The position numbers were made by a program, and so were the translations under genes. From Novipirellula galeiformis (lineage in GTDB: Bacteria > Planctomycetota > Planctomycetia > Pirellulales > Pirellulaceae), in contig NZ_SJPT01000003.1 of the NCBI RefSeq assembly GCF_007860095.1, positions 393,764-457,763 of the forward strand: DNA of 64,000 nt. The letters run 5' to 3'. Of the stretch, positions 1 to 64,000 are shown one piece after another (position 1 is the first letter of the stretch; each line of letters starts with the position of its first letter). The notes beneath the pieces were generated by a model. That model saw nothing but the letters and a program-made list of their open reading frames with translations, made no database searches and was not told where the DNA came from.

Positions 1-1137
1 ATCTTGCCACTGCGAGGTAAGATCATCAACGCTTACAAGAGTCGCGAAGACAAAGTGCTTGCCAACGAGGAAGTCCAATCGATGATCCAAGCGATCGGGA
101 TTGGCATCGGTGAAGACCAAGATTTGACCAAGCGTCGCTACAACAAAATCATCATCATGACCGACGCGGACGTGGACGGCAGCCACATTCGCACGTTGTT
201 GCTCTGCTTCTTCTATCGTCAAATGTATCAATTGGTTGCCGCCGGACACGTTTACGTTGCCCAACCTCCTTTGTTCCGCGTTCAACACGGCAAGTCGCGC
301 TATTACATTCAAAGCGATGAAGAGATGAAGTCTCAATTGCTTGAACGGGGTTTGAACGACACGATCTTCGAGGCCGAAGACGGTCGCCGCGCCGAAGGCG
401 ATACGATGCGCCAATTGTGTACCACGTTGGCCTCGATGGAAGATGCGATTTTGGCGCTCGAGCGACGTGGGTTTAGTCTGCGAATTCACGCGGTACGCCA
501 AGATCCCGTGACCGGTCGATTGCCTGCACTCTTGTTGACCTACGAAAACGAAGAGCACTGGTTCCACAACCAAGAGGAAGTGGAAACGATGCTCAACGAC
601 AAGGGATGGCGACTCGATAGCGAGGAGAGCGAAGAAGACCAGCTCAAATTGACCTCGGATGACGCGGGCGAAAAAGCAAAAGAGGAACCGGAGACCCCCG
701 AAGTGCTTGCTCACTTGGCCGAACTTCATGAAGTACGGACGATCAACAGCGGCTTGAAGGACCTCCTGCCGCTGCAGTTCACTTTGGAGGATTTGATTCC
801 GATCGAACGAACCGGATCAACGACGGCGCGGTTCGAGTTGGTGCGGGGAGAAGATTTTCGGCGACCGTTGGAAGACCTTCGCGAACTGCTTCCCGAAGTC
901 CGCGCCGCAGGTGAGAAAGGTCTGCAGGTCACCCGCTTTAAAGGGCTTGGTGAAATGAACGCGGAAGAGCTCCGCGAAACGACCCTCGACCCCGTCAACC
1001 GAACGCTTGTGAAGGTCAACATGACCGACCTCGGTGCGGCCGACGAAATGTTTCGTTTGTTGATGGGTGAAAAAGTCGAACCCCGCCGCGAATTCATCGA
1101 AAAGCACGCACTCGATGTGCGTAACTTGGACGTGTAA
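1..1137 (+). CDS. gyrB: DNA gyrase subunit B, C-terminal part (5' end outside window)
   Basis: ATPase subunit of DNA gyrase, which with GyrA introduces negative supercoils in the cytoplasm. Only the last 378 residues are present, and the reading frame is open from base 1. The Toprim metal motif DADVDGSHIRTLLL lies around residues 53-66, and the C-terminal signature RFKGLGEMN followed by ETTLDP is near residues 313-330. Between them are about 180 acidic residues (roughly 110-295) that correspond in position to the Toprim-domain insertion of Gram-negative GyrB proteins. The protein ends with a stop at 1135-1137. A ParE assignment is less likely because of this insertion and the FIEKHALDVRNLDV-type ending. 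No gyrA follows; the next gene is on the opposite strand. Confidence 0.96.
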   Translation: MLPLRGKIINAYKSREDKVLANEEVQSMIQAIGIGIGEDQDLTKRRYNKIIIMTDADVDGSHIRTLLLCFFYRQMYQLVAAGHVYVAQPPLFRVQHGKSRYYIQSDEEMKSQLLERGLNDTIFEAEDGRRAEGDTMRQLCTTLASMEDAILALERRGFSLRIHAVRQDPVTGRLPALLLTYENEEHWFHNQEEVETMLNDKGWRLDSEESEEDQLKLTSDDAGEKAKEEPETPEVLAHLAELHEVRTINSGLKDLLPLQFTLEDLIPIERTGSTTARFELVRGEDFRRPLEDLRELLPEVRAAGEKGLQVTRFKGLGEMNAEELRETTLDPVNRTLVKVNMTDLGAADEMFRLLMGEKVEPRREFIEKHALDVRNLDV

Positions 1138-1521
1138 CGCTAAGGACGAGACTTAGGGCGGGGTAGGTAGCGGAAGTCGTCAAGACTTTCGGCAAATCAC
1201 GCTGCGAATCGAAACTCCCACGCGAGTTCCGCTACCCAAAATCAAATCCTGACGCTGCTATTGGTATTTGATCTCCCCTTTACCTTCGGGTTGACCGTTT
1301 ACCTTCGGGTTGACCGTTTACCTTTGGGTAGAGCGTCGTGGATGCTTGTCAAAGATCATCCGCTGCTCAGGATCTTTCACAAGCTCCACGCTCCGAAAAC
1401 CAAGCCGCGGCGGAAGCCTCTAAGCACATTAAAAATTGACATGCGAACCGGCCCTACGACCTAGCAAAAGTACTCAAGCGTCCGAGAGGCTTCGCTAAAG
1501 AACTCTCCGTGGGCCGACCGC
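1138..1521. other. Intergenic region between gyrB and the halogenase-like gene (convergent ends)
   Basis: The 3' ends of two convergent genes enclose 384 bp. It holds a three-unit tandem repeat (1279-1335). The only long reading frame (1261-1464) is mostly translated repeat and has no recognisable domain, so it is not called. No clear hairpin plus T-run terminator was seen. Confidence 0.6.
1279..1335. repeat. Tandem repeat, 19-bp unit, 3 copies
   Basis: Unit TTTACCTTCGGGTTGACCG at 1279-1297 and exactly again at 1298-1316. A degenerate third copy at 1317-1335 carries several changes. It lies between convergent genes. Confidence 0.9.
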
Positions 1522-2760
1522 TTACATCGCCTTTTGCGCCTTGGCGATGGAATGGTCCATGTCACGAAACAGTTGTTCGGAACTCTCATCAAAGATCCGT
1601 CCGATCAACAAATCGGTGACACGACCTCGATGCTCGGGATGCTCTTTCATGAAGCGTCCAATACTAAACTCTTTGCGATAGAACGCGTACACGAGTTTAC
1701 GTAACCACTGCATGCCCTCGAGAAACTCGGGTGTCCATCGCCCAAGTTGTGACGCACTGAAGTCGTTTTTCTTGAATCCGTCGACCACCGCGTCTGCCGC
1801 TCGCACTCCCATCTCCAGCGCAAAGTAGACGCCCGAGGAATAGACGGGATCGAGGAAGCCGAGCGCATCACCAACCAACACCCACCCATCGCCGGCATGT
1901 TGTGTGGTCATGTACGAGAATTCTTTTGCGGTGCGGATATCGCCAAGTCGAGTCGCATTCTCCAGACGAGATTGCAAGCCGGGACAGCGCTCCATTTCCT
2001 CAAAGTAAACTTGCTCGGGTTTGCCTCGTCCTTTGAGCATGTAATCGGTATCCCCCACGCAGCCAATGCTAGTGATCCCGCGTGACAGGGGAATGAACCA
2101 AAACCAGGAGTCCTTTGATTCGGTATTCAGGATGATGGTCGCTCCTTCGTTGTCCCCTTCGCCACGGAGGGCGTCACGGTAGTAGGACCACACGGCCACC
2201 TTGCGAAGGTCTGGGTTGACTTGCCGTAATCCCAGCTTGTTTGCGATAAACGACTGTTGACCAGTCGCGTCAATTACGACCGGGCAATCGATTGCGTGGT
2301 CGTTTCCGTCTTTGTCGCGGACGGTGACTCCGATCACTTTTTGCATTTCGTCAAAACGGACATCGAGCAATCGAGTTCGATCAAAACAATCCGCCCCCAA
2401 TTCTTCAGCGCGATCAAACAGCATTTTGTCGAATTCGCTGCGTTCGACTTGCCATGTGCTGCTGCACTCGCGCATGTCGTGTTCGCGAAAAAAGAAAGGC
2501 GCCGATTCGGTGCCACGATGGGTCACGAACTGGACACTTTTTTTGGCTTGAAAGCCAGCCTGCTGCATCCGCGAGATCATGCCGAGTCGCTGTAGGGGCC
2601 AGTAAACTTCTGGCATCAGCGATTCACCAATATGGAAACGAGGAAACGGATCGCGTTCAATCAGTAGCGTCGAAAGGCCTCCTTCTGCGGTGATCGCCGC
2701 TGCCGAGCATCCGCCGGGTCCGCCGCCGACGACCACGCAATCGTAACTTGACTTCATCAT
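1522..2760 (-). CDS. FAD-dependent oxidoreductase, flavin-dependent halogenase-like
   Basis: A 412-aa flavoprotein of the tryptophan-halogenase / geranylgeranyl-reductase-like superfamily. The FAD-binding motif VVVGGGPGG is at residues 9-17, PRFHIGES near 40-46, a lysine pair at 73-74 where halogenases carry their catalytic Lys, the halogenase-type WxWxIP motif (SWFWFIPL, near 220), and the second FAD motif GDALGFLDP near 293-301. The start at 2760 was chosen because GAGGA precedes it by about 4 bases and the FAD motif follows at once; upstream in-frame starts at 2799 and 2895 would add a basic, unconserved leader. It is divergent from an MMPL exporter across 359 bp. Many planctomycete relatives are annotated as tryptophan halogenase without a demonstrated substrate, so halogenation is inferred, not shown. 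Confidence 0.8.
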   Translation of the reverse strand: MMKSSYDCVVVGGGPGGCSAAAITAEGGLSTLLIERDPFPRFHIGESLMPEVYWPLQRLGMISRMQQAGFQAKKSVQFVTHRGTESAPFFFREHDMRECSSTWQVERSEFDKMLFDRAEELGADCFDRTRLLDVRFDEMQKVIGVTVRDKDGNDHAIDCPVVIDATGQQSFIANKLGLRQVNPDLRKVAVWSYYRDALRGEGDNEGATIILNTESKDSWFWFIPLSRGITSIGCVGDTDYMLKGRGKPEQVYFEEMERCPGLQSRLENATRLGDIRTAKEFSYMTTQHAGDGWVLVGDALGFLDPVYSSGVYFALEMGVRAADAVVDGFKKNDFSASQLGRWTPEFLEGMQWLRKLVYAFYRKEFSIGRFMKEHPEHRGRVTDLLIGRIFDESSEQLFRDMDHSIAKAQKAM

Positions 2761-3119
2761 GTTCCTCTTCTTCAGGGACTTGTCTCGTTTATTTGCCATT
2801 GGGACACGAGACGGTCGGCCAATTGGCGACTTGTATCCGGCTCGAGCGGCATCGAAGCCGGCGTGAGCATCGCAACGAGTCGCAATTTTAAGCATCGGTA
2901 AGCAAAAAAGCTTCCCCTCGGAAGCGCGCTCGGTACAGTTTCTCTTGTCGGTTTATTCTAACCCGCATGGCAAGGTTCTTTGCGAAGCTACGTAGAGAGC
3001 GGCTGCAAAAATCCGTTTTCGATGGCTATAACCCATATTAGTCCGCAACCTTGCCTCCGGGGCGTCCTGCCATGGAGGCGTGACGTTCCCATTGTCAATC
3101 CAACCGCGAGAATTCCTCC
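2761..3119. promoter_or_regulatory. Divergent intergenic region (halogenase-like / MMPL exporter)
   Basis: 359 bp lie between two divergently transcribed genes and must hold the 5' signals of both. No convincing -35/-10 pair or operator palindrome could be picked by eye. Short overlapping frames here have no recognisable content. Confidence 0.4.
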
Positions 3120-5561
3120 ATGCCCGCAATCGATTACCGTCGACGTCGTTATTTGCGACGACTCGCGATCGGTGTCGGTTTGCTGTTGCTGCTCGCGATT
3201 CCGGCAATCCTGCACTCGCATGCAGCCATTGAGAGCATTTTGAATCGTCCGCCCGATTGGGTTGCCGACTCGCTACCCGAAAAGGCTGAGTTTAACGAAT
3301 TCACCGATCGCTTCTCCGCCGCGGACATCATCTTGGTGGGTTGGGAAGGAGCTGATCTCGATTCGGAATCGCTTCAAAGTGCTGCTGCCTTTCTGCAGCC
3401 GCTTTGCCAGCAAGTGAACGTATCGTTGGACGAAGATCGCGATCCATTACCCCCATGGGCAGAGGATTCGATCGCCGAGATTCGCAAGATTTGCGGGGTG
3501 GAACGGCCCTTAAAATGGTGTCGCACCGGATCCAACATGATGGATCAAATGATGGCCGCTCCCGCCAATTTACCCCGGCGGGTTGCCGTGGCCCGCTTGC
3601 GTGGTTCGATGGTGGGCGAGGATGGCAAACAAACGTGCATGGTATTTTCCATGGACGAAGCCGCGCTTGTCGCCAGACGTGGCGTGTTACCGGTGATCCG
3701 CCAATTGATTGCTCGAAGCGTCCAACTCGAAGCGGACATGATCGCGATGGTGGGCGGCCCGTTCGATGGCGCCGCGGTGGATGAAGCGAGTGTGCGGTCG
3801 GTCCGTTATTTCGCCCCCCCCTCGGCAGTCTTTGCCGCGATCCTATGTTTTATCGCACTCCGCTCGATTCCCTTGACCGCCGTGATCACGTCGGTTGCCG
3901 TGATTGGCGAAGGCATGGTTTTGGCTGCCGTCTATTATTGGGGCACCCCGCTAAACGCGGTCTTGATTGTGTTACCGCCACTGGTGTTCGTGCTAACCGT
4001 TTCGGCTGGGATTCACCTTAGCAACTATTACCTCGACGCCGCACACGAACATCCGGAGTTGAATCGCACCGGGGCGGCGTATCGCGCGATGCGTGCCGGG
4101 ATGGCCCCCTGTTTACTCGCCACGGGAACCACCGTCGTCGGATTGGGGTCGTTGGTGCTGGTGCGGATCGAACCGATTCGAGTTTTTGGTGCGATCGCAT
4201 CACTTGGCGTGCTAAGCACGTTGTTGATGTTGCTGCTCGTGTTGCCTGGCGCGATGGTGTTGACGGATCCCCGCACGCTAAGTCCAGACGTCGAGCCCAC
4301 CCATACCTTGTTCCGCAGGATTCGTGGCCGTTTGCGACGCATGATCCGCAGACGTTTGTCACGCCCCTGGCCGGTGATCATCGGTTTTGTCGCGATCACG
4401 ATCGGACTTGGCTTTGGGCTTCGAAATTTAGAGACGTCGGTCAACGTGCCGCGCATGTTTCTTCCCGACAGCGATATTCGCCGCCAATACGAATGGTTCG
4501 AGAAAAAGATTGGCCCTACCGTCACCGGTGAATTGCTCGTCTCGTTTCCCCCCATCAGCGACGACCAAGATCCGCTCGAGCGATTGGATCTAGTCAAACG
4601 GGTTCACATGACGGCGTTGAAACAAGATTCAGTCGATGGAGTTTTATCCCCGCTATCGTTCATTCCGCCCGTGCAATCCGGTTCAAGTTTGTCGGCAACC
4701 GCGAACCGCAGCGTGATTCGTTCGTTGATCCGTGACCCTGAGTCCTCGATTGGAAAACTGCATTTCATTTCGCGTGATGAGAAAGCCGAGGTGTGGCGAG
4801 TCAGCATTCGATTGCCACAAAACGAAAGCGTCGATCATGGCGAGATGATCGCGCAGATCCGTCACGCGGTGCAAGACGAGGTTGCCAATAGTGAACTCGA
4901 CGCCAAGGTCATCCTGACCGGACACGTTGCGATCGTGCAAAAAGCGCAAGAGGTTCTGCTGAGAGACTTGTTCCGCAGTTTCTTGGCGGCCTTTGGGATC
5001 GTCGCCATCGTCATGATGTTCTTGCTACGCAGCATCCTTGGCGGGTTGATCGCGATGGTCCCGAATCTGTTTCCCACAGTCGCATTGTTCGGATGCATGG
5101 GGTTGTACGGGACACCGCTGGATATTGGATCGGTGATGACCGCAAGTGTTGCATTGGGAATCGCAGTGGACGATACGATCCATTTGGTCAGCCGGTACGG
5201 TTCGCGGCGTGCACGGGGACTTGGGCAAATCCGAGCGGTCTTTGGTGCGTTGTCCCAATGTGGATGGGCCATGCTGCAAACGACGTTGGTTTGCGGTTTG
5301 TCACTGATGCCGTATTGGTTCAGCAGCTTTGTACCGACCAGCCAATTCGCAGTCTTGATGATGGGCTTGTTGCTAGCCGCGCTACTCGGCGACGTGTTGT
5401 TGTTGCCATCGTTGATGGCCAGTCCGTTGGGACGTTGGTTAGCACGCCCGGTCGGCTTAGATCCCAAAGCGGCGATCGCGGCGGATATGCCCATCCGTAA
5501 AAAGCCTGCCGACACGCGGCGTCTTCCGAGGCCCTTGCGGCGGCGTAGTCGCAACCGGTAA
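3120..5561 (+). CDS. MMPL/RND-superfamily exporter
   Basis: An 813-aa inner-membrane protein of the 'predicted exporter, RND superfamily' type. An N-terminal membrane segment (about residues 15-32) is followed by a periplasmic loop and a cluster of hydrophobic segments (about 235-385). A second membrane segment after a basic stretch (about 418-435), a second periplasmic loop and a C-terminal cluster (about 620-780) complete the duplicated RND architecture. The conserved membrane motif GIAVDDTIHL sits near residue 680, as in COG1033-type proteins. Transport would be driven by proton motive force and the substrate is unknown; hopanoids, lipids and hydrophobic metabolites are typical cargoes in this superfamily. 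No membrane-fusion protein or outer-membrane factor is next to it. The Arg-rich tail is probably cytoplasmic. It is divergent from the halogenase-like gene, and a link between the two is speculative. Confidence 0.88.
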   Translation: MPAIDYRRRRYLRRLAIGVGLLLLLAIPAILHSHAAIESILNRPPDWVADSLPEKAEFNEFTDRFSAADIILVGWEGADLDSESLQSAAAFLQPLCQQVNVSLDEDRDPLPPWAEDSIAEIRKICGVERPLKWCRTGSNMMDQMMAAPANLPRRVAVARLRGSMVGEDGKQTCMVFSMDEAALVARRGVLPVIRQLIARSVQLEADMIAMVGGPFDGAAVDEASVRSVRYFAPPSAVFAAILCFIALRSIPLTAVITSVAVIGEGMVLAAVYYWGTPLNAVLIVLPPLVFVLTVSAGIHLSNYYLDAAHEHPELNRTGAAYRAMRAGMAPCLLATGTTVVGLGSLVLVRIEPIRVFGAIASLGVLSTLLMLLLVLPGAMVLTDPRTLSPDVEPTHTLFRRIRGRLRRMIRRRLSRPWPVIIGFVAITIGLGFGLRNLETSVNVPRMFLPDSDIRRQYEWFEKKIGPTVTGELLVSFPPISDDQDPLERLDLVKRVHMTALKQDSVDGVLSPLSFIPPVQSGSSLSATANRSVIRSLIRDPESSIGKLHFISRDEKAEVWRVSIRLPQNESVDHGEMIAQIRHAVQDEVANSELDAKVILTGHVAIVQKAQEVLLRDLFRSFLAAFGIVAIVMMFLLRSILGGLIAMVPNLFPTVALFGCMGLYGTPLDIGSVMTASVALGIAVDDTIHLVSRYGSRRARGLGQIRAVFGALSQCGWAMLQTTLVCGLSLMPYWFSSFVPTSQFAVLMMGLLLAALLGDVLLLPSLMASPLGRWLARPVGLDPKAAIAADMPIRKKPADTRRLPRPLRRRSRNR

Positions 5562-5629
5562 CCCACTCACAGTGAAGTCATCGATCTCTCGATTCGATTC
5601 CCCCCGAGCTCTCAATAGCGGTGCCGGTT

Positions 5630-5708
5630 GAAATCGGTACCGCTCGAAATCGGTGCCGCTCGCTTTCCCTCCGGCGATACTGCATCTGCCCTCCGGCGAT
5701 ACTGCATC
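5630..5708. repeat. Two short tandem duplications (16 bp and 22 bp periods)
   Basis: GAAATCGGTACCGCTC at 5630-5645 is repeated with one change at 5646-5661. CCCTCCGGCGATACTGCATC at 5667-5686 is repeated exactly at 5689-5708. Both lie between the convergent exporter gene and the small secreted-protein gene. Confidence 0.85.
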
Positions 5709-5737
5709 GCGGCGTTAGCCTCGACTCGGTGAACCGA

Positions 5738-6130
5738 TCAGTCCAGCGAAATCGTCGAAGCAAATGATTTCACAGGAGGCATCACCACGCCGTATTTCAA
5801 CGCCTGGACTTTCATTGCTCGCTCGAAGAACGGAAACGGGAAATCAGGCCGCCGGCGAATTGCATAGCGTTCGACCGCTACGACAAGCCGGGTATCGAGC
5901 TTCTCCTCTTTGACCTGGAGCACTAAAAATCGCAGGTAAGCACGCTGATCTTCACTCGTCGCTCGCAAGCGATTGGTCAATTGCTCTTCGAGCGTCGCCA
6001 GCCGACCAGACGATGCCGAGAGGGTGCGCGGAGCGGTGATCTGGGCGCTGGCAGATGGAGGAACGGCGAATTGGATTCCGCTGAACAGGCCGATAAAAAT
6101 TGCTAGCTTGATCCATGAGTGCCGGAGCAT
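5738..6130 (-). CDS. Small secreted protein of unknown function
   Basis: A 130-aa protein. Residues 1-30 form a signal peptide: a basic start, the hydrophobic core LAIFIGLFSGIQFAV, and a likely cleavage after ASA near residue 29. The mature part is helical and charged (LATLEEQLTNRLRATSEDQR) and then basic (AIRRRPDFPFPFF). No domain was recognised. It ends just upstream of the repeats that separate it from the convergent exporter. The signal peptide supports it as a real gene exported to the periplasm or beyond; the role is unknown. Confidence 0.7.
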   Translation of the reverse strand: MLRHSWIKLAIFIGLFSGIQFAVPPSASAQITAPRTLSASSGRLATLEEQLTNRLRATSEDQRAYLRFLVLQVKEEKLDTRLVVAVERYAIRRRPDFPFPFFERAMKVQALKYGVVMPPVKSFASTISLD

Positions 6131-6631
6131 GACGGTCGATTCCTTTTGCGTCGTATACGTAGGCCGTTAACGATCCTGTTAAGACCGCGAGGATGCGGCG
6201 ACCGCGATCGAGACGGTCGCCGCACTCGGGACTACCAAAGATGGACGATCGATGGCAAGGCGAAAAAAATGAGGCGGCGCCAGCTCGGTCCTTTCGAACC
6301 GACATCGCCGCCCGCCGCCCGCCGCCCGCCGCTCGCCACCTGCCACCTGCCGCTCGCCACCTGCTGAAATAGGCCGACCCACCTTTCCTCGTCGACGCTA
6401 GCAATAAACCAGGCAATTTGAGTCGTCTTTGTCACGCCCTACGAGTTCCCTTTGCTCGGGTCGCAGCGATTGTGTGTATGGCTTAACCGTCAAAGACCGA
6501 ATGACACTACTGAAACGAAGTCGCGTCAAGCAAATTGGTTTGAAAGAACGGATTTGCATGAGCGACCCTTAAATACAGACCACAGCACTCTCGCTACAAG
6601 CATGTGGCGTAATTCGCAGAAGGATTCGGCG
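6131..6631. other. Divergent intergenic region with a low-complexity GC-rich tract
   Basis: About 500 bp between two divergent genes for exported proteins. It contains a C/G-rich imperfect repeat tract at 6307-6363. Overlapping frames in several phases here (for example 5952-6416 minus and 6119-6367 plus) are Arg/Pro/Gly-rich translations of that tract and are not called. Confidence 0.5.
6307..6363. repeat. Low-complexity tract of GCCGCCC and GCCACCT type units
   Basis: A run of about seven-base units of GCCGCCC type changes into CGCTCGCCACCTGC-type units, two of which (at the middle and end) are near copies. It lies upstream of the Cys/Gly-rich lipoprotein gene. Confidence 0.75.
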
Positions 6632-7069
6632 ATGAATCGTTGGCTTTTGATTGGTTCTCTTGCAGCTCTATTGATCAGCACTTCGGGTTGCATGCAACAC
6701 GGCGTTCGCGGCGGCTGCCATAGCTGTGGCAATGCTAGTTGCGGCGCGGGCGATACGGTTGGCCGCCCCGGAATCGCGGGGCGGCTCGCGGGACGCTTTG
6801 CGGGCCAAGGACAATGCGGTCCCGGCGGTTGTTCCCAAGGCGGGTGTGGTCGTCAAGGCTGCGTTGCAGGAAAGCTCGGCTGGCAACAGGGCGGGTTGGA
6901 CTACAGCTCGCACTTAAACCCCGGCGTGTTGGGGCATCAGGCGGGCGCTCAACTGCAGGGGCAACCGTTCACTCCCGGACCTCCCACCGGCCAAGTTGCC
7001 TACCCATACTACAGTCATCGCGGGCCTCGTGATTTCTTGATGGACAACCCTCCGTCGATCGGCCGCTAA
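6632..7069 (+). CDS. Small Cys/Gly-rich lipoprotein
   Basis: 145 aa. The start at 6632 was chosen because AAGGA lies about 9 bases upstream and a clean lipoprotein signal follows: MNRWLLIGSL, a hydrophobic core, and the lipobox ISTSGC with Cys20 as the lipidated residue. The mature part is rich in Gly and Cys: CHSCGNASCGAGD near residues 29-41, and a CGPGGCSQGGCGRQGC run near 63-78. The C-terminal half is Pro/Gln/Tyr-rich. The function is unknown; it is probably an envelope structural or surface protein whose cysteines could form disulfides. Comparable Cys-rich mature regions occur in the lipoprotein at 58821-59360 and the BBP7 protein at 25581-27155. Confidence 0.75.
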   Translation: MNRWLLIGSLAALLISTSGCMQHGVRGGCHSCGNASCGAGDTVGRPGIAGRLAGRFAGQGQCGPGGCSQGGCGRQGCVAGKLGWQQGGLDYSSHLNPGVLGHQAGAQLQGQPFTPGPPTGQVAYPYYSHRGPRDFLMDNPPSIGR

Positions 7070-7334
7070 AGCCAATCGGAGGGCGATAAGACTGACACCG
7101 CCGGGAATTGGTTTTGGTTTTCGAGCCGCAATTCAAGGGCCCAGTGAGAACTGCGGACTCCCACTCAACGGCCACCCGAACCGGCTGGCTGCGAGGCATG
7201 TCCGCTAGAATGGCGACGCCAAAGGCTAGGCGTGCCGTTACAATGTGGGTGATGGAAGCGTCCGCCACCGTTACCTCCCATGCGTCTGATTGAGTTTGTT
7301 CCGTTCCTCTGACGTCTGACTAGAAAGAAGCACC

Positions 7335-8303
7335 GTGTCGTCCGACTTTCGATTGAAAGAGCAGCTGCCGGAATTAACTGAGCAGATTGTTGCGACCTAC
7401 ACCCCCAAGGATTCGATCAACCATCTCGGACACTGCCCGCTGCCCAGCTATACCGCAGTGGTCGAGATCCTGCTCGATCTCAAGGATATTCTCTATCCGG
7501 GCTACCGCCGCAAAACGGGGCTTCATACCGGCAACATTCGCTACCACGTCGGTAGTTTGATCGATTCGCTGCACGACGAGTTAACCACTCAGATCGCTCG
7601 TGCGTTGCGGCACGAAAGTCGCGTTCAGAAGAAACACACCGATTGCGAAAGCGACGTCGATTTCGAAGCCAAAGGTCAAACGATGGCGATCGAATTGCTC
7701 AAGCGAATTCCTGAACTGCGACGCATTCTTGCGACCGATGTCCAGGCCGCGTTTGATGGCGACCCCGCTTGCCAAACCACCGACGAAGTGGTGTTCTGCT
7801 ATCCAGGCTTCGAAGCGATCACGGTCTATCGTATCGCTCATCAATTGGTCAAGCTCGACGTCCCCTTCATCCCACGGATGATGACCGAATGGGCGCACAA
7901 GCAAACCGGGATCGATATTCACCCAGGTGCAACCATTGGAGATCACTTCTTCATTGACCACGGTACCGGGGTTGTGATTGGTGAAACGTGTGAAATCGGT
8001 CGCCGAGTGAAGTTGTATCAAGGGGTGACTCTCGGGGCGCTCAGTTTCAAGACCGATGATGACGGTCAATTGATCCGCGGCAGCAAACGACACCCGACGA
8101 TCGAAGATGGGGTCGTGGTTTACGCCAACGCCACCATCCTGGGTGGGAAAACCACGATCGGCAAAGACAGTGTGATTGGCTCGAGCGTTTGGATCACCAA
8201 GAGTGTGGGCCCACAGACGACGGTGGTGTTAGAGAAGCCACAATTGAAGGTTCGCAACGGAAAAAATGATTCGCTCGCTGACGAAATGAACTTCCAAATT
8301 TAG
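7335..8303 (+). CDS. cysE: Serine O-acetyltransferase
   Basis: Transfers acetyl from acetyl-CoA to L-serine, giving O-acetylserine for cysteine synthesis in the cytoplasm. The 322-aa protein has an N-terminal helical region, then a left-handed beta-helix of hexapeptide repeats from about residue 193 ([48 protein letters not shown]). The IDHGTG segment holds the catalytic His of the family. It is longer than E. coli CysE (273 aa), like the extended EpsC-type enzymes of planctomycetes and other bacteria. The start is GTG at 7335 with AGAAAGAAG upstream. No cysteine synthase gene lies next to it. Confidence 0.93.
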
Positions 8304-8452
8304 CGGCTCCTGATTGGCCTTGAGATGTTCCATCGGGCGCGGCGGCTAATTTGTCTTACCGCGAAGCGATATGAGTGATTCCATTGCAAAGTCGCTTGCC
8401 TGCACTGCTCGGTGCAACCACGCAGATCAATCGCGCAGATCAATCACACGGG

Positions 8453-11400
8453 TCAATCGATCGAATGGATCCTCAGACCGATCTCCGACGCATCGTCGTC
8501 GTCGTTGGCTTGGTGATAGATCCACCGTTTGCCGTCGCTGGCAAACGCAATGTTGCTGATCGCACCCTTTCCATTGCCTTCGATCACAGTGCCGACAAAA
8601 CGTAGATCCTCTGCGTTCCAAATACCGATCGAGCCATCATCGCCGCCCGTCAGCACACTGTTCTGATCCGGGGTCATAGCAATGGACACGATTTCGGGTG
8701 CCCAACGGGTCCCGTTCCGGATCGATTCCCAGCGATTGCTTGTCTTCAGGATACGTCCACCCGAATCGTGCAAGCGAATGCGACCGTCTGCTGCGGAGGT
8801 GAAGACTCGGCGACTTGAACGATCCATGCACGCGGACCGCATATCGGCAAGGCCGCGTGCGACAAGGTTGATACTCGATTGTGGAAACTGGAATTCGGCA
8901 ATGTAATCGCCGAACAACAAAAATCGGCCGTCATCGAACAGGATGCTCTCTCGGTGCGAAATCGGAAATGCATGCTGTCCGACACATTCAATCTGATGAG
9001 GAAGATCATCGGACGTGTCAGCGCGGGGAGGGAGCTTGAATAAACGAACCGCGTTGCCGGCGAAGGTCGAGACGAGCATTCGATTGCTGAGCGAATCAAA
9101 TTCAATGCTCTCAATGAAGGTGTGTTTGTCGCCGGCTTCCGGATGCGGGATCAAATAGGTGACCTCAGGGTGCCGCACACTCACCAAATTGGTTTCACCG
9201 TTATCGAAACCCACCGCTAGCCAACGTCCATCTTTTGATACCGATAGCACCGTGGGGTAGGTGCTTGGATTGCTGGGCAGCACACTTTTAACTTGCATGG
9301 TGGCGATGTCCACCCACAAGACTTCGCCATCGTCGCAGGCCATGAAAACGGTTTTACCATCGGGAGTCAGTTCCGCGAAGGTCGTTTTCTTGTCCGTTAA
9401 CGCTGGCGTTTCACGCTCGCCGTAAAATGAACTGAGAGCCACCGAACCGTCGGCACCCCCGCTGACAATGCGACCATGCTCATCCAGAACGATTTCGGTC
9501 ACCATGCCATTGTGCAACACCTGGGGCTCGGACAAGGGCAGGATCGAATCGGCGTTCGTCTCGGTCCACGATCGGAGGTCACGCCATCGGAAACCTTGTT
9601 TCGCTAGATCCCAAGTCGCAATGCCGCCGTTACGAAGTCCAGCGACGACTTTAGTTCCGTCCGCGGAAAGCGTCACACTTGCCGTCACGCTGCCTGGATG
9701 CTCCAGAGTGATCCATTGATCGGGCGATTCCGTATCGAGCAAGTGAACGTAATTCTCCGCATGGTACATGCATGCAATGAAGCGCCCGTTTGCCGAGCGT
9801 GCCATGCGGTCTAGCGAATCAGGCATCGACCATCGACGAATGGTTTTTCCGGTTGCCAACTCAACGATGTGAGGCTCATTGGGTTCTTTCAAGATCAATA
9901 AATGCTGGGATTCGGGGAAGAATGCGATGTAATGATTGCGGCGAACCGCTTCGATTATCATCGAAGCTTGGGCCGCTGGTGACGTCCGATCCGAGCCGAG
10001 AGGAAACACTTGGACGCTCTCATATCGACATCCAATCGCAATTTGGTTGCCGTCCGGAGAAAAGGCGAGTGATTCCACCGTGGTTGGAAAGTCAATCAAG
10101 CGGGCGGGAGCCGGTCGTTCGTCTAAAGCGATGAACTCAACCTGGTTGAGGGCGTTTAGCCATTGACCATCGGGCGCGATTTGCTGGCCCACCGCAAGCA
10201 TCGTTTCATCCGGCGTCACCGCTAAGGCAAAAACATGCATGTCACTTCGCAGAGGAAATTCGTTGACGACCGTTCCGTCATCCAGATTATGAATTCGAAT
10301 GGTCCCCTCTTCGCCGACCACGGCCACGCCATTTTGGTTTGGCAAAAGAACAATGTCGCGAATCGGCCCCCAATGCGGTTTTAGTTTTGTCCAGCCCGCT
10401 CTCGCCTTCGATTGCAGCAACCGCAAATCGACACCTACGGGGATTACCCCGTCGGCGTACTGCTGGATCGAAGCAGCAATTTGAAGTGCCGTCGCTGGAT
10501 TATGGTGCGCAAGCGATGCGTAGGCGTTGCGCAAATCGGAAAGGTAAGCGGTCTGGATCGCAACACGCTCACTCGACTTCGCCAGATCGCGTTGCTCTCT
10601 TGTCTGGTGCTCGAGTTCAACCGCTCTTTCTTCACTCTTGCGTACGTCCGCCAACGCCACGCGTAGAGAATTCTGTTGTTCCTCCAAGCGGCGATTGCTG
10701 CGTGCCAGCCCCATGACGCCCACCGCAATCAGCAGGAAAACGGTCGCCAGTAAACTGGATTCCAAGGGTGATCGCCAAACGGCACGCCATGTCCGCTCCG
10801 CGATCGAGCGTGGCCGGGCACGGACCGCTAACCCTTGTTGGAACCGGTTGAGGTCAGCGGCGAGTGCACTCGCCGATGCGTAACGGCCGCTGGGGTTCTT
10901 GGCCAAGCATTTCAGGCAAATCGCTGCGAGATCTCGGGGGATCATGCCCGAGACGACCCGCGGCGAGATGGGATTGTCGAAGCAAATGGCATTGAACAAA
11001 TCGGCACCATTCACGCCACGATGCGGCAGAAAGCCCGTTAGCATCTGGTACATCAACACACCGATGGAAAAAATATCACAAGCTTCGCCATGAGAGTGTT
11101 CACTATCGATCACTTGCTCTGGGGCCATGTAATGCAATGTTCCCACCAGCCGCCCCTCGGAATCGTCGGCGGATTCGGTAAACAGATCGCGAACCAACCC
11201 AAAATCCGTTAATCGCGGAGTCAGCCTGCGTTTGCCTTCCGCAGTCGCCGCTTCCTGAAGCAAAATGTTTTGCGGCTTAATGTCACGATGAACCAGTCCG
11301 CGTTCATGCACATGGATGATCGCATCGGCTAACCGCAATACCATATCTGTCACCAGCGAGGGATCGACCGGTCCAGGGTGTTGTTTCAGCCATTGGGCGA

Positions 11401-11902
11401 GCGTCGGGCCTTCACAATATTCGGACACCAAATAGACCGATTGGACATCCTGGAACGCTTCATAAAGGGGAACCAAACAGGGGTGGCTCAGCCGAGCTGC
11501 GGCCCGCGCCTCTCGCAACCGAGGATCCTCATCATCGGTCATCGTTTTCGCCGTTCGACGAATCGACTTTAACGCGACCTCACGCAGTAGCATTTCGTCA
11601 TGAGCGCGATAAACGGTCGCAAATCCCCCCACACCGATGACGCCGCGAATGCTGAAACGACCAATTTTTTGGGGTGCCTCAATATCGCTCGACAATCCCT
11701 CCGAGGCGAGTGACTTCGTCGCGGTCATATCCTGTTGACGATCGAACCATCGCAAGATCGCATTCAATCGCGTTTCGTTAACCGCGGGGGCGCCGGAAAA
11801 CGAAAAAGTCCCACTGTGCTGCAATTCCTCACGAAACGCCGCCGCACGATTTCTCAGCGATGAGATCGAATCACTATCAGCTGGCAATTCGTTGCTGCTC
11901 AT
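8453..11902 (-). CDS. Membrane-bound Ser/Thr protein kinase with C-terminal WD40-like repeats
   Basis: 1149 aa. The Hanks-type kinase domain spans about residues 78-355: Gly-rich loop GVGGFATVYRA (about 90-100), VALKS Lys near 109, catalytic HRDIKPQN near 204, DFG (TDFGLVRD) near 233 and MAPEQV near 258. All catalytic residues are present, so it should be active. A single membrane helix (LLATVFLLIAVGVMGLA, near 385) is followed by a Glu/Arg-rich coiled coil (about 405-445). The remaining roughly 650 residues form repeated beta blades with motifs such as LSADGTKVVAGL, VTPDETMLAVG, LTPDGKTVFMAC and MTPDQNSVLTGGDDGS, typical of WD40-like propellers. The predicted topology is a cytoplasmic kinase and a propeller across the membrane, a common planctomycete layout. 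Signal and substrates are unknown. Start ATG at 11902. Confidence 0.92.
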   Translation of the reverse strand: MSSNELPADSDSISSLRNRAAAFREELQHSGTFSFSGAPAVNETRLNAILRWFDRQQDMTATKSLASEGLSSDIEAPQKIGRFSIRGVIGVGGFATVYRAHDEMLLREVALKSIRRTAKTMTDDEDPRLREARAAARLSHPCLVPLYEAFQDVQSVYLVSEYCEGPTLAQWLKQHPGPVDPSLVTDMVLRLADAIIHVHERGLVHRDIKPQNILLQEAATAEGKRRLTPRLTDFGLVRDLFTESADDSEGRLVGTLHYMAPEQVIDSEHSHGEACDIFSIGVLMYQMLTGFLPHRGVNGADLFNAICFDNPISPRVVSGMIPRDLAAICLKCLAKNPSGRYASASALAADLNRFQQGLAVRARPRSIAERTWRAVWRSPLESSLLATVFLLIAVGVMGLARSNRRLEEQQNSLRVALADVRKSEERAVELEHQTREQRDLAKSSERVAIQTAYLSDLRNAYASLAHHNPATALQIAASIQQYADGVIPVGVDLRLLQSKARAGWTKLKPHWGPIRDIVLLPNQNGVAVVGEEGTIRIHNLDDGTVVNEFPLRSDMHVFALAVTPDETMLAVGQQIAPDGQWLNALNQVEFIALDERPAPARLIDFPTTVESLAFSPDGNQIAIGCRYESVQVFPLGSDRTSPAAQASMIIEAVRRNHYIAFFPESQHLLILKEPNEPHIVELATGKTIRRWSMPDSLDRMARSANGRFIACMYHAENYVHLLDTESPDQWITLEHPGSVTASVTLSADGTKVVAGLRNGGIATWDLAKQGFRWRDLRSWTETNADSILPLSEPQVLHNGMVTEIVLDEHGRIVSGGADGSVALSSFYGERETPALTDKKTTFAELTPDGKTVFMACDDGEVLWVDIATMQVKSVLPSNPSTYPTVLSVSKDGRWLAVGFDNGETNLVSVRHPEVTYLIPHPEAGDKHTFIESIEFDSLSNRMLVSTFAGNAVRLFKLPPRADTSDDLPHQIECVGQHAFPISHRESILFDDGRFLLFGDYIAEFQFPQSSINLVARGLADMRSACMDRSSRRVFTSAADGRIRLHDSGGRILKTSNRWESIRNGTRWAPEIVSIAMTPDQNSVLTGGDDGSIGIWNAEDLRFVGTVIEGNGKGAISNIAFASDGKRWIYHQANDDDDASEIGLRIHSID

Positions 11903-12323
11903 GGAAAAGCCCAGTTCCGATAGACATCGGCTGACTACCCTCGATCAATACGGTTTTGGAAAAGAAAACCTGCGTTCCTTCATCGAGTTTACGGGGGGAT
12001 CGATACTACAGCAACCGACCGTTCCGGAGGAAAGGGAGCTTCGCAGCGATGAGATTCCCGCGAACGAGCAAGAGCGCGGCCCGAGATCCGACAAAACGCG
12101 TCGAGCCAGCCGCCGGGCGAGTCACTTCGTGGCGCGGCGAGACACCGGGGCGGCGAGACATCGGGGCGGCAAAAACGAACGTCGCCCGGAACGCTTCACG
12201 CGGGCGAGCGAGAAAAAGGCCGAAATCGCCAACCCGCCTCGCAGCCATCCTTACCCGATGGGCTGGCGGGCCGGTGGACTGGCGGGCCGGTGGACTGGCG
12301 CGGCGAAAGCGGCCGCCGAAGGC
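11903..12323. other. Intergenic region upstream of the kinase gene
   Basis: 421 bp between the kinase start and the end of the next minus-strand gene. It is purine-rich and GC-rich, with the repeat at 12263-12300. Frames on the plus strand through it (11892-12338, 11956-12327) are Arg-rich with no domain and are rejected as genes. The kinase promoter is expected here but could not be picked out. Confidence 0.5.
12263..12300. repeat. Tandem repeat, 16-bp unit, about 2.4 copies
   Basis: CTGGCGGGCCGGTGGA at 12263-12278 and again exactly at 12279-12294, with a partial third copy to 12300. Confidence 0.9.
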
Positions 12324-13271
12324 CTAGTTGCGGGTTAAATCCCAAGCATCCAACCAGGAGGTCTTCTTCTCTTTCATCAAGAAGTCGTTCTCCAAACGTT
12401 CGGCCATGTCTGGCAAATGCCCGGCCCCATAAAAAACAGAAACTTTCTTTTTTCCTGCGTCGAGTTCTTCTTTTAAAATTTCAAAACACTTTGCGTTACG
12501 CCCCTTAATCAAAGTGTTCTCACCGTTCGCGTCATCTAGCCCGGCGGTGACCGCGTCGACGTCGATCAATTGTTGCGACATCATTTGTTTCATGTGCTTG
12601 GCGCGGTCATCGCTGAACCATGCCAACAACATTCCGGCCTCGCCGCCGGTGGCGGCTTGCGAAGCGAGGCCAGCGCCCATCATTCGCGCGGCCATCTTCC
12701 AAACGCTATCCCCACGTCGACTCAAGTCCTCGACAAACTCTTCGGGACTCATGTCGGCATGACGAAAGTTTTTTGCCATGTAATCAATCTTCTCAAGCTG
12801 GTACTCCAGCCCCAGCATGTCTTTCATGCCAGATTGCATGGACGACAGGATCGAACGACGTTTCGCCAGATCCTCGGGGCGAATTCGCGTGCCATCGGGG
12901 GCAACCAACTCGTAGAGCACCGAATCGTAGGTTGCCAATCGCTTGTTCAAGGCCGCGTAGTATTCGTGTTGACCAATATGGACCACGCCGACAAGGTCGA
13001 CGATGCGACCGGCGTAGGGCGTGTTGGGTTTGCCGACGTAACGCACGATCGCAGTTTGTAGAGCTCGCGGTTTTTCCGCGTCGGTTTTATCGATCCGTAA
13101 ATAGGCGCCCTCCGATGAGGCCACCTTTGCGTTCGGCTTTGTCTCGACGGGCGGTTCGGCGATCGCTTGGGCGAACAGCGATGCTGCGCCGATCATCAAT
13201 CCCGCTCCGAACAAAACGACTAACGCCGCCGCGTTGCGAATCATGTTCGCTGGAGTGCTCGTTCTCATCAT
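12324..13271 (-). CDS. Secreted TraB/GumN (Tiki-like) family protein
   Basis: 315 aa. The N-terminus MMRTSTPANMIRNAAALVV leads into a hydrophobic signal segment ending around residue 40, so the product is exported or membrane-anchored. The family's paired GxxH motifs are visible: GVVHIG near residue 93 and YGAGHLP near 280, with an acidic YELV motif shortly after the first. In the TraB/PrgY/Tiki family these residues are proposed to bind metal in a protease-like fold. The middle is helical with several Met-rich stretches (SSMQSGMKDMLGLEYQLEK). The start is one of two ATGs (13271 or 13268); an upstream TTG at 13274 is possible. Neighbours on the same strand are also exported proteins. The substrate is unknown. 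Confidence 0.8.
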   Translation of the reverse strand: MMRTSTPANMIRNAAALVVLFGAGLMIGAASLFAQAIAEPPVETKPNAKVASSEGAYLRIDKTDAEKPRALQTAIVRYVGKPNTPYAGRIVDLVGVVHIGQHEYYAALNKRLATYDSVLYELVAPDGTRIRPEDLAKRRSILSSMQSGMKDMLGLEYQLEKIDYMAKNFRHADMSPEEFVEDLSRRGDSVWKMAARMMGAGLASQAATGGEAGMLLAWFSDDRAKHMKQMMSQQLIDVDAVTAGLDDANGENTLIKGRNAKCFEILKEELDAGKKKVSVFYGAGHLPDMAERLENDFLMKEKKTSWLDAWDLTRN

Positions 13272-13535
13272 CAAACAGGCTATTTTTCCAGCCTTCCTTT
13301 ACCAAACAGGGGCGAGTTCATTTCATCTATTCCCAGGATAGTGCCTTTTGCGAAAACCGACAAACCGCGACCGACAAACTGCGACACGTGAAGCTTGGTC
13401 GAAAGCGGCAGGACAACCGGGCGAGGTCCCCCACCGACACCGTTGAGGGCGAAAGAGGGGGAGTTCAAGACAGATTCCGCCCCCACCACCATGCCCCCCC
13501 GACGCGGGAAAGGGCAACACGAGGTGCTTGGCGGA

Positions 13536-14183
13536 CTAGCGACGACGCACAACAACGTCATCAAATTCGTTCAAATCATCGAACGATCCGATCCCGATCC
13601 GGCCCTTACGAAAGGTTTTGTCGACGACCTTCATATGCGGCGTGGTCATGTCATCAAAGAAGACGACGATCTCGCCCGAATCGACATTTCGCGTCACTCG
13701 GACGGTGTGCCATTGATCGTCCCACGGCGTCAAGGTTTCATTCTTCGTGAGTGCCAATCGCGGAGCTTCCTTGACGATCATGATTTGACCGCTGTTCGGA
13801 TCAGGTTTGGCGCCGAGATGCACATAATAGAAATGTTGATCATCTTGGTAATTGAAAAACACGCAACAATCGCGATGGTTGCCGGTGTCCTTCGTGCTAC
13901 GAACGCGAAAGGTGATGTCGAAACTTCCCAACTCCAAATCGCGGATCAAAGCAACGTGGCCGGGGCTTCGCACCGGAGGCTTGTACTCACTCCCTCGCTG
14001 GGTGATTTCGATCGTCGAATTGCCGTCTTGGGTGGTAAGCTTCCACGAATTCGGGTCGAGCATCTCCCAACGCGCGTCGCCGTTTTCGAAATCATCCGAA
14101 AAGACCGTTTCCCCCGGCTTTTCGGCTACGGCAAAGGAAGTCATCAAGATCGCAAACGCCATACCACGGGTGATACGAAACAT
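13536..14183 (-). CDS. Secreted DUF1080-like (3-keto-disaccharide hydrolase fold) protein
   Basis: 215 aa with a short signal peptide (MFRITRGMAFAILMTSFAVA). The mature protein looks like a concanavalin-like beta sandwich of the DUF1080 type: FSDDFENGDARWEM near the start, FDITFRVRS, FNYQDDQHFYYVHLG and a C-terminal GRIGIGSFDDLNEFDDV strand. In planctomycetes such proteins are secreted in large numbers and are linked to glycoside breakdown or sugar binding. The start is ATG 14183 with GAAGAG about 10 bases upstream; the TTG two codons earlier would sit too close to that site. Activity on a specific glycan cannot be inferred. Confidence 0.75.
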   Translation of the reverse strand: MFRITRGMAFAILMTSFAVAEKPGETVFSDDFENGDARWEMLDPNSWKLTTQDGNSTIEITQRGSEYKPPVRSPGHVALIRDLELGSFDITFRVRSTKDTGNHRDCCVFFNYQDDQHFYYVHLGAKPDPNSGQIMIVKEAPRLALTKNETLTPWDDQWHTVRVTRNVDSGEIVVFFDDMTTPHMKVVDKTFRKGRIGIGSFDDLNEFDDVVVRRR

Positions 14184-14297
14184 GGGCAAAAACTCTTCAG
14201 GTAGGAGGTCGTGGAGGAATAAAAGGGACGGGATGCCCAGCTCAGGCGGGCGGTGAAATGCAAACGGAATTGGCGTGGCCGGTCTACCACAGGGCGT

Positions 14298-14780
14298 TTA
14301 CTCTTTGAGAATCTTACCAAACAAGTGGCCGCCGACTTGGTCATGCTGCCACGTCCCCGAATAGCGCCCATCGTGAATCAACACCCGAGCGTCGAACGTT
14401 CCCATCCCAGGAATGCCAAACGAATGGAGAGTAATCACGGGAGTGTTGCCTGCAAACAAGATCGGTAAATCCATTGGGATTTCGCTGTCCACGTCGCCGT
14501 ACTTGATCCGTGCGGTCAAGCGATACATGTTTTTTTCCGCTAACTTTTCGCACTTGCTGATCGTGTACTCTTCGGTTTTTGGCAACGCATCTTCTTTGCC
14601 ATCCACCGTAAACTTGCCCACAAACTTGGCTCCGCTTAAATAGGTCGCGAGTCGTTCCGCGCGATCGTCGGTCGGAGAGACTTGCCCATCGCCCTTCACA
14701 GGTTCGTCCGCAACGCCAACGGTGCTTGAAAGCGCAACGAAAATTCCAGCGACGCCGAGAGTAGCTAAAAATCGTGACAT
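14298..14780 (-). CDS. Small secreted protein of unknown function
   Basis: 160 aa. From the ATG at 14780 the protein begins MSRFLATLGVAGIFVALSST followed by VGVADEP, a clear signal peptide; a frame-open extension upstream to 14861 is Pro-rich and lacks this. The mature part reads as a beta-rich domain (FVGKFTVDGKEDALPKTEEY, YRLTARIKYGDVDSEIPMDL, FDARVLIHDGRYSGTW). A lipocalin-like or small barrel fold is possible but not shown. It is followed on the same strand by the DUF1080-like gene. The function is unknown. Confidence 0.7.
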   Translation of the reverse strand: MSRFLATLGVAGIFVALSSTVGVADEPVKGDGQVSPTDDRAERLATYLSGAKFVGKFTVDGKEDALPKTEEYTISKCEKLAEKNMYRLTARIKYGDVDSEIPMDLPILFAGNTPVITLHSFGIPGMGTFDARVLIHDGRYSGTWQHDQVGGHLFGKILKE

Positions 14781-14879
14781 GGTTATTTCAAAAGCGAGGA
14801 GGAGTGGAAGGGGGATTTCCCAAATCGGATTCGCTGAACAGGAAACATCGGGCGGGGGCACCCCGTAATAACGACCATC

Positions 14880-16124
14880 CTAAGCGGTCCGTAAGCCCGC
14901 GACCACACCGCGAAACCATGCCATAGCCGTTTTTCCAATGCGGGGCTGCAGAATATCGGGGTGGCCTCCGATTGTGATCCTATGGGCGTGCTGTTTTCCA
15001 TTGGGAGCGACAAGGATGAACTCGACCTCCGAGGCGGGCACATGGCCGACCAAGTCATCGGCAATCGCGGGATAAGCGTTAACGACCAACAACCAATCGG
15101 ACCGCATGCGCGATTGGATTTCCTCGAGCGAAACGTTGGGCATCGCTGCGAGCGACAACCCACCGCGAAACGCCGGCGTCTCGCCAAGCGCTGCGAACCA
15201 GTCCCCCAACGGTGCAGCGAACCCCAATTCCAACAACGCCAACGACTCGCCACGAGCTCGCAGCATGGAATCGATCACATGATATTGTTCGTAGTTTTCG
15301 CCATCGCCAAAGTACAATTCCCCAACGCGATTGAGGATCTCGGTTTTCGTTTGAGCGATCTGTGCGGTGCAGCGCTCGGCCGATTCAGTCATCGCCGTGA
15401 TTCGCAACGAGATCGTCGCGGCGCTGACGGTAATCCCGACGCGGGGTTGGCGGTCACGAGAGATCATGTCTCCGAGCCGCTGTTCCATGTCGCTTTCGCC
15501 GATGCCAAAGAATTTCATCACATGGTGGCGAATCACACTGCCGCCGCCCGACATGGCCGCAATCTGATGCGAAACCGTTTCCTTGAACATCAACTGCATT
15601 TCGGCAGGCACGCCGGGCAATGCAAACACTCTGCAGCGCGCATGGCTGCCACGATCGATGAATAGATCGATCCCCGGAGCGGTGCCTTGCGGGTTGGGGA
15701 TGATTTGGCTCGATTTGGGGAACATTGCTTGCACGCGGTTCCGCTCGGGCATCGGACGTTTTCGCGAGCTGAACAGCGATTCAATATGGTCCATCGCCTG
15801 TTGGCGGAATTCCAGCGGCTCATCGCTGACTTCGGCCAGCGCTTCGCGGGTTAAGTCGTCTTGCGTTGGCCCCAGCCCCCCGGTGCAAATCACCAGGTCG
15901 ACTCGTTCGATGGCGATGTTGAAGACGTCAATGTTGTCGCGCAACATATCGCCCACGGTCGTTTGAAAACGGACTTCGACCCCTAATTCGCCGAGGCGTT
16001 GGCTGAGCCATTGCGAATTGGTGTCCAACCTCGCCCCACTGGTCATTTCATCGCCGATCGAAATCACTTCGGCCGATAACTTCAACGGAGCCTGCGTTTT
16101 CGGGCGGGAGACTGGGGTGCTCAT
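14880..16124 (-). CDS. CinA-like protein (MoCF-type N-domain, divergent C-domain)
   Basis: 414 aa. The N-terminal half is a clear CinA/MoCF-biosynthesis domain: AEVISIGDEMTSGARLDTNSQW near residues 17-40 and CTGGLGPTQDDLT near 78-90. In CinA this domain is linked to ADP-ribose or nucleotide pyrophosphatase activity. The C-terminal domain of classical CinA (NMN deamidase) should start with an ESCTGG-type motif; here the aligned stretch reads LALLELGFAAPLGDWFAAL (about residues 296-314), without the Ser/Cys/Thr of that site. It therefore looks like a decayed deamidase. The start at 16124 has GGAAGA 8 bases upstream, and it overlaps the end of the upstream DUF6702-like gene by 77 bp. An in-frame extension to 16196 is possible. 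Confidence 0.85.
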   Translation of the reverse strand: MSTPVSRPKTQAPLKLSAEVISIGDEMTSGARLDTNSQWLSQRLGELGVEVRFQTTVGDMLRDNIDVFNIAIERVDLVICTGGLGPTQDDLTREALAEVSDEPLEFRQQAMDHIESLFSSRKRPMPERNRVQAMFPKSSQIIPNPQGTAPGIDLFIDRGSHARCRVFALPGVPAEMQLMFKETVSHQIAAMSGGGSVIRHHVMKFFGIGESDMEQRLGDMISRDRQPRVGITVSAATISLRITAMTESAERCTAQIAQTKTEILNRVGELYFGDGENYEQYHVIDSMLRARGESLALLELGFAAPLGDWFAALGETPAFRGGLSLAAMPNVSLEEIQSRMRSDWLLVVNAYPAIADDLVGHVPASEVEFILVAPNGKQHAHRITIGGHPDILQPRIGKTAMAWFRGVVAGLRTA

Positions 16125-16614
16125 CAATCGATTCTTCCAAAGGGGCGATAGGTCGCTCGATTGTAAGCGTGATTGCGGTTTTGGACAGTTGCCCAATCAA
16201 GATTACCCGGTTACGAAACGCTTCGTTGCGTTCGAAGAACATCTGCTGTTGGATTTCGTACCTCGCTGGCGTCTGATTTGCTGTCACCGGTTCGACTTCA
16301 AAATACCACCAAACGTGGGACCCTTCATCGCTCCGTCCAACCCAATGGATGGTCGCCTTGTTGCCTGTGGGATCCCCAGGCGGCTGCGATTTGGCTTTCG
16401 TCTGCGGGCGGATCAAAAACGTCCTTTCCAAGTAATTTACGCCCCAGTGTTCGACAGCCTGCGAGGAACCGGAGCGTTTTTCAATCCATTGCTGATCCAG
16501 AAGATGAAGCCGCAGCGCCACTTCAAAACGTTTCGTCTCCCCATTCCACTGGACCTCGCTGACAGTTTCGTGAACCGGGTGCAGCATCGCAAAAAGTAGG
16601 AGTGCATAGTGCAT
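16048..16614 (-). CDS. DUF6702-like secreted protein
   Basis: 188 aa. It starts MHYALLLFAMLHPVHETVSE, a short hydrophobic leader followed by the HPxHxSVxE-type opening seen in DUF6702 proteins, then alternating beta strands (VQWNGETKRFEVALRLHLLD). In Bacteroidetes the DUF6702 gene commonly sits beside an M1-family metallopeptidase gene, and the same arrangement is found here: the M1 gene ends 42 bp upstream. It overlaps the start of cinA by 77 bp in another frame. It probably acts with the peptidase in the periplasm; the exact role is unknown. Confidence 0.65.
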   Translation of the reverse strand: MHYALLLFAMLHPVHETVSEVQWNGETKRFEVALRLHLLDQQWIEKRSGSSQAVEHWGVNYLERTFLIRPQTKAKSQPPGDPTGNKATIHWVGRSDEGSHVWWYFEVEPVTANQTPARYEIQQQMFFERNEAFRNRVILIGQLSKTAITLTIERPIAPLEESIDEHPSLPPENAGSVEVIGRSDFDRR

Positions 16615-16656
16615 TGGTAGTCAGGCAATCAAACAGGGGCGGGAGGAAGAAGGGAG

Positions 16657-19236
16657 TCAGGCCGCAGATTTCTTGGGGGGCTTTGCTTTCACTTTGCTGG
16701 CAGGTGCTTTCTCAAACTCGCTTTGTCTCGACTTCTCCTTTCCGGTTTTCTCCTTTCCGGTTTTCTCCTTTCCGGTTTTCTCCTTTCCGGGCGGCATCGT
16801 CTTGCGGTCGATGTCGACGTCTTGGTTGTCGATGCCTTCTTTGTCCACTTTCGGTTCTTGTTTGGGCTTGTCGTCCGTAGCGTCGTCGACGTCCGGTTTT
16901 AGCGCCTTTTGCATTTCATTCTTGCCCTTCTCGCTCTTGAATAATTTGAAGCGACTTGGGACCAGCCGGGGTGGCCAATGATTGTTAGATTCTTCGGCGT
17001 CCGCGGTCTGTTGTTTCGGGTCCAATTGCAAGCGAGTGATCTCCTTTTCGGAAACAAACAACTTGTCGACTTGCTGGCTGTTGCTGCGCCAAATCTGTGC
17101 GGGGATCGTTACGATTTCGCTGGTGTCGTCGGCATAGTGAATGCGAAGGATGATGGGCATGACCAAGCCACCCTCGTTTTTGAAACGGACGACATAGAAG
17201 TTTGTTTTACGGCGCAGCAACGCGCGTTCGTCTGCATCGAGTCCATCGAGAAATTTTTGATACGCTTTGCGATCGGACTCTTCGACTTTGTGTTCGTCGT
17301 AGTCAGGATGGTTGTAAAAATCCTTTAGCCCCGGTTGCAGTTCAATTCGTCGGGGAAGATCCCCATTGCGTTCTTCGCTGATCGACGGTTCTTTTTTGTC
17401 CCGTTCTTGGCGTTGAATCTCGGCGTTGGCTTCCGGATCCCCGCTGTCGATTTGATAAAGCCGCACGTCGCTAATTGCAATGTCGACGTGATCGGTGCTG
17501 TAAAACCAACCTCGCCAAAACCAATCCAAATCAACCCCCGATGCATCTTCCATGGTGCGAAAGAAATCGGCGGGGGTGGGACGTTTGAAACGCCAACGCA
17601 AGGCGTATTCGCGAAACGCAAAGTCAAACAATTCGCGTCCCAGAATGGTTTCACGCAAAATATTCAGCGCTGTCGCGGGTTTGGCGTACGAGTTGTTCCC
17701 AAAGCTGAGAATTTCTTCGCTGCCGGTCATGATCGGGCGTTGGTGTCCCCCCTTCATGTAAGGCACGATTTTGGCCGGCTCGCCGCGGCCCGATGGATAG
17801 TTTTCTTCCCATTCTTGTTCGGCCAAATACTGCAAGAACGTGTTCAGCCCTTCGTCCATCCAAGTCCATTGTCGCTCATCGCTGTTGACAATCATCGGAT
17901 AATAGTTGTGTCCGACCTCGTGGATGATCACCGAGATCAATCCATACTTCGTCGCTTTGCTATAGGTGCCATCCTCTTCGGGCCGCGGACCATTGAAGCA
18001 AATCATCGGATATTCCATCCCATAGACCGGCCCATTGACGCTGATCGCGACGGGGTAGGGATAGGGGAATGCATAGCGTCCGTAAACCTCTAACGTATGT
18101 ACGATCGCCTCGGTCGAGTAGGTGCTCCAAAGCGGCTCGCCTTCGTTGGGATAATACGACATCGCCATCACCGTGCGGCCTTCGATGTTGACGCCCATCG
18201 CATCCCAAATGAATTTGCGACTGGCCGCGAACGCAAAGTCACGCACATCCTTGGCTTCGAAAACCCAAGTCTTCTTCGTTTCGGAGCGACTCGCTTCGTT
18301 GGCTTTCGCCTCTTCGGGTGTGATGATAAAGACAGGTTTTTCGGCGCTGCGAGCGCTATCGAGTCGCTCGAGCCATTTCGGATCGAGCACTTCATCCCTG
18401 TTTTGCAACTCGCCCGTCGCCGAAACGATCATGTCACTCGGCAACGTGATCCGAACCACGAAATCACCCAACTCAAGTGTGAACTCTCCGCGGCCGAGAA
18501 ACTGTTTGTGTTGCCAACCGGCGTAGTCGGTATAGGCGACTACCCGCGGATACCACTGAGCCACTTCGTAAATATAGTTTTCGTCTTTTTCAAAGAATTC
18601 ATAACCGCTGCGAGCGCGAATGACTTTGCTGTCGACGATGTTGTAGCTGTATTTGATTCTTAGTTTTGTGGATTGACCGGGCGCGAGAGGTTCCGGCAGG
18701 TCGACACGCATCATCGTTTTGACAATGGAATGCGCTAGCGGGTTGTGCTCGCCGTCGGTCACCGATTTGATGTTGTAACCCCCTGCAAATACGCTGCGGG
18801 CTAAGAGCGATCGAATCACGCCAAACGATGCACGCGGATGCATCGATGGAGCGGGCGAGGTGGTGACCGCATCCGAATCGGGCTTGAAGATATTTTGGTC
18901 GAGTTGAAACCACACGTAGGAGAGCGAATGAGGCGATTGATTGTGATAATCAATGGTCGCCGTGCCACGTATCCTTTGGTTCTTGTCATCCAAATGGACA
19001 TCGATCTCGTAATCGGCACGCTGTTGCCAGTAATTTGGGCCGGGAGCGCCTGATGCGGTGCGGATGCTCGTCGGCGTGGGCAGCCAGGATTCGATTTGGA
19101 AAAAGCGATCGGTAGCATCGCGATGCTTCGAATTCGACAAAAATTGGGCGTTGACCCATCCGCTGCCGATGAACCAACACGCGAAGATGCAACCGATTCG
19201 GGTCACAGTGAACGGAGCTTGAGAAGCGTTTTTCAC
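16657..19236 (-). CDS. M1-family (gluzincin) metallopeptidase, exported
   Basis: 859 aa. An N-terminal signal segment (RIGCIFACWFIGSGWVNAQF) is followed by the M1 N-domain and the catalytic domain with HEVGH near residue 441. The third zinc ligand Glu is in WMDEGLNTFLQYLAEQEW about 18 residues later. M1 enzymes remove N-terminal amino acids; this subgroup is exported and often annotated M1 family metallopeptidase. The last 90 residues are a Lys/Glu-rich tail containing four 5-residue repeats (KEKTG type) encoded by a 15-bp tandem repeat at 16733-16792, so copy number can vary without frameshift. The start is GTG at 19236 with no strong ribosome binding site. It is followed by the DUF6702-like gene. 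Confidence 0.88.
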   Translation of the reverse strand: MKNASQAPFTVTRIGCIFACWFIGSGWVNAQFLSNSKHRDATDRFFQIESWLPTPTSIRTASGAPGPNYWQQRADYEIDVHLDDKNQRIRGTATIDYHNQSPHSLSYVWFQLDQNIFKPDSDAVTTSPAPSMHPRASFGVIRSLLARSVFAGGYNIKSVTDGEHNPLAHSIVKTMMRVDLPEPLAPGQSTKLRIKYSYNIVDSKVIRARSGYEFFEKDENYIYEVAQWYPRVVAYTDYAGWQHKQFLGRGEFTLELGDFVVRITLPSDMIVSATGELQNRDEVLDPKWLERLDSARSAEKPVFIITPEEAKANEASRSETKKTWVFEAKDVRDFAFAASRKFIWDAMGVNIEGRTVMAMSYYPNEGEPLWSTYSTEAIVHTLEVYGRYAFPYPYPVAISVNGPVYGMEYPMICFNGPRPEEDGTYSKATKYGLISVIIHEVGHNYYPMIVNSDERQWTWMDEGLNTFLQYLAEQEWEENYPSGRGEPAKIVPYMKGGHQRPIMTGSEEILSFGNNSYAKPATALNILRETILGRELFDFAFREYALRWRFKRPTPADFFRTMEDASGVDLDWFWRGWFYSTDHVDIAISDVRLYQIDSGDPEANAEIQRQERDKKEPSISEERNGDLPRRIELQPGLKDFYNHPDYDEHKVEESDRKAYQKFLDGLDADERALLRRKTNFYVVRFKNEGGLVMPIILRIHYADDTSEIVTIPAQIWRSNSQQVDKLFVSEKEITRLQLDPKQQTADAEESNNHWPPRLVPSRFKLFKSEKGKNEMQKALKPDVDDATDDKPKQEPKVDKEGIDNQDVDIDRKTMPPGKEKTGKEKTGKEKTGKEKSRQSEFEKAPASKVKAKPPKKSAA
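16733..16792. repeat. In-frame 15-bp tandem repeat, 4 copies, in the M1 peptidase tail
   Basis: TTCTCCTTTCCGGTT (plus-strand reading) at 16733, 16748 and 16763, with a fourth copy at 16778-16792 differing at the end. It encodes the repeated pentapeptide KEKTG on the minus strand. Confidence 0.95.
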
Positions 19237-19706
19237 GTTGCCAACGTTATTATTTCGAGGAATCTGTCAAGTCAGCTTCCCACTAGTTTAATCCGCTTCG
19301 CCGACGCTGACGCCCCGGGGCCGGACGTTTGGGATTTCGATGGGCCCCCCTCCGCGTTTTCGGCCCTTGAACCGATGAGCCGGACCGCGACGGAGTTCTG
19401 GGAGCGGCTGTTTCGCGGCGGAGGCACTTTGGGTGCTGGACTGGGACTGTCGTCCAAGGTTTCCGTTCAGAAATCGGCCCCCCAATCGGGAAGCGACGTA
19501 TTGTGGCGAATGATTGAATCACGAAACTGAATCACGAAACGTCCCGCCGGGACTCGATCGAGATTGACGCAAATCCCTCGGTCTCAAGTCCGAGGCTATC
19601 GAGAACGGTTGCTCCGTGACAACCAATCACGCCACTTCAACAGCGGAGGATGCCGCCGCAGGCAATTGCCTAGCAGCGGATCAATCCTTCTCTGTCGCAG
19701 CGGCGG
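19237..19706. other. Intergenic region without an identified gene
   Basis: 470 bp between the giant surface-protein gene and the M1 gene, both on the minus strand. Frames here (19272-19522 minus, 19096-19530 plus) overlap in all phases and have no recognisable motif. A small inverted repeat CCTCGG...CCGAGG near 19577-19596 lacks a T-run. The promoter of the M1 gene should lie here. Confidence 0.5.
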
Positions 19707-22700
19707 TTAGCTTAGCAACCCCGCCAAGTCGTCAGCAAGCAAGTCGAGCATCTCGTCATCGTCGTTGGAATCATCGACGGAGCCCGCCGCGAGTACAACG
19801 GCGGTCGCGGCTTGCGAGTCGCTCGAAACATCGGTCGCAACCGCCTTGGCATTGCCGTTGGACAGTTCCGCGAAGACCGAATCCGACGCTGGCTTGTCGC
19901 TTGGGGCTGAGTTGGTTTGAGGCAGAATCGCCGTCACCACCTGATTGTCTGCGACGACCCGTTCGCCTTCACCACTGTTGCCGACCGTTTTCGCCCGACG
20001 ACTCAATTCGTTGATCACCGTCAATGCATCGAGGGCGGTGATCGATCGGTCGCCATTGACATCGACATAATACGGACTGACCAGCATGGCTTCGCCCTGA
20101 GCCCCCGAGGGGACCGCACGCGCCATTTCATTGATGACGTGCAAGGCGTCAATCGGAGTCACTTCGCCATCGTTGTTGACGTCCGCGGGAAGCCGTGAGT
20201 TTTGCAACGGCGACTCGCCTTGACCGCCCGTACCAATCGTGATGTGCAAGGCTTCGTAGCGAATTCGCGACGTCGGCACGGGGTCATCTTCACGATACAG
20301 CAGCGTGTCTTGGAACGGTGACGCATCCGCAGGCGAGCTGGCGATGACGCTTGAACCCGGCGCGATGGCATCAAAGTAAATCGTGGCCATCGTAGCGGGG
20401 TTCAAACTCGGGTATTCGCTCTCGGCGGCATTGGTGCGGGTCGTAACCGTTCCGAATTCATCAATGATGCCCAGCCGCGATGCGGTTCCTACAGCCGCCG
20501 AAGCGTTGTAGTTAGACAGGATGTTCACATCAAAATCGAAGTCGTCCGCCAAGTTGGTGTTAGCTGGCCGAATCATGCCAGCGTCGTACAGCATGTCCAA
20601 GAAGCCGGCAAACACAAACGTGCTGTTGTTTCGCAAGTCTTCGAGACTGACTTGGACCCCAAATCGATCGCCCACCCCAATTTGATTAGAGTTAATCGGT
20701 TGGCCGCCCGCGTTGACCAGATTCAATCCGATCAACACTTGGTCATCACTGTTCGCGTTGCCGTAGGCCAACGTCACTTGGGCGGTACTGCGAATGCCCT
20801 CATCGGTCACAATGACATAGGTGAATTGGTCGAACCCGCTGGCACTTGGATTGTTGTTAGGACGATATTGGAAAAAGTCGTCGTTCAGATTGCTAGGCGT
20901 GTTGTTATTGTTGATCGTCAGGCTGCCGTTTTGGGGCTGCACCACGACACCAAACTCTTGCAACTGAGCGTCACTGAATCGGTCATTGCCAAGCACATCC
21001 AATCGAGCCGCGGTGGACGACGAAGCGGAAATCGTTTGGCCTGCGGAATCGACACCTTGCATAAAGGCATCATCAATCGCGGTCACGAAATTTCCGTTTC
21101 CAGCAAAAATCACAAACTCGTTCCGTCCCAATCGCAGTTGGCTTGGGGTCAGAGCCACATCTTCGCCAATCAGCACGGTTTCGCTGCGAGCGTCATCGGC
21201 GGGATCTGCCGCGAAGACAGCAACGCCGGGCGAGAGTGCTTCAAAGGTGATCGTGAATAATTCCACCCGGCCGTTGAATGGCGTGGTGTTGTTGACGATT
21301 TGCACGCCACCGACATCATCGATCAAACCAGGTTTTTGCGAATTGCCCTGTTGGAAGGTGCCACCAGCGAACAAGGGGCCAAACGAGATGTCAAACGGGA
21401 ACGCCGAGCTGCCATTCGCTGCGACCGTTTTGACCAATTCGTCGGTGTACAACAAATCGAGGAATGCCGAGGCCACGCCTTCGGGATTGCGATTGCCTAA
21501 CTGATTGAGGTCGTCAACCGAAACGCGAACACCAAATCGATTAGCGGCCGGATTGGTTGAGTTCAGTTGCAGGTTGGTGATCGGGGTGTTATTCAACGGG
21601 TCGAAGAAATCAATCGAAAATTCGACGAGATCATCCGCCGCGGATCCAGGCAACATGTTGACGGTGACTTGGGCACTCGATGTTGATCCCGCCCCGTCCT
21701 GCACACTGTAGGAGAATTGCTCGGTCCCAGCAAAGCTGCTGGCGGGAGTATAACGCAGCGATTGCCCTCCTCCGATGATCGTGATGTTTCCTCCAGCGCT
21801 ACCTGGAGTCACGCTGGTGATCGACAAGCCACCCGAAAGACTCGGAACATCGTTGTCGAGCACGTTGAGGGCGCGGTTCTGTGCTCCTTCGGGAACACTA
21901 AACACATCGTCGATCGCGATCGGCACATTCGATTGGAAGGTGACTTCCACGACGACCGTTGCGGTGTACAGATTGTTAAAGACGTCGCTGACGGTATACG
22001 TAAACACATCGCGTCCGGTGAACCCGTTCTGCGGCGTGTAGAAAACCGAGCGTCCGCCATCGTCCGTCGCAATTCGGACCGAACCATTCGTGCCACCGGT
22101 TCCGACCGAAACGATGGTCAGCGGATTTTCGGCCGTTTCGAAATCGTTCGCCAGCAGCAACAATCGTTTGGGGTCGCTGTTGCGAGAAACCTGTTCATTG
22201 AGGTCGTCATTGGCAACATTGTTAGTCGGCAAAATCGAGACGAGATGGTCTTCCACCTCGCCCGTCTCAGCGAATCCTGCAGGCCCCAAGCCTTGGGTTT
22301 GGCTGAGTCGGAAACGTGTGTACGTCGTGCCAACCACCGCGTATTGAGGAACCGCGACATCGATGGTTTGAACCGAATCGGTGACGCCGCTCGGGATGAG
22401 TTTCTCGGCCAACCGCTCGCCCACGCCATTGAACGTGCCATCGCCATCGAAGTCGACGAAGCCCTGTAGGTAGGCGGGCAGCCCGCTGGTATTGGTAACG
22501 TTTACGGAGAATTTCCCGGTGGACCCCAAGCCAAACGGAGTCGCTTGGCGAACGCCATCTTCGTCGTCGCTGCCGTTATTGTCGTCGCCATCGGCGCCGA
22601 CTGACGGTTGACCATCGAGTTCACGATCGACGGTCGATCCGATCGTCAGCCCGGTTAGAATTCCGTGGGCCGCTCCCCCAACCGCTTCGGTCGTCAAGTA

Positions 22701-24830
22701 CGAATCCGGAGCATCCCCAAAGTCGCGAGAAGGCAAGTTGCCGAAATTGTAATTATCGCTCAGCACCGTGCCGTCAAAAACAACGACATGCTCGCCACCG
22801 GCTGGGAAGGTCTGAACAAAACCAGGCTCCACGACTTCACGAATCGTATAGGTTCCCGGGCCGGGGAAATTGATCGAATAACTGCCATCCGGCTTCGTGA
22901 TCGCACTTGGTTCGCCAAGGTCAGGACGTTTGTCACCATCGAGGTCGAGGTAAATATAGACGCCACCGATGCCAGCTTCGCCTGGATCCTGGAATCCATC
23001 ACCGTCGTTGTCGCTAAACTTCGTGCCCGTGATATCCGCTTGAACTTTGCTAAAACCAAAGTCCACTCCAGCCACTCCGCTGAGTGACACCGTGGTCGAC
23101 TTCGACGCCGGAGTGGTCGGAACAAAGTTTGTGGGCGCGATCGCGATGATGTTGTACGTTCCCGGAGCCGCCGTCAACGTGAATTGTCCGGATGCATTGG
23201 TGACCGCGGTCGGTTCCGATGGATCCGCGACCTGGTTGCCGTTGATGTCAGCAAACACGGTAACCCCAGCCAAACCAAGATCGCCAGTGCCGTTGCCATT
23301 GCGATTTAAGTCATTAAAGACGCGTCCGGTGATCCCGCCACCCGTTTGCCCGGTCGACAAAACCCACGACAACGCTTGCGGAACGTACTGAACCCCAGTG
23401 TAGGTTTCGGTGGTGCTGAAGCGGTCGACAACAAACTCAATCTCGGTGTCATCCGGCGTGCCGAAGATTTGGTCAGGGCCAACGCCGAGGTCGAATTCGG
23501 GCACGCGCGGCCCCGTCCCGTCAATCAACGAGCCGACATTGTTCAGGCCATTGGTGTGCTCCGCTCCAAACGAGTGAGCGGCTTCATGCGACACCGTCAC
23601 TGCGATCGTGCGAGCGATCGCGTCGAGCACCGAAGCACTGGACGAGAATGGAAATTGGGTGGAATAATCAAGCACCAAATCAAGCGGCGAGAGCACGATC
23701 TCGTTTGGATTGAAGTTGCCGATATCTCCGGAAGGCGAAACCCCAAGCAGATTTCCACCGATATCGCCCAAATCCGCGTTCGTTCCCCCCACGACCACTC
23801 GCGTGACCAGCGGGTTATTGAAGCCCGGATCGGGATCGTCCAAGCTGTTACGAATCTCGATACCGTATTGGCCGGCGATTCCTGTGGCCGCAAAATCACC
23901 GTTGGATCCATTGTCGGCGATCGATTGGAAGTGCATTTTGACTTCCGCCATCACTTCGCGGATGAGCCGATTGGTCGCAGCGACGTCGAAATCGTCGATA
24001 TTCAGCAGCGACAACGATTCCTGTAGGCTCGGAATGTTGACGATGCCGCCGGTCGGAGTGAATCGATTGAATTGGTCTGCGGAGTAGAAACCACCGTCGA
24101 AATCGACGTACAGAATCTGTTTTTGCCCAACCGCTAATGATTCGGTCACCGGGCGATAGGTTCTCAGCCCGTAGGTGTACGGCCCCGGCGATGCACTCGG
24201 CGCGGCAATAAAGTAGTAGCGACCATCCTCAGGAACGACCTGAGCCGCCGCGGCATTGCCGAATGTCTGCAGCGGAGAATTGTTTGTATAGCCAAACTCA
24301 CCATTGTTCACATCGGTGCTAAACCAAAGGGCGCCCCCTTCGTCGTAGACCGTGATGTTGCTAACGGATCCCGTTACGGCAAGGTCAAAGATGTCGCCCG
24401 CTTTCAAATCGACCGCATAAAAATCGAGGTCGGTCTGAATCAGCCCGGTTTGCGACATGATATTGACGTTGGTGTTCCCCACCAAATCAACGGTGTTGCG
24501 TTGACCGGTTTGGTTGCCCAAGGGGATCAGCTGAGCGGTCGCAAACGAGTCGTTTTGTCCCCGTGCATCAAACGCTTCCGCCTCAATCACGGAAAACGCT
24601 TGCACCGTTCCGAGGTTACGGGGCTCGGGGTACTTGTTCAACGCAGAGGAGACGATCGAGGATAATGTATCCCCGGCCATCATTTGGCGTTGCTCGAGGC
24701 CTTCGAGCATCAGGTTTCGTTTTCGCAACCCACGCGGCTTCAAGTTTCGCTTGATCCGTTTACGGGAGGTGCGAGCGGGTTGGGGTTCGCTAGATGTCGA
24801 TGCTTGAATCGATTCACTGCGTTTGATCAT
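19707..24830 (-). CDS. Giant secreted multidomain protein: metzincin, Cna-B/SdrD-like, cohesin-like and dockerin modules
   Basis: 1707 aa. A basic N-terminus is followed by LMLEGLEQRQMMAGD (about residues 40-54), the planctomycete export-type motif. A pre-peptidase-like region (about 80-225) precedes a metzincin-like catalytic segment with SHEAAHSFGAEH near 415, an HExxHxxGxxH zinc site. Two Cna-B/SdrD-type beta domains follow (starting GRVFNDLNRNGNG near 500 and GTKFSDNDGDGFQDPGEAG near 600), then a DFGDAPDSYLTTEA domain (about 705-865) with an Asp-rich SDDEDG site, and two cadherin-like tandem units (VANDDLNE, PIAIDDVFSVPEGA). Two related modules of about 170 aa (about 1063-1243 and 1357-1533; RFGVRVSVDDL / RFGVQVSLEDL) resemble cohesin-like folds. 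A type I dockerin pair (DVNNDGEVTPIDALHVINEM, DVNGDRSITALDALTVINEL) lies near 1548-1620. Probably cell-surface or secreted; the substrate is unknown. Confidence 0.85.
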   Translation of the reverse strand: MIKRSESIQASTSSEPQPARTSRKRIKRNLKPRGLRKRNLMLEGLEQRQMMAGDTLSSIVSSALNKYPEPRNLGTVQAFSVIEAEAFDARGQNDSFATAQLIPLGNQTGQRNTVDLVGNTNVNIMSQTGLIQTDLDFYAVDLKAGDIFDLAVTGSVSNITVYDEGGALWFSTDVNNGEFGYTNNSPLQTFGNAAAAQVVPEDGRYYFIAAPSASPGPYTYGLRTYRPVTESLAVGQKQILYVDFDGGFYSADQFNRFTPTGGIVNIPSLQESLSLLNIDDFDVAATNRLIREVMAEVKMHFQSIADNGSNGDFAATGIAGQYGIEIRNSLDDPDPGFNNPLVTRVVVGGTNADLGDIGGNLLGVSPSGDIGNFNPNEIVLSPLDLVLDYSTQFPFSSSASVLDAIARTIAVTVSHEAAHSFGAEHTNGLNNVGSLIDGTGPRVPEFDLGVGPDQIFGTPDDTEIEFVVDRFSTTETYTGVQYVPQALSWVLSTGQTGGGITGRVFNDLNRNGNGTGDLGLAGVTVFADINGNQVADPSEPTAVTNASGQFTLTAAPGTYNIIAIAPTNFVPTTPASKSTTVSLSGVAGVDFGFSKVQADITGTKFSDNDGDGFQDPGEAGIGGVYIYLDLDGDKRPDLGEPSAITKPDGSYSINFPGPGTYTIREVVEPGFVQTFPAGGEHVVVFDGTVLSDNYNFGNLPSRDFGDAPDSYLTTEAVGGAAHGILTGLTIGSTVDRELDGQPSVGADGDDNNGSDDEDGVRQATPFGLGSTGKFSVNVTNTSGLPAYLQGFVDFDGDGTFNGVGERLAEKLIPSGVTDSVQTIDVAVPQYAVVGTTYTRFRLSQTQGLGPAGFAETGEVEDHLVSILPTNNVANDDLNEQVSRNSDPKRLLLLANDFETAENPLTIVSVGTGGTNGSVRIATDDGGRSVFYTPQNGFTGRDVFTYTVSDVFNNLYTATVVVEVTFQSNVPIAIDDVFSVPEGAQNRALNVLDNDVPSLSGGLSITSVTPGSAGGNITIIGGGQSLRYTPASSFAGTEQFSYSVQDGAGSTSSAQVTVNMLPGSAADDLVEFSIDFFDPLNNTPITNLQLNSTNPAANRFGVRVSVDDLNQLGNRNPEGVASAFLDLLYTDELVKTVAANGSSAFPFDISFGPLFAGGTFQQGNSQKPGLIDDVGGVQIVNNTTPFNGRVELFTITFEALSPGVAVFAADPADDARSETVLIGEDVALTPSQLRLGRNEFVIFAGNGNFVTAIDDAFMQGVDSAGQTISASSSTAARLDVLGNDRFSDAQLQEFGVVVQPQNGSLTINNNNTPSNLNDDFFQYRPNNNPSASGFDQFTYVIVTDEGIRSTAQVTLAYGNANSDDQVLIGLNLVNAGGQPINSNQIGVGDRFGVQVSLEDLRNNSTFVFAGFLDMLYDAGMIRPANTNLADDFDFDVNILSNYNASAAVGTASRLGIIDEFGTVTTRTNAAESEYPSLNPATMATIYFDAIAPGSSVIASSPADASPFQDTLLYREDDPVPTSRIRYEALHITIGTGGQGESPLQNSRLPADVNNDGEVTPIDALHVINEMARAVPSGAQGEAMLVSPYYVDVNGDRSITALDALTVINELSRRAKTVGNSGEGERVVADNQVVTAILPQTNSAPSDKPASDSVFAELSNGNAKAVATDVSSDSQAATAVVLAAGSVDDSNDDDEMLDLLADDLAGLLS

Positions 24831-25580
24831 CGAGGGTCTCTTGCCAAACGATTGCCTAAGGTGTCACGCAACAATACCGGTTTTTGTCACGCTCTGCCCA
24901 AGGGCGTCAAATCAATGACGCTGCGAGGTGGATGTAGTCGTCTTCGGTGGTTTTCGTGCCGCTTCTCTCTCAAAGCCGCCTGTCAGTCTAATTAGCGGAT
25001 GCGCTCGTGCACCCTTTGATTTGCCCCAATCCATTTGGGCTGATGCCAAATCGCGGGGGTCAAAATGCCAGGGTGTTTTGAACTGGATCGGATAATTCGA
25101 CTCGGTGCCTTTTGCTATTTAGTGAACGCCTTCCCATTCCGAAACATAGTCACAATGGGTAAGAGAACACGAAGGAGCAAAATGTAGGGGAAAAGGGTCG
25201 AGATGCGATTCTAATTGCACCCTTAGAGGTGTCAACGAAACCCTGCGTTTGGGACGCGTCATTCCGGTCGGAAGTTCCGGGATAGCCCAAAAAATCGCTC
25301 TAAGCGGACTTTCCAGAGCGTTTTCGCCGATCGGAATGCCTGACCTCGGGGGGCTAAAACGAACGCCGTCCCAACCGAGCCAGCCCCTTTTTCGCCCTGT
25401 TTTCTGCGACCGAATGAGCCGTGGCTGCGTCCCGCTTAGAGAAACCGAAGCGTTTGACGTGCGCTCCGCCGAAGACATCCCCTTGAAAACCGAAGAGCGG
25501 TTGCCAAACGACAAAAAAAAATCCCGCGATTGAAATCGCGGGATTTTTTCAGTCCAAAAGATGGCGTAGGTGCGGCTCCA
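24831..25580. other. Intergenic region between the giant surface protein and BBP7 genes
   Basis: 750 bp. It must hold the promoter of the minus-strand giant gene and ends with the BBP7 terminator at 25513-25550. Frames at 25119-25514 (minus) and 25249-25533 (plus) overlap each other and lack recognisable domains or start signals, so neither is called. The rest shows nothing clear. Confidence 0.5.
25513..25550 (-). terminator. Strong intrinsic terminator downstream of the BBP7 gene
   Basis: A perfect 11-bp stem (ATCCCGCGATT / AATCGCGGGAT) with a minimal loop, flanked by an A-run on the left and a T-run on the right. It can therefore terminate transcription from either direction. It begins 31 bp past the stop of the minus-strand BBP7 gene. 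Confidence 0.93.
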
Positions 25581-27155
25581 CTACCAAATGTACTCGGCAC
25601 CGACCGAGAAGCCTTGGATCACCAAATTGTCGGTTTGGGCACGGTTCGCATTCGGTGGCGTTGACGGTACTGCGGCGGCAAAGTTGCGGATGTTCTGGCT
25701 GTCGAACGCTCCGAAGCGAACTTCATCAATGCCAATCAAGTAGTAGGACGAACGCACCGTCCATGAATGGCTCAGACGATACAGCAACGTGGTTTCGAAT
25801 TCCCCCATCACGGTCGAGTCTTGGTCGGTGTCATTGAACTCAACCGAACCTGGGGTGGCCAGCGGTGCTTCGGAGTTGAACGCCAGGAAGGAGTCGCGTT
25901 TGACATCGTTCTGCATCCAAGCTCCCTTCAAGCCAAAGCCAAGGTTGATCCCAGGCATCACGTTGTACCACAGGTCGAAGCCCGCTTGAGGGCCGAACAA
26001 GCGGTTCTTGTTACGGTCGCTCGAAGTGAAGAAGCGACGGTCACCCCCGACTCCATTGTTGTCGAGCCCAATCGCTGAATAGATCAAGCGGTCGTTGTAG
26101 CGGATATGACGAAGCCCAACGAGCCACGAGCCTTGGAAGCGATTGTAAGGGCCTACCGTTCGGCGTCGGTAGTTCAATTCGAAGCTATCGAACTCACTCT
26201 GGTTTCCTAACGATTGGCTGAGCGATTGATCGGTATCATCATAACCGCCAGCCGGTGTCACTCCAAAATCACTGATCACCGAGTACAGTTGGGCGGTAGG
26301 ATCGTTGACCGTTGCGGTGCTATCCCATTCTTGGCCACCCATGTAGGTGAACTCGAGATTTCCGCCCGCTCCGAAGATCATCGCAGCGGAGAGACGCATG
26401 CCGGCTTCGAGATCATCGCTGTCTGCGTCACCGATGCTGAGCACTGGGGTGCCGCTGACACCTTGAGTCGTGACCACTCCGCTGCCGTTGCCGGTGCTGT
26501 GGCTGAGGAACAGGGCTTCAGCAGAAAGGTCATACCAACGTTGTGCACCACGGCCGGCGTCTTGGTAAGGAAGCAGACTGCCAATCGCACCGAGCAGGTA
26601 TCCACGCCCGAGGAACTGGCAAGCTTCGCAACCACCACCGCGACAAAACATGCAGAAGAAACGAGTGTTCGTCAATCCGCCACAGGCCCGGCATCCGGGA
26701 TGAGCACATCCGCCACAGGCGGTCATGTTGGCTGCGAATCCTCTCCCCCCAAGCAATCGACAACGAGCACGGCGACCGAAGATTCCGGCATCGTAGTCTT
26801 CACCACATTCGCCGTTCTCACAGCCGCCTTCACAGTAGCCATTTTGGCAACCGCCACCGCCCAGCATGCCGCCGGAGAACATCCCGTTGTTTCCGCCGCC
26901 ATCGCAATCGACGGGGCCGTTGAAGCCCACCGGCATGACGCCACTACTCATCCCTAAGGGCAATGCGGACCCTTGATACATCGACGGAGGCACCATGCCC
27001 GCCGGGGTCACGTAGCCGCTTGCGTCATAATCCGCATCGGCGTGAACCACACTTGGCGGTTGAGCTTGTGTCGGTGATAGACTAAGCCCCAAGGCAAAGC
27101 CCACTGCGGCAAACAGAGTCAGACAAGTCGCTTTTATTGGAATCATTCGGTGCAT
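25581..27155 (-). CDS. BBP7-type outer-membrane beta-barrel protein with Cys/Gly-rich N-region
   Basis: 524 aa with a signal peptide (ATCLTLFAAVGFALGLSLS, cleavage near TQAQ). Residues about 80-180 are unusually rich in Cys and Gly (GCQNGYCEGGCENGECGED, CGGCAHPGCRACGG, CRGGGCEACQF). The C-terminal 320 residues alternate short aromatic/hydrophobic strands (YDLSAEALFLSHS, NLEFTYMGGQEW, SFELNYRRRT, GSWLVGLRHIRYNDR, WTVRSSYYLIGIDEVRFG) and end in SVGAEYIW, an aromatic C-terminus typical of outer-membrane barrels. This matches the planctomycete BBP7 family. The start ATG 27155 has GGAGA about 9 bases upstream. The Cys-rich part could be disulfide-linked in the envelope; a porin-like role is inferred only. 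Confidence 0.82.
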   Translation of the reverse strand: MHRMIPIKATCLTLFAAVGFALGLSLSPTQAQPPSVVHADADYDASGYVTPAGMVPPSMYQGSALPLGMSSGVMPVGFNGPVDCDGGGNNGMFSGGMLGGGGCQNGYCEGGCENGECGEDYDAGIFGRRARCRLLGGRGFAANMTACGGCAHPGCRACGGLTNTRFFCMFCRGGGCEACQFLGRGYLLGAIGSLLPYQDAGRGAQRWYDLSAEALFLSHSTGNGSGVVTTQGVSGTPVLSIGDADSDDLEAGMRLSAAMIFGAGGNLEFTYMGGQEWDSTATVNDPTAQLYSVISDFGVTPAGGYDDTDQSLSQSLGNQSEFDSFELNYRRRTVGPYNRFQGSWLVGLRHIRYNDRLIYSAIGLDNNGVGGDRRFFTSSDRNKNRLFGPQAGFDLWYNVMPGINLGFGLKGAWMQNDVKRDSFLAFNSEAPLATPGSVEFNDTDQDSTVMGEFETTLLYRLSHSWTVRSSYYLIGIDEVRFGAFDSQNIRNFAAAVPSTPPNANRAQTDNLVIQGFSVGAEYIW

Positions 27156-27704
27156 TGCAAACGTCTCCGCGGCAAACGCCGCCTCGCTATCGGCCGGTGT
27201 GGAAAAGCCGGTGTGTCAAAAGCGGGAACGAAGCAATTGCGATCCAAACTCTGGACCGTTGCTATCGATGACCCCTGCCGCGACCCTCGCAGCAGATGCC
27301 TGAGGTGCCATTGACCCCGTTAGCCGCGTAATCGCGACGCGCCGGATCAAAGCCACCTTTTCCCCCTTGGTTGGCTTCGAAGCCAGTCATGCCGATTCAC
27401 AGCCCAAAAAAACGAAAGTTTTGGAACGTTCGACATAACTCCTTCACGCGGATTTATCGGCACAACCTGACGCTAAGGTTTGGTTATTCCGGCGGATACG
27501 TTCAGGAAAAATTTTCCATGCCTGCTCCAAAATTGCTATCATCGGCAGTTGTGGCGGTGGCAATACAGCGACCTGTACAGTGCCATCCGACTGAAAACCG
27601 ACCGAGTCTCGCTTGCAGGCAACCACCTCACTCGCAGCGAACAACCTCGCTGACGGGGCACGGTCAACCGCTCGAAAAACGTTACCGAAGCAGCGATCCT
27701 CAGC
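27156..27704. other. Divergent intergenic region
   Basis: 549 bp between the divergent BBP7 gene and the 670-aa membrane protein gene. Frames at 27371-27805 (plus) and 27444-27898 (minus) overlap one another and the next gene and have no recognisable domain. Promoters for both flanking genes are expected; none could be fixed by eye. Confidence 0.5.
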
Positions 27705-29717
27705 ATGAGCCATCGTTCCTCTTCCCGATCGGGTCCGCTTTCCAGCTCACCGGCGAATCCGTCGTCCGGCGGTCCTGGGCAAGCGGATTCCCACTGGCCC
27801 GTTGAATCGGTCCGCGACATCATCGCTCGATTGGGTACCCCGCCTCGGGATGTCGTTGAAGCTTGGTGCCTCCAGGTGCAAGCGATCGCCAACGACATTC
27901 AAACACGCAGCGGAGAACCGTTGCCTCCGATCGATCTGAGATCGTGGTGGGTCGACACTCGTGGTGCTGTCGGTTTGCGATCGAGCGGGTATCAGGCCCG
28001 CGATGCTAACCTGACGCCTGACTCGGACCAGGATGCAATCGCGATCAACGACCAACGGGTACGTGATTTCCGTGACCAAGTTTTACAAGCCCACGTCGCC
28101 CACCCCCAAGATCAAAACCAGCCAGCGCCGGCTGCGATGACGGAAGCGACCCTGTCGATCGATGCGAACGTGACGCCGGAGTCTGAGACGCATGCTCGAA
28201 AAACCCTGTCGTGCAAGCACCCCAAGGCGTTGGTTCTGATCACGGCAGCACTCGTCATCATCACGGGACTTGGCTCGCTTTGGTGGTACCTCGGCCGAAA
28301 CACGACGGGCGTCGATGCACGGGGTGGAACGCTGTCGATGACCCCCAAACGCCCTCAACCGGAGCGTTTTTCCAATGAAGAAACGAGTCGATCTCAGCCG
28401 CCCCCAACGAGCGCAACGTTCGATACCGGCACGTCATTCGAAGGCGACGGCAAATCATTGAAACTCGAGTCGTTTGGATCAAGCAGCAATGCGGCAAACG
28501 AACACCGCGTCGACGCCCCGTGGATGGATGCAAAACCGTCGCCGGAATCCGACTCGATGAAACCCAAATCATCGGATCCCTCTGCTGATGCGCCGGTGCG
28601 AGAGGACGATTTTCTAAAGACATCGTCAATCGCGCGCCCCGAGCAGACAACCGAGTCCAATGGGATAGGGACGACCGCCCACGAAGAACGAACCAACGCA
28701 AACGAAAACGAGTTGCCGGAATCCCCGCAAATCGTTCGCACCATGCAAATTCAGTCGATTCAATTGCCACCCACCGATGACACACAGACCGCGCCCAAGA
28801 TTGACTCTTTGTCTCTAAATCCACATCCCTCTGGCGTTGGCATCCCGATTGAGAATCTCACGCTCGAATTCCCCTTAGACATCCCGATTGCGATGGATGC
28901 GAACGATGGCGTCGGTGAACATCACAGCGAAGGATTTACGATTCGCGACACGCGAAATGAGATCGCGATTGCGAGTTTAACACGCCAATCCAATTCGTTC
29001 ACGTTTACTTGGTCCGAACACGCCAAAGCGAGTTCTCAAGCGGGAGCGCTATTGAACGGGCGTCTGCGAGACGCCCGTGGCAACATGACCTACTTGCGTC
29101 CTCGAGTGGAAGCGGATCCTTGGACGCTTTCGTTTGATGAGTTTGATTTTCATCCCAGTTGGGAATTGTCCGGAGGGTTGCCGGCAAACGTTTCTCGATT
29201 GGCGATTGATTTTGAATTGCCTGACGAAGTTGAGCAAGCTTGGATTGCCCCCTTCGATCCTGCGTCGCCACGACGGACCACGGGCGTCGCGGTGTTGTCG
29301 CTACGAGACAGAGAAACGGTGCAAATCGGCATTCGCTTTGAAGTCAAATGCACGACAAAACTAAGTTGCCGAATGCGCATTGCGGGGCGACTCGACCCCA
29401 CGTTCGCTTGGCAGACGTTTACCTCAGCGGGATTGGCCGATTTTGCGAATCAGTTGCTGACTCAAGCAGACCAATTGCAAAAACAAACCGTTCAAATCGA
29501 AGCGTTGTATGACCGCGCCAACACCGATACCCGACGTGTAATCCGACCTCGTCGATCCGATTTGAAGTCGCAATCCGAACGGGTCACCGAGCTGTCGCGA
29601 CGGGTAGCGGAATTGCAATCGTTGACCGCTTTGCTACAAACAACGACGAAGGTCCATTTCAAGATTTTTGTGGAGTGGCCTGACATGGAACAAATCATAC
29701 TGACTCAGCAAGGATAA
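27705..29717 (+). CDS. Single-pass membrane protein of unknown function
   Basis: 670 aa. A Ser/Pro-rich start and a helical region are followed by one membrane helix (ALVLITAALVIITGLGSLWWYL, about residues 175-196). Next is a long low-complexity Ser/Thr/Glu/Pro linker (about 200-380) and then a beta-rich domain (about 395-570: IENLTLEFPLDIPIAMDA, NGRLRDARGNMTYLRPRV, DPASPRRTTGVAVLSLRDRE). A C-terminal coiled coil (about 575-645; LLTQADQLQKQTVQIEALYD) completes it. The layout suggests a cytoplasmic N-part and a large extracytoplasmic or cytoplasmic domain on a flexible stalk; orientation is uncertain. No family recognised. The stop is 5 bp before the ATG of the reductase gene, so the two are probably co-transcribed. 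Confidence 0.75.
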   Translation: MSHRSSSRSGPLSSSPANPSSGGPGQADSHWPVESVRDIIARLGTPPRDVVEAWCLQVQAIANDIQTRSGEPLPPIDLRSWWVDTRGAVGLRSSGYQARDANLTPDSDQDAIAINDQRVRDFRDQVLQAHVAHPQDQNQPAPAAMTEATLSIDANVTPESETHARKTLSCKHPKALVLITAALVIITGLGSLWWYLGRNTTGVDARGGTLSMTPKRPQPERFSNEETSRSQPPPTSATFDTGTSFEGDGKSLKLESFGSSSNAANEHRVDAPWMDAKPSPESDSMKPKSSDPSADAPVREDDFLKTSSIARPEQTTESNGIGTTAHEERTNANENELPESPQIVRTMQIQSIQLPPTDDTQTAPKIDSLSLNPHPSGVGIPIENLTLEFPLDIPIAMDANDGVGEHHSEGFTIRDTRNEIAIASLTRQSNSFTFTWSEHAKASSQAGALLNGRLRDARGNMTYLRPRVEADPWTLSFDEFDFHPSWELSGGLPANVSRLAIDFELPDEVEQAWIAPFDPASPRRTTGVAVLSLRDRETVQIGIRFEVKCTTKLSCRMRIAGRLDPTFAWQTFTSAGLADFANQLLTQADQLQKQTVQIEALYDRANTDTRRVIRPRRSDLKSQSERVTELSRRVAELQSLTALLQTTTKVHFKIFVEWPDMEQIILTQQG

Positions 29718-29722
29718 ATCCG

Positions 29723-30718
29723 ATGCGTTGTTTTTGGGTAGAGAAAAGCGAATCGGGCGAAGTGACTTCGTCGTTGACCGACAAACCTGTTTCGATTCTT
29801 GATTCATCCGACACGAGCGAGCCGCGAATCCGAATTCAAGTCCAATACTCGTCGCTGAACTATAAAGACGCAATGGCGGCAACCGGGCACCCTGGGATCG
29901 TTCGCCACTTTCCTCATATCCCCGGCATCGATGCGGTCGGACGTGTGATTCAAAGCCAAGATGCGGCGTTCCCGGTTGGCGCTGAAGTGATCGTAACGGG
30001 AAACCAATTGGGGGTCACCCACTTCGGCGCTTGGGCCGAACAGATTGATGTTCCCGTGTCGTGGGCGGTGCCGCTACCGGAATCACTCACCCCGCTGCAA
30101 TCGATGGCCCTCGGCACAGCCGGTTTTACTGCGGCTCAGTGTGTCGCCGCGCTGATCGATCATGGCGTGACCCCTGAATCGGGTAGTGTCGTGGTAACCG
30201 GAGCGACCGGCGGTGTCGCCAGTCTGGCCATTTCACTGCTCGTTAAACTGGGCTACTCCGTCGTCGCGGTGACAGGAAAGCAGAGCGAGCACGAAGCTCT
30301 GAAGCAGCGGGGTGTCGACCACGTGCTATCGCGAAGCGAGTTCATTGATGACAGCAGACGACCGTTGTTGAGCGCGGCGTACGCCGGCGCGGTCGATACC
30401 GTGGGCGGAACGATGCTGGAAACGCTGTTGCGGTCGACCCAGTACCGCGGCTGCGTTGCCGCCTGTGGTTTGACCGGCGGGGCGGAGCTAAACACGACGG
30501 TTTATCCGTTCCTGTTGCGCGGCGTGACGCTCTGTGGGATTGATTCAGCGATGTGCCCGATGCCGATACGAAAAAAGATTTGGCAGCGTCTGTCGAGTGA
30601 TTGGAAGCTCGACGATCTCGATTCATTGACCGAGATCGTGCCCATGGATGAATTGTCATCAATGGTTTCGAAGATCTTGGCCGGAGGCATGGTCGGACGC
30701 GCCGTTATCCAAATCTAA
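29723..30718 (+). CDS. acuI: YhdH/AcuI-type NADPH-dependent acryloyl-CoA reductase / quinone oxidoreductase
   Basis: 331-aa MDR-superfamily enzyme of the AcuI/YhdH subgroup, which reduces acryloyl-CoA to propionyl-CoA with NADPH and detoxifies acrylate in the cytoplasm. Visible features are SSLNYKDAMAATGHPGIVR (about residues 44-62), characteristic of YhdH-like proteins, PHIPGIDAVGRV (about 65-76), and the nucleotide-binding VVTGATGGVASLA (about 156-168). A C-terminal MPIRKKIWQRLSSDW segment is also typical. Zinc-binding residues of classical ADHs are absent, as expected for this group. The start has AAGGA about 8 bases upstream. A more general quinone oxidoreductase role cannot be excluded. 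Confidence 0.88.
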   Translation: MRCFWVEKSESGEVTSSLTDKPVSILDSSDTSEPRIRIQVQYSSLNYKDAMAATGHPGIVRHFPHIPGIDAVGRVIQSQDAAFPVGAEVIVTGNQLGVTHFGAWAEQIDVPVSWAVPLPESLTPLQSMALGTAGFTAAQCVAALIDHGVTPESGSVVVTGATGGVASLAISLLVKLGYSVVAVTGKQSEHEALKQRGVDHVLSRSEFIDDSRRPLLSAAYAGAVDTVGGTMLETLLRSTQYRGCVAACGLTGGAELNTTVYPFLLRGVTLCGIDSAMCPMPIRKKIWQRLSSDWKLDDLDSLTEIVPMDELSSMVSKILAGGMVGRAVIQI

Positions 30719-30761
30719 CTCCCAAGCCTCAACCGCGTCCGAGCAGCGAGATGCTCGATCG

Positions 30762-32249
30762 CTAACTCAACACGTCCTCGATCACGTGCCCATGCACGTC
30801 GGTGAGTCGGCGGTCGATGCCATTATTTCGCACGCTCAATCGCGTGTGGTCGATCCCCAATTGATGCAGGATCGTAGCATGGATGTCGTAGACTTGGTGA
30901 GAACGTAGACGTTCCAGCGGTTTGTAGCCCCACGGGTCGCTCGGCCCATAGGTCCCCCCTTTGATGCCGCCACCGCACATCCAATTCGTAAACACAAACG
31001 GATTGTGATCGCGGCCTTCACTCCCCTGTGAACACGGCATGCGACCGAATTCGGTAGTCCACAGGATCAGCGTATCGTCCAGCATCCCCCGTTGTTCGAG
31101 ATCCTTGATCAAGGCCGCAGCCCCGGTAGCCATCCCCAATGCCAAGGGCTCATGATCACGACGGACATTTTCGTGGCTGTCCCAATTTCGACGTGGGTGT
31201 CCATTGTCATTGCCGCTCCACACTTGAACGAATCGGACTCCGCGTTCGAGCAAGCGGCGGGCGACCAAGCACTTGCGTCCGAAAAATTCGGTTTCCGCTT
31301 TGCGGTTGATCACCGAATCATCCACGCCCGGGCCTTCGGTAGCGAGCCCGTACATGGATTGGATGTATTGTGGTTCTGATGAAACGTCCAATGCATCGGT
31401 AGCACTCAGTTGCATCGCAGCGGCGAGTTCATACGAGCGAACCCGGGCAGCAAGTCGCTCGTCGTCGGGACGTCGTTCAGCATAAGCGAGATTCAGCTGG
31501 CGAAGCGCCGCTAAACCAGCGGCGTCACTTTCCGCTGTAATGAAGTCACTATGCGGAGCAAACAGGTCTCGAATCGGCGTCTCGCTTCCCACACGGATCA
31601 CGGTTCCTTGATGTTCGGCGGACAAGAACGTGCTCGCCCAATTCTTGGCACCATTGGAAGCCAATCCGCGATGGTCCGGCAACACTACGAACGCGGGCAG
31701 GTTCTCGTTCTCGCTGCCCAATCCGTACGAAACCCACGCCCCGGCACTGGGAAACCCCGGCAATTGGAATCCCGTGGTTTGTAGCAGTGTCGCTTGGCTG
31801 TGGACGCCCGTCTTCGCCACCACGTTGTGGACGAACGCGATCTTGTCGACGACGTCGCCGAGCGGAGCCACGATATCGCTAAGCATTTTTCCCGATTCGC
31901 CGTACGGCTTGAACTTCCATGGGCTGGCCATGCACGCACCGGGGGCGCTCTGGAACAACTCCACCTGTTCGCCGGGATCCCACGGTTTGCCATTCTGTTT
32001 CTGCAGCAACGACTTATAGTCAAACGTGTCCACATGGCTGGCCGCACCCGCCATGAACAACTGCACGACTCGTTTGGCACGCGGTGGATGGTGCAAGGGC
32101 GTGACCGTACCGGCAGCACCGGCTAACGCGTTATCGCTGTGGAGCAGGTCGGCCAACGCTAACCCCGCAAAGCTCGACAGCCCCTGTTGCAATAACGATC
32201 GTCGCGAGAGCGGGAGAGATAAATTGTTCACGTGACGACTATTCCACAT
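30762..32249 (-). CDS. DUF1501 protein (sulfatase-like fold), Tat-exported
   Basis: 495 aa. The N-terminus has a twin-arginine motif (SRRSLLQQGLSSFAGLALADLL). The DUF1501 core follows: VVQLFMAGAASHVDTFDYK near residue 60, LPAFVVLPDHRG, RFVQVWSGNDNGH, WDSHENV, LILWTTEFGRMPCSQGSEGRDHNPF near 385, and a C-terminal GIDHTRLSVRNNG. The family has an alkaline-phosphatase-like core of uncertain activity. Its start overlaps the end of the upstream DUF1549/DUF1553 gene by 11 bp, implying translational coupling. This pair is repeated many times in planctomycete genomes and is linked to polysaccharide use, but no biochemical role is established. Confidence 0.92.
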   Translation of the reverse strand: MWNSRHVNNLSLPLSRRSLLQQGLSSFAGLALADLLHSDNALAGAAGTVTPLHHPPRAKRVVQLFMAGAASHVDTFDYKSLLQKQNGKPWDPGEQVELFQSAPGACMASPWKFKPYGESGKMLSDIVAPLGDVVDKIAFVHNVVAKTGVHSQATLLQTTGFQLPGFPSAGAWVSYGLGSENENLPAFVVLPDHRGLASNGAKNWASTFLSAEHQGTVIRVGSETPIRDLFAPHSDFITAESDAAGLAALRQLNLAYAERRPDDERLAARVRSYELAAAMQLSATDALDVSSEPQYIQSMYGLATEGPGVDDSVINRKAETEFFGRKCLVARRLLERGVRFVQVWSGNDNGHPRRNWDSHENVRRDHEPLALGMATGAAALIKDLEQRGMLDDTLILWTTEFGRMPCSQGSEGRDHNPFVFTNWMCGGGIKGGTYGPSDPWGYKPLERLRSHQVYDIHATILHQLGIDHTRLSVRNNGIDRRLTDVHGHVIEDVLS

Positions 32250-35220
32250 AAATAAACTGGCTGGTGTTCAGGAGCACTCTCGCGAAGGTTTCTTCACCCT
32301 CGGCGCGAATCAGGTTTTCGAGTACCGCACGCTCCGCTTCGCTGGGATTCCGCCCCCATGCCAATCGACACGCTTGGTCGATTCGCCGATCGAGGGTGTG
32401 CGGCGATTCCGTTCGGAGCCGTTTGGCAAAATGAACCGACATCGCTTCGGTCAACCGATGGTTCCACTGCGTCAGCGCCTGGATCGCGGTGGTGGATTCA
32501 TCACGCTGAGGAACGCTGATCGAGGGGTCGGCACAATCGAGTGCCGTCATCATCGGTTGGGGTTGCGATCGAACGACAAACCGATAGATGCTGCGCCGAT
32601 GCGACGTGGGATCCTGGGGATCGTGTAGATGATATTCGTAGTGCGGCGAATGCTCCGGTTTTTCGATCACGAAGTCTTGAAAGCTTGGGCCGCCGCGAGC
32701 GTCTAACCGCAACACCCCCGCGAGCGATAGCAGTGAATCTCGGAACTCTTCGGCGGTCAAACGTCGACGGTTGAATCGCCACAGCAACGCATTATCTGAA
32801 TCGACGGTAGCGTTGGCTTCGTCGTAGGCGCTCGAGCGGCGATAGGCTTGGCTGGTGACCAACATCCGCACGAGTGATTTGATCGATTGCTTGGGATCAT
32901 CTCGCAATTGCACCGCTAAATAATCGAGTAGTTCGGAATGGGTGGGCAATGCTCCCATACGACCAAAATCATTTGGGGTGCTCACCAGCGGTTGCCCAAA
33001 CACCCATTGCCAGACGCGATTGGCGATCGACCGCCACAGCAAAGGGTTATCATGGTCAGTCAGATAGCGCGCCAAACTCGCCCGCATTTCCGCCTCGCTT
33101 GCGTCCGGTTTGATGCTCCCCGACGATGCTTTGCTGCGCCATAGCTGCGGCAGAGCGGGAACGACCGGTTCCCCGCCCGAACTCACGTCGCCGCGGTGCA
33201 AGAAAGGAATAGGACGCGGTTTCCCACCGGTCGGCACAAATTGCCCTTGGCGAGCGAATTGGGTGGTCGCAGCGTAGACGAGCTGACCTGGTGGAAACTG
33301 GCTGAGCTGTGCTTCGAGCGAGGCGATGGATTGCGTGATCGCTCGCAGACGTGATTCGTGCTCTGCGGTACGCAGCGTTTGCGTGATTTCGGACCTTTGG
33401 GCATCGAGTTGCATCCACTCGGTAATCGCCTGCTCGTCATCAAATTTTCGGTAGGAAACGTCATCCATCAAGTTATCGATGCCCCAGCGGGGTGCCGCTT
33501 CGATACTGTCCAACGCCTTGCCCGTCGCTTGCAACGCATGATTGATTCCCGATGCCGAATCGAGTGCTTCCAATTCGCCCAAGGCGAGCATGCAGTCGTT
33601 ATGGCGAGGAGCCAGCTTAGTTGCAGTGAATCGGACGTAGCGAATGGGTTCGCCACCCACCGCGGCCAATATCATTTGTAACTTCGGATTGGCTTGGTCT
33701 TGTTCACTCGCATCTAAAATTCGCCGAACCGACTCGTCTTCGAAACGCTCGTCGTTGGAGACGTCAATGTGATACCGAACCGGGAATCCAAAGCCGGCGC
33801 CGATGTGGTTGTAATCGTCATACGCAGCCGTTACTCGCACATGTGCAATAGAGCGACGTTCGCCCAAATCGAGTTGCACCCACTTTGTCGTTTCCTGAAC
33901 CTTGGTGATTTGGCTGTGATAGCCAAACTCGGCTCGCTGCGTGATGCCGTGCATTGCCACCAGTTCCTCGATGCGACGGTCAAGTTCCTTGGTGCGTTGA
34001 CTAATCGCATGCTCGAGTTCGGACTCAATGGCTTGCTGCTCCTGTTGGAGCGAGTGGACCTGGGTCGCCAGCGATTGCTGTTGTTCCTTTTGTTCGGGCG
34101 GCAAGCCGTTGTAAACACGATCGGCGCGATCGACCGCTGCAAACACCGCATGCAAACGGTAGTACTCCTCCGCGCGAATCGGGTCGAATTTATGGTGATG
34201 ACATTGAGCACATTGAATCGTTGTACTCATGAAGACGTTGAACACTGCGGTTGCCATTTCGTCGCGATCAAGGTGCTTGGCAATCCGGCCATCGAGTTTC
34301 CCCTCGCCCACTTCCACGTGGCCGATCAGATCCCAGGGGCCGGCGGCTAGAAACCCAAGCCCGATGATGCCGTCGGCGGAATGGGGGAACAACGCATCAC
34401 CGGCAACCTGTTCCTGCACGAAACGGGCGTACGGTTTGTCATCGTTGAAGCTGCGAATGACGTAGTCGCGATAAGGCCATGCATTGCTGCGCGGTTTGTC
34501 TTTGTCGTAACCGTGCGTCTCGGCATAGCGAGCAATGTCAAGCCAATGTTGCCCCCACTTTTCGCCAAAGTGAGGCGAATCGAGCAACCGGTCTAGCAAC
34601 GCCACATAAGCGGCCTCGGGATGCGTTTGTGACTCGGCCACAAACGCATCAACCTCGCGTGGGGAGGGTGGCAGCCCGGTGAGATCGTAATGCAGGCGGC
34701 GAATCAGCGTCCGCGCGTCCGCCATCCCAACCGGCTTGAGCCCTTGAGAGTCTAATTTTGCATCAATGAAAGTGTCGATGGGATGGGTCGACGGTGCCAT
34801 AGCGAGTTTGGGGAGCGTCAACGTTTGTAGCGACCACCAATCGAGATCCGAGACGGACGGCTCGACCAGGGTGACGTCGGCTGGCCACGGGGCTCCCGCG
34901 GCAATCCAGTCGCGCAGGATCGCAATCTCGCTGGCCGACAAGGGTGGTGCGTCCTGAGGCATCGAGGCTTGGCCATCCAACGGCGTGACCCGTTCGAGCA
35001 AGGGACTCGCTTCGGGATCCAGGCGGTTGATCGATTCGCTGGTGAACAAGTCGTCCGCGGTCGTGAACGAGAGCTCACCGCTGCGATCCACATCGTTGTG
35101 GCAACGCAGACAGTGCTGTTGGAGCAGCGGAGCGACGTCGGCCACAAACTGGATCGGGGCCTCGCCAAACGCCCATGAACTCAACCAGAGCGTCAGACAC
35201 ATCCAAACGCCGGTTTGCAT
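32239..35220 (-). CDS. Planctomycete cytochrome c / DUF1549 / DUF1553 protein
   Basis: 993 aa from the ATG at 35220, which gives a signal peptide (MQTGVWMCLTLWLSSWAFGE). A heme-type CxxCH follows at Cys37-His41 (HCLRCHND), as in PSCyt1 domains. DUF1549 (about 80-310) includes HPIDTFIDAKL, GLKPVGMADARTLIRRLHYDLTG and RYAETHGYDKDKP. A second CxxCH (QCAQCHHHKFDPI) is near residue 335. A helical region and a beta domain follow, then DUF1553 in the C-terminal 330 residues (DNPLLWRSIANRVWQWVFG, RRLTAEEFRDSLLSLAGVL, LLNTSQFIYVE). The open frame extends upstream to 35508 but runs through a 14-bp tandem array whose period is not a multiple of three, so that extension is rejected. Its stop overlaps the downstream DUF1501 start. 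Confidence 0.9.
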   Translation of the reverse strand: MQTGVWMCLTLWLSSWAFGEAPIQFVADVAPLLQQHCLRCHNDVDRSGELSFTTADDLFTSESINRLDPEASPLLERVTPLDGQASMPQDAPPLSASEIAILRDWIAAGAPWPADVTLVEPSVSDLDWWSLQTLTLPKLAMAPSTHPIDTFIDAKLDSQGLKPVGMADARTLIRRLHYDLTGLPPSPREVDAFVAESQTHPEAAYVALLDRLLDSPHFGEKWGQHWLDIARYAETHGYDKDKPRSNAWPYRDYVIRSFNDDKPYARFVQEQVAGDALFPHSADGIIGLGFLAAGPWDLIGHVEVGEGKLDGRIAKHLDRDEMATAVFNVFMSTTIQCAQCHHHKFDPIRAEEYYRLHAVFAAVDRADRVYNGLPPEQKEQQQSLATQVHSLQQEQQAIESELEHAISQRTKELDRRIEELVAMHGITQRAEFGYHSQITKVQETTKWVQLDLGERRSIAHVRVTAAYDDYNHIGAGFGFPVRYHIDVSNDERFEDESVRRILDASEQDQANPKLQMILAAVGGEPIRYVRFTATKLAPRHNDCMLALGELEALDSASGINHALQATGKALDSIEAAPRWGIDNLMDDVSYRKFDDEQAITEWMQLDAQRSEITQTLRTAEHESRLRAITQSIASLEAQLSQFPPGQLVYAATTQFARQGQFVPTGGKPRPIPFLHRGDVSSGGEPVVPALPQLWRSKASSGSIKPDASEAEMRASLARYLTDHDNPLLWRSIANRVWQWVFGQPLVSTPNDFGRMGALPTHSELLDYLAVQLRDDPKQSIKSLVRMLVTSQAYRRSSAYDEANATVDSDNALLWRFNRRRLTAEEFRDSLLSLAGVLRLDARGGPSFQDFVIEKPEHSPHYEYHLHDPQDPTSHRRSIYRFVVRSQPQPMMTALDCADPSISVPQRDESTTAIQALTQWNHRLTEAMSVHFAKRLRTESPHTLDRRIDQACRLAWGRNPSEAERAVLENLIRAEGEETFARVLLNTSQFIYVE

Positions 35221-35358
35221 ACCGCGGTGGATCAACGAGCGAGCCGAAAGAAAGGCGGAGGAAAACACGCGGTTCGCTTTCCTGGGGATCGAAGCGACGG
35301 GAGCGAGCGGCCCTGCTGAAAAGCACGCTCGCCTGGGAGGCTCCGCATTATACCAGGA

Positions 35359-35442
35359 CACCAGGCTCGACACACCAGGCTCGACACACCAGGCTCGACA
35401 CACCAGGCTCGACACACCAGGCTCGACACACCAGGCTCGACG
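35359..35442. repeat. Tandem repeat, 14-bp unit, 6 copies
   Basis: CACCAGGCTCGACA repeated at 35359, 35373, 35387, 35401, 35415 and 35429 (the last with a terminal G), all almost identical. It lies between the 3' end of the SNF2 gene and the 5' end of the DUF1549/1553 gene. Confidence 0.97.
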
Positions 35443-35517
35443 CTGGCCGTGCATCGAGCGGTGCGTGCATTTTTGCCCGTTAGCGTGTACGCGACCTACT
35501 TGCCGCATGGTGAGCCG

Positions 35518-37242
35518 TTAAGCGACCTTCTTGCCGCACGGTGCACGCAAATCAAACAAACCGAAAATCTCTTCGCGACTAAGGCCACCTCCTGCCGCGA
35601 CCGGGCCGCCACCCTGCTCCGCGAACAAGGCGTCAAACATCTCACGCTTTTGATCCAGTACCGCAGCAATGCGTTGTTCGATCGTATTCATTGCCAACAT
35701 CCGCGTCACCGTGACCGCCCCTCTGGCCCCGATACGATGCGCTCGATTGATCGCTTGATCTTCGATCGCGGGGTTCCACCAACGATCGAACAGGAACACG
35801 TATTCACAAAACTGAAGATTCAAACCGACGCTTCCCGCTCCGTAACTCATCAAGATCACGTGGCTTTTCGGGTCGTTTTTGAATCGATCAATCACTCCTT
35901 CGCGTTGCTTGTGCGGGATGCGACCGTGGTACTCCAACGGGCCAAATCGCTCCAACGCTGGTTTCATTTGGTCGATACTGTTGACCCACTGACTGAACAC
36001 GATCGCCTTCTTGCCGCTGGCGGCAACCTCTTCCATATCCGCAACCAACCGCTCGAGCTTGGTGCTGCTGCCCGTCATCGGATCAAAATTGCAAATTTGC
36101 TTCAGTCGCAAGACGAGTTCGAAGACGTGTTGAATCGTCAACATCTCTTCCAACTCTTCTAATTGAATGACTCCCTCGGACTCGGCCTGCTCGTACGTAG
36201 CCCATTGCTCAGGGGTTAGATCGAGTTCGGCATCGCGGTAAAGTTTCGGAGGCATGTCATCGAGCACCATGTCCTTGGTGCGGCGCAAAATATACTCGTG
36301 TGCCTTCGCGGCCATCTGCGGCAGCGGCATTCCGACTTGCAAAAACCCCGGCGAGAGGAAATCAAACACTCCGACCAAGTCATCGGGCGAATTCTCGACC
36401 GGCGTTCCGGTCAACGCCCATGAACGTGTACGCGGTATCGCACGGACAATCTCCGCCGTCGTGCTGTTGCGATTCTTGATCCGTTGCGCTTCATCGAGTA
36501 CGACCAAGTCGAAATGCAATCCACTTTCCAGGACCGTTTCCTTGTCTCGCATCAATAATTCGTAGTTGGCGACCTTGACCGGTATCTCCGTCGATCGCCA
36601 TTGAAAATCGCGTTTCGCCGCGTTGCCTTCGATCGCAACAATTGGAATCTCAGGCGCCCAAACGCGAAATTCTCTCAGCCAATTCGAAACCAACGGCTTT
36701 GGGCAAACCAACAGGATGCTGCGAACCTCTCCGCTACATAGCAACAAACGAATCGTGCTGATCGCTTGCATCGTTTTGCCCAATCCCATCTCGTCCGCTA
36801 GCACACAAGCGAAACGAGGGAACATAAACGCAATCCCATCGAGTTGATAAGGAAACGGTTCGAAGGGGAAATTCAATTGCCCGCTGCCGACGAGCAAATC
36901 GAGAGGCGGTTGCAACAAGTAGTACAAACGGTCTTGCAGCTTGACCACGTCGCTGGGCGGCTTGATGCGATGGCGTTTGCGGTCGACCTTGGGCTTCTTT
37001 TTCGTCGCCTCGGCAACCTTCAAACCGTTCTCTTCGTTGCCCGCCGCCGCGGCTTTCGAGCTTGGCGCGACCCACTGATTCGCTTCCGGGAACAGGAATC
37101 CAGTCACCCGTGCCTTCAGCGGCGAGACACGAATGGGTAACGAGCGTGGTTCGATCGCGGGAATCGAAAGTTCGTAAGTGCCCGATGGCACCAGATCGTT
37201 TTCGCACCAGCTCGCTTGCGGATTGATCTCGACGTTGAGCAT
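35518..37242 (-). CDS. SNF2-family DNA-dependent ATPase / helicase
   Basis: 574 aa from ATG 37242. An N-terminal region of about 110 residues with a basic linker (KKKPKVDRKRHRIK) leads to the helicase core: ADEMGLGKT (motif I, about 147-155), LLVCPKPLVSNWLREF (motif Ia), LVVLDEAQRIKN (motif II, near 244) and ALTGTPVENS (motif III). The C-terminal half has KAIVFSQWVNSIDQM, ILMSYGAGSVGLNLQFC (motif V) and FDRWWNPAIEDQAINRAHRIG (motif VI; 20 residues quoted at most). It is short for a bacterial SNF2/HepA protein and has no SWIM or RapA-type extension. It probably remodels nucleoprotein or transcription complexes. The in-frame TTG at 37317 is an alternative start. The 177-aa gene lies directly upstream on the same strand and may be a partner. 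Confidence 0.9.
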   Translation of the reverse strand: MLNVEINPQASWCENDLVPSGTYELSIPAIEPRSLPIRVSPLKARVTGFLFPEANQWVAPSSKAAAAGNEENGLKVAEATKKKPKVDRKRHRIKPPSDVVKLQDRLYYLLQPPLDLLVGSGQLNFPFEPFPYQLDGIAFMFPRFACVLADEMGLGKTMQAISTIRLLLCSGEVRSILLVCPKPLVSNWLREFRVWAPEIPIVAIEGNAAKRDFQWRSTEIPVKVANYELLMRDKETVLESGLHFDLVVLDEAQRIKNRNSTTAEIVRAIPRTRSWALTGTPVENSPDDLVGVFDFLSPGFLQVGMPLPQMAAKAHEYILRRTKDMVLDDMPPKLYRDAELDLTPEQWATYEQAESEGVIQLEELEEMLTIQHVFELVLRLKQICNFDPMTGSSTKLERLVADMEEVAASGKKAIVFSQWVNSIDQMKPALERFGPLEYHGRIPHKQREGVIDRFKNDPKSHVILMSYGAGSVGLNLQFCEYVFLFDRWWNPAIEDQAINRAHRIGARGAVTVTRMLAMNTIEQRIAAVLDQKREMFDALFAEQGGGPVAAGGGLSREEIFGLFDLRAPCGKKVA

Positions 37243-37329
37243 GGCGAATGGTTTCTTGGCGTCAGAGAGAACGAGAGTGGGGATGACGACAGCGCGCGGT
37301 ACGCTGCAACAAGGCAAGCGGCGCCGGGC

Positions 37330-37863
37330 TTAAGCGGCGCGAGCAATTTGAGACTGAGCCTCACGGATGGCTTCGCGAATTCGCTCAAAGGGCTCAATGG
37401 CGTCGGGCATGTCCTCAAAACTTTTCACCAAGCCCTCGACCACGTCGGCGCGTTCCAGGGGAACGTTCAACGTCGCATTGACCAGCGCGACCTGGGATGC
37501 CCCCATCAACATGTCGCTCGTGATTGGGCCTTCGTCCCCCTCGGCCGCTTCAGAGATCAAGGCCACCGGAATGTCGCCGCGTGAGTTCAAGGCCAACGAT
37601 TCGACTTGGTCGCAACACAACAGCGACATCGGCGTGCGGCACTTGGATACCAGCATCGGCCCGATCACCTCGCCAATTAAATGGTCGCGCATCGTGCTGC
37701 CAAACAAAATCTCGTGCGCTCGCGAGGGGCGGACCGGCAACGTGCACTGGAATTCGACCGGGCGACCGCCACGATTGAGAATCAACAGACCGCCGGTCCA
37801 ACCAGTGCGGTCATCTTGAATCACCGTAAAGTAACCAATCGTCGGGTTCGTCGGAGCGGGCAT
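37330..37863 (-). CDS. Unknown protein upstream of the SNF2 helicase
   Basis: 177 aa, no signal peptide, cytoplasmic. The N-terminal half is beta-rich (TIGYFTVIQDDRTGWTGGLL then ILNRGGRPVEFQCTLPV), and the rest is mixed alpha/beta ending in a helix (EPFERIREAIREAQSQI). A short CCDQ segment is present. No family recognised. It ends 87 bp before the SNF2 start with no terminator seen, so the two are likely an operon; a role as helicase cofactor is only a guess from position. The start is ATG 37863 without a clear ribosome binding site. Confidence 0.65.
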   Translation of the reverse strand: MPAPTNPTIGYFTVIQDDRTGWTGGLLILNRGGRPVEFQCTLPVRPSRAHEILFGSTMRDHLIGEVIGPMLVSKCRTPMSLLCCDQVESLALNSRGDIPVALISEAAEGDEGPITSDMLMGASQVALVNATLNVPLERADVVEGLVKSFEDMPDAIEPFERIREAIREAQSQIARAA

Positions 37864-38475
37864 TCAGTTTGTAACTAGGGCTTGGGGGACATTGCGGGAA
37901 TAAAGGGGGGGGATCGGCCAGCCGGATTTCACGACAAGGCTGAGAAGCGGTGTTTCAAGTCGCTCGCTAACGTGGCCTTCGATCTCGTCAACGTAGCGCC
38001 ACGGTCGCCACTTTTCCAATTGCCAAAAACGACGCCTCACCTTTCACAACCGGGGCGCGAAAGAAAATGGTGCCTGCAGCCAATCCCTAGTCACGTCATC
38101 GGCGTTCCGGTCGTGTCGACTTTAACGGCTGAACCCGTAAATTGGTCTTCTGGTAATGCAGGCAATTTGTAATGTCAAGGAAGGTTTGCAGAGAAATATC
38201 GGCAAGTTCGAGAGCCGCCTGAGAATTTTTGATTGTCGTTCCGGTTTGCTCGACAACTGTATTTTTTGCTGGTTATACTCGGGACAACCGTGATGCCACG
38301 ACCGTGATGCCACGACCCAAAGTTGTGATGCCACGACAAAAGTAGATCCGCACAACGCGCCAAGCCGTTGGCCTTTCGATCTCTTTTCCATGCGGGCACA
38401 GCGATGACGTCGGCGCCGCAACTTGTGCCGACGACCTAACCGCCCACGCAGTTGATGTACTAGGAAATAACGACC
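37864..38475. other. Divergent intergenic region without an identified gene
   Basis: 612 bp between divergent genes. It includes three GTGATGCCACGA repeats (38288-38336). The frame at 37882-38172 (plus, 96 aa) has no recognisable domain or ribosome binding site and is not called. Confidence 0.5.
38288..38336. repeat. Tandem repeat, 14-bp unit, two exact copies plus a spaced third
   Basis: CCGTGATGCCACGA at 38288-38301 and 38302-38315, then TTGTGATGCCACGA at 38323-38336 after a 7-bp spacer. Confidence 0.9.
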
Positions 38476-38931
38476 ATGTCATTCGACCAGGAACCTGTCT
38501 CGCCAATGTTCCGTATCGACGTTTCACCCGAATCCGGATCCGATGCCTCCATGTCAGAAAGCCGTGTAACGATTGAGCTTTTGCGACAAATGGTCGCGAG
38601 CCAGAATCAGCAGAACCGCTTGCTACAAGAATTGATCCAACAAAACGCAGCGATGCAGAAGCAACGTGCGGGTGAACTCCAGCAATGGAAGGATTCCAAC
38701 CCCGAACTGTCGCGAGCGTGCCGACAAGCAGCCGAAACCCTCAGCCGCGTGCAAACCGGCTTCCTCGATAGCTTGACCGAAGAAATCCTCGACAACGAAG
38801 ACCATCTGATGGAAGGCGAGTTCATGCTCAATGAATTCGTCGATCGTTTCGGACCCCGCTTGGCTCACCTCAACGGGGTGCTTCAAGTGTTGGCCCAATT
38901 GGGGACCGGACAACCCATCCAAAACTCGTAG
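38476..38931 (+). CDS. Small coiled-coil protein of unknown function
   Basis: 151 aa, cytoplasmic, mostly helical. A Gln-rich coiled coil (about residues 32-65; LLRQMVASQNQQNRLLQELI) is followed by an acidic helical domain (SRVQTGFLDSLTEEILDNED, FMLNEFVDRFGPRLAHLNGV). No family recognised by name; similar short proteins are common hypotheticals in Pirellulaceae. It stands alone, followed by the 17-bp repeat array. The start at 38476 is the only one giving a full-length product. Confidence 0.7.
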   Translation: MSFDQEPVSPMFRIDVSPESGSDASMSESRVTIELLRQMVASQNQQNRLLQELIQQNAAMQKQRAGELQQWKDSNPELSRACRQAAETLSRVQTGFLDSLTEEILDNEDHLMEGEFMLNEFVDRFGPRLAHLNGVLQVLAQLGTGQPIQNS

Positions 38932-38974
38932 CGTTATAAATAAGACGTCACGCTATAAATAAAAGACGTCACGT

Positions 38975-39042
38975 TTGATCGAGTCGGCCGCTTGATCGAG
39001 TCCGCCGCTTGATCGAGTCGGCCGTTTGATCGAGTCGGCACG
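38975..39042. repeat. Tandem repeat, 17-bp unit, 4 copies
   Basis: TTGATCGAGTCGGCCGC-type units at 38975, 38992, 39009 and 39026 with single-base differences. A separate duplication of TATAAATA and GACGTCACG lies just before it (38933-38973). It sits between the coiled-coil gene and the convergent Nudix gene. Confidence 0.93.
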
Positions 39043-39073
39043 GTGGAACTCTCTGCGAGTGCTGTTTGCGGGC

Positions 39074-39610
39074 TCACCACTCCCCCGCCAAGAACGCATA
39101 CAACCCCACCAACGTCTTGGCGTCTCGGATTCGCCCCTCGGCAATCCATTGTCGGATTTCACCGCGAGTCGCGATGTGGTTTTCGATCTTCTCGGTCGCT
39201 TCGCGTGCATGTGCCCCCAACGTCAAATCGCGGGCCACGTACAAATGCATCAATTCGTCGCAAATGCCTGGCGCAGAATAAAATTCGTGCAGCAGTGTCA
39301 TCGACGTTGCTTGGTAACCGGTTTCTTCCCTCAACTCGCGAATCGCCGTCTGCTCCGCAGGCTCTTCGGATTCCCTTGTCCCGGCCGGCAATTCCAATAA
39401 GGTTTCGCCAACCGTTGGACGCTGGTTTTCGATCATCACAATCGTATCGGCATCGAGCAGTGGCAAGATGACGACCGCGCCGGGATGACGAATCACCTCG
39501 CGAATGTACGTTTGACCGTCATTTCCGACCAACGACATCGCATGGACGTTAAATCGAGCCCCGCGAAGCACGATCGTTTCTTCGGCGGGGGTTGGGGAAT
39601 CTTGATTCAT
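39074..39610 (-). CDS. Nudix hydrolase, ADP-ribose pyrophosphatase type
   Basis: 178 aa. The complete Nudix box is present: G77, E83, R91-E92-L93-R94-E95-E96-T97-G98-Y99, matching GX5EX7REUXEEXGU. The preceding IREVIRHPGAVVILPLLD and IENQRPTVGETLLELPAG are typical of ADP-ribose pyrophosphatases (NudF/ADPRase group). It would hydrolyse ADP-ribose or a related nucleoside diphosphate sugar to AMP in the cytoplasm. A DUF2203 gene lies 113 bp upstream on the same strand. Exact substrate specificity cannot be read from the sequence. Confidence 0.9.
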   Translation of the reverse strand: MNQDSPTPAEETIVLRGARFNVHAMSLVGNDGQTYIREVIRHPGAVVILPLLDADTIVMIENQRPTVGETLLELPAGTRESEEPAEQTAIRELREETGYQATSMTLLHEFYSAPGICDELMHLYVARDLTLGAHAREATEKIENHIATRGEIRQWIAEGRIRDAKTLVGLYAFLAGEW

Positions 39611-39723
39611 CCGATTGAAATCCGTTTCACGAGCAAGGGCATCACCGCGGGTTGATCGTAGCGGAAGTCACCGCAGCACACGACGTCGAAAGCTCACTGT
39701 GGCAACGAGCAATCAAGGCATTT

Positions 39724-40182
39724 TTATGCGTGGATCGATTGCGTCGGCAACGGTCGACGAACGGAAGCGTCCTGGCCGATGTCGTGCCAATACTCGACCG
39801 ACTCCTCGCCCAGAGTCCAGCACAACCGGACAGCTTGGCGATGGAGGATCGCCGGAAAATCGATGCTTCCGTTAAGCGGCAAGTGAGGCTCCACCCCGAG
39901 CCGGGTGAGTTCCATGATGCACTGATCCAATCTCGCTTCGTCTGCAACCAAGGTTCCGCGAATGTCATTCACCTCATCGCGATACGAAGGGTGATCGATC
40001 GTCTCGGCTAAGCGATCGATTCCCTCAATTTGATTGCGTTGCCGTTGGATCGATTGATTCAAATGCATTGCGTCCCGCATGATCGTCTTGAGCAGAGGCA
40101 ACATTTCCGTTGCCCGCGCTGGAGTGAAGAGCACGGCTTGGGGCGGCAGTGACCCGTCATTGCTTGGTAACGCTCGAACCAT
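39724..40182 (-). CDS. DUF2203 family protein
   Basis: 152 aa, cytoplasmic. The N-terminal half is helical (FTPARATEMLPLLKTIMRDA), and the C-terminal half carries the family signature: LGVEPHLPLNGSIDFPAIL then VRLCWTLGEESVEYWHD (about residues 95-133). The conserved LCW..GE...WH residues are present. The function of the family is unknown. Same strand as, and upstream of, the Nudix gene. Confidence 0.82.
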   Translation of the reverse strand: MVRALPSNDGSLPPQAVLFTPARATEMLPLLKTIMRDAMHLNQSIQRQRNQIEGIDRLAETIDHPSYRDEVNDIRGTLVADEARLDQCIMELTRLGVEPHLPLNGSIDFPAILHRQAVRLCWTLGEESVEYWHDIGQDASVRRPLPTQSIHA

Positions 40183-40807
40183 CTTTTAAGAACCAGTCAG
40201 GAGTTTACGGGGACCTAAAATTTTCGCAAAAGCACCGAGTTCGTCTCAAGAAATCGGCTCGTTGCAGCAACTCACACTGTGGTGTCTACCTAACCGTAAG
40301 ACGAACCGAAAGCCCCAATGGTTCCCGAACGTGAGAATTTACGAAACTCGCTTCCACCGACTTGTGGCCAAATGAACACGTACAGAAATGCTTGTTTTAG
40401 GGCGTTTGAGCAACTTTGGGGCCGATCTCGCCCAGGTTTTTACGGAGATCCGCAAGCATGAGCACAGGCGAAAGGTCAAAATCCTGGCTTTGTCAAGGCA
40501 TATTTCCTTGACTGATGGTATTTTTGACTTAGAGTTCACTGTGTCAGGAAAGCGGGTATACACGGAGCAATCCTGCGGACACAACCGGCCTACGTGCGAT
40601 GACTAGGGTCAACGGGGAAATGTCGACGGGGGTATTGTCGACGGGCATTTAAAATGCAGAAGAAAAATGCGGAAGCCATAAAGCAGCGGCTTTGGCAAAC
40701 GTGCCCCCCCCCACGACGCCCATTACCATACCAAATACTGTGTGCATCGGGACTGTAGGCGAAACAAGTTTGAAGAATCAGGGCCGGTTAGGAAAGGACT
40801 GGAATCA
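40183..40807. promoter_or_regulatory. Intergenic region upstream of csrA
   Basis: 625 bp between divergent genes. The reading frame at 40388-40606 (plus, 72 aa) has no recognisable domain and is opposed by an overlapping minus frame, so it is not called. The last 20 bases are the csrA translation start region (described separately). GTCGACGGG is repeated near 40622-40645. Confidence 0.5.
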
Positions 40808-40810
40808 ATG
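40791..40810 (+). promoter_or_regulatory. csrA translation initiation region with three GGA motifs
   Basis: GGA occurs at 40791-40793, 40796-40798 and 40801-40803, the last five bases before the ATG at 40808. GGA is the core of CsrA binding sites and one of these overlaps the ribosome binding site. CsrA autoregulation of its own mRNA is known in other bacteria and is inferred here. Confidence 0.5.
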
Positions 40811-41002
40811 TTAGTTTTATCGAGAAAGAAGAACGAGAGCATCGTCATCAACAACGATATCCGAATCGTTGTGGTGGAAATTCGTGGGGATAAAGTCCGT
40901 CTGGGTGTTGAAGCCCCCCGCGAAGTGCCCGTTCATCGCCGCGAAGTTTACGACGCAATTCAACGCAGCCTTGAATCAGGCGACGCGCCGGTTGAGTCCT
41001 AG
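40808..41002 (+). CDS. csrA: CsrA/RsmA carbon storage regulator
   Basis: 64 aa RNA-binding protein that forms a dimer and binds GGA motifs near ribosome binding sites to block or promote translation. The start is [20 protein letters not shown], the canonical N-terminus; the remaining residues [20 protein letters not shown] include the conserved GDKVRLGV and the P..V.VHR.E segment. The longer frame upstream to 40742 is not canonical. It is followed by a likely terminator at 41046-41081. No fliW or flagellar gene is next to it. Confidence 0.97.
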
Positions 41003-41045
41003 CGTGCATCGCTGATCTCTCACGTCCGTGCGACGTACCCGACGT

Positions 41046-41081
41046 CGCTCGTAGTCCCAATACTGCGAGCGTTTTCTTTTT
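41046..41081 (+). terminator. Intrinsic terminator after csrA
   Basis: Stem CGCTCG (41046-41051) / CGAGCG (41066-41071), with extra pairing possible inside the loop, followed by TTTTCTTTTT. It lies 44 bp after the csrA stop. Confidence 0.8.
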
Positions 41082-41155
41082 GTCGTTTTCTCACCGCACG
41101 CTTGTTCTCACCGCACGTTCTGTCGGTTCACTCACTGGCCCCTTGGTCACTGGCT

Positions 41156-41187
41156 CCTTGATGGATTGGCCCCTTGATGGATTGGCC
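41156..41187. repeat. Tandem repeat, 16-bp unit, 2 copies
   Basis: CCTTGATGGATTGGCC at 41156-41171 and again exactly at 41172-41187. Confidence 0.9.
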
Positions 41188-41622
41188 AGTCCACAGGGCC
41201 GTCTGTTTTTCATCGCGGCGCCTGTTTTCTTGCGAGGCGCGACTTTGCTGGGCCCGCGGGGCAACGACTCAACGCGAATGGCTAACGGCTTCCTTCTCTC
41301 CTGCGCCCCCATCGATTTTCCTTTTCGTCGTGAAAGATGCGCGCCCCCGCCCTCTCTTAAGATCCGCCGCTCTTGAGATACCGCCGCTTGCGCGCGTTGG
41401 ACCGGTTCATTGACGGTAACGATGGCACCGACATCGTATTCCTAATGGCGAAATCAATTTTGCTTTCGCTATTCGGCATCGCGAATCGCTTTAGGACAGA
41501 ACCGTCCCACATGTTTTTGGGGCGAACGACGCGACGCAATCCACCCTTCAAGACCAAGGCAAGCAGTCCTGCAGAGCGGATTTTGGGGTCACCGCGAAAG
41601 TGGAGCCAAGAAAAAAAACTGG

Positions 41623-41628
41623 TATAAT
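41623..41628 (+). promoter_or_regulatory. Possible -10 element
   Basis: A perfect TATAAT upstream of the tRNA-Glu gene, followed by an unusually A/T-rich stretch. No good -35 match is found at the usual spacing, and the site is about 168 bases from the tRNA, so it is a weak candidate. Confidence 0.3.
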
Positions 41629-41795
41629 CACCGTGTTTTGATGAGTGTTCTGACTTTTTTTTGCCGAGAATGAATAACAAGGGAAGTGAACCCTTGACGA
41701 GAGTCAGGGGTGTTAGCTAAAAACTCCCTCACAGTGATCAACGCGTTGCGGTTTTTGAGCCACGTCGAAAGACAAGCTCGTTAACAACAACCCAA

Positions 41796-41868
41796 GGCCC
41801 CTTCGTCTAGCGGTCCAGGACACCGCCCTTTCACGGCGGTAACACGGGTTCGAGTCCCGTAGGGGTCA
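41796..41868 (+). tRNA. tRNA-Glu (anticodon TTC)
   Basis: 73-nt cloverleaf. The acceptor stem GGCCCCT pairs with AGGGGTC, and the anticodon stem CCGCC / GGCGG encloses CTTTCAC with anticodon TTC at 41830-41832. The T arm ACGGGTTCGAGTCCCGT is intact. No CCA is encoded; the discriminator base is A. An intrinsic terminator follows directly. Confidence 0.97.
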
Positions 41869-41869
41869 C

Positions 41870-41932
41870 TGATAACACGAAAGCCCTGTGGCTAGAGCGA
41901 AAGCTCAAGGCCACGGGGTTTTTTCGTTATCA
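41870..41932 (+). terminator. Terminator after tRNA-Glu
   Basis: CCCTGTGGC (41884-41892) pairs with GCCACGGGG (41910-41918) and is followed by TTTTTT. An outer arm TGATAAC (41870-41876) / GTTATCA (41926-41932) extends the palindrome. Confidence 0.9.
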
Positions 41933-42154
41933 AGGCTTGCTGACCTTCCGATTCACAACGGCAACGATGCGAATTGGAGATAGCGAGTCAAAGGCAATTC
42001 AGAGCGGTGTGAAGCTTGCTTGAATTCGTTCAAGTAAAGGGAAGCATCGCTTCGACAGGCACACTGTTGCGGATGAAAAAAGTTGCGAACCTGGAAAGAG
42101 CTCAAAAGCTCCTCTTCTGGAGTTAGCAAGTTGCTGCTAAACTGAGTGAAGTTC

Positions 42155-42225
42155 TACCCCGTGGTGTAATGGTAACACTACTGATTTTGGTTCAGTCATT
42201 CAAGGTTCGAGTCCTTGCGGGGTAG
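42155..42225 (+). tRNA. tRNA-Gln (anticodon TTG)
   Basis: 71-nt cloverleaf. The acceptor stem TACCCCG pairs with CGGGGTA, discriminator G. The anticodon stem ACTGA / TCAGT encloses TTTTGGT with anticodon TTG at 42187-42189, and the T arm CAAGGTTCGAGTCCTTG is intact. No CCA is encoded. Confidence 0.96.
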
Positions 42226-42266
42226 CTAGAGGGCAGTCAAAAAAACGGTTTGCCTAAAACGCATTG

Positions 42267-42303
42267 AAACCCCACGAAGCCTTGTGCATCGTGGGGTTTT
42301 TTC
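42267..42303 (+). terminator. Terminator after tRNA-Gln
   Basis: AAACCCCACGA (42267-42277) pairs with TCGTGGGGTTT (42289-42299), loop of 11 bases, followed by a T-run. It lies about 40 bases after the tRNA. Confidence 0.93.
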
Positions 42304-42305
42304 AT

Positions 42306-42467
42306 GCCTGTCCCCCTCCGAGCCTGTCCCCCCCCTCCGAGCTCCAAGTGCGGAAACGGACGTCACACCCCCATCACGCACCTCACAATTTTCCGACCCC
42401 GGACTACAGCTCCTTGAGCTAGGCATCTATGTTGTGCCCGTAAACGCGGTTGTGCCCGTAAACGCGT
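42306..42467. repeat. Two short duplications upstream of the enolase-superfamily gene
   Basis: GCCTGTCCCCCTCCGA (42306-42321) is followed by a C-expanded second copy at 42322-42341. TTGTGCCCGTAAACGCG at 42432 is repeated at 42450 (18-bp period). Confidence 0.8.
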
Positions 42468-42504
42468 TGGGCCCTTGAAGAACCTTCCAAATACGGATTT
42501 CGAT

Positions 42505-43926
42505 ATGTCAGCGGAAACGGCAAATTCATCCACGAACGCTCGCGTCGTGCAGTCACACATGCACCTGCTGCCTGTTTCAACGCGGGTACCGCTTAAGTTT
42601 GGAGCCGAGACGCTGACGAGCGTGCTGTGCCTGCGTGTTCGCATTTCGGTCGTAGACGGTCAAGGACGCCAGGCTGACGGTTGGGGCGAAACCCCGCTAT
42701 CGGTCCAGTGGGCGTGGCCTAGCTCGCTTGGCTACGACGCCCGGTTGCAGTCGATGATTGCGTTTGCACGCCGTTGCTCGGACGCTTGGTCCAACTCGAC
42801 CGCTAGCGGACATCCGATGGAACTCGGATACGACTTTATCCGCACCCGTTTGCCTGAGCTGATTGAGCAACACAACGCTGGGACGGATGCCCCAAACGAA
42901 GCGTTGCCATTGCTTGCCGCCTTGATTTGCGCCAGCGCATTTGATGTCGCACTGCACGACGCCTACGGCAACTTGCACCAAGTCGACATCTACGAAACCT
43001 ATAACCGCCAATGGATGAATCACGACTTGAGTCATTTCCTGTCGCCGGCGGACGACAGCACGGTTTCTTTCGCAGGAATGTATCCGCAAGATTTCTTTGT
43101 CGCCGATCCACCCAAACAGCTCGATGCGTGGCACCTCGTGGGCGGCTTAGACCCACTCGAAGAACACGAATTGACCGGCGATGAGCCGGCTGATGGGGTC
43201 CCCTTGTTTCTCGGCGACTGGATTCGCCGGGACGGGCTCAAACGGTTGAAGATCAAATTGCGTGGCAATGATTCCGCCTGGGACTACGAGCGAATGGTGC
43301 GCGTCGGCGAAATTGCACTCGCCAATGGAGTGCAGTCCACCACCGCCGATTTCAACTGCATGGTGCAAGATCCTGAATACGTCAACGAGATTCTCGATCG
43401 GCTCGAGCGAGAGCATCCTGCGATTAGCGATCTGTTGCTGTATGTCGAGCAACCGTTCCCCTACGACTTAGAAACCAATCGCATCGACGTCCATTCGGTC
43501 TCGAAGCGGAAGCCATTGTTTCTCGACGAAAGTGCTCACGATTGGCAACATGTCCGTCTCGGACGTGAACTCGGTTGGACCGGGGTGGCATTGAAGACAT
43601 GCAAAACGCAAACCGGTGCGTTGCTGAGCCATTGCTGGGCAAAAGCTCATGGGATGGGCATCATGGTCCAGGATTTGACCAATCCAATGCTGGCGCAAAT
43701 CCCACATGTAAGACTGGCTGCCCAAGTCGGCACGATCGGAGGGGTCGAAACCAATGCGATGCAGTTCTACCCCGCCGCCTCGGATGCTGAAGCCAAGGTC
43801 CACCCTGGGCTCTATCGTCGCCGCGACGGAAAGCTAGATCTGTCGACGATCTCCGGCCCTGGTTTTGGGTATCGCGTCGACGAAATTGAGCGAACGCTCC
43901 CCGCCGAGGGTGATGCCCAAGCGTGA
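42505..43926 (+). CDS. Enolase-superfamily (mandelate racemase / muconate lactonizing type) enzyme
   Basis: 473 aa. The C-terminal barrel has the superfamily residues: the LKIKLRG Lys-x-Lys base (about residue 250), metal ligands in TTADFN (about 283) and YVEQPFP (about 325), a DES segment (about 350), and a second base region ALKTCKTQ (about 373). Such enzymes abstract a proton alpha to a carboxylate and use a divalent metal; substrates vary widely (sugar acids, amino-acid derivatives, lactones). The N-terminal capping domain is present (ADGWGETPLSVQWAWP). The substrate cannot be named. The start is ATG 42505 with a weak GGA upstream; a TTG at 42475 is an alternative. Confidence 0.85.
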   Translation: MSAETANSSTNARVVQSHMHLLPVSTRVPLKFGAETLTSVLCLRVRISVVDGQGRQADGWGETPLSVQWAWPSSLGYDARLQSMIAFARRCSDAWSNSTASGHPMELGYDFIRTRLPELIEQHNAGTDAPNEALPLLAALICASAFDVALHDAYGNLHQVDIYETYNRQWMNHDLSHFLSPADDSTVSFAGMYPQDFFVADPPKQLDAWHLVGGLDPLEEHELTGDEPADGVPLFLGDWIRRDGLKRLKIKLRGNDSAWDYERMVRVGEIALANGVQSTTADFNCMVQDPEYVNEILDRLEREHPAISDLLLYVEQPFPYDLETNRIDVHSVSKRKPLFLDESAHDWQHVRLGRELGWTGVALKTCKTQTGALLSHCWAKAHGMGIMVQDLTNPMLAQIPHVRLAAQVGTIGGVETNAMQFYPAASDAEAKVHPGLYRRRDGKLDLSTISGPGFGYRVDEIERTLPAEGDAQA

Positions 43927-43941
43927 TCGCGTCCTTGTCGG

Positions 43942-43986
43942 CGAGGGGCTTGCGTACGAGGGGCTTGCGTACGAGGGGCTTGCGTA
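43942..43986. repeat. Tandem repeat, 15-bp unit, 3 copies plus partial
   Basis: CGAGGGGCTTGCGTA at 43942, 43957 and 43972, all identical, then a partial CGAGGGTCCTG. Confidence 0.95.
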
Positions 43987-44076
43987 CGAGGGTCCTGATC
44001 CGAGCGCCGTCACAGCCAAGGGTCGCCCGCAGCAGGCGACCGAGGTCAACGGCGCTCCGGCAATTTGCATAAAGAG

Positions 44077-44156
44077 CTCGTAGCAGGCATCCCTCGTAGC
44101 AGGCATCCCTCGTAGCAGGCATCCCTCGTAGCAGGCATCCCTCGCAGCAGTCATCC
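44077..44156. repeat. Tandem repeat, 16-bp unit, 5 copies
   Basis: CTCGTAGCAGGCATCC at 44077, 44093, 44109 and 44125 (identical) and a diverged copy at 44141. Confidence 0.97.
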
Positions 44157-44478
44157 AACGGCTGCCGCGATCATCGCTGCCCAACCAGACGCCCGCTTCA
44201 ATCACCCCGCCGGTAAGCGAGGGGGGGGGGCATCGACCTTGGCTCGGCCCCTCGTCGATGCGTCGGGTTATGATTTCCGGGAAACGCGGACCGTTTCAAG
44301 CAAACTCGGCATGCTGGGTGCGTGCACTTATCGGTTTGCGCCGTTCGCGTGGATCCTGTCTTTCCCCGTGATCCCGCCGATCTCCTCTTGGCTCGGTATC
44401 TTCATTCCGACTAGTATCGGCGGTGTCTCTCTCCCTGTTCTGTTTGAACGGCCTCGAAGTACCAAGGAAGGTCTCGAC

Positions 44479-45552
44479 GTGTCCGCTGCCGAAAAACTGC
44501 CGAATTCCCTCGGTTCGAACGAAAATAGCTCTGCGCCGCCTGCGACCTTGATCGAACGGCTCCGTGTTTTGCGTGAAATCGTGTCGATCGAGGGCAATGC
44601 GATCCTACGGGCGGCCCAGACGCTGGGCGTTGAAGCAGTGCGCGCAGCTGAAATGACAGCAAACTGTGAAGGTTGCGTGGTCGTGACGGGAGTCGGCAAA
44701 GCAGGGCTGGTGGGCAAAAAATTAGTCGCAACGCTTGCTAGCACTGGCACCCCGGCTCATTTCCTGCATCCTGCCGAAGCGGTCCATGGCGATCTGGGGC
44801 GTGTTCGCAGCAGCGATGTCGTATGGGCGATCTCCAACTCGGGTCGCAGCGAAGAGGTCGTGCGGATTGCCGCTCACCTACGCGAACATTCTGCGGGCTT
44901 GATCGCGATCACGGCTTCAAACGACAATCCGCTCTCCGCCGCGGCGAACTGTACCGTCGCCATTGGCAAGCACAACGAAGCATGTCCCAACGGTTTGGCT
45001 CCGACGTCGAGTACCGCAGTCATGATGGCGGTAGGGGATGGGATCGCGATGTTGGCCAGTCGTTTGCGATCGTTCACTCCCCAAGATTTTGCCAAATATC
45101 ATCCTGGCGGCGCGCTGGGTCGCAAATTAGCCAGCGTTGATCAAATCATGCGTGGCCTCGATGCCTGTCGCATCGCGCCGAGTGACATCACCGTTCGTGA
45201 AGCGATGGTGAGTGCGTCGAAGAACGGACGGCGTACCGGGGCGGTGATGCTGGTTAACGCATCCAAACAACTTGTCGGAATCTTTACCGACAGCGACCTG
45301 GCAAGAATCTTGGAAACGCGAAACGATGTCGCGTTGGACGAGAGCATTGCGAATCGCATGACCGCGAACCCCACGACTGCGACCAGCGGAATGTTGTTAC
45401 AAGATGCATTGGCGGTGATGTCCCGCCGACGGATCAGTGAGCTTCCCGTGCTCGATTCCCAAAATCGCCCGATCGGATTGATCGACATCACCGATATCGC
45501 TGGTCTGCTCGGCGATCAAGATGACCCCGCCATTTTAAGTTTCCAACCCTAA
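44479..45552 (+). CDS. kdsD: D-arabinose 5-phosphate isomerase (KdsD/KpsF family)
   Basis: Interconverts ribulose 5-phosphate and arabinose 5-phosphate, the first committed step to Kdo for lipopolysaccharide. 357 aa: an SIS domain (about residues 45-200) with VVTGVGKAGLVGKKL near 68-82, STGTPAHFLHPAEAVHGDLG near 90-110 and NGLAPTSSTAVMM near 171, then two CBS domains (about 220-350). The family's His/Thr active-site region is intact. GTG start with AAGGAAGG 7-8 bases upstream. kdsC follows 9 bp after the stop. The order kdsD-kdsC-[Lpt-like] matches enterobacteria. Confidence 0.93.
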   Translation: MSAAEKLPNSLGSNENSSAPPATLIERLRVLREIVSIEGNAILRAAQTLGVEAVRAAEMTANCEGCVVVTGVGKAGLVGKKLVATLASTGTPAHFLHPAEAVHGDLGRVRSSDVVWAISNSGRSEEVVRIAAHLREHSAGLIAITASNDNPLSAAANCTVAIGKHNEACPNGLAPTSSTAVMMAVGDGIAMLASRLRSFTPQDFAKYHPGGALGRKLASVDQIMRGLDACRIAPSDITVREAMVSASKNGRRTGAVMLVNASKQLVGIFTDSDLARILETRNDVALDESIANRMTANPTTATSGMLLQDALAVMSRRRISELPVLDSQNRPIGLIDITDIAGLLGDQDDPAILSFQP

Positions 45553-45561
45553 CGCGAATTC

Positions 45562-46086
45562 ATGCCCACGAAGCTTTCTACCGACGCATCCATTGCCGAA
45601 CCGATCACGTGCATTCTTTCCGACGTGGACGGAGTGATGACCGATGGGCGGATCATCTATGACGATCACGGCATCGAGACCAAACGCTTTCATGTTCGCG
45701 ATGGCTTAGGCATCAAGTTGTGGATGCGTTCGGGGTTTTCATTTGCGATTCTCTCCGCGCGGCAAGGCAACGCGGTCAAGCAACGGGCGTTGGAGCTTGG
45801 CATTGAACAAGTGGCGCAAGGTTTCGAAGACAAATGGCCCGCGGCCGAAGCGTTGTTTGAAACGCTCGGCTGTACGCCCGCACAAGTTTGCTACATCGGC
45901 GACGATTTGCCGGACATTGCCGTGATGACACGGGTTGCATTAGCCGTCGCGCCAGCCGATGCCGCCACCGATGCCCGCGACGCGGCCCACTGGGTCTTGC
46001 GAAAACAAGGTGGCGAGGGAGCCATCCGCGAGTTGATTGAACGATTGCTGCGAGCCAAGGGACGATGGCAGGAACATCTGGGTTGA
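45562..46086 (+). CDS. kdsC: 3-deoxy-D-manno-octulosonate 8-phosphate phosphatase (KdsC family)
   Basis: 174-aa HAD-type phosphatase without a cap domain, making Kdo from Kdo 8-phosphate. Motif I is DVDGVMTDG (about residues 20-28; nucleophile Asp and general acid Asp), motif II falls in ILSARQG, and motif IV is YIGDDLPDIAVM (about 112-124). FHVRDGLGIKLW is the typical KdsC segment after motif I. The tetramer-forming short fold is consistent with the length. 9 bp after kdsD and likely co-transcribed. Other KdsC-like phosphatases act on related sugar acids, but the pairing with kdsD favours Kdo synthesis. Confidence 0.93.
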   Translation: MPTKLSTDASIAEPITCILSDVDGVMTDGRIIYDDHGIETKRFHVRDGLGIKLWMRSGFSFAILSARQGNAVKQRALELGIEQVAQGFEDKWPAAEALFETLGCTPAQVCYIGDDLPDIAVMTRVALAVAPADAATDARDAAHWVLRKQGGEGAIRELIERLLRAKGRWQEHLG

Positions 46087-46211
46087 TGCTTCGCCTCCGC
46101 CTCCGAGCTGCCGAATCCCGCATTGGCAGCGTAGGAAGACTTTAATTGCCATGACCGACGACACCCAACGCAAGTGATTTCCCTTTCGAATCACGTCACT
46201 GCAACCAAACG

Positions 46212-49200
46212 ATGCTGCGAAAATCAATTCATTACATCACCGCCCTCGCCTTTCTAAGCGTGTTAGCCATGGTCTATCACGTGTTAGTGCTGGCGTGGCT
46301 GCGTCCTCCGGACGTCGAGCGTGTTGCCCTTGCGCCCGCTCGCGAGTTCAAGGTCGGCGATACGTTGGCGGATCTGTTCCCCGAAGGGGCATGGCAACGC
46401 GAAAAATGCAAACGACTGCAAACGGCCGACGGCATGTTGTTGTTCCAGAACTGGGAGCAAAGCAGTCCCGATCAATGGAAACTATGGCCGATGACCGTCG
46501 TGATCGGTCGCGGCGCACAAAATTCCAACAATGCATCTCCGGTCGTGATCGAGTCGAACGAGGGCGCGGAAATCAAGTTCACCGGGTCGCTCGATGTGAT
46601 GAGTGGCGGAGCCCCGCCGATCCAGCGGGGACGCATGATTGGCGTCGTGCAAATTAGCCGCCCCAATCCGACCACCCCAAGTCAATCGTTGTTCATCCGC
46701 ACCGCCAATGTGGGCATCGACAACCAAAAGATTTGGACGACCGAAACGATCCAAATGAATCTTGGCAAGGCCAAAATGGTCGGCCGCGACATGACGATCC
46801 ATCTGGCGACCAACACCTCGGCGCCGATGTCTCCGGGCGGAAAAACCGCGGTACTTGATCGGATGGAACTGATCTATTTGGAAGAGTTCCGCATGCCGCT
46901 CGAAAACGGAGGCCTTTGGCCCGCCGCAGGGCAAAGCTCCCCAACCGTGACCACGTCGCCTGCACCCGCACCCGCCCCCGAATCGATGCTGTCGAGCGTC
47001 CCAACCGCCCCATCGCTGCAGGGCGCCCCATCGCTGCAGGGTGACCATGCCGCCGAGGTTCAACTCCAATGCAATGGGCGCATGGAGTATGACTTTGCCA
47101 TCGACCAATTAATGCTTCGCGATTCGGTCTCGTTGATCCATCAAATCGCCGGTGCGAAAACCGACCGTTTTGATTGTGACACGATTGAGCTGACGTTTCG
47201 TGACCCCAGCAACAAATCGATCCCGCGCGAAAACGCCCTCGATTGGCTGCATCGCATCAAGGCGACCGGCGCGCCGTTGGCGGCACGACTGCCAAACTTG
47301 GACCTGGAAATATTCGCGGGCCAAATCGACATGCAAGCCACCAAGGGGCTCGTGCGCGCCGATGGCATCCAAGGCATCGAAGTGCACCGCGGCGGCATTC
47401 ACGCGCGACTCGAAAGCATCGTTTACCAATACGATCCCGCGTCGCCGGACAAGCTCGGTGCGATTGATGCTCGCGGTATCGGCATTGTTACCATGGACGA
47501 TCCCAATTTGCCGATCCGGCGCGCTCAGTGGAGTGAAGGATTCAAGCTGCAACCCCTTGGTCCGATGACCAAAGATTCGTTCGCCAGCGAGGTTGGTTTT
47601 TGGATCGATGGCAATGTCAAAACCACGTTGGTCGATGGCGGTGAATTCCAAGCCGATACCGTCGAGGGTGTTTTGAAACCCGATCCACGCCAAGATCCCT
47701 CGCAACCGAGCCAAAAACTGATTCCCGATCGCGTGGCGGCCCTAGGCGATGTCCATCTCGACACGGCCACACTGCAAGCAGACACCGATCAATTGCGATT
47801 GTTTTTTGTTGATCCTGATCCGTCTTCGATGGCGATGATCGAAGGCAATCATGACGAAGAAAAAGGCTCGATCCGCCAATTGGTCAAACAGCCCGAATCG
47901 GGAACGTCGACGGTCCCCGTTGCCGTTGCCCGCTCGCGTCCCACGGTCCAAGGGCACGCCATCACCGCAAAACTACTGCTCAGCGATGCCGGCGTGCATG
48001 CCCAGGACCTGAGTGTCGTGGGCGCGGTGAAACTCACCCATACCGTTCAATTGGGCGGACAACCGATGCAGGCAAAATTGACCGGCGAACAACTGCGTTT
48101 GATCGATGGCGGAGGCGAAGACGTGCTACAGCTCGGGAGTGGCGTCGATTCCCCGGCTCGCTTTGAACTTGGCGACGGCTACTTCGTCGGCCCGCTAATC
48201 CAAATTCGACCCAGCGATAATATTATTTGGATCAATGAAGCGGGAGAGTTTCGCATTCCATCGCAAGCGCTGCCGAGCAGCTTGGCCAACGCAACCGCAG
48301 GTAGCGGCAGCGAAGATAATGGTGTTTTGACGAACCGGTCCAGCACCACAAACAATGACACAGCAACCAAGCTCACTTGGACAAAGCCTCCGCTGTGTCG
48401 TTGGCAAGGTGAAATGGTCTTTGATGGAAAAACAGCCACGTTAACCGACGGCGTCGAAATTGACGCATCGCTCGTCAACGGCACCGAACCTTGGGATGTG
48501 CATGTTGCAGCGGACCGCATGGAGATTCTGTTGCACGATGGAGTCCAGGTTCGCGATCTGAAGACAATGAAAACAGCCACCGTGCAACGCATCGATTTAC
48601 TTCAAACGGAGTCGCGTCCGCTGATGATCCAAGCGGTCCAGCGTGCCGGAGACGGGCTGACCGAATCAAAACATGTGCTTCATGCCGAAAAACTAACACT
48701 CGTTCCTGCCGATGGCGGCAAGGTTTACGGAGCGGGTCCCGGTTGGTATCGATGCTGGTCGCGTGGCGAAGCGGGAAATTTGAAATTGGGCAGCGCGGCC
48801 AATGCCGACGTGGACCGCAGCAAATTGACCGGAATCCATCTCATTTTTCATGACACGATGCAGGGTGACCTGTTGCATAAGACGCTCGATTTCATGCGAG
48901 GAGTCCGCGTCGGCGTTCGTGACGTGGCCAGCTGGGACGATGTCTTTGATGCCCAATCGATGGACGCCTTGTCGGCGGGACAAACGACGCTTGATTGTGA
49001 CCACCTGCGGTTCGGCATTTCCCCCGAGGCGATCCACCTGCCCTCGATTGCAGGACTTGGCACGCCCTGGGAGACCGAAGCCTCCGGAGGGGTCGTCTTC
49101 CGCACGCGCAATGAGCGTGGGCTGTTGGAGTGCAGTGCCACGCGGGCCGCCTACTCTGCGGCCAAGGATCAGTTCACAATGCACGGTGCCCCGAATCGCC

Positions 49201-49355
49201 CGGCCCTGTTTCGCCAACAACTACCCGACGGGCAAGCCGGCCCCGAAGGGGCCGTCAAGACGATGACCTTGAAGCTAAAGACCATGGAAGTCGAGAATCT
49301 TCAATTGGAACGACTCAACATCGCAGCGCCTCCGGGGGCGGTCCGCCCCCAATAA
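46212..49355 (+). CDS. Giant LptC/LptA-like protein, single N-terminal anchor
   Basis: 1047 aa. One N-terminal membrane segment (YITALAFLSVLAMVYHVLVL, about residues 8-28) is followed by about 1000 extracytoplasmic residues built of repeating beta strands with alternating hydrophobics. OstA/LptA-like cadences are seen: ELTFRDP, AKLTGEQLRLIDGGGEDVLQ (about 618-638), IQIRPSDNIIWINEAGEF, WQGEMVFDGKTATLTDGVEI, WDVHVAADRMEILLHDGVQV and a last ECSATRAAYSAAKDQFTMHG unit. A Pro-rich hinge (APAPAPES; PSLQGA twice) is near residues 255-277. It lies 125 bp after kdsC, in the place held by lptC and lptA in enterobacteria. The proposed role, inferred from position and shape, is the periplasmic bridge for lipopolysaccharide. 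No lptB follows. Confidence 0.6.
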   Translation: MLRKSIHYITALAFLSVLAMVYHVLVLAWLRPPDVERVALAPAREFKVGDTLADLFPEGAWQREKCKRLQTADGMLLFQNWEQSSPDQWKLWPMTVVIGRGAQNSNNASPVVIESNEGAEIKFTGSLDVMSGGAPPIQRGRMIGVVQISRPNPTTPSQSLFIRTANVGIDNQKIWTTETIQMNLGKAKMVGRDMTIHLATNTSAPMSPGGKTAVLDRMELIYLEEFRMPLENGGLWPAAGQSSPTVTTSPAPAPAPESMLSSVPTAPSLQGAPSLQGDHAAEVQLQCNGRMEYDFAIDQLMLRDSVSLIHQIAGAKTDRFDCDTIELTFRDPSNKSIPRENALDWLHRIKATGAPLAARLPNLDLEIFAGQIDMQATKGLVRADGIQGIEVHRGGIHARLESIVYQYDPASPDKLGAIDARGIGIVTMDDPNLPIRRAQWSEGFKLQPLGPMTKDSFASEVGFWIDGNVKTTLVDGGEFQADTVEGVLKPDPRQDPSQPSQKLIPDRVAALGDVHLDTATLQADTDQLRLFFVDPDPSSMAMIEGNHDEEKGSIRQLVKQPESGTSTVPVAVARSRPTVQGHAITAKLLLSDAGVHAQDLSVVGAVKLTHTVQLGGQPMQAKLTGEQLRLIDGGGEDVLQLGSGVDSPARFELGDGYFVGPLIQIRPSDNIIWINEAGEFRIPSQALPSSLANATAGSGSEDNGVLTNRSSTTNNDTATKLTWTKPPLCRWQGEMVFDGKTATLTDGVEIDASLVNGTEPWDVHVAADRMEILLHDGVQVRDLKTMKTATVQRIDLLQTESRPLMIQAVQRAGDGLTESKHVLHAEKLTLVPADGGKVYGAGPGWYRCWSRGEAGNLKLGSAANADVDRSKLTGIHLIFHDTMQGDLLHKTLDFMRGVRVGVRDVASWDDVFDAQSMDALSAGQTTLDCDHLRFGISPEAIHLPSIAGLGTPWETEASGGVVFRTRNERGLLECSATRAAYSAAKDQFTMHGAPNRPALFRQQLPDGQAGPEGAVKTMTLKLKTMEVENLQLERLNIAAPPGAVRPQ

Positions 49356-49502
49356 GCGAGCCATTGGGGGGCGTGATTAAAAAGCACGCCGAGTGATCCA
49401 CGCCCCTTCGGCATCCCTGATTTCTTCCCTATCGGTGTCGGACGCGTTTTTGGTACTTCCGCAGGACAAGAAATCCATTTCTTCCTCGAGCGGATAAAAC
49501 AA

Positions 49503-50633
49503 ATGCTTCCCCTATCACGTCGATCGCTTTTCGTCAGTGTTTGTTGCGGTGCCATGCTCGCTGGCACATCGCAAGCCGGGCCTCCGAACTTGATGAACAT
49601 GTTTCGCTCGGGGTCCCAAGTCGAAGCCGATGTCGAGGCGGAGTACATGCTCAGCCAGGAAGATGGCCCTTGGATGATCTTGGCCTCCACGTGCGTGGGT
49701 GAGGGCTCCAAAGCGCGAGCGCATCGCTTGGCCTTCGAGATCCGTCGCGATCTGAACATGCCCGCATTCATCTATCGCGAAAAATTCGATTTCACCGGCA
49801 GCGTCGGCAAAAACCAGACAGGCGGTCGCCGTCTGCGTTACGCCAACGAATACCAATACGATGCCTACGCCGTGTTGGTTGGGGAGTACGATCGGGTTGA
49901 ACATGAAGGGATCGACCAGGACCTGCAAAAGTTGAAGTCGGCACGCTTACCGATTTTCGAAGATAAAGAAGAAATCGCCAAAGAAACCAGCACGGCGAGC
50001 CCGGTAACGACGGTGCGCGCGATCACACGCAAATTGATGGAACGTCGAAACGACAAAACGTTAGGCCCGATGGCCAATGCCTTTGTCACCCGTAATCCAA
50101 TGCTTCCCGAAGATTACTTTGACGCTCCAGAGGTCGATTCGTTCGTGCAGCAATTGAACGAAGGCAAGGACTACAGCTTGTTATCGTGCAAAGGAAAATA
50201 CACCGTGGTGGTGGCCACGTTCGAAGGCCTCGGCACGATCGTCGACGGGCATAAAGAAAAAAACTTTACCCCCAGCGGCAAGCGACTCGACAAGATGGCG
50301 GCCGACGCGGGTAAAATGGCTGCCGAACTTCGCAAACAAGGAATCGAAGCCTATCAATTCCACGACCGCACACGTTCGCTCGTCACGATCGGAAGCTTCC
50401 CTTCGCTGGGCCGTGAACTGCCGGACGCAAAATTTGAGTACGATCCTGAAATTCGCCGTGTGATGGAGACCTATCGCGCGTTCAATTCTCAAAAAGCTCG
50501 CTACGTTCCAGGCCATAACGGCGTTGCCGTGCATCACGCGGCGTTGATTCCGTTTGATGTGAACCCGGTCCCCATCGCGGTTCCACGAACCTCCAAACGC
50601 AGTTTGTACAGCTCGGCATTGGGACGACGCTAA
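49503..50633 (+). CDS. Exported protein of unknown function with two alpha/beta repeats
   Basis: 376 aa. Signal segment SRRSLFVSVCCGAMLAGTSQ with cleavage near AGP (around residue 26). Two related beta-alpha units are visible: WMILASTCVGEGSKARAHRL (about 58-78) and YTVVVATFEGLGTI...AAELRKQGIEAYQFHDRTRS (about 233-295), both with the pattern of SPOR-like or ferredoxin-like beta-alpha-beta modules. The C-terminus is basic. No family recognised. It is 147 bp after the LptC/LptA-like gene, so a link to the envelope is possible but not shown. Confidence 0.65.
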   Translation: MLPLSRRSLFVSVCCGAMLAGTSQAGPPNLMNMFRSGSQVEADVEAEYMLSQEDGPWMILASTCVGEGSKARAHRLAFEIRRDLNMPAFIYREKFDFTGSVGKNQTGGRRLRYANEYQYDAYAVLVGEYDRVEHEGIDQDLQKLKSARLPIFEDKEEIAKETSTASPVTTVRAITRKLMERRNDKTLGPMANAFVTRNPMLPEDYFDAPEVDSFVQQLNEGKDYSLLSCKGKYTVVVATFEGLGTIVDGHKEKNFTPSGKRLDKMAADAGKMAAELRKQGIEAYQFHDRTRSLVTIGSFPSLGRELPDAKFEYDPEIRRVMETYRAFNSQKARYVPGHNGVAVHHAALIPFDVNPVPIAVPRTSKRSLYSSALGRR

Positions 50634-50787
50634 CGCGATTCGTAGGGGCACGATGACGTTGCCCATGTTTCACCCCCCGAAGCATCCGCGAGGGAAGATC
50701 ACTCTTGATCCGGTCCCTCGCTTACGCGTCGCGTTTTGATTTGTTGAAGAACCCGCCGAGGGCGCCACTTCTCAACACGGCCATGCA

Positions 50788-51780
50788 CTAATCGCACCAA
50801 CGTTGGGAGATCACGTCGACGTTGTTTTTCGTATGCCGCGCCGCAATGGCATGGTGTTTGGTGTGAATGACTTCCTGGGTCGGTTGTCGATCCTCGGTCC
50901 CTGCATTGTTTTCGAGTTCGCGTAGCCAGCGTGACTTCAAGACTCCCACACTATCGAACACATCGCGGTTGAACATTCCCATCACGGAGTCGGCGACTCG
51001 CTGATTGGCACGTGGCAATGCCGCGTGCGGCGTCGAACGCTGGACGAGCATCTCGTGCATCGCGGTGTTAAAAAGCAAGCACGACGTTTCGCGTTGAGCC
51101 CAAGCTTCGTTTTCGACACACTCTTCGGCATAGGCCGTTGCGCGATCGGGATCGATGGCGTAGCCCAACGCCGATTTGTTGTACGGAATCATGCGTCCTA
51201 GGAGTGCGTCGGTCCAACGCTCAACCCCCTGTCGCAAGCGATTCAATCGCACGGTATTGCGGACCGAGCTGCCGCGTCCAAACAGCATCAAGTGATGCAC
51301 ACGCGAGCAGACCTCTAGGTGCGAGCGAAACACGGTATCGGTGATCGGCGAAACGTCATCGATTCCCTTTTCGACATCCATCGTTTTTCCCAGAGCCGCG
51401 ATGACACGACACAGAATCTCGCTGACCAAAATCTCTTCGAGCAAGATGCTGTGCCGGTTCCACCACTCCCGAATCGCAGCCCCCTCGCCGCCTTGCTCGG
51501 CGTAGCGATAGCGGGTGATGGCGTGGTGCCATAGTTCGAATCGTGCTCGCGTGTGGGTCCAATAATTTGTCACCGCTGCGGACATGTCAATGTTTTGGCG
51601 GAACGCGATGGAGGGGGCATTTTGCGAGATCATCGCGGCAAGATCAGCAAGGAATACGGCGTGCATAAAAATCAATCCGAAGTCATCGTCAGTGAGGTGC
51701 AGATCCAGCCAATGCATCCGACGTGCCAGGGGCCCGCAGTCGGTTTGGACGCGGGGCCGCAACTCGCTTTCCAATAACAA
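50788..51780 (-). CDS. Helical protein of unknown function
   Basis: 330 aa, no signal peptide, mostly alpha-helical (MHAVFLADLAAMISQNAP, TVRLNRLRQGVERWTDALLG). No domain recognised. The C-terminus has basic His-rich residues (HTKHHAIAARHTKN). The only full-length start is TTG at 51780, with GGGGA about 8 bases upstream; the ATG at 51717 is an alternative that would remove 21 residues. It is convergent with the 376-aa gene and divergent from the DUF4332 gene. The function is unknown. Confidence 0.6.
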   Translation of the reverse strand: MLLESELRPRVQTDCGPLARRMHWLDLHLTDDDFGLIFMHAVFLADLAAMISQNAPSIAFRQNIDMSAAVTNYWTHTRARFELWHHAITRYRYAEQGGEGAAIREWWNRHSILLEEILVSEILCRVIAALGKTMDVEKGIDDVSPITDTVFRSHLEVCSRVHHLMLFGRGSSVRNTVRLNRLRQGVERWTDALLGRMIPYNKSALGYAIDPDRATAYAEECVENEAWAQRETSCLLFNTAMHEMLVQRSTPHAALPRANQRVADSVMGMFNRDVFDSVGVLKSRWLRELENNAGTEDRQPTQEVIHTKHHAIAARHTKNNVDVISQRWCD

Positions 51781-52025
51781 CTTACGTCGTCCCCAGGGCG
51801 TGTCCTGCGAGTTCCTTTGCTGACGAATGTTGATAAATTACCTCATGATGCTTCGCGGAGACCACGCTGGCGGTGGGCGGGCGTCGTCGGTGCGGGGGCG
51901 GTGACGAGCAACCAAGACTTGCCGGTGTAAAACTCAAAATCTCTCTAGCGGCGAGAGCAAATTGTTGGCTAACACCGCTCTATCGCGTCCCCCACGTCTT
52001 TTCTTTTCTCCACGCGGAACCTGCC

Positions 52026-52658
52026 ATGCTAAAATCATTTCTGAAGCTTCTCTCGCGCACGCCCGAGCACCCCGTTCCCGTCGATCCAAGATCGCCCGAA
52101 AACGCCCTGTTGGCCGCCTACCTGAATCAAACCCAGCGCAAACCTGGGCGTACGCAGACTTCAAAACCGCAGATGATCGCCGCCCACCCGGTTCCCCAAG
52201 CAAGCCATCGCGAGCGTCTGCTCAGCATGCGACTCGAACACACGAAGCTATGTTCGGAGAGCCGCGCGGCTCGATTTCGTGAATTCGGAATTGACACTGC
52301 GGGTGATCTTGTCACGGCGGATTTGAGAAAATTGGTAGAGAAATTCCCCTCACCGCGGAAAGCCGTTCGCGTGATCAAACGTTACCGTCAAGCGATCCGA
52401 TTGTCGGCCAAGGTACCGGGGATGATGCCCTACGACGCGTTGTTGTTGATCAGCATCCATCGCCGCAGCGTTCGCGGCTTGGCGATGGAAACACCGATGA
52501 CACTTTATCGCGATTTACAGCGTTATGCGGAAAGCACCCCCGGACGCAAACTGCTCCGCGGGCGTCGCTTGCCGAGCGTGAAGCGCATCCGCCGCTGGAT
52601 CACCGCGTCGGCAAGCGAATTGCGTGATAGCCGCACGATCTATGCCAACGCCGCTTAG
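52026..52658 (+). CDS. DUF4332-containing protein
   Basis: 210 aa, cytoplasmic. A flexible N-terminal part (about 1-60) precedes a helix-hairpin-helix-rich DUF4332 domain: FREFGIDTAGDLVTADLRKL (about residues 85-105) and SVRGLAMETPMTLYRDLQRY (about 148-168), each a helix-turn-helix unit resembling nucleic-acid-binding HhH motifs. The C-terminus is basic (LLRGRRLPSVKRIRRWI). It may bind DNA or protein; function unestablished. The start was chosen at ATG 52026; the upstream open frame to 51873 has no start signal. Confidence 0.72.
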   Translation: MLKSFLKLLSRTPEHPVPVDPRSPENALLAAYLNQTQRKPGRTQTSKPQMIAAHPVPQASHRERLLSMRLEHTKLCSESRAARFREFGIDTAGDLVTADLRKLVEKFPSPRKAVRVIKRYRQAIRLSAKVPGMMPYDALLLISIHRRSVRGLAMETPMTLYRDLQRYAESTPGRKLLRGRRLPSVKRIRRWITASASELRDSRTIYANAA

Positions 52659-52740
52659 GCAACCGCATCCTGAGCCGCTATACTGACTCGACACGCCGTC
52701 CGCTGGGTCCGACGGCTATCGAATGTACGTGGCCAATTGC

Positions 52741-53511
<771 letters not shown>

Positions 53512-53541
53512 TCCAACGTAACGATTCGAACCTCAAGCATC

Positions 53542-54927
53542 ATGAAAACTCTTCCCATCGTCGATCACCCGACCAAAGCTCATGCGTTCGTTGCCGACAA
53601 CGAACGGACGCATTGGCACGACCAAGCGTTGTGGTTCGTCCGCAGTAAACGGGACAAACAAGCGGGGTCGGTCCCGGAATGGGAATACCTCCGCTCGCTC
53701 GCGTCGCAGATCAAAACCGAAACGATCGCGAAGCTCGGTGACTATCTGAGCGAATTCGAACGCAACGCCACCGCGCTCGGCGCGACCGTGCACTGGGCCG
53801 CAGATGCCGCCGAGCACAATGAAATTGTACTCAAGATTTTGCGTGATCACGAAACCCTACGGATCGTTAAAAGCAAATCAATGCTGACGGAGGAATGTGG
53901 ACTCAATCACTTTCTCGAAGACAATGGCATCGAAGTCGTCGACACCGACTTGGGCGAGCGCATCGTTCAACTGAGAAAAGAAACGCCCAGCCATATTGTG
54001 TTGCCTGCGATCCATATTCGCAAAGAAGAAGTCGGCGAGACGTTTCACGAGCACCTTGGTACCGACGAAGGGGCATCCGATCCACAATACTTGACCGAAG
54101 CCGCACGGGGTCATTTGCGTGACAAGTTCTTGGCAGGCGAAGTCGGGATCACGGGAGTCAACTTTGCGATCGCGGAAACCGGCGGATTCGTCATTTGCAC
54201 CAACGAAGGCAATGCTGATCTTGGCGTATCGCTGCCGCGAGTCCATATCGCTTGTATGGGCATCGAAAAAATCATCCCACGCTTCGAGGACTTAGCGGTC
54301 TTCATTCGCTTGCTCGCTCGCAGTGCGACCGGACAACCGATCACCACGTACACCTCGCACTTCCATGGCCCTCGCGACCCGCAGAGCGAATTGCACATTG
54401 TGTTGGTCGATAACGGCCGCAGCCAACTGAGAAACCGCAGCGAATTTCGCGACGCATTGCACTGTATCCGCTGTGGCGCGTGCATGAATACATGCCCCGT
54501 TTATCGGCGCAGTGGCGGGCATAGTTACAGCGCCACGGTGCCCGGTCCGATCGGATCGGTGTTGTCGCCGACTCGCGATTCTTCGAGCTACAAGAGCCTT
54601 CCCTACGCCTGCAGTTTATGCGGTTCGTGCACCGACGTTTGCCCCGTCAAAATCCCGCTGCATCACCAATTACTAGCTTGGCGAAAAGAGCTGGTCGATC
54701 AGAATTTATTGCCCTATTCGAAACGAATCAGCATGAAAGGGGCGTCGATCCTGTTTCGCAATCCGCGACTGTTCACCTTTGCCGGTTGGGTGGGACGCAA
54801 ATCACTGAAGTGGCTGCCGCACGGGATGACCCACAACCGCTGGAACACTTGGACGATTGCTCGAGAACTCCCCGAACCTCCTCGCGAGAGTTTCCGTCAT
54901 TGGTATGCCGCGAACCGAAAACGATAA
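53542..54927 (+). CDS. lutB: Lactate utilisation iron-sulfur protein (LutB type)
   Basis: 461 aa. An N-terminal LUD domain (about residues 60-295; HETLRIVKSKSMLTEECGLN near 110, GITGVNFAIAETGGFVICTN near 205-222) precedes two 4Fe-4S ferredoxin motifs: CIRCGACMNTCPVY near 308-321 and CSLCGSCTDVCPVK near 356-369. It then continues with the typical C-terminal LutB segment (LAWRKELVDQNLLPYSKRIS). Together with LutA and LutC it oxidises L-lactate to pyruvate. The stop at 54927 is 2 bp from the lutC start, so translation is coupled. Confidence 0.95.
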   Translation: MKTLPIVDHPTKAHAFVADNERTHWHDQALWFVRSKRDKQAGSVPEWEYLRSLASQIKTETIAKLGDYLSEFERNATALGATVHWAADAAEHNEIVLKILRDHETLRIVKSKSMLTEECGLNHFLEDNGIEVVDTDLGERIVQLRKETPSHIVLPAIHIRKEEVGETFHEHLGTDEGASDPQYLTEAARGHLRDKFLAGEVGITGVNFAIAETGGFVICTNEGNADLGVSLPRVHIACMGIEKIIPRFEDLAVFIRLLARSATGQPITTYTSHFHGPRDPQSELHIVLVDNGRSQLRNRSEFRDALHCIRCGACMNTCPVYRRSGGHSYSATVPGPIGSVLSPTRDSSSYKSLPYACSLCGSCTDVCPVKIPLHHQLLAWRKELVDQNLLPYSKRISMKGASILFRNPRLFTFAGWVGRKSLKWLPHGMTHNRWNTWTIARELPEPPRESFRHWYAANRKR

Positions 54928-54929
54928 CG

Positions 54930-55547
54930 ATGATCCAACAAACCAAAGCGACCACGAAAAGCCGTCAAGCGATTCTCGACCGACTGCTTGGCACCGAGGT
55001 AATCGGCCCGGGGTTGCCCACGGTCGACCCGAACCAGTTGATCCATTTTGAAGATCCGGTGGCGAAATTCATTGAAGTGTTAGCGACCGTGGGGGGACAA
55101 GCTCATGTGGTCGACGATCTGCGTCAAATCGGTGAGATTCTGGCCAAGTTGCCCGTCTACTCGCAAGCCAAACGAGTCGTATCGTTGGTTCCCGAAGCGG
55201 TTCCCAGCAGTTTTGATCTCGCGGCGATTGACGATCCTCATGCGCTCGCTTCGCTGGATTGGACGATCGCAAAAGGCGAATTTCCCGTCGCCGAAAACGG
55301 GGCGATCTGGGTCCAAGGTGAAACCATGCCGCACCGAGTGTTGTTGTTCATTGCCCAGTATTTGGCGATCGTGGTCTCACGCAGCCAAATGGTGCATAAC
55401 CTGCATGAAGCCTACGCGAGAATCGGGACGCCGAAATCACCGTTTGGAGTGTTTGTCTCTGGACCGAGCAAAACAGCCGACATTGAACAATCGTTGGTGC
55501 TCGGGGCGCATGGATGCCGGGAATTACAGGTATTCCTGACACCGTAG
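54930..55547 (+). CDS. lutC: Lactate utilisation protein (LutC type, LUD domain)
   Basis: 205 aa from ATG 54930; an in-frame extension upstream to 54618 runs through lutB and is rejected. It is a single LUD domain without cysteine clusters. The typical LutC residues include AVAENGAIWVQG-like (FPVAENGAIWVQG, near 111-123) and the C-terminal PSKTADIEQSLVLGAHGCRE (about 175-195). It is the third subunit of the LutABC complex. It is followed by the 16-bp array and the MATE gene. Confidence 0.93.
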   Translation: MIQQTKATTKSRQAILDRLLGTEVIGPGLPTVDPNQLIHFEDPVAKFIEVLATVGGQAHVVDDLRQIGEILAKLPVYSQAKRVVSLVPEAVPSSFDLAAIDDPHALASLDWTIAKGEFPVAENGAIWVQGETMPHRVLLFIAQYLAIVVSRSQMVHNLHEAYARIGTPKSPFGVFVSGPSKTADIEQSLVLGAHGCRELQVFLTP

Positions 55548-55616
55548 TGCTAGCTTCCCTGATCCTTGATGCAGGGTGAGGTCGCAGCCGCGGGGACTGT
55601 GGCTGCTGCTTCCCCC

Positions 55617-55696
55617 CTGGCATCGAATTTCCTTGGCATCGAATTTCCTTGGCATCGAGTTTCCCTGGCATCAAATTTCCTTGGAATCGAGTTCCC
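55617..55696. repeat. Tandem repeat, 16-bp unit, 5 copies
   Basis: CTGGCATCGAATTTCC-type units at 55617, 55633, 55649, 55665 and 55681 with a few substitutions, between lutC and the MATE gene. Confidence 0.95.
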
Positions 55697-55803
55697 GTGG
55701 TGGGGGCGAGAGGCCACGGCCCTGCCGAGAGCAAAAACAAACGACCGGAGAGAGGGGGGGCTCGTTACCGCTCCCCTCCTCCGCAACGGACTGCAACATC
55801 ACT

Positions 55804-57180
55804 TTGAACGATCACACCAATCCCCCATCTGAGCCTTCCTTTCGCTTCGTCTTTGCGGAATTGCTCGCGATTGCGTTGCCCTTGATGGTCAGCACGGGCA
55901 CGTTCTCGTTGGTGTTGTTTGTCGACCGCACCTTGTTGTTATGGCATGACGGCGCGTCGATGAGTGCATCGATGGCAGGCGGCAACTTTTTTTGGGTTAG
56001 CATTTGCTTGCCGATCGGGATCGCATCGATGACCGGTGCCATCATCAGCCAATACGTCGGTGCGGGCGAAGAGCACAAGATCGGTCGATTCCTGTGGCAA
56101 TCGGTGTGGTTGACGTTGATGTCGACGCCCTTTGTTGTCGCGGTCGCCTACGCGGCTCCCGATCTGTTTCGATGGGCCGAACAACCCAGCGAACTGATCG
56201 CCGCCGAGACGACTTACCTGAGATGGTTAATGGTCGGCGGTATCGGTGCCATTTTGGAGAACGCGCTCAGCGGTTTCTTTAGTGGCACCAATCGAACGCG
56301 GGTGATCATGTGGGTCAGTCTGCTCTCGGGCGTGGTGAACTTAATCTTCGATCTGCTACTGATTTTCGGCGCCGGACCGATCCCCGAACTGGGGATTGCC
56401 GGGGCGGCGATCGCCAGTTCGATTGCGTTTTGGTTCAAAGCGATTTGCTTTGCCGGGTTGATTTTTTATTACGATCGCGACCACCGATACCGAATTCGCC
56501 AAAGCGTTTGCTTTTGTCGATCGCTGTTAACCAAGCTACTCTTCTTTGGTTTTCCCACCGGATTGATGTACGTCACCGAAGCGGGCGGGTTTACCGCGAT
56601 TGTGTTGCGCATCGGTCGCCTCGGTGACGTTCCCCTACGGGCGACGACGATGGCAATCAACTTCAACATGGTTGCCTTCATTCCGTTGATGGGCGTCTCG
56701 ATCGCGGCGTCCGTTTTAGTGGGACGTCACTTGATTGAAAGCGGACCGCGACGAGCAGCAAAAAGTGTTTTAGCGGCCTTGCTCGTCGGCTGGAGCTATT
56801 CGCTGCTTTGGTGCATCGCGTATTTAGCGTTTCCCGGAACGATGATGCAGTTGTATGAACTGAACACGCCGACATCCGATTCGGCATTGGCCATCGAACT
56901 CGCCCATGGGCTGTTAAAGTTCGTGGCGTTTTACGTCGTAATGGATGCCACGCAATTGATTCTCGCAGGCGCATTACGAGGCGCCGGTGACACCTGGTTT
57001 GTGCTGGGCACCGGATTGGTTTCCTCGCTGTTGGCGTTTTCGATTGGAACCTGGGGCGAACCCACCGATGGCCAGCTTGATTGGTGGTGGTGGATGATCA
57101 CGCTATGGGTTTGGATGATCGCCGTCTGCATGACCGCGCGATTCATCCAAGGCAAATGGAAACAAATGCGGATGGTGTGA
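55804..57180 (+). CDS. MATE-family multidrug/Na+ efflux protein
   Basis: 458 aa with the 12-helix MATE pattern: LLAIALPLMVSTGTFSLVLF (about residues 15-34), SMAGGNFFWVSICLPIGIAS (about 55-75), IGAILENALSGFFSGTNRTR and similar to the end. It uses ion gradients to expel cationic or other compounds; the substrate is unknown. Upstream, the open frame reaches 55576, but this passes through the 16-bp tandem array and is Arg/Pro-rich, so it is rejected. TTG at 55804 gives a typical length, but no strong ribosome binding site supports it; this start is uncertain by tens of residues. It is downstream of lutABC with the array between them. Confidence 0.8.
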   Translation: MNDHTNPPSEPSFRFVFAELLAIALPLMVSTGTFSLVLFVDRTLLLWHDGASMSASMAGGNFFWVSICLPIGIASMTGAIISQYVGAGEEHKIGRFLWQSVWLTLMSTPFVVAVAYAAPDLFRWAEQPSELIAAETTYLRWLMVGGIGAILENALSGFFSGTNRTRVIMWVSLLSGVVNLIFDLLLIFGAGPIPELGIAGAAIASSIAFWFKAICFAGLIFYYDRDHRYRIRQSVCFCRSLLTKLLFFGFPTGLMYVTEAGGFTAIVLRIGRLGDVPLRATTMAINFNMVAFIPLMGVSIAASVLVGRHLIESGPRRAAKSVLAALLVGWSYSLLWCIAYLAFPGTMMQLYELNTPTSDSALAIELAHGLLKFVAFYVVMDATQLILAGALRGAGDTWFVLGTGLVSSLLAFSIGTWGEPTDGQLDWWWWMITLWVWMIAVCMTARFIQGKWKQMRMV

Positions 57181-57529
57181 CCCCCCACGCAGCTCCGCGT
57201 GACGCTCGCCGAAGCAGAGCAATGAGCGCAACTTCAAAACGCGTTCGCGAGGGACCGAGTCAGGAGCAATCGCATGCAATGCCCTAGGTGCCCTTAGGTG
57301 CAATTGGCGGTTTCCAGCTGAATATACGAGACCTCGTTGCTCGTAATCGAAACGGCCGGATGGCGTTGCCCCCTTTTGACGCTTAATCCTAATCTTACTC
57401 TTAGTCTTCTCCGGTCGGCTACGGTCCAACGTGGCTGTACCGACGGGATTAGGTTGGGGCGGGATTAGGTTGGGGCGGGATTAAGATTCGGAGCTGCTTG
57501 TTTATCGGCTCGCAGCGTCTCACAGCAAG
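57181..57529. other. Intergenic region, convergent genes, with 16-bp repeat
   Basis: 349 bp between the MATE gene and the transglutaminase-like gene, which converge. It holds the repeat at 57445-57476. Frames here have no recognisable content. No strong terminator was seen. Confidence 0.5.
57445..57476. repeat. Tandem repeat, 16-bp unit, 2 copies plus partial
   Basis: GGGATTAGGTTGGGGC at 57445-57460 and again at 57461-57476, followed by a partial GGGATTA. Confidence 0.92.
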
Positions 57530-58588
57530 CTAGATTTCGATCTGTTCGCGAACGAAATGGGGATCGGGATTGCCACTGCCTTTACGGTCGCATTTAAAGA
57601 ATTCAGCGACATAACGCACCGGTTGTCGTTTCTCGGGGACTTTGAAGCGGTCCCCCTTTTGCAACACCGGACGATATTCATCCATGCGTCCGAATTGGCG
57701 TGTCCCGGCGGCTTGGCAGGGGAACCAAAAACCGTTGCCCTCGCCATCCTCGAGATAAAATTCGGGGTAACAGTGGCCGGGGATCCAAACCATGCGTGCG
57801 GGAATTTTGGCGTTGCGACAAAGTGCGACGACGAGACTGGTCATCTCTTCGCAATCGCCTTTGCCGTCGCGTAGTGCGACGGACGCATTTTTTAGCGACC
57901 CTTCGACGTACTCGACTTTTTCGCGGACGTAATCGTAGATCTGTTCAACGCGTTGCCAGTCGTTTTCGGCTTCCATTGCTGCCAAATCACGAGAGGCCGA
58001 ACGAATCGTGGAATTGCTCGCGTCGATGTGGGGACTATTGCCAAGGTAGTTCCGAAGTTCACGCTCGGGACGCAGCGGAATGACAAGATCGTCGGTCTGG
58101 ACTGGAGGCAGAATCCGGGAACGTTCGATTTGGAACAGGAACGTCATTTCGACGTTAGCACCAGCAGCGACATGCGGTATCCGCAACGAAACTTGTTTGA
58201 CGCCGCCTACTAATTCGCGAACTTCCCAAGCTCGCACGATGGGATCAATGACTTGGTTGACCAACGTGACCTTCTGTTCGGGCCAATCGGTCGGCACAGG
58301 AAACGTCGCAATCACATTCGTGCAGGTCACCGGGGTGGTTAACTGCAAACCAATTCGCCATTGTTGAGTTTGCGGTGAATCGTAAATCAATCGCGAGGCG
58401 GGTTGCGTCGCGGTTGGATCGTCACTTGAGTTTGTCGCGGGGGCATCATCAGGTTCATCGGCGAATCCTGCGTTACCGCTCCACGATACGACGCCATAGC
58501 CGCCAACGCTTAGCCCGAGTAACGAGTGGCCTAGCAGTCTTCGGCGGCTCCATTTCGCTGGCTCGGCTCGTGCGTTTTCATTGTTCAT
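57530..58588 (-). CDS. Tat-exported transglutaminase-like protein
   Basis: 352 aa. The N-terminus has three arginines (WSRRRLLG, residues 13-20) and a hydrophobic segment, a Tat-type signal. A beta-sandwich domain (about 70-180; QWRIGLQLTTPVTCTNVIAT) precedes a transglutaminase-like domain: WQRVEQIYDYVREKVEYVEG near 207-226, then GDCEEMTSLVVALCRNAKIP (about 239-258; Cys of the catalytic dyad) and MVWIPGHCYPEFYL near 262-275 (His). The usual third residue, an Asp after the next strand, is not obvious: the equivalent position reads FWFPCQAAG. It may act as a protease or be catalytically changed. ATG 58588 has GAAGAG about 13 bases upstream. Confidence 0.8.
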   Translation of the reverse strand: MNNENARAEPAKWSRRRLLGHSLLGLSVGGYGVVSWSGNAGFADEPDDAPATNSSDDPTATQPASRLIYDSPQTQQWRIGLQLTTPVTCTNVIATFPVPTDWPEQKVTLVNQVIDPIVRAWEVRELVGGVKQVSLRIPHVAAGANVEMTFLFQIERSRILPPVQTDDLVIPLRPERELRNYLGNSPHIDASNSTIRSASRDLAAMEAENDWQRVEQIYDYVREKVEYVEGSLKNASVALRDGKGDCEEMTSLVVALCRNAKIPARMVWIPGHCYPEFYLEDGEGNGFWFPCQAAGTRQFGRMDEYRPVLQKGDRFKVPEKRQPVRYVAEFFKCDRKGSGNPDPHFVREQIEI

Positions 58589-58820
58589 GACGGGGTAAAA
58601 CTCTTCAAATGAAAGGTTAACCAAAACGGCCGAAATCGCAGCGGGTTTTGACACCCGCGCGCCTTCGCGCCGTCGCTTACCTGCTTAGCAGGATCGATCA
58701 ATTCACGGTGCATTTTGGATCCATTTGTCACGTCGCTCCGCCAACGGGGCGTGATCTTTTTACGATCATACACACCGAGTTGACCGTGACAAATGAAATG
58801 GAGACGAACCGAGCCGCACG

Positions 58821-59360
58821 CTAGCGTGCGGGGGTGGCGCCGGGTGGCAAGGGTTCGATGTTCAGGATGCGATCGCCGCGGGCGTCAAAATTATCCGACA
58901 TTCCCGAACCCGGATTACCGTAAACGGAGCTTCCCACGGCACCACCTTGCAGGTAGGGGTCGGTAACAACCGTCCCGTATTGATCGACCGAAGAATCGTA
59001 GCCGTAATCGCCGACAATATTTCCATAGCCACTGCTGAAGGGAGCGCACGTCGGGCATTTTGCAGCAACCTCGGATCCACAACCGAGTTCGCCATAACCC
59101 TCGACCTGAGGACCTGCGTAGGGGCTGCAAGTACATCCAGCAGGTGGCGCGGCAGCCACAGGGGGAGCCGTATAGGGAGCGGCGTTGCAACTAGGGGCTT
59201 GCGACAAACATCCCGGGCGTCCCGGCATAATCCCTGAAATCGTATTGCAGAGGCCACATCTTGCACCGCGTCCAAACCAAAATTGTTTCAAATTTCCGCA
59301 ACCGGAACTGACAACGAGCAGCGTCACAGATGCGACAACCGACAAATAACGAGTATTCAT
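58821..59360 (-). CDS. Cys-rich lipoprotein of unknown function
   Basis: 179 aa. It starts MNTRYLSVVASVTLLVVSSG and Cys21 is the lipidation site (VVSSGC). The start at 59360 is preceded by GGAAAAAGAA; the codon at 59381 is upstream of it. The mature region has several cysteines (CGLCNTISG, CTCSPYAGP, CGSEVAAKCPTCAP), the rest being Gly/Tyr/Asp-rich. No domain recognised. Cys-rich motifs resemble those of the lipoprotein at 6632-7069 and the BBP7 protein, suggesting an envelope structural function. Confidence 0.72.
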   Translation of the reverse strand: MNTRYLSVVASVTLLVVSSGCGNLKQFWFGRGARCGLCNTISGIMPGRPGCLSQAPSCNAAPYTAPPVAAAPPAGCTCSPYAGPQVEGYGELGCGSEVAAKCPTCAPFSSGYGNIVGDYGYDSSVDQYGTVVTDPYLQGGAVGSSVYGNPGSGMSDNFDARGDRILNIEPLPPGATPAR

Positions 59361-59533
59361 TTCTTTTTCCTTCACGTGCATAGCGAGCGTATTCGGAGTT
59401 CTCGAGTGGTGAACCAGTTAAAAGTAGGTCGCTATTCGTGATGTGCAAACGCAACATCGTTATTTTCCGGCAACAATTTGTTGCACCAAGACAACACCAC
59501 CACGCTTCATGCTCTCTATCAATTCAATCTGAG

Positions 59534-60607
59534 ATGAAAATTCCTGCCCTTCTAATTAGTTCTTGTTTGACCATCGCACTGGGGATGGTTCCAGCTGGTT
59601 CGTTTGCGGATGAAGCAGTGAGGGTTGACGAAGAACGATCGGAACCCATGCTCGCCGAAGCAACCCCCGTCCCGATCGGGTTGCCTGTGAGTGACGACGC
59701 CACAGTAGAAGCATCCGTTGCCTGCCCACACGCCGCAGACCGCATTTGGATCATCAACACGCGGCGGATGACCAGCAATGTTTGTTACGCCGATTTGGAG
59801 CAACCCCAGTTTTCGATTTCGCGATTGAGTCCCAATGGATGCGCCACGAGCTCGTCGTTCGATGAATATCAAAACGAGTTGGTCCCCGGACGAACGACCG
59901 CGATCTATGTGCATGGCTACCGCTTCAAGTCCTCCGAAGCGACCCGGCGTGGTTTATTGGTCCATCGCCAAGTCGCTCATCGCCGCGGTCCCGATCCCAT
60001 CGATTGGGTCATCTGGAGTTGGCCGAGTGAAAAGGAAACATTCATTGGCCATGACATTCGTGAAAAAGCGAAGTACACCGACACCCAAGGTTTGTATTTG
60101 GCGTGGTTGTTGAAAAAGCATGTGGCGAAAAGTGTCCCCACGACGTTGATCGGCTACAGCTTTGGGGGGCGGGTGGTAACGGGATCTCTCCATGCGTTGG
60201 CGGGCGGATCACTGGGCGGTCGATCGCTACCCTGCGACCCGATTGTGAACGCCCGGATCGATGTCGGCTTGGTTGCCCCTGCGATCGAAAAAGACTGGTT
60301 GGCGCCTTGTCAGTACCATGCCTTAGCGACAAGTAATATGGATCAACTGCTTCTGTTGTATAATCAACGCGACTCGGTTCTGAAGCGTTATTGGTTACTC
60401 GACCGAGTGCGTGGATCGATGGCGATCGGATTTGGTCAACTTCAATCGTTTGCACCGCGATCCGATGGTAGCGGCATTTGGTTGCGTGCCCGTGATTGCT
60501 CGCCGTCCATCGGCAGCACGCATGATGAACTCGATTACTATCATCCTCAGTGCAGTGCGGGCACGGAAATGGCATTGTTGTTGAACGACGCGTTGATCCA
60601 CCATTGA
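59534..60607 (+). CDS. Exported alpha/beta hydrolase
   Basis: 357 aa. Signal peptide LLISSCLTIALGMVPAGSFA with cleavage near ADEA. The hydrolase fold is marked by IYVHGYRF (about residues 121-128; oxyanion segment), IGYSFGGRVV (nucleophile Ser in GYSFGG, near 204-209), and a late acidic/His region with THDELDYYHPQC. The group resembles the secreted hydrolases of the DUF900 / lipase-like class. The substrate is unknown. The start ATG 59534 has no strong ribosome binding site; the frame runs open upstream to 59438. Confidence 0.78.
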   Translation: MKIPALLISSCLTIALGMVPAGSFADEAVRVDEERSEPMLAEATPVPIGLPVSDDATVEASVACPHAADRIWIINTRRMTSNVCYADLEQPQFSISRLSPNGCATSSSFDEYQNELVPGRTTAIYVHGYRFKSSEATRRGLLVHRQVAHRRGPDPIDWVIWSWPSEKETFIGHDIREKAKYTDTQGLYLAWLLKKHVAKSVPTTLIGYSFGGRVVTGSLHALAGGSLGGRSLPCDPIVNARIDVGLVAPAIEKDWLAPCQYHALATSNMDQLLLLYNQRDSVLKRYWLLDRVRGSMAIGFGQLQSFAPRSDGSGIWLRARDCSPSIGSTHDELDYYHPQCSAGTEMALLLNDALIHH

Positions 60608-60723
60608 TGAATCGTGGGCACACGCCCGAGGAGACTTTTGCTCACCGCCGCAGATGGGCTCCTGACCCGTTATCGAATTCCCAGCCGAGATCTGGCCCCC
60701 CGACATCGTAAAGCACGCCACGA

Positions 60724-61692
60724 TTGAGCGTTTCGAAGATCACGACCGACACGGCACCTCGCCTTGAGGATTGCGCCGCCTATTGGGGTGGCCAATGGAT
60801 CCCTACAAACTCGCTCGCACTGTCGATCAATGACGTCGGCTTTCGCCAAGGGGTCACCGCTGTGGAACGGCTGCGGACCTATGGCGGCCATGCCTTTATG
60901 GTCTCGCGGCATCTTGATCGCTTTGCACGCACGCTCCAGGCGTTAGGCATCGATGGTTTGCCGACACGAACGGAGATCACGAATCTTGTCGGCGAAGTCT
61001 TGACCAGGAACGAAGACTTTGTCGCCCGCCAAACGGAGGTCGGCATCACGCTCTTTGCCACTCCCGGAATCATGGGAGCCAACCTCCCCACCTTCGCAAT
61101 CCACTTGAACACGCTCGATCATCAACGCAACCAAGTTCGACAAACCGAGGGGCAAACGCTCGTGATCACGGACGTGGCCCAGCCCCCCGAAGCCTCATGG
61201 CCGAGGTCGGCAAAGGTCCGGTCTCGTTTGCATTACTACCGAGCGGATCGTTTCGCTCAATTGTTCGATCACGATCCATCACTGGCAGCAGCCAAAGGAA
61301 ACCGCGGGGGCGGCGGGGAAAATTGCGGGGGGCCGTCCGATGCCATCGGCGTGTTAGTCGATCAAGACGGATCGGTAACCGAAACGAGCATCGCCAATCT
61401 TGCGATCGTGGAAAACCAGACGATCTATTCGCCCGAAACGAACCAGGTCCTCTCCGGCATCACCCAAGCGGCCATCGAAGAATTGGCGGCGGCAGCGTCG
61501 ATTGCTTGGAAAAAAGAGCGGCTCTCGCCGACCCGGTTTGCCAATGCCGACGAGATTCTCTGTATGGGAACCGATGGCGGAATCTGGTTCGCCCGCTCGG
61601 TGCTGCCGGAGGCTCCGGCCATTCGCACGCCGGGAAAAATCTACTCCCTTCTACGTGCCGCGTTTGCCAAACGAACCAGCGAGCCGGTTTAG
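60724..61692 (+). CDS. Class IV aminotransferase (branched-chain / aminodeoxychorismate-lyase type)
   Basis: 322 aa, PLP enzyme of fold-type IV. Hallmarks are SINDVGFRQGVTAVERLRTY (about residues 34-53), the catalytic Lys in RSAKVRSRLHYYRADR (about 160-175), GVLVDQDGSVTETSIANLAI (about 209-228) and the C-terminal GITQAAIEELA (about 244-254). The group includes IlvE, Dat and PabC; specificity cannot be fixed by eye. A short Gly-rich insert (GNRGGGGENCGG) is unusual. TTG is the only suitable start, so translation may be low. It is followed by the sugar-binding lipoprotein gene. Confidence 0.85.
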   Translation: MSVSKITTDTAPRLEDCAAYWGGQWIPTNSLALSINDVGFRQGVTAVERLRTYGGHAFMVSRHLDRFARTLQALGIDGLPTRTEITNLVGEVLTRNEDFVARQTEVGITLFATPGIMGANLPTFAIHLNTLDHQRNQVRQTEGQTLVITDVAQPPEASWPRSAKVRSRLHYYRADRFAQLFDHDPSLAAAKGNRGGGGENCGGPSDAIGVLVDQDGSVTETSIANLAIVENQTIYSPETNQVLSGITQAAIEELAAAASIAWKKERLSPTRFANADEILCMGTDGGIWFARSVLPEAPAIRTPGKIYSLLRAAFAKRTSEPV

Positions 61693-61833
61693 TTTGCGGT
61701 ACCTTAGAGAGCAGAGGGAAAGTCTCTGCGACCTACGCTTCGCCGCGGCGGCATTGAATCACGCATTCCAACCGTTTCCGTGTCGCTCCCTCCTGATTCG
61801 CTTGATCCCTCGTGCTTAAGGAACGTACCTTCC

Positions 61834-62841
61834 ATGACGTCGTTTTCGAAATTCAGTTTATTGGGTGCAATGGCGTTAATCGTGTTGGTCGGATGCGGTC
61901 GCAGCGACTCGCAATCCACCGCGACATCGTCCGCCAAAGATGCAGATTCAAAGCTTCGCATCGCGGTCATTCCTAAAGGGACGAGCCACGAGTTTTGGAA
62001 GTCCGTTCGTCTGGGGGCTGAGAATGCCGCCAAAGAACTCGGCAACGTCGAAGTCATTTGGCGAGGCCCCGTGGTGGAAAGCGACACGGGCAGCCAAATC
62101 GAAGTCGTCAAGAACATGATCACGATGCAGGTCGATGGGATCGTGTTGGCTCCGAACCAAAAAGGCAGCCTGGTCGATGCGGTGGAAGAAGCAATCGGCG
62201 AGGGCATTCCCGTGGTGATTTTTGACAGCGGATTGGACAAAGGCCCCGCGATCACCAGTTATGTTGCCACCGACAACTTCAAAGGGGGGCAAATGGCGGC
62301 GGACCAGATGGCCAAAGCGATCGGCGAGAAAGGCAACGTGATCGTGTTGCGCTATTTGCCGGGCAGCGAAAGCACCGAGCAACGCGAAGAAGGGTTCCTC
62401 GACGCGATCAAAAAGTATCCGGAGATCAAAGTCGTTTCCTCCAGCGAGTACGCCGGTGACAACGCGACCTCGGCGAAAGAGAAAGTGGACCAATTGCTGC
62501 AAATTCACAGCAACGAGCTCAGCGGTATTTTTTCGGTTTGTGAACCGAACGCCAACGGAACCCTTGAATCGCTGCGTAATGCGGGCTTGAACAAAAAAGT
62601 GAAACTCATTGCCTTCGACCCTAGCGACGCTTTGATCGAAGCGCTTGCCGATGGTTCCTGCAGCGGGATTGTGCTACAGGACCCCATTCAAATGGGCTAC
62701 CTGTCGGTCAAATCATTGATCGGCAGCATCCGTGGGGAAACGCCCGAAGCGTTCCAATCGACGGGAGAATACGTAGCGACGCCTGAGAACATGAACGACG
62801 AAAACATCAAAAAACGATTAACTCCGGCAACCTTTGATTAA
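61834..62841 (+). CDS. Sugar ABC transporter substrate-binding lipoprotein (RbsB-like)
   Basis: 335 aa. Lipoprotein signal with Cys21 (LIVLVGCGRSD). The mature part is a type 1 periplasmic binding protein: LRIAVIPKGTSHEFWKSVRL near residue 44, MITMQVDGIVLAPNQKGSLV near 93, FDSGLDKGPAITSYVATDN near 130-148, and the late ESLRNAGLNKKVKLIAFDP near 245. These match the ribose/autoinducer-2/sugar-binding group. The start at 61834 has AAGGAA upstream. It abuts the ATPase gene (1 bp after the stop: ATG at 62842) and delivers sugar to the transporter. The ligand is unknown. Confidence 0.9.
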   Translation: MTSFSKFSLLGAMALIVLVGCGRSDSQSTATSSAKDADSKLRIAVIPKGTSHEFWKSVRLGAENAAKELGNVEVIWRGPVVESDTGSQIEVVKNMITMQVDGIVLAPNQKGSLVDAVEEAIGEGIPVVIFDSGLDKGPAITSYVATDNFKGGQMAADQMAKAIGEKGNVIVLRYLPGSESTEQREEGFLDAIKKYPEIKVVSSSEYAGDNATSAKEKVDQLLQIHSNELSGIFSVCEPNANGTLESLRNAGLNKKVKLIAFDPSDALIEALADGSCSGIVLQDPIQMGYLSVKSLIGSIRGETPEAFQSTGEYVATPENMNDENIKKRLTPATFD

Positions 62842-64000
62842 ATGAAACCACCGCTGCTCGAGATCCAAGGAATTAGCAAACGTTTTGGCCCGACGATCGC
62901 GCTGAACGACGTTTCATTGTCTGTCGTTGGCGGCGAAGTACTCGCCTTGATCGGTGAAAACGGTGCCGGTAAAAGCACGCTTCTGAAAACGCTTAGCGGG
63001 GCTCATCGTGCTGATTCCGGTTCGATGTCGATCGAAGGCAAGCCGTATTGCCCCGCCGGGCCAAGCGACGCGCGAGATCATGGCGTGGCGATGATCTATC
63101 AAGAATTGAATCTCGCCCCAGACCTGAGCGTCGAAGACAACATTATGCTGGGGCATCGCGGCAACCGCGGTGGTTTGTTGCTGCGATCCTCTCAACGTAA
63201 CGTTGTCACCAAGGTGCTCGAAACGGTTGGCTTGGCAAACTTGAATCCAAGAGCGATCGTCGGCGAACAATCGGTTGCAACGCAGCAATTGTTAGAGATC
63301 GCACGTGCCTTGGCGAGTGATGCGAGAATCATTCTGTTTGACGAACCGACCAGTTCATTGCCTCAGAAAGACGTCGCTCGTTTGTTCGAGATCATCAAGA
63401 CGCTAAAACGTTCGGGTTACGGCATCGTTTACATCAGCCATTTCTTAGAAGAAGTCCGTGAGGTTGCCGATCGCTACTCGGTGTTGCGCGATGGAAACAA
63501 CGTGGGTGAAGGAACGATTGATGCGATCACCGACGATCAAATCATCTCGTTGATGGTGGGCCGCGATGTCGACGAACTTTACCCCGCGGTTCCTCATCAG
63601 ATCGGTGAGGCATGGGTCGACGTGAAAGAGTTAAGCGGATCGGTGTCACCCAAACGGGTCAGCGTGTCGCTACATCGTGGCGAGATTTTTGGTGTCGCGG
63701 GACTGGTGGGGGCAGGGCGAACCGAATTGCTGCGTTCGATCTTTTCGCTTGACGCGATCAATGCGGGAAGTGTCAGCGTCGCAGGAAAGAAAATCAATGA
63801 TTCCGTTCGCGCTCGGATGAAGGCCGGTTTCGGGATGCTTTCGGAGGATCGCAAGGGGGAAGGACTTGCTCAAGAATTGTCGATCATCGAAAATATCACC
63901 CTTGGATCCTTAGCCCCCTACACCAAGTTTGGCTTCATTAATCTGCGTCGACGGTCCGCGGTGGCAACGGAAACCATGAAACGGGTGGAGGTCAAAGCGG
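62842..64000 (+). CDS. Sugar ABC transporter ATPase, RbsA/MglA type (3' end outside window)
   Basis: The first 386 codons of a duplicated-ATPase protein. First NBD: Walker A GENGAGKST (about residues 36-44), Walker B IILFDEPTSS and switch His in YISHF; the signature region reads SVATQQLLEIARAL. The second NBD begins near residue 255 with the degenerate Walker A GLVGAGRTELLR, normal in this family, and a SEDRKGEGL signature. It would drive sugar import with a permease that lies beyond the window. It overlaps no other gene and begins one base after the binding-protein stop. The family is normally about 500 residues, so roughly 110 residues are missing. Confidence 0.95.
   Translation, partial: MKPPLLEIQGISKRFGPTIALNDVSLSVVGGEVLALIGENGAGKSTLLKTLSGAHRADSGSMSIEGKPYCPAGPSDARDHGVAMIYQELNLAPDLSVEDNIMLGHRGNRGGLLLRSSQRNVVTKVLETVGLANLNPRAIVGEQSVATQQLLEIARALASDARIILFDEPTSSLPQKDVARLFEIIKTLKRSGYGIVYISHFLEEVREVADRYSVLRDGNNVGEGTIDAITDDQIISLMVGRDVDELYPAVPHQIGEAWVDVKELSGSVSPKRVSVSLHRGEIFGVAGLVGAGRTELLRSIFSLDAINAGSVSVAGKKINDSVRARMKAGFGMLSEDRKGEGLAQELSIIENITLGSLAPYTKFGFINLRRRSAVATETMKRVEVKA

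Follow-up and report, generated by a model that had tools for sequence, protein, structure and literature searches.

A candidate LptC-LptA fusion encoded after kdsC in the planctomycete Novipirellula galeiformis

The gene that follows kdsD and kdsC in N. galeiformis encodes a protein of 1047 amino acids, P0001, that is very probably LptC joined in a single chain to several beta-jelly rolls of the LptA type, in other words an Lpt bridge. We draw this conclusion from a profile search of the PDB, HMM-HMM comparisons, predicted structures, gene order and a genome in which no separate lptC or lptA was detected. In E. coli the LPS bridge to the outer membrane is assembled from separate proteins; in N. 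galeiformis it may be largely one chain.

A 2012 survey took LptD, BamA and TonB as its markers, because other proteins were too poorly conserved for BLAST (PMC3422733). A 2022 survey describes the planctomycete Lpt system as 'largely reduced', and its text does not name the absent lpt genes (PMC8871954). None of the matches listed from open-licence PMC papers, preprints excluded, describes a planctomycete protein in which LptC and LptA are fused, which is weak evidence of absence.

The gene row and the layout of P0001

The window is a stretch of 64,000 nucleotides from contig NZ_SJPT01000003.1. An earlier note, made from the letters alone, had described a row of kdsD, kdsC and a 1047-aa gene at positions 44479-49355, and open reading frame calls together with the TIGR00393 and TIGR01670 models confirm it. 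The features are as follows.

44479..45552 (longest reading from 44239), + strand: kdsD/kpsF-type arabinose-5-phosphate isomerase with SIS and CBS domains (TIGR00393, Pfam SIS and CBS, all over cut-off)
45562..46086, + strand: kdsC, Kdo-8-phosphate phosphatase of the HAD type (TIGR01670, 149.1 bits, cut-off 106.95)
46212..49355, + strand: probable fused LptC-(LptA)n gene, product P0001, 1047 aa (ORF, PDB profile, HMM-HMM, AlphaFold2, Foldseek)
46215..46301, + strand: predicted N-terminal membrane anchor helix, residues 2-30 (AlphaFold2 helix, both models)
46389..46916, + strand: probable LptC-type jelly roll, about residues 60-235, 10 strands (hhalign against LptC, Foldseek)
47043..47810, + strand: first probable LptA-type array, residues 278-533, 15 strands, one to two LptA-type units (hhalign)
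47913..48254, + strand: putative LptA-type unit, residues 568-681, 9 strands (hhalign)
48372..48764, + strand: putative LptA-type unit, residues 721-851, 12 strands, the weakest unit (hhalign)
48825..49319, + strand: last probable LptA-type unit, residues 872-1036, 10 strands (hhalign)

The kdsD start at 44479 is an in-frame GTG, although the longest reading begins earlier (44239..45552, + strand). Against this long form the KpsF/GutQ model TIGR00393 scores 262 bits (cut-off 204) over residues 145-415. The P0001 frame opens with ATG and is uninterrupted by stops. A promoter scan was no clearer than chance (3 seen, 2.4 expected) and is unused here. Terminator-like sites numbered 13 against 7.7 +/- 2.9, and these are likewise not used as evidence.

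The AlphaFold2 model of P0001 contains the anchor helix at residues 2-30 and 56 beta-strands, which agrees with the earlier description of one membrane helix followed by a long beta-strand chain. The strands are amphipathic, as would be expected of any beta-sandwich (1.81, versus 1.24 +/- 0.15 in 1000 shuffles with a maximum of 1.74). The rise per beta-strand is about 0.48 nm, and with 56 strands in two sheets the length is estimated at ~13 nm. This does not exceed the width of an ordinary periplasm, and the span of a wide one that the earlier note suggested is conjectural.

P0001 homologues occur in 56 of 60 sampled relatives (its own genome counted), so the gene array is not a product of chance. 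We examined the loci of 52 of these 56 genomes (G001, G010, G027 and G035 were left out; A1 excludes L067). Family members range from 956 to 1309 aa, with a median of 1044. On the same strand, kdsC lies directly upstream in 50 of the 52 loci and kdsD lies upstream in 42, and a clustering of neighbours in 51 loci (L069 excluded) gave no downstream cluster in more than 8 of the 51.

Sequence and fold comparisons with LptC and LptA

Searched alone, P0001 matches no Pfam family. It lies under the gathering scores of PF06835 (LptC) and PF03968 (LptA), and our local HMMs reach E-values of 0.14 (LptC) and 0.17 (LptA). The assignment therefore rests on its family. A DNA-repair endonuclease family returned by the Pfam/NCBIfam search was discarded, at 15.8 bits against a cut-off of 150.

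A profile of 51 P0001 homologues was searched against 177,635 PDB sequences, and all seven matches at E<=10 are LptA (best E 0.013). For the HMM-HMM comparisons, LptC and LptA profiles were built from 31 proteobacterial-type kdsC loci. These were taken from 38 loci with LptC and LptA matches by omitting seven, six whose best LptC and LptA matches fell on a single ORF, plus L113, which was removed by hand; A5 and A6 drew on 20 of the 31. In the P0001 family, residues 85-202 resemble LptC and residues 278-423 and 881-1038 resemble LptA, with weaker LptA-type matches between them, while reversed controls fail with probabilities of at most 8.4. The N-terminal domain matches LptC with an hhalign probability of 95.9, versus 4.8 for LptA. 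Its residues from about 60 to 235 give 94-96 against LptC (E 1.5e-7 to 5.7e-9), and 95.2 in a separate run. Later segments of the family match LptA with probabilities of 97.8 and 96.8.

Unit by unit, the LptA matches are uneven. Residues 278-423 reach a probability of 96.8 (E 2.9e-10) and residues 361-498 reach 78.7, and the last unit (872-1036) gives 92.9 in the full run and 96.8 in the segment run. The two middle units score 54.8 and 89.1 (568-681) and 16.6 and 84.2 (721-851) in the same two runs, and taken singly they are weakly supported as LptA-type by these alignments. That said, residues 721-851 match the first array of their own family with a probability of 97.7 (E 1.3e-12); overlapping segment pairs in this internal-repeat comparison were disregarded as trivial.

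The profiles also recognize individual family members. The LptA HMM matches 49 of 52 at E<0.01 (reversed, 1 of 52) and the LptC HMM 39 of 52 (reversed, none of 52). Four of 14 confident LptC-HMM domains sit near residue 600, away from the N terminus. In the reverse direction, the P0001-family HMM finds seven of the 31 proteobacterial-type lptA ORFs at E<=10 among the matches listed, the best being that of L110 (E 4.7e-9). The curated Pfam models support some of five long relatives encoded after kdsC: LptC is over the cut-off in L156 and L132, and LptA is over it in L123 and, by 0.1 bit, in L132. L112 has a match below the cut-off, and L136 has neither an LptC nor an LptA match.

The fusion reading depends on a jelly-roll fold, and fold searches with the predicted structures give LptC, LptA and LptD. 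When residues 1-240 of the AlphaFold2 model are used as the Foldseek query, the top five chains are all LptC with a probability of 1.00. The best E-value among these is 0.013, with none at or below 0.001, TM-scores are 0.36-0.39 over the query, and rmsd is 3.5-7.7 A, or 23 A in one case. For the whole model LptD is ranked first and LptA is also matched (probability 1.00); the rmsd to LptD is 36-47 A, so the likeness is meant as local only.

Could the chain be a beta-propeller or a YD/Rhs-type surface protein? The whole model has 32 matches at E<=0.001. LptD accounts for 15 of them, and the remaining 17 are beta-rich chains of other kinds, namely teneurin, Rhs, DDB1 and similar, with a teneurin second by E-value at a probability of 0.57. 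However, among the best 50 Foldseek matches these types have probabilities of 0.08-0.57, versus 0.82-1.00 for LptD and LptA, and neither Pfam nor the PDB profile lends them sequence support. We give this reading next to no credence.

An AsmA/TamB-like protein is also very improbable, and so is any other bridge-like lipid transfer protein that has a long beta-groove and a single N-terminal helix but is unrelated to Lpt. AsmA/TamB-like proteins do have the same general look, an N-terminal helix and then a long beta-rich chain. Against this stand the seven PDB profile matches, all to LptA, the LptC and LptA HMM matches and the linkage to kdsC. No AsmA/TamB Pfam family is found in P0001 (E<=10) or in the five long relatives (E<=0.1), although for P0001 this negative is weak, because Pfam does not recognize LptC or LptA in it either. 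The OstA-like and LptC homology that the earlier note had inferred is backed by the profile search, by HMM-HMM comparisons in which both families match and reversed controls fail, by fold and by gene order.

Other Lpt genes and the question of a separate LptA

The earlier note had suggested looking for the remaining Lpt genes. The genome has one clear lptB (327 bits against a cut-off of 240; next best 158) and two lptF/G genes over the PF03739 cut-off. For lptD there is a candidate only, a protein of 1113 aa conserved in 40 of 40 genomes (its own counted). Residues 46-94 of its profile find LptA first in the PDB at an E of 0.08, with no LptD matched, and the candidate has no Pfam match and no PDB match by single-sequence phmmer.

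Separate canonical lptC and lptA genes would speak against a fusion, and neither Pfam models nor proteobacterial-type profiles detected any in this genome. The same models also miss the fused gene itself, so the result argues strongly against canonical copies only, and a second, diverged LptA could be missed. On a rival reading, P0001 is an LptC/LptA homologue that works beside a separate, diverged LptA, as a long-tailed LptC, or that serves another glycolipid cargo. Small separate genes are kept in some planctomycetotes, for example L250 (LptC of 226 aa, LptA of 168 aa) and L249 (LptC of 174 aa alone). The Pfam LptC and LptA models are both present in 26 of 199 planctomycetote genomes; they lie in one reading frame in 21 of the 26 (counted by hand), and in five they do not share a frame as distinct stretches. 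Against a separate LptA stand the position of the P0001 gene after kdsC (50 of 52 loci), the several LptA-type units already within its chain and the other Lpt parts in the genome. We consider such an arrangement improbable and prefer the single fused bridge.

A proposed export route and comparison with known systems

We propose that LptB2FG extracts LPS from the inner membrane and that the N-terminal helix of P0001 associates with LptF/G. The first jelly roll would accept the lipid A acyl chains, like LptC, and the presumed cargo, LPS, would be driven from each roll to the next through a single hydrophobic groove within P0001. The last roll would join the jelly-roll N-domain of LptD edge-to-edge. 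The route presumes the membrane topology of P0001 and that no separate LptA is in use.

If P0001 is the bridge, this lineage has kept LptA and LptC in fused form, diverged so far that the usual models miss them. The relation of bridge length to periplasm width would then become testable in bacteria whose periplasm varies (PMC5394234), as would the importance of the number of LptA units. A further idea, which we regard as possible but on balance unlikely, is that the whole planctomycetote periplasmic bridge is one chain with a gene-fixed number of rolls, acting as a ruler for LPS export. Export would then occur only where the gap between inner and outer membranes equals one bridge-length, e.g. 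at crateriform pits, which stay near the cytoplasmic membrane; where the periplasm is enlarged and invaginated there would be none.

P0001 resembles LptC (PF06835) in its predicted N-terminal helix followed by a jelly roll (about 60-235) and in a gene just after kdsC, but LptC has 180-274 aa in the 31 proteobacterial-type loci and P0001 has about 800 more residues after the LptC part. The likeness to LptA (PF03968) lies in several jelly-roll units, by HMM-HMM and PDB profile at the family level and by fold. LptA is, however, a soluble periplasmic protein with a gene of its own, of 162-249 aa in the 31 loci, whereas the P0001 units are in tandem and tied to a predicted anchor. Two Omnitrophota fusions, L157 (288 aa) and L165 (333 aa), likewise hold LptC and LptA in one ORF, each over its Pfam cut-off. 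In both, this ORF lies downstream of kdsC and is followed by a gene that we take from its motifs to be of the ABC type. They have a single LptA unit, in contrast to the several of P0001, and in L165 the fusion is separated from kdsC by a 454-aa ORF.

LetB-type tunnels are built of MCE domains, and their fold is unrelated to Lpt. A paper on the E. coli Lpt system contrasts Lpt with the single-polypeptide tunnel of LetAB (PMC8727689); if our reading is correct, Lpt itself would in this case be of the single-chain type, and P0001, as proposed, would be a transenvelope lipid conduit of one polypeptide, like LetB and other such tunnels.

Gene order and the family of long proteins

The simplest reading of our results is that P0001, a 1047-aa protein encoded after kdsC, is an Lpt bridge built largely as one chain. 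The order kdsD-kdsC-1047-aa gene, which an earlier note had pointed out, is present as a co-directional triplet (window at 393764-457763 of contig C3; assembly of 7.4 Mb in 30 contigs):

44479 (or 44239)-45552, + strand, kdsD
45562-46086, + strand, kdsC
46212-49355, + strand, 1047-aa gene (P0001), starting 125 bases past kdsC

The window also hosts two tRNA genes on the + strand (41796-41868 and 42155-42225; Rfam, above gathering score), an enolase-superfamily protein (42475-43926; Pfam MR_MLE_C above cut-off) and two ORFs (52723-53511 and 53542-54927) that we take to resemble the LutA/LutB lactate-utilisation pair.

Homologues of P0001 were matched in 56 of 60 sampled relatives, own genome included, and the loci of 52 of these 56 genomes form our family set. 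Members measure 956-1309 aa (median 1044, n=52). A same-strand KdsC lies upstream in 50 of the 52 loci, L066 and L082 being those where none was found, and KdsD lies upstream in 42. The gap between KdsC and the family gene ranges from -149 to +524 bases and is negative in 11 loci; because the earliest possible start was used for every gene, real overlaps may be fewer. Starting instead from 80 kdsC loci, 17 have a long ORF with a strong family HMM match (E<1e-50). The best kdsC locus that bears a name, L089 ('Planctomycetes bacterium K23_9'), shows 65% identity in KdsC and encodes a 1037-aa protein related to P0001 at 47% identity, which makes Pirellulaceae the probable lineage of the window. 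Among the 80, the family HMM had no match in the planctomycetote loci L103, L117, L131 and L151; by other HMMs, L103 matches LptC and LptA, and L151 matches LptC.

LptC-type and LptA-type domains

P0001 by itself matched no Pfam family. A 51-member profile retrieved seven PDB sequences at E<=10, all of them LptA (best E 0.013). For HMM-HMM comparison, LptC and LptA profiles were made from 31 proteobacterial-type kdsC-lptC-lptA loci, including the Pfam-confirmed pair of L110. Residues ~85-202 match LptC (probability 94-96), and residues 278-423 (97) and 881-1038 (93-97) match LptA, with weaker LptA matches at 361-498, 568-679 and 724-810; reversed controls reached at most 8.4. A second profile comparison agreed (95.2 with LptC, 96.3 with LptA). 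Because the two families are themselves related (profile against profile, 96.5), what distinguishes them is the contrast within the N-domain, which matches LptC and reaches just 4.8 with LptA. The units also resemble one another (first array against residues 721-851, E 1.3e-12).

At E<0.01 the LptA HMM matched 49 of 52 family members (reversed sequences, 1/52) and the LptC HMM 39 (reversed, 0/52); both missed P0001 itself (E 0.17 and 0.14, respectively). LptA domains (i-E<0.01) centre mostly at residues 350-400 (28 of 72), 950-1000 (30) and near 600 (6), and LptC domains (i-E<0.01) near residue 150 (10 of 14) or 600 (4). In the reverse direction, 7 of the 31 ORFs encoding LptA are among the matches listed for the family HMM up to E=10, led by L110 (E 4.7e-9); the other 24 are absent from that list.

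The AlphaFold2 model of P0001, from an 18-sequence input, has a helix at residues 2-30 and 56 strands (mean pLDDT 76, pTM 0.58), and strand amphipathicity exceeds that of all 1000 shuffles. The fold comparison bears out the LptC/LptA likeness that the earlier note had proposed. Residues 1-240, modelled alone (pLDDT 82), retrieved LptC as the top five chains (four entries), then LptH and LptA, with a best E of just 0.013. The whole chain retrieved LptD first (E 8.4e-9, probability 1.00). LptD makes up 15 of the 32 matches at E<=0.001; the remaining 17 are teneurin, Rhs, DDB1 and similar (probability <=0.57), one of which stands second by E-value. LptA was also retrieved (E 0.0019-0.0028, probability 1.00, TM 0.63-0.77 over LptA, rmsd 3.1-4.7).

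P0001 holds both LptC-type and LptA-type domains. It has neither the stand-alone length nor the Pfam score of LptC or of LptA, and is therefore classed as neither; its function very probably resembles that of both. Beta-strands are spaced about 0.48 nm apart, and for 56 modelled strands in two sheets this would give a length of about 13 nm, which leaves the suggested span across a wide planctomycete periplasm unsupported. In PMC5394234 this periplasm is described as enlarged in places, and crateriform pits as keeping close contact with the cell membrane; a bridge of ~13 nm could operate at such pits.

The rest of the Lpt system in the genome

There is one lptB, well above cut-off, on contig C4 (the kdsC-P0001 locus is on C3), and there are two LptF/G genes. 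For lptD we have a candidate:

L075:7489-10830 (contig C16), - strand, LptD candidate, 1113 aa

It has no Pfam match and no direct LptD match; its N-domain finds LptA first in a PDB profile search (E 0.08). Every one of the 40 genomes searched, this genome among them, has a relative, and in 36 of them the main alignment begins only at residue 233-352, so the N-terminal part is long and variable. Separate canonical lptC and lptA genes were sought in the same genome and none was found by Pfam or profiles: PF06835 (LptC) and the LptC profile have no match, and PF03968 (LptA) and the LptA profile have weak matches only, both within the LptD candidate. These models also miss the fused gene, so a diverged second copy could escape them.

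Distribution and forms of the fusion

Among 199 planctomycetote genomes, a match to the family profile occurs in each of the 12 that belong to the window's class and in 26 of the other 187. PF06835 matches 52 genomes (43 above cut-off), with 46 of 53 sites in open frames of 445-1227 aa and seven in frames of 159-377 aa; PF03968 matches 42. By hand count of both tables, the two co-occur in 26 genomes and share a frame in 21. They lie in different frames in G063, G077, G095 and G203, and on one identical stretch in G120. In one family, f62, eight genomes have frames of 652-669 aa in which LptC comes first and between one and three copies of Pfam LptA come after it.

Twenty loci bearing matches were hand-picked for HMM domain reading. 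In 15 of these a single ORF carries LptC and at least one LptA, and in 13 KdsC was recognised in the adjoining gene; L239, L251 and L252 match the family yet do not match both HMMs. The clearest long array, L240:3894-7121, follows kdsC and encodes 1075 aa with LptC and five LptA units. Small separate genes also occur in planctomycetotes, as LptC (226 aa) and LptA (168 aa) in L250:3810-4993, and as LptC (174 aa) with no recognised LptA adjoining in L249:4507-5031. An ORF of 594-672 aa lies directly 3' of the fused gene, on the same strand, in L233, L234, L235, L236 and L242.

Across these loci the forms may make up a gradation, with separate genes at one end, LptC-LptA in the middle and LptC-(LptA)n at the other end. 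In E. coli, according to PMC9972910, LPS moves from LptB2FGC via the jelly rolls of LptC, LptA and LptD. Two Omnitrophota genes, L157:6479-7345 (288 aa) and L165:3020-4021 (333 aa), sit downstream of kdsC and ahead of a gene that we presume, from its motifs, to be ABC-type. They are possibly a short, smallest form of the LptC-LptA fusion: fused like P0001, but with only one LptA.
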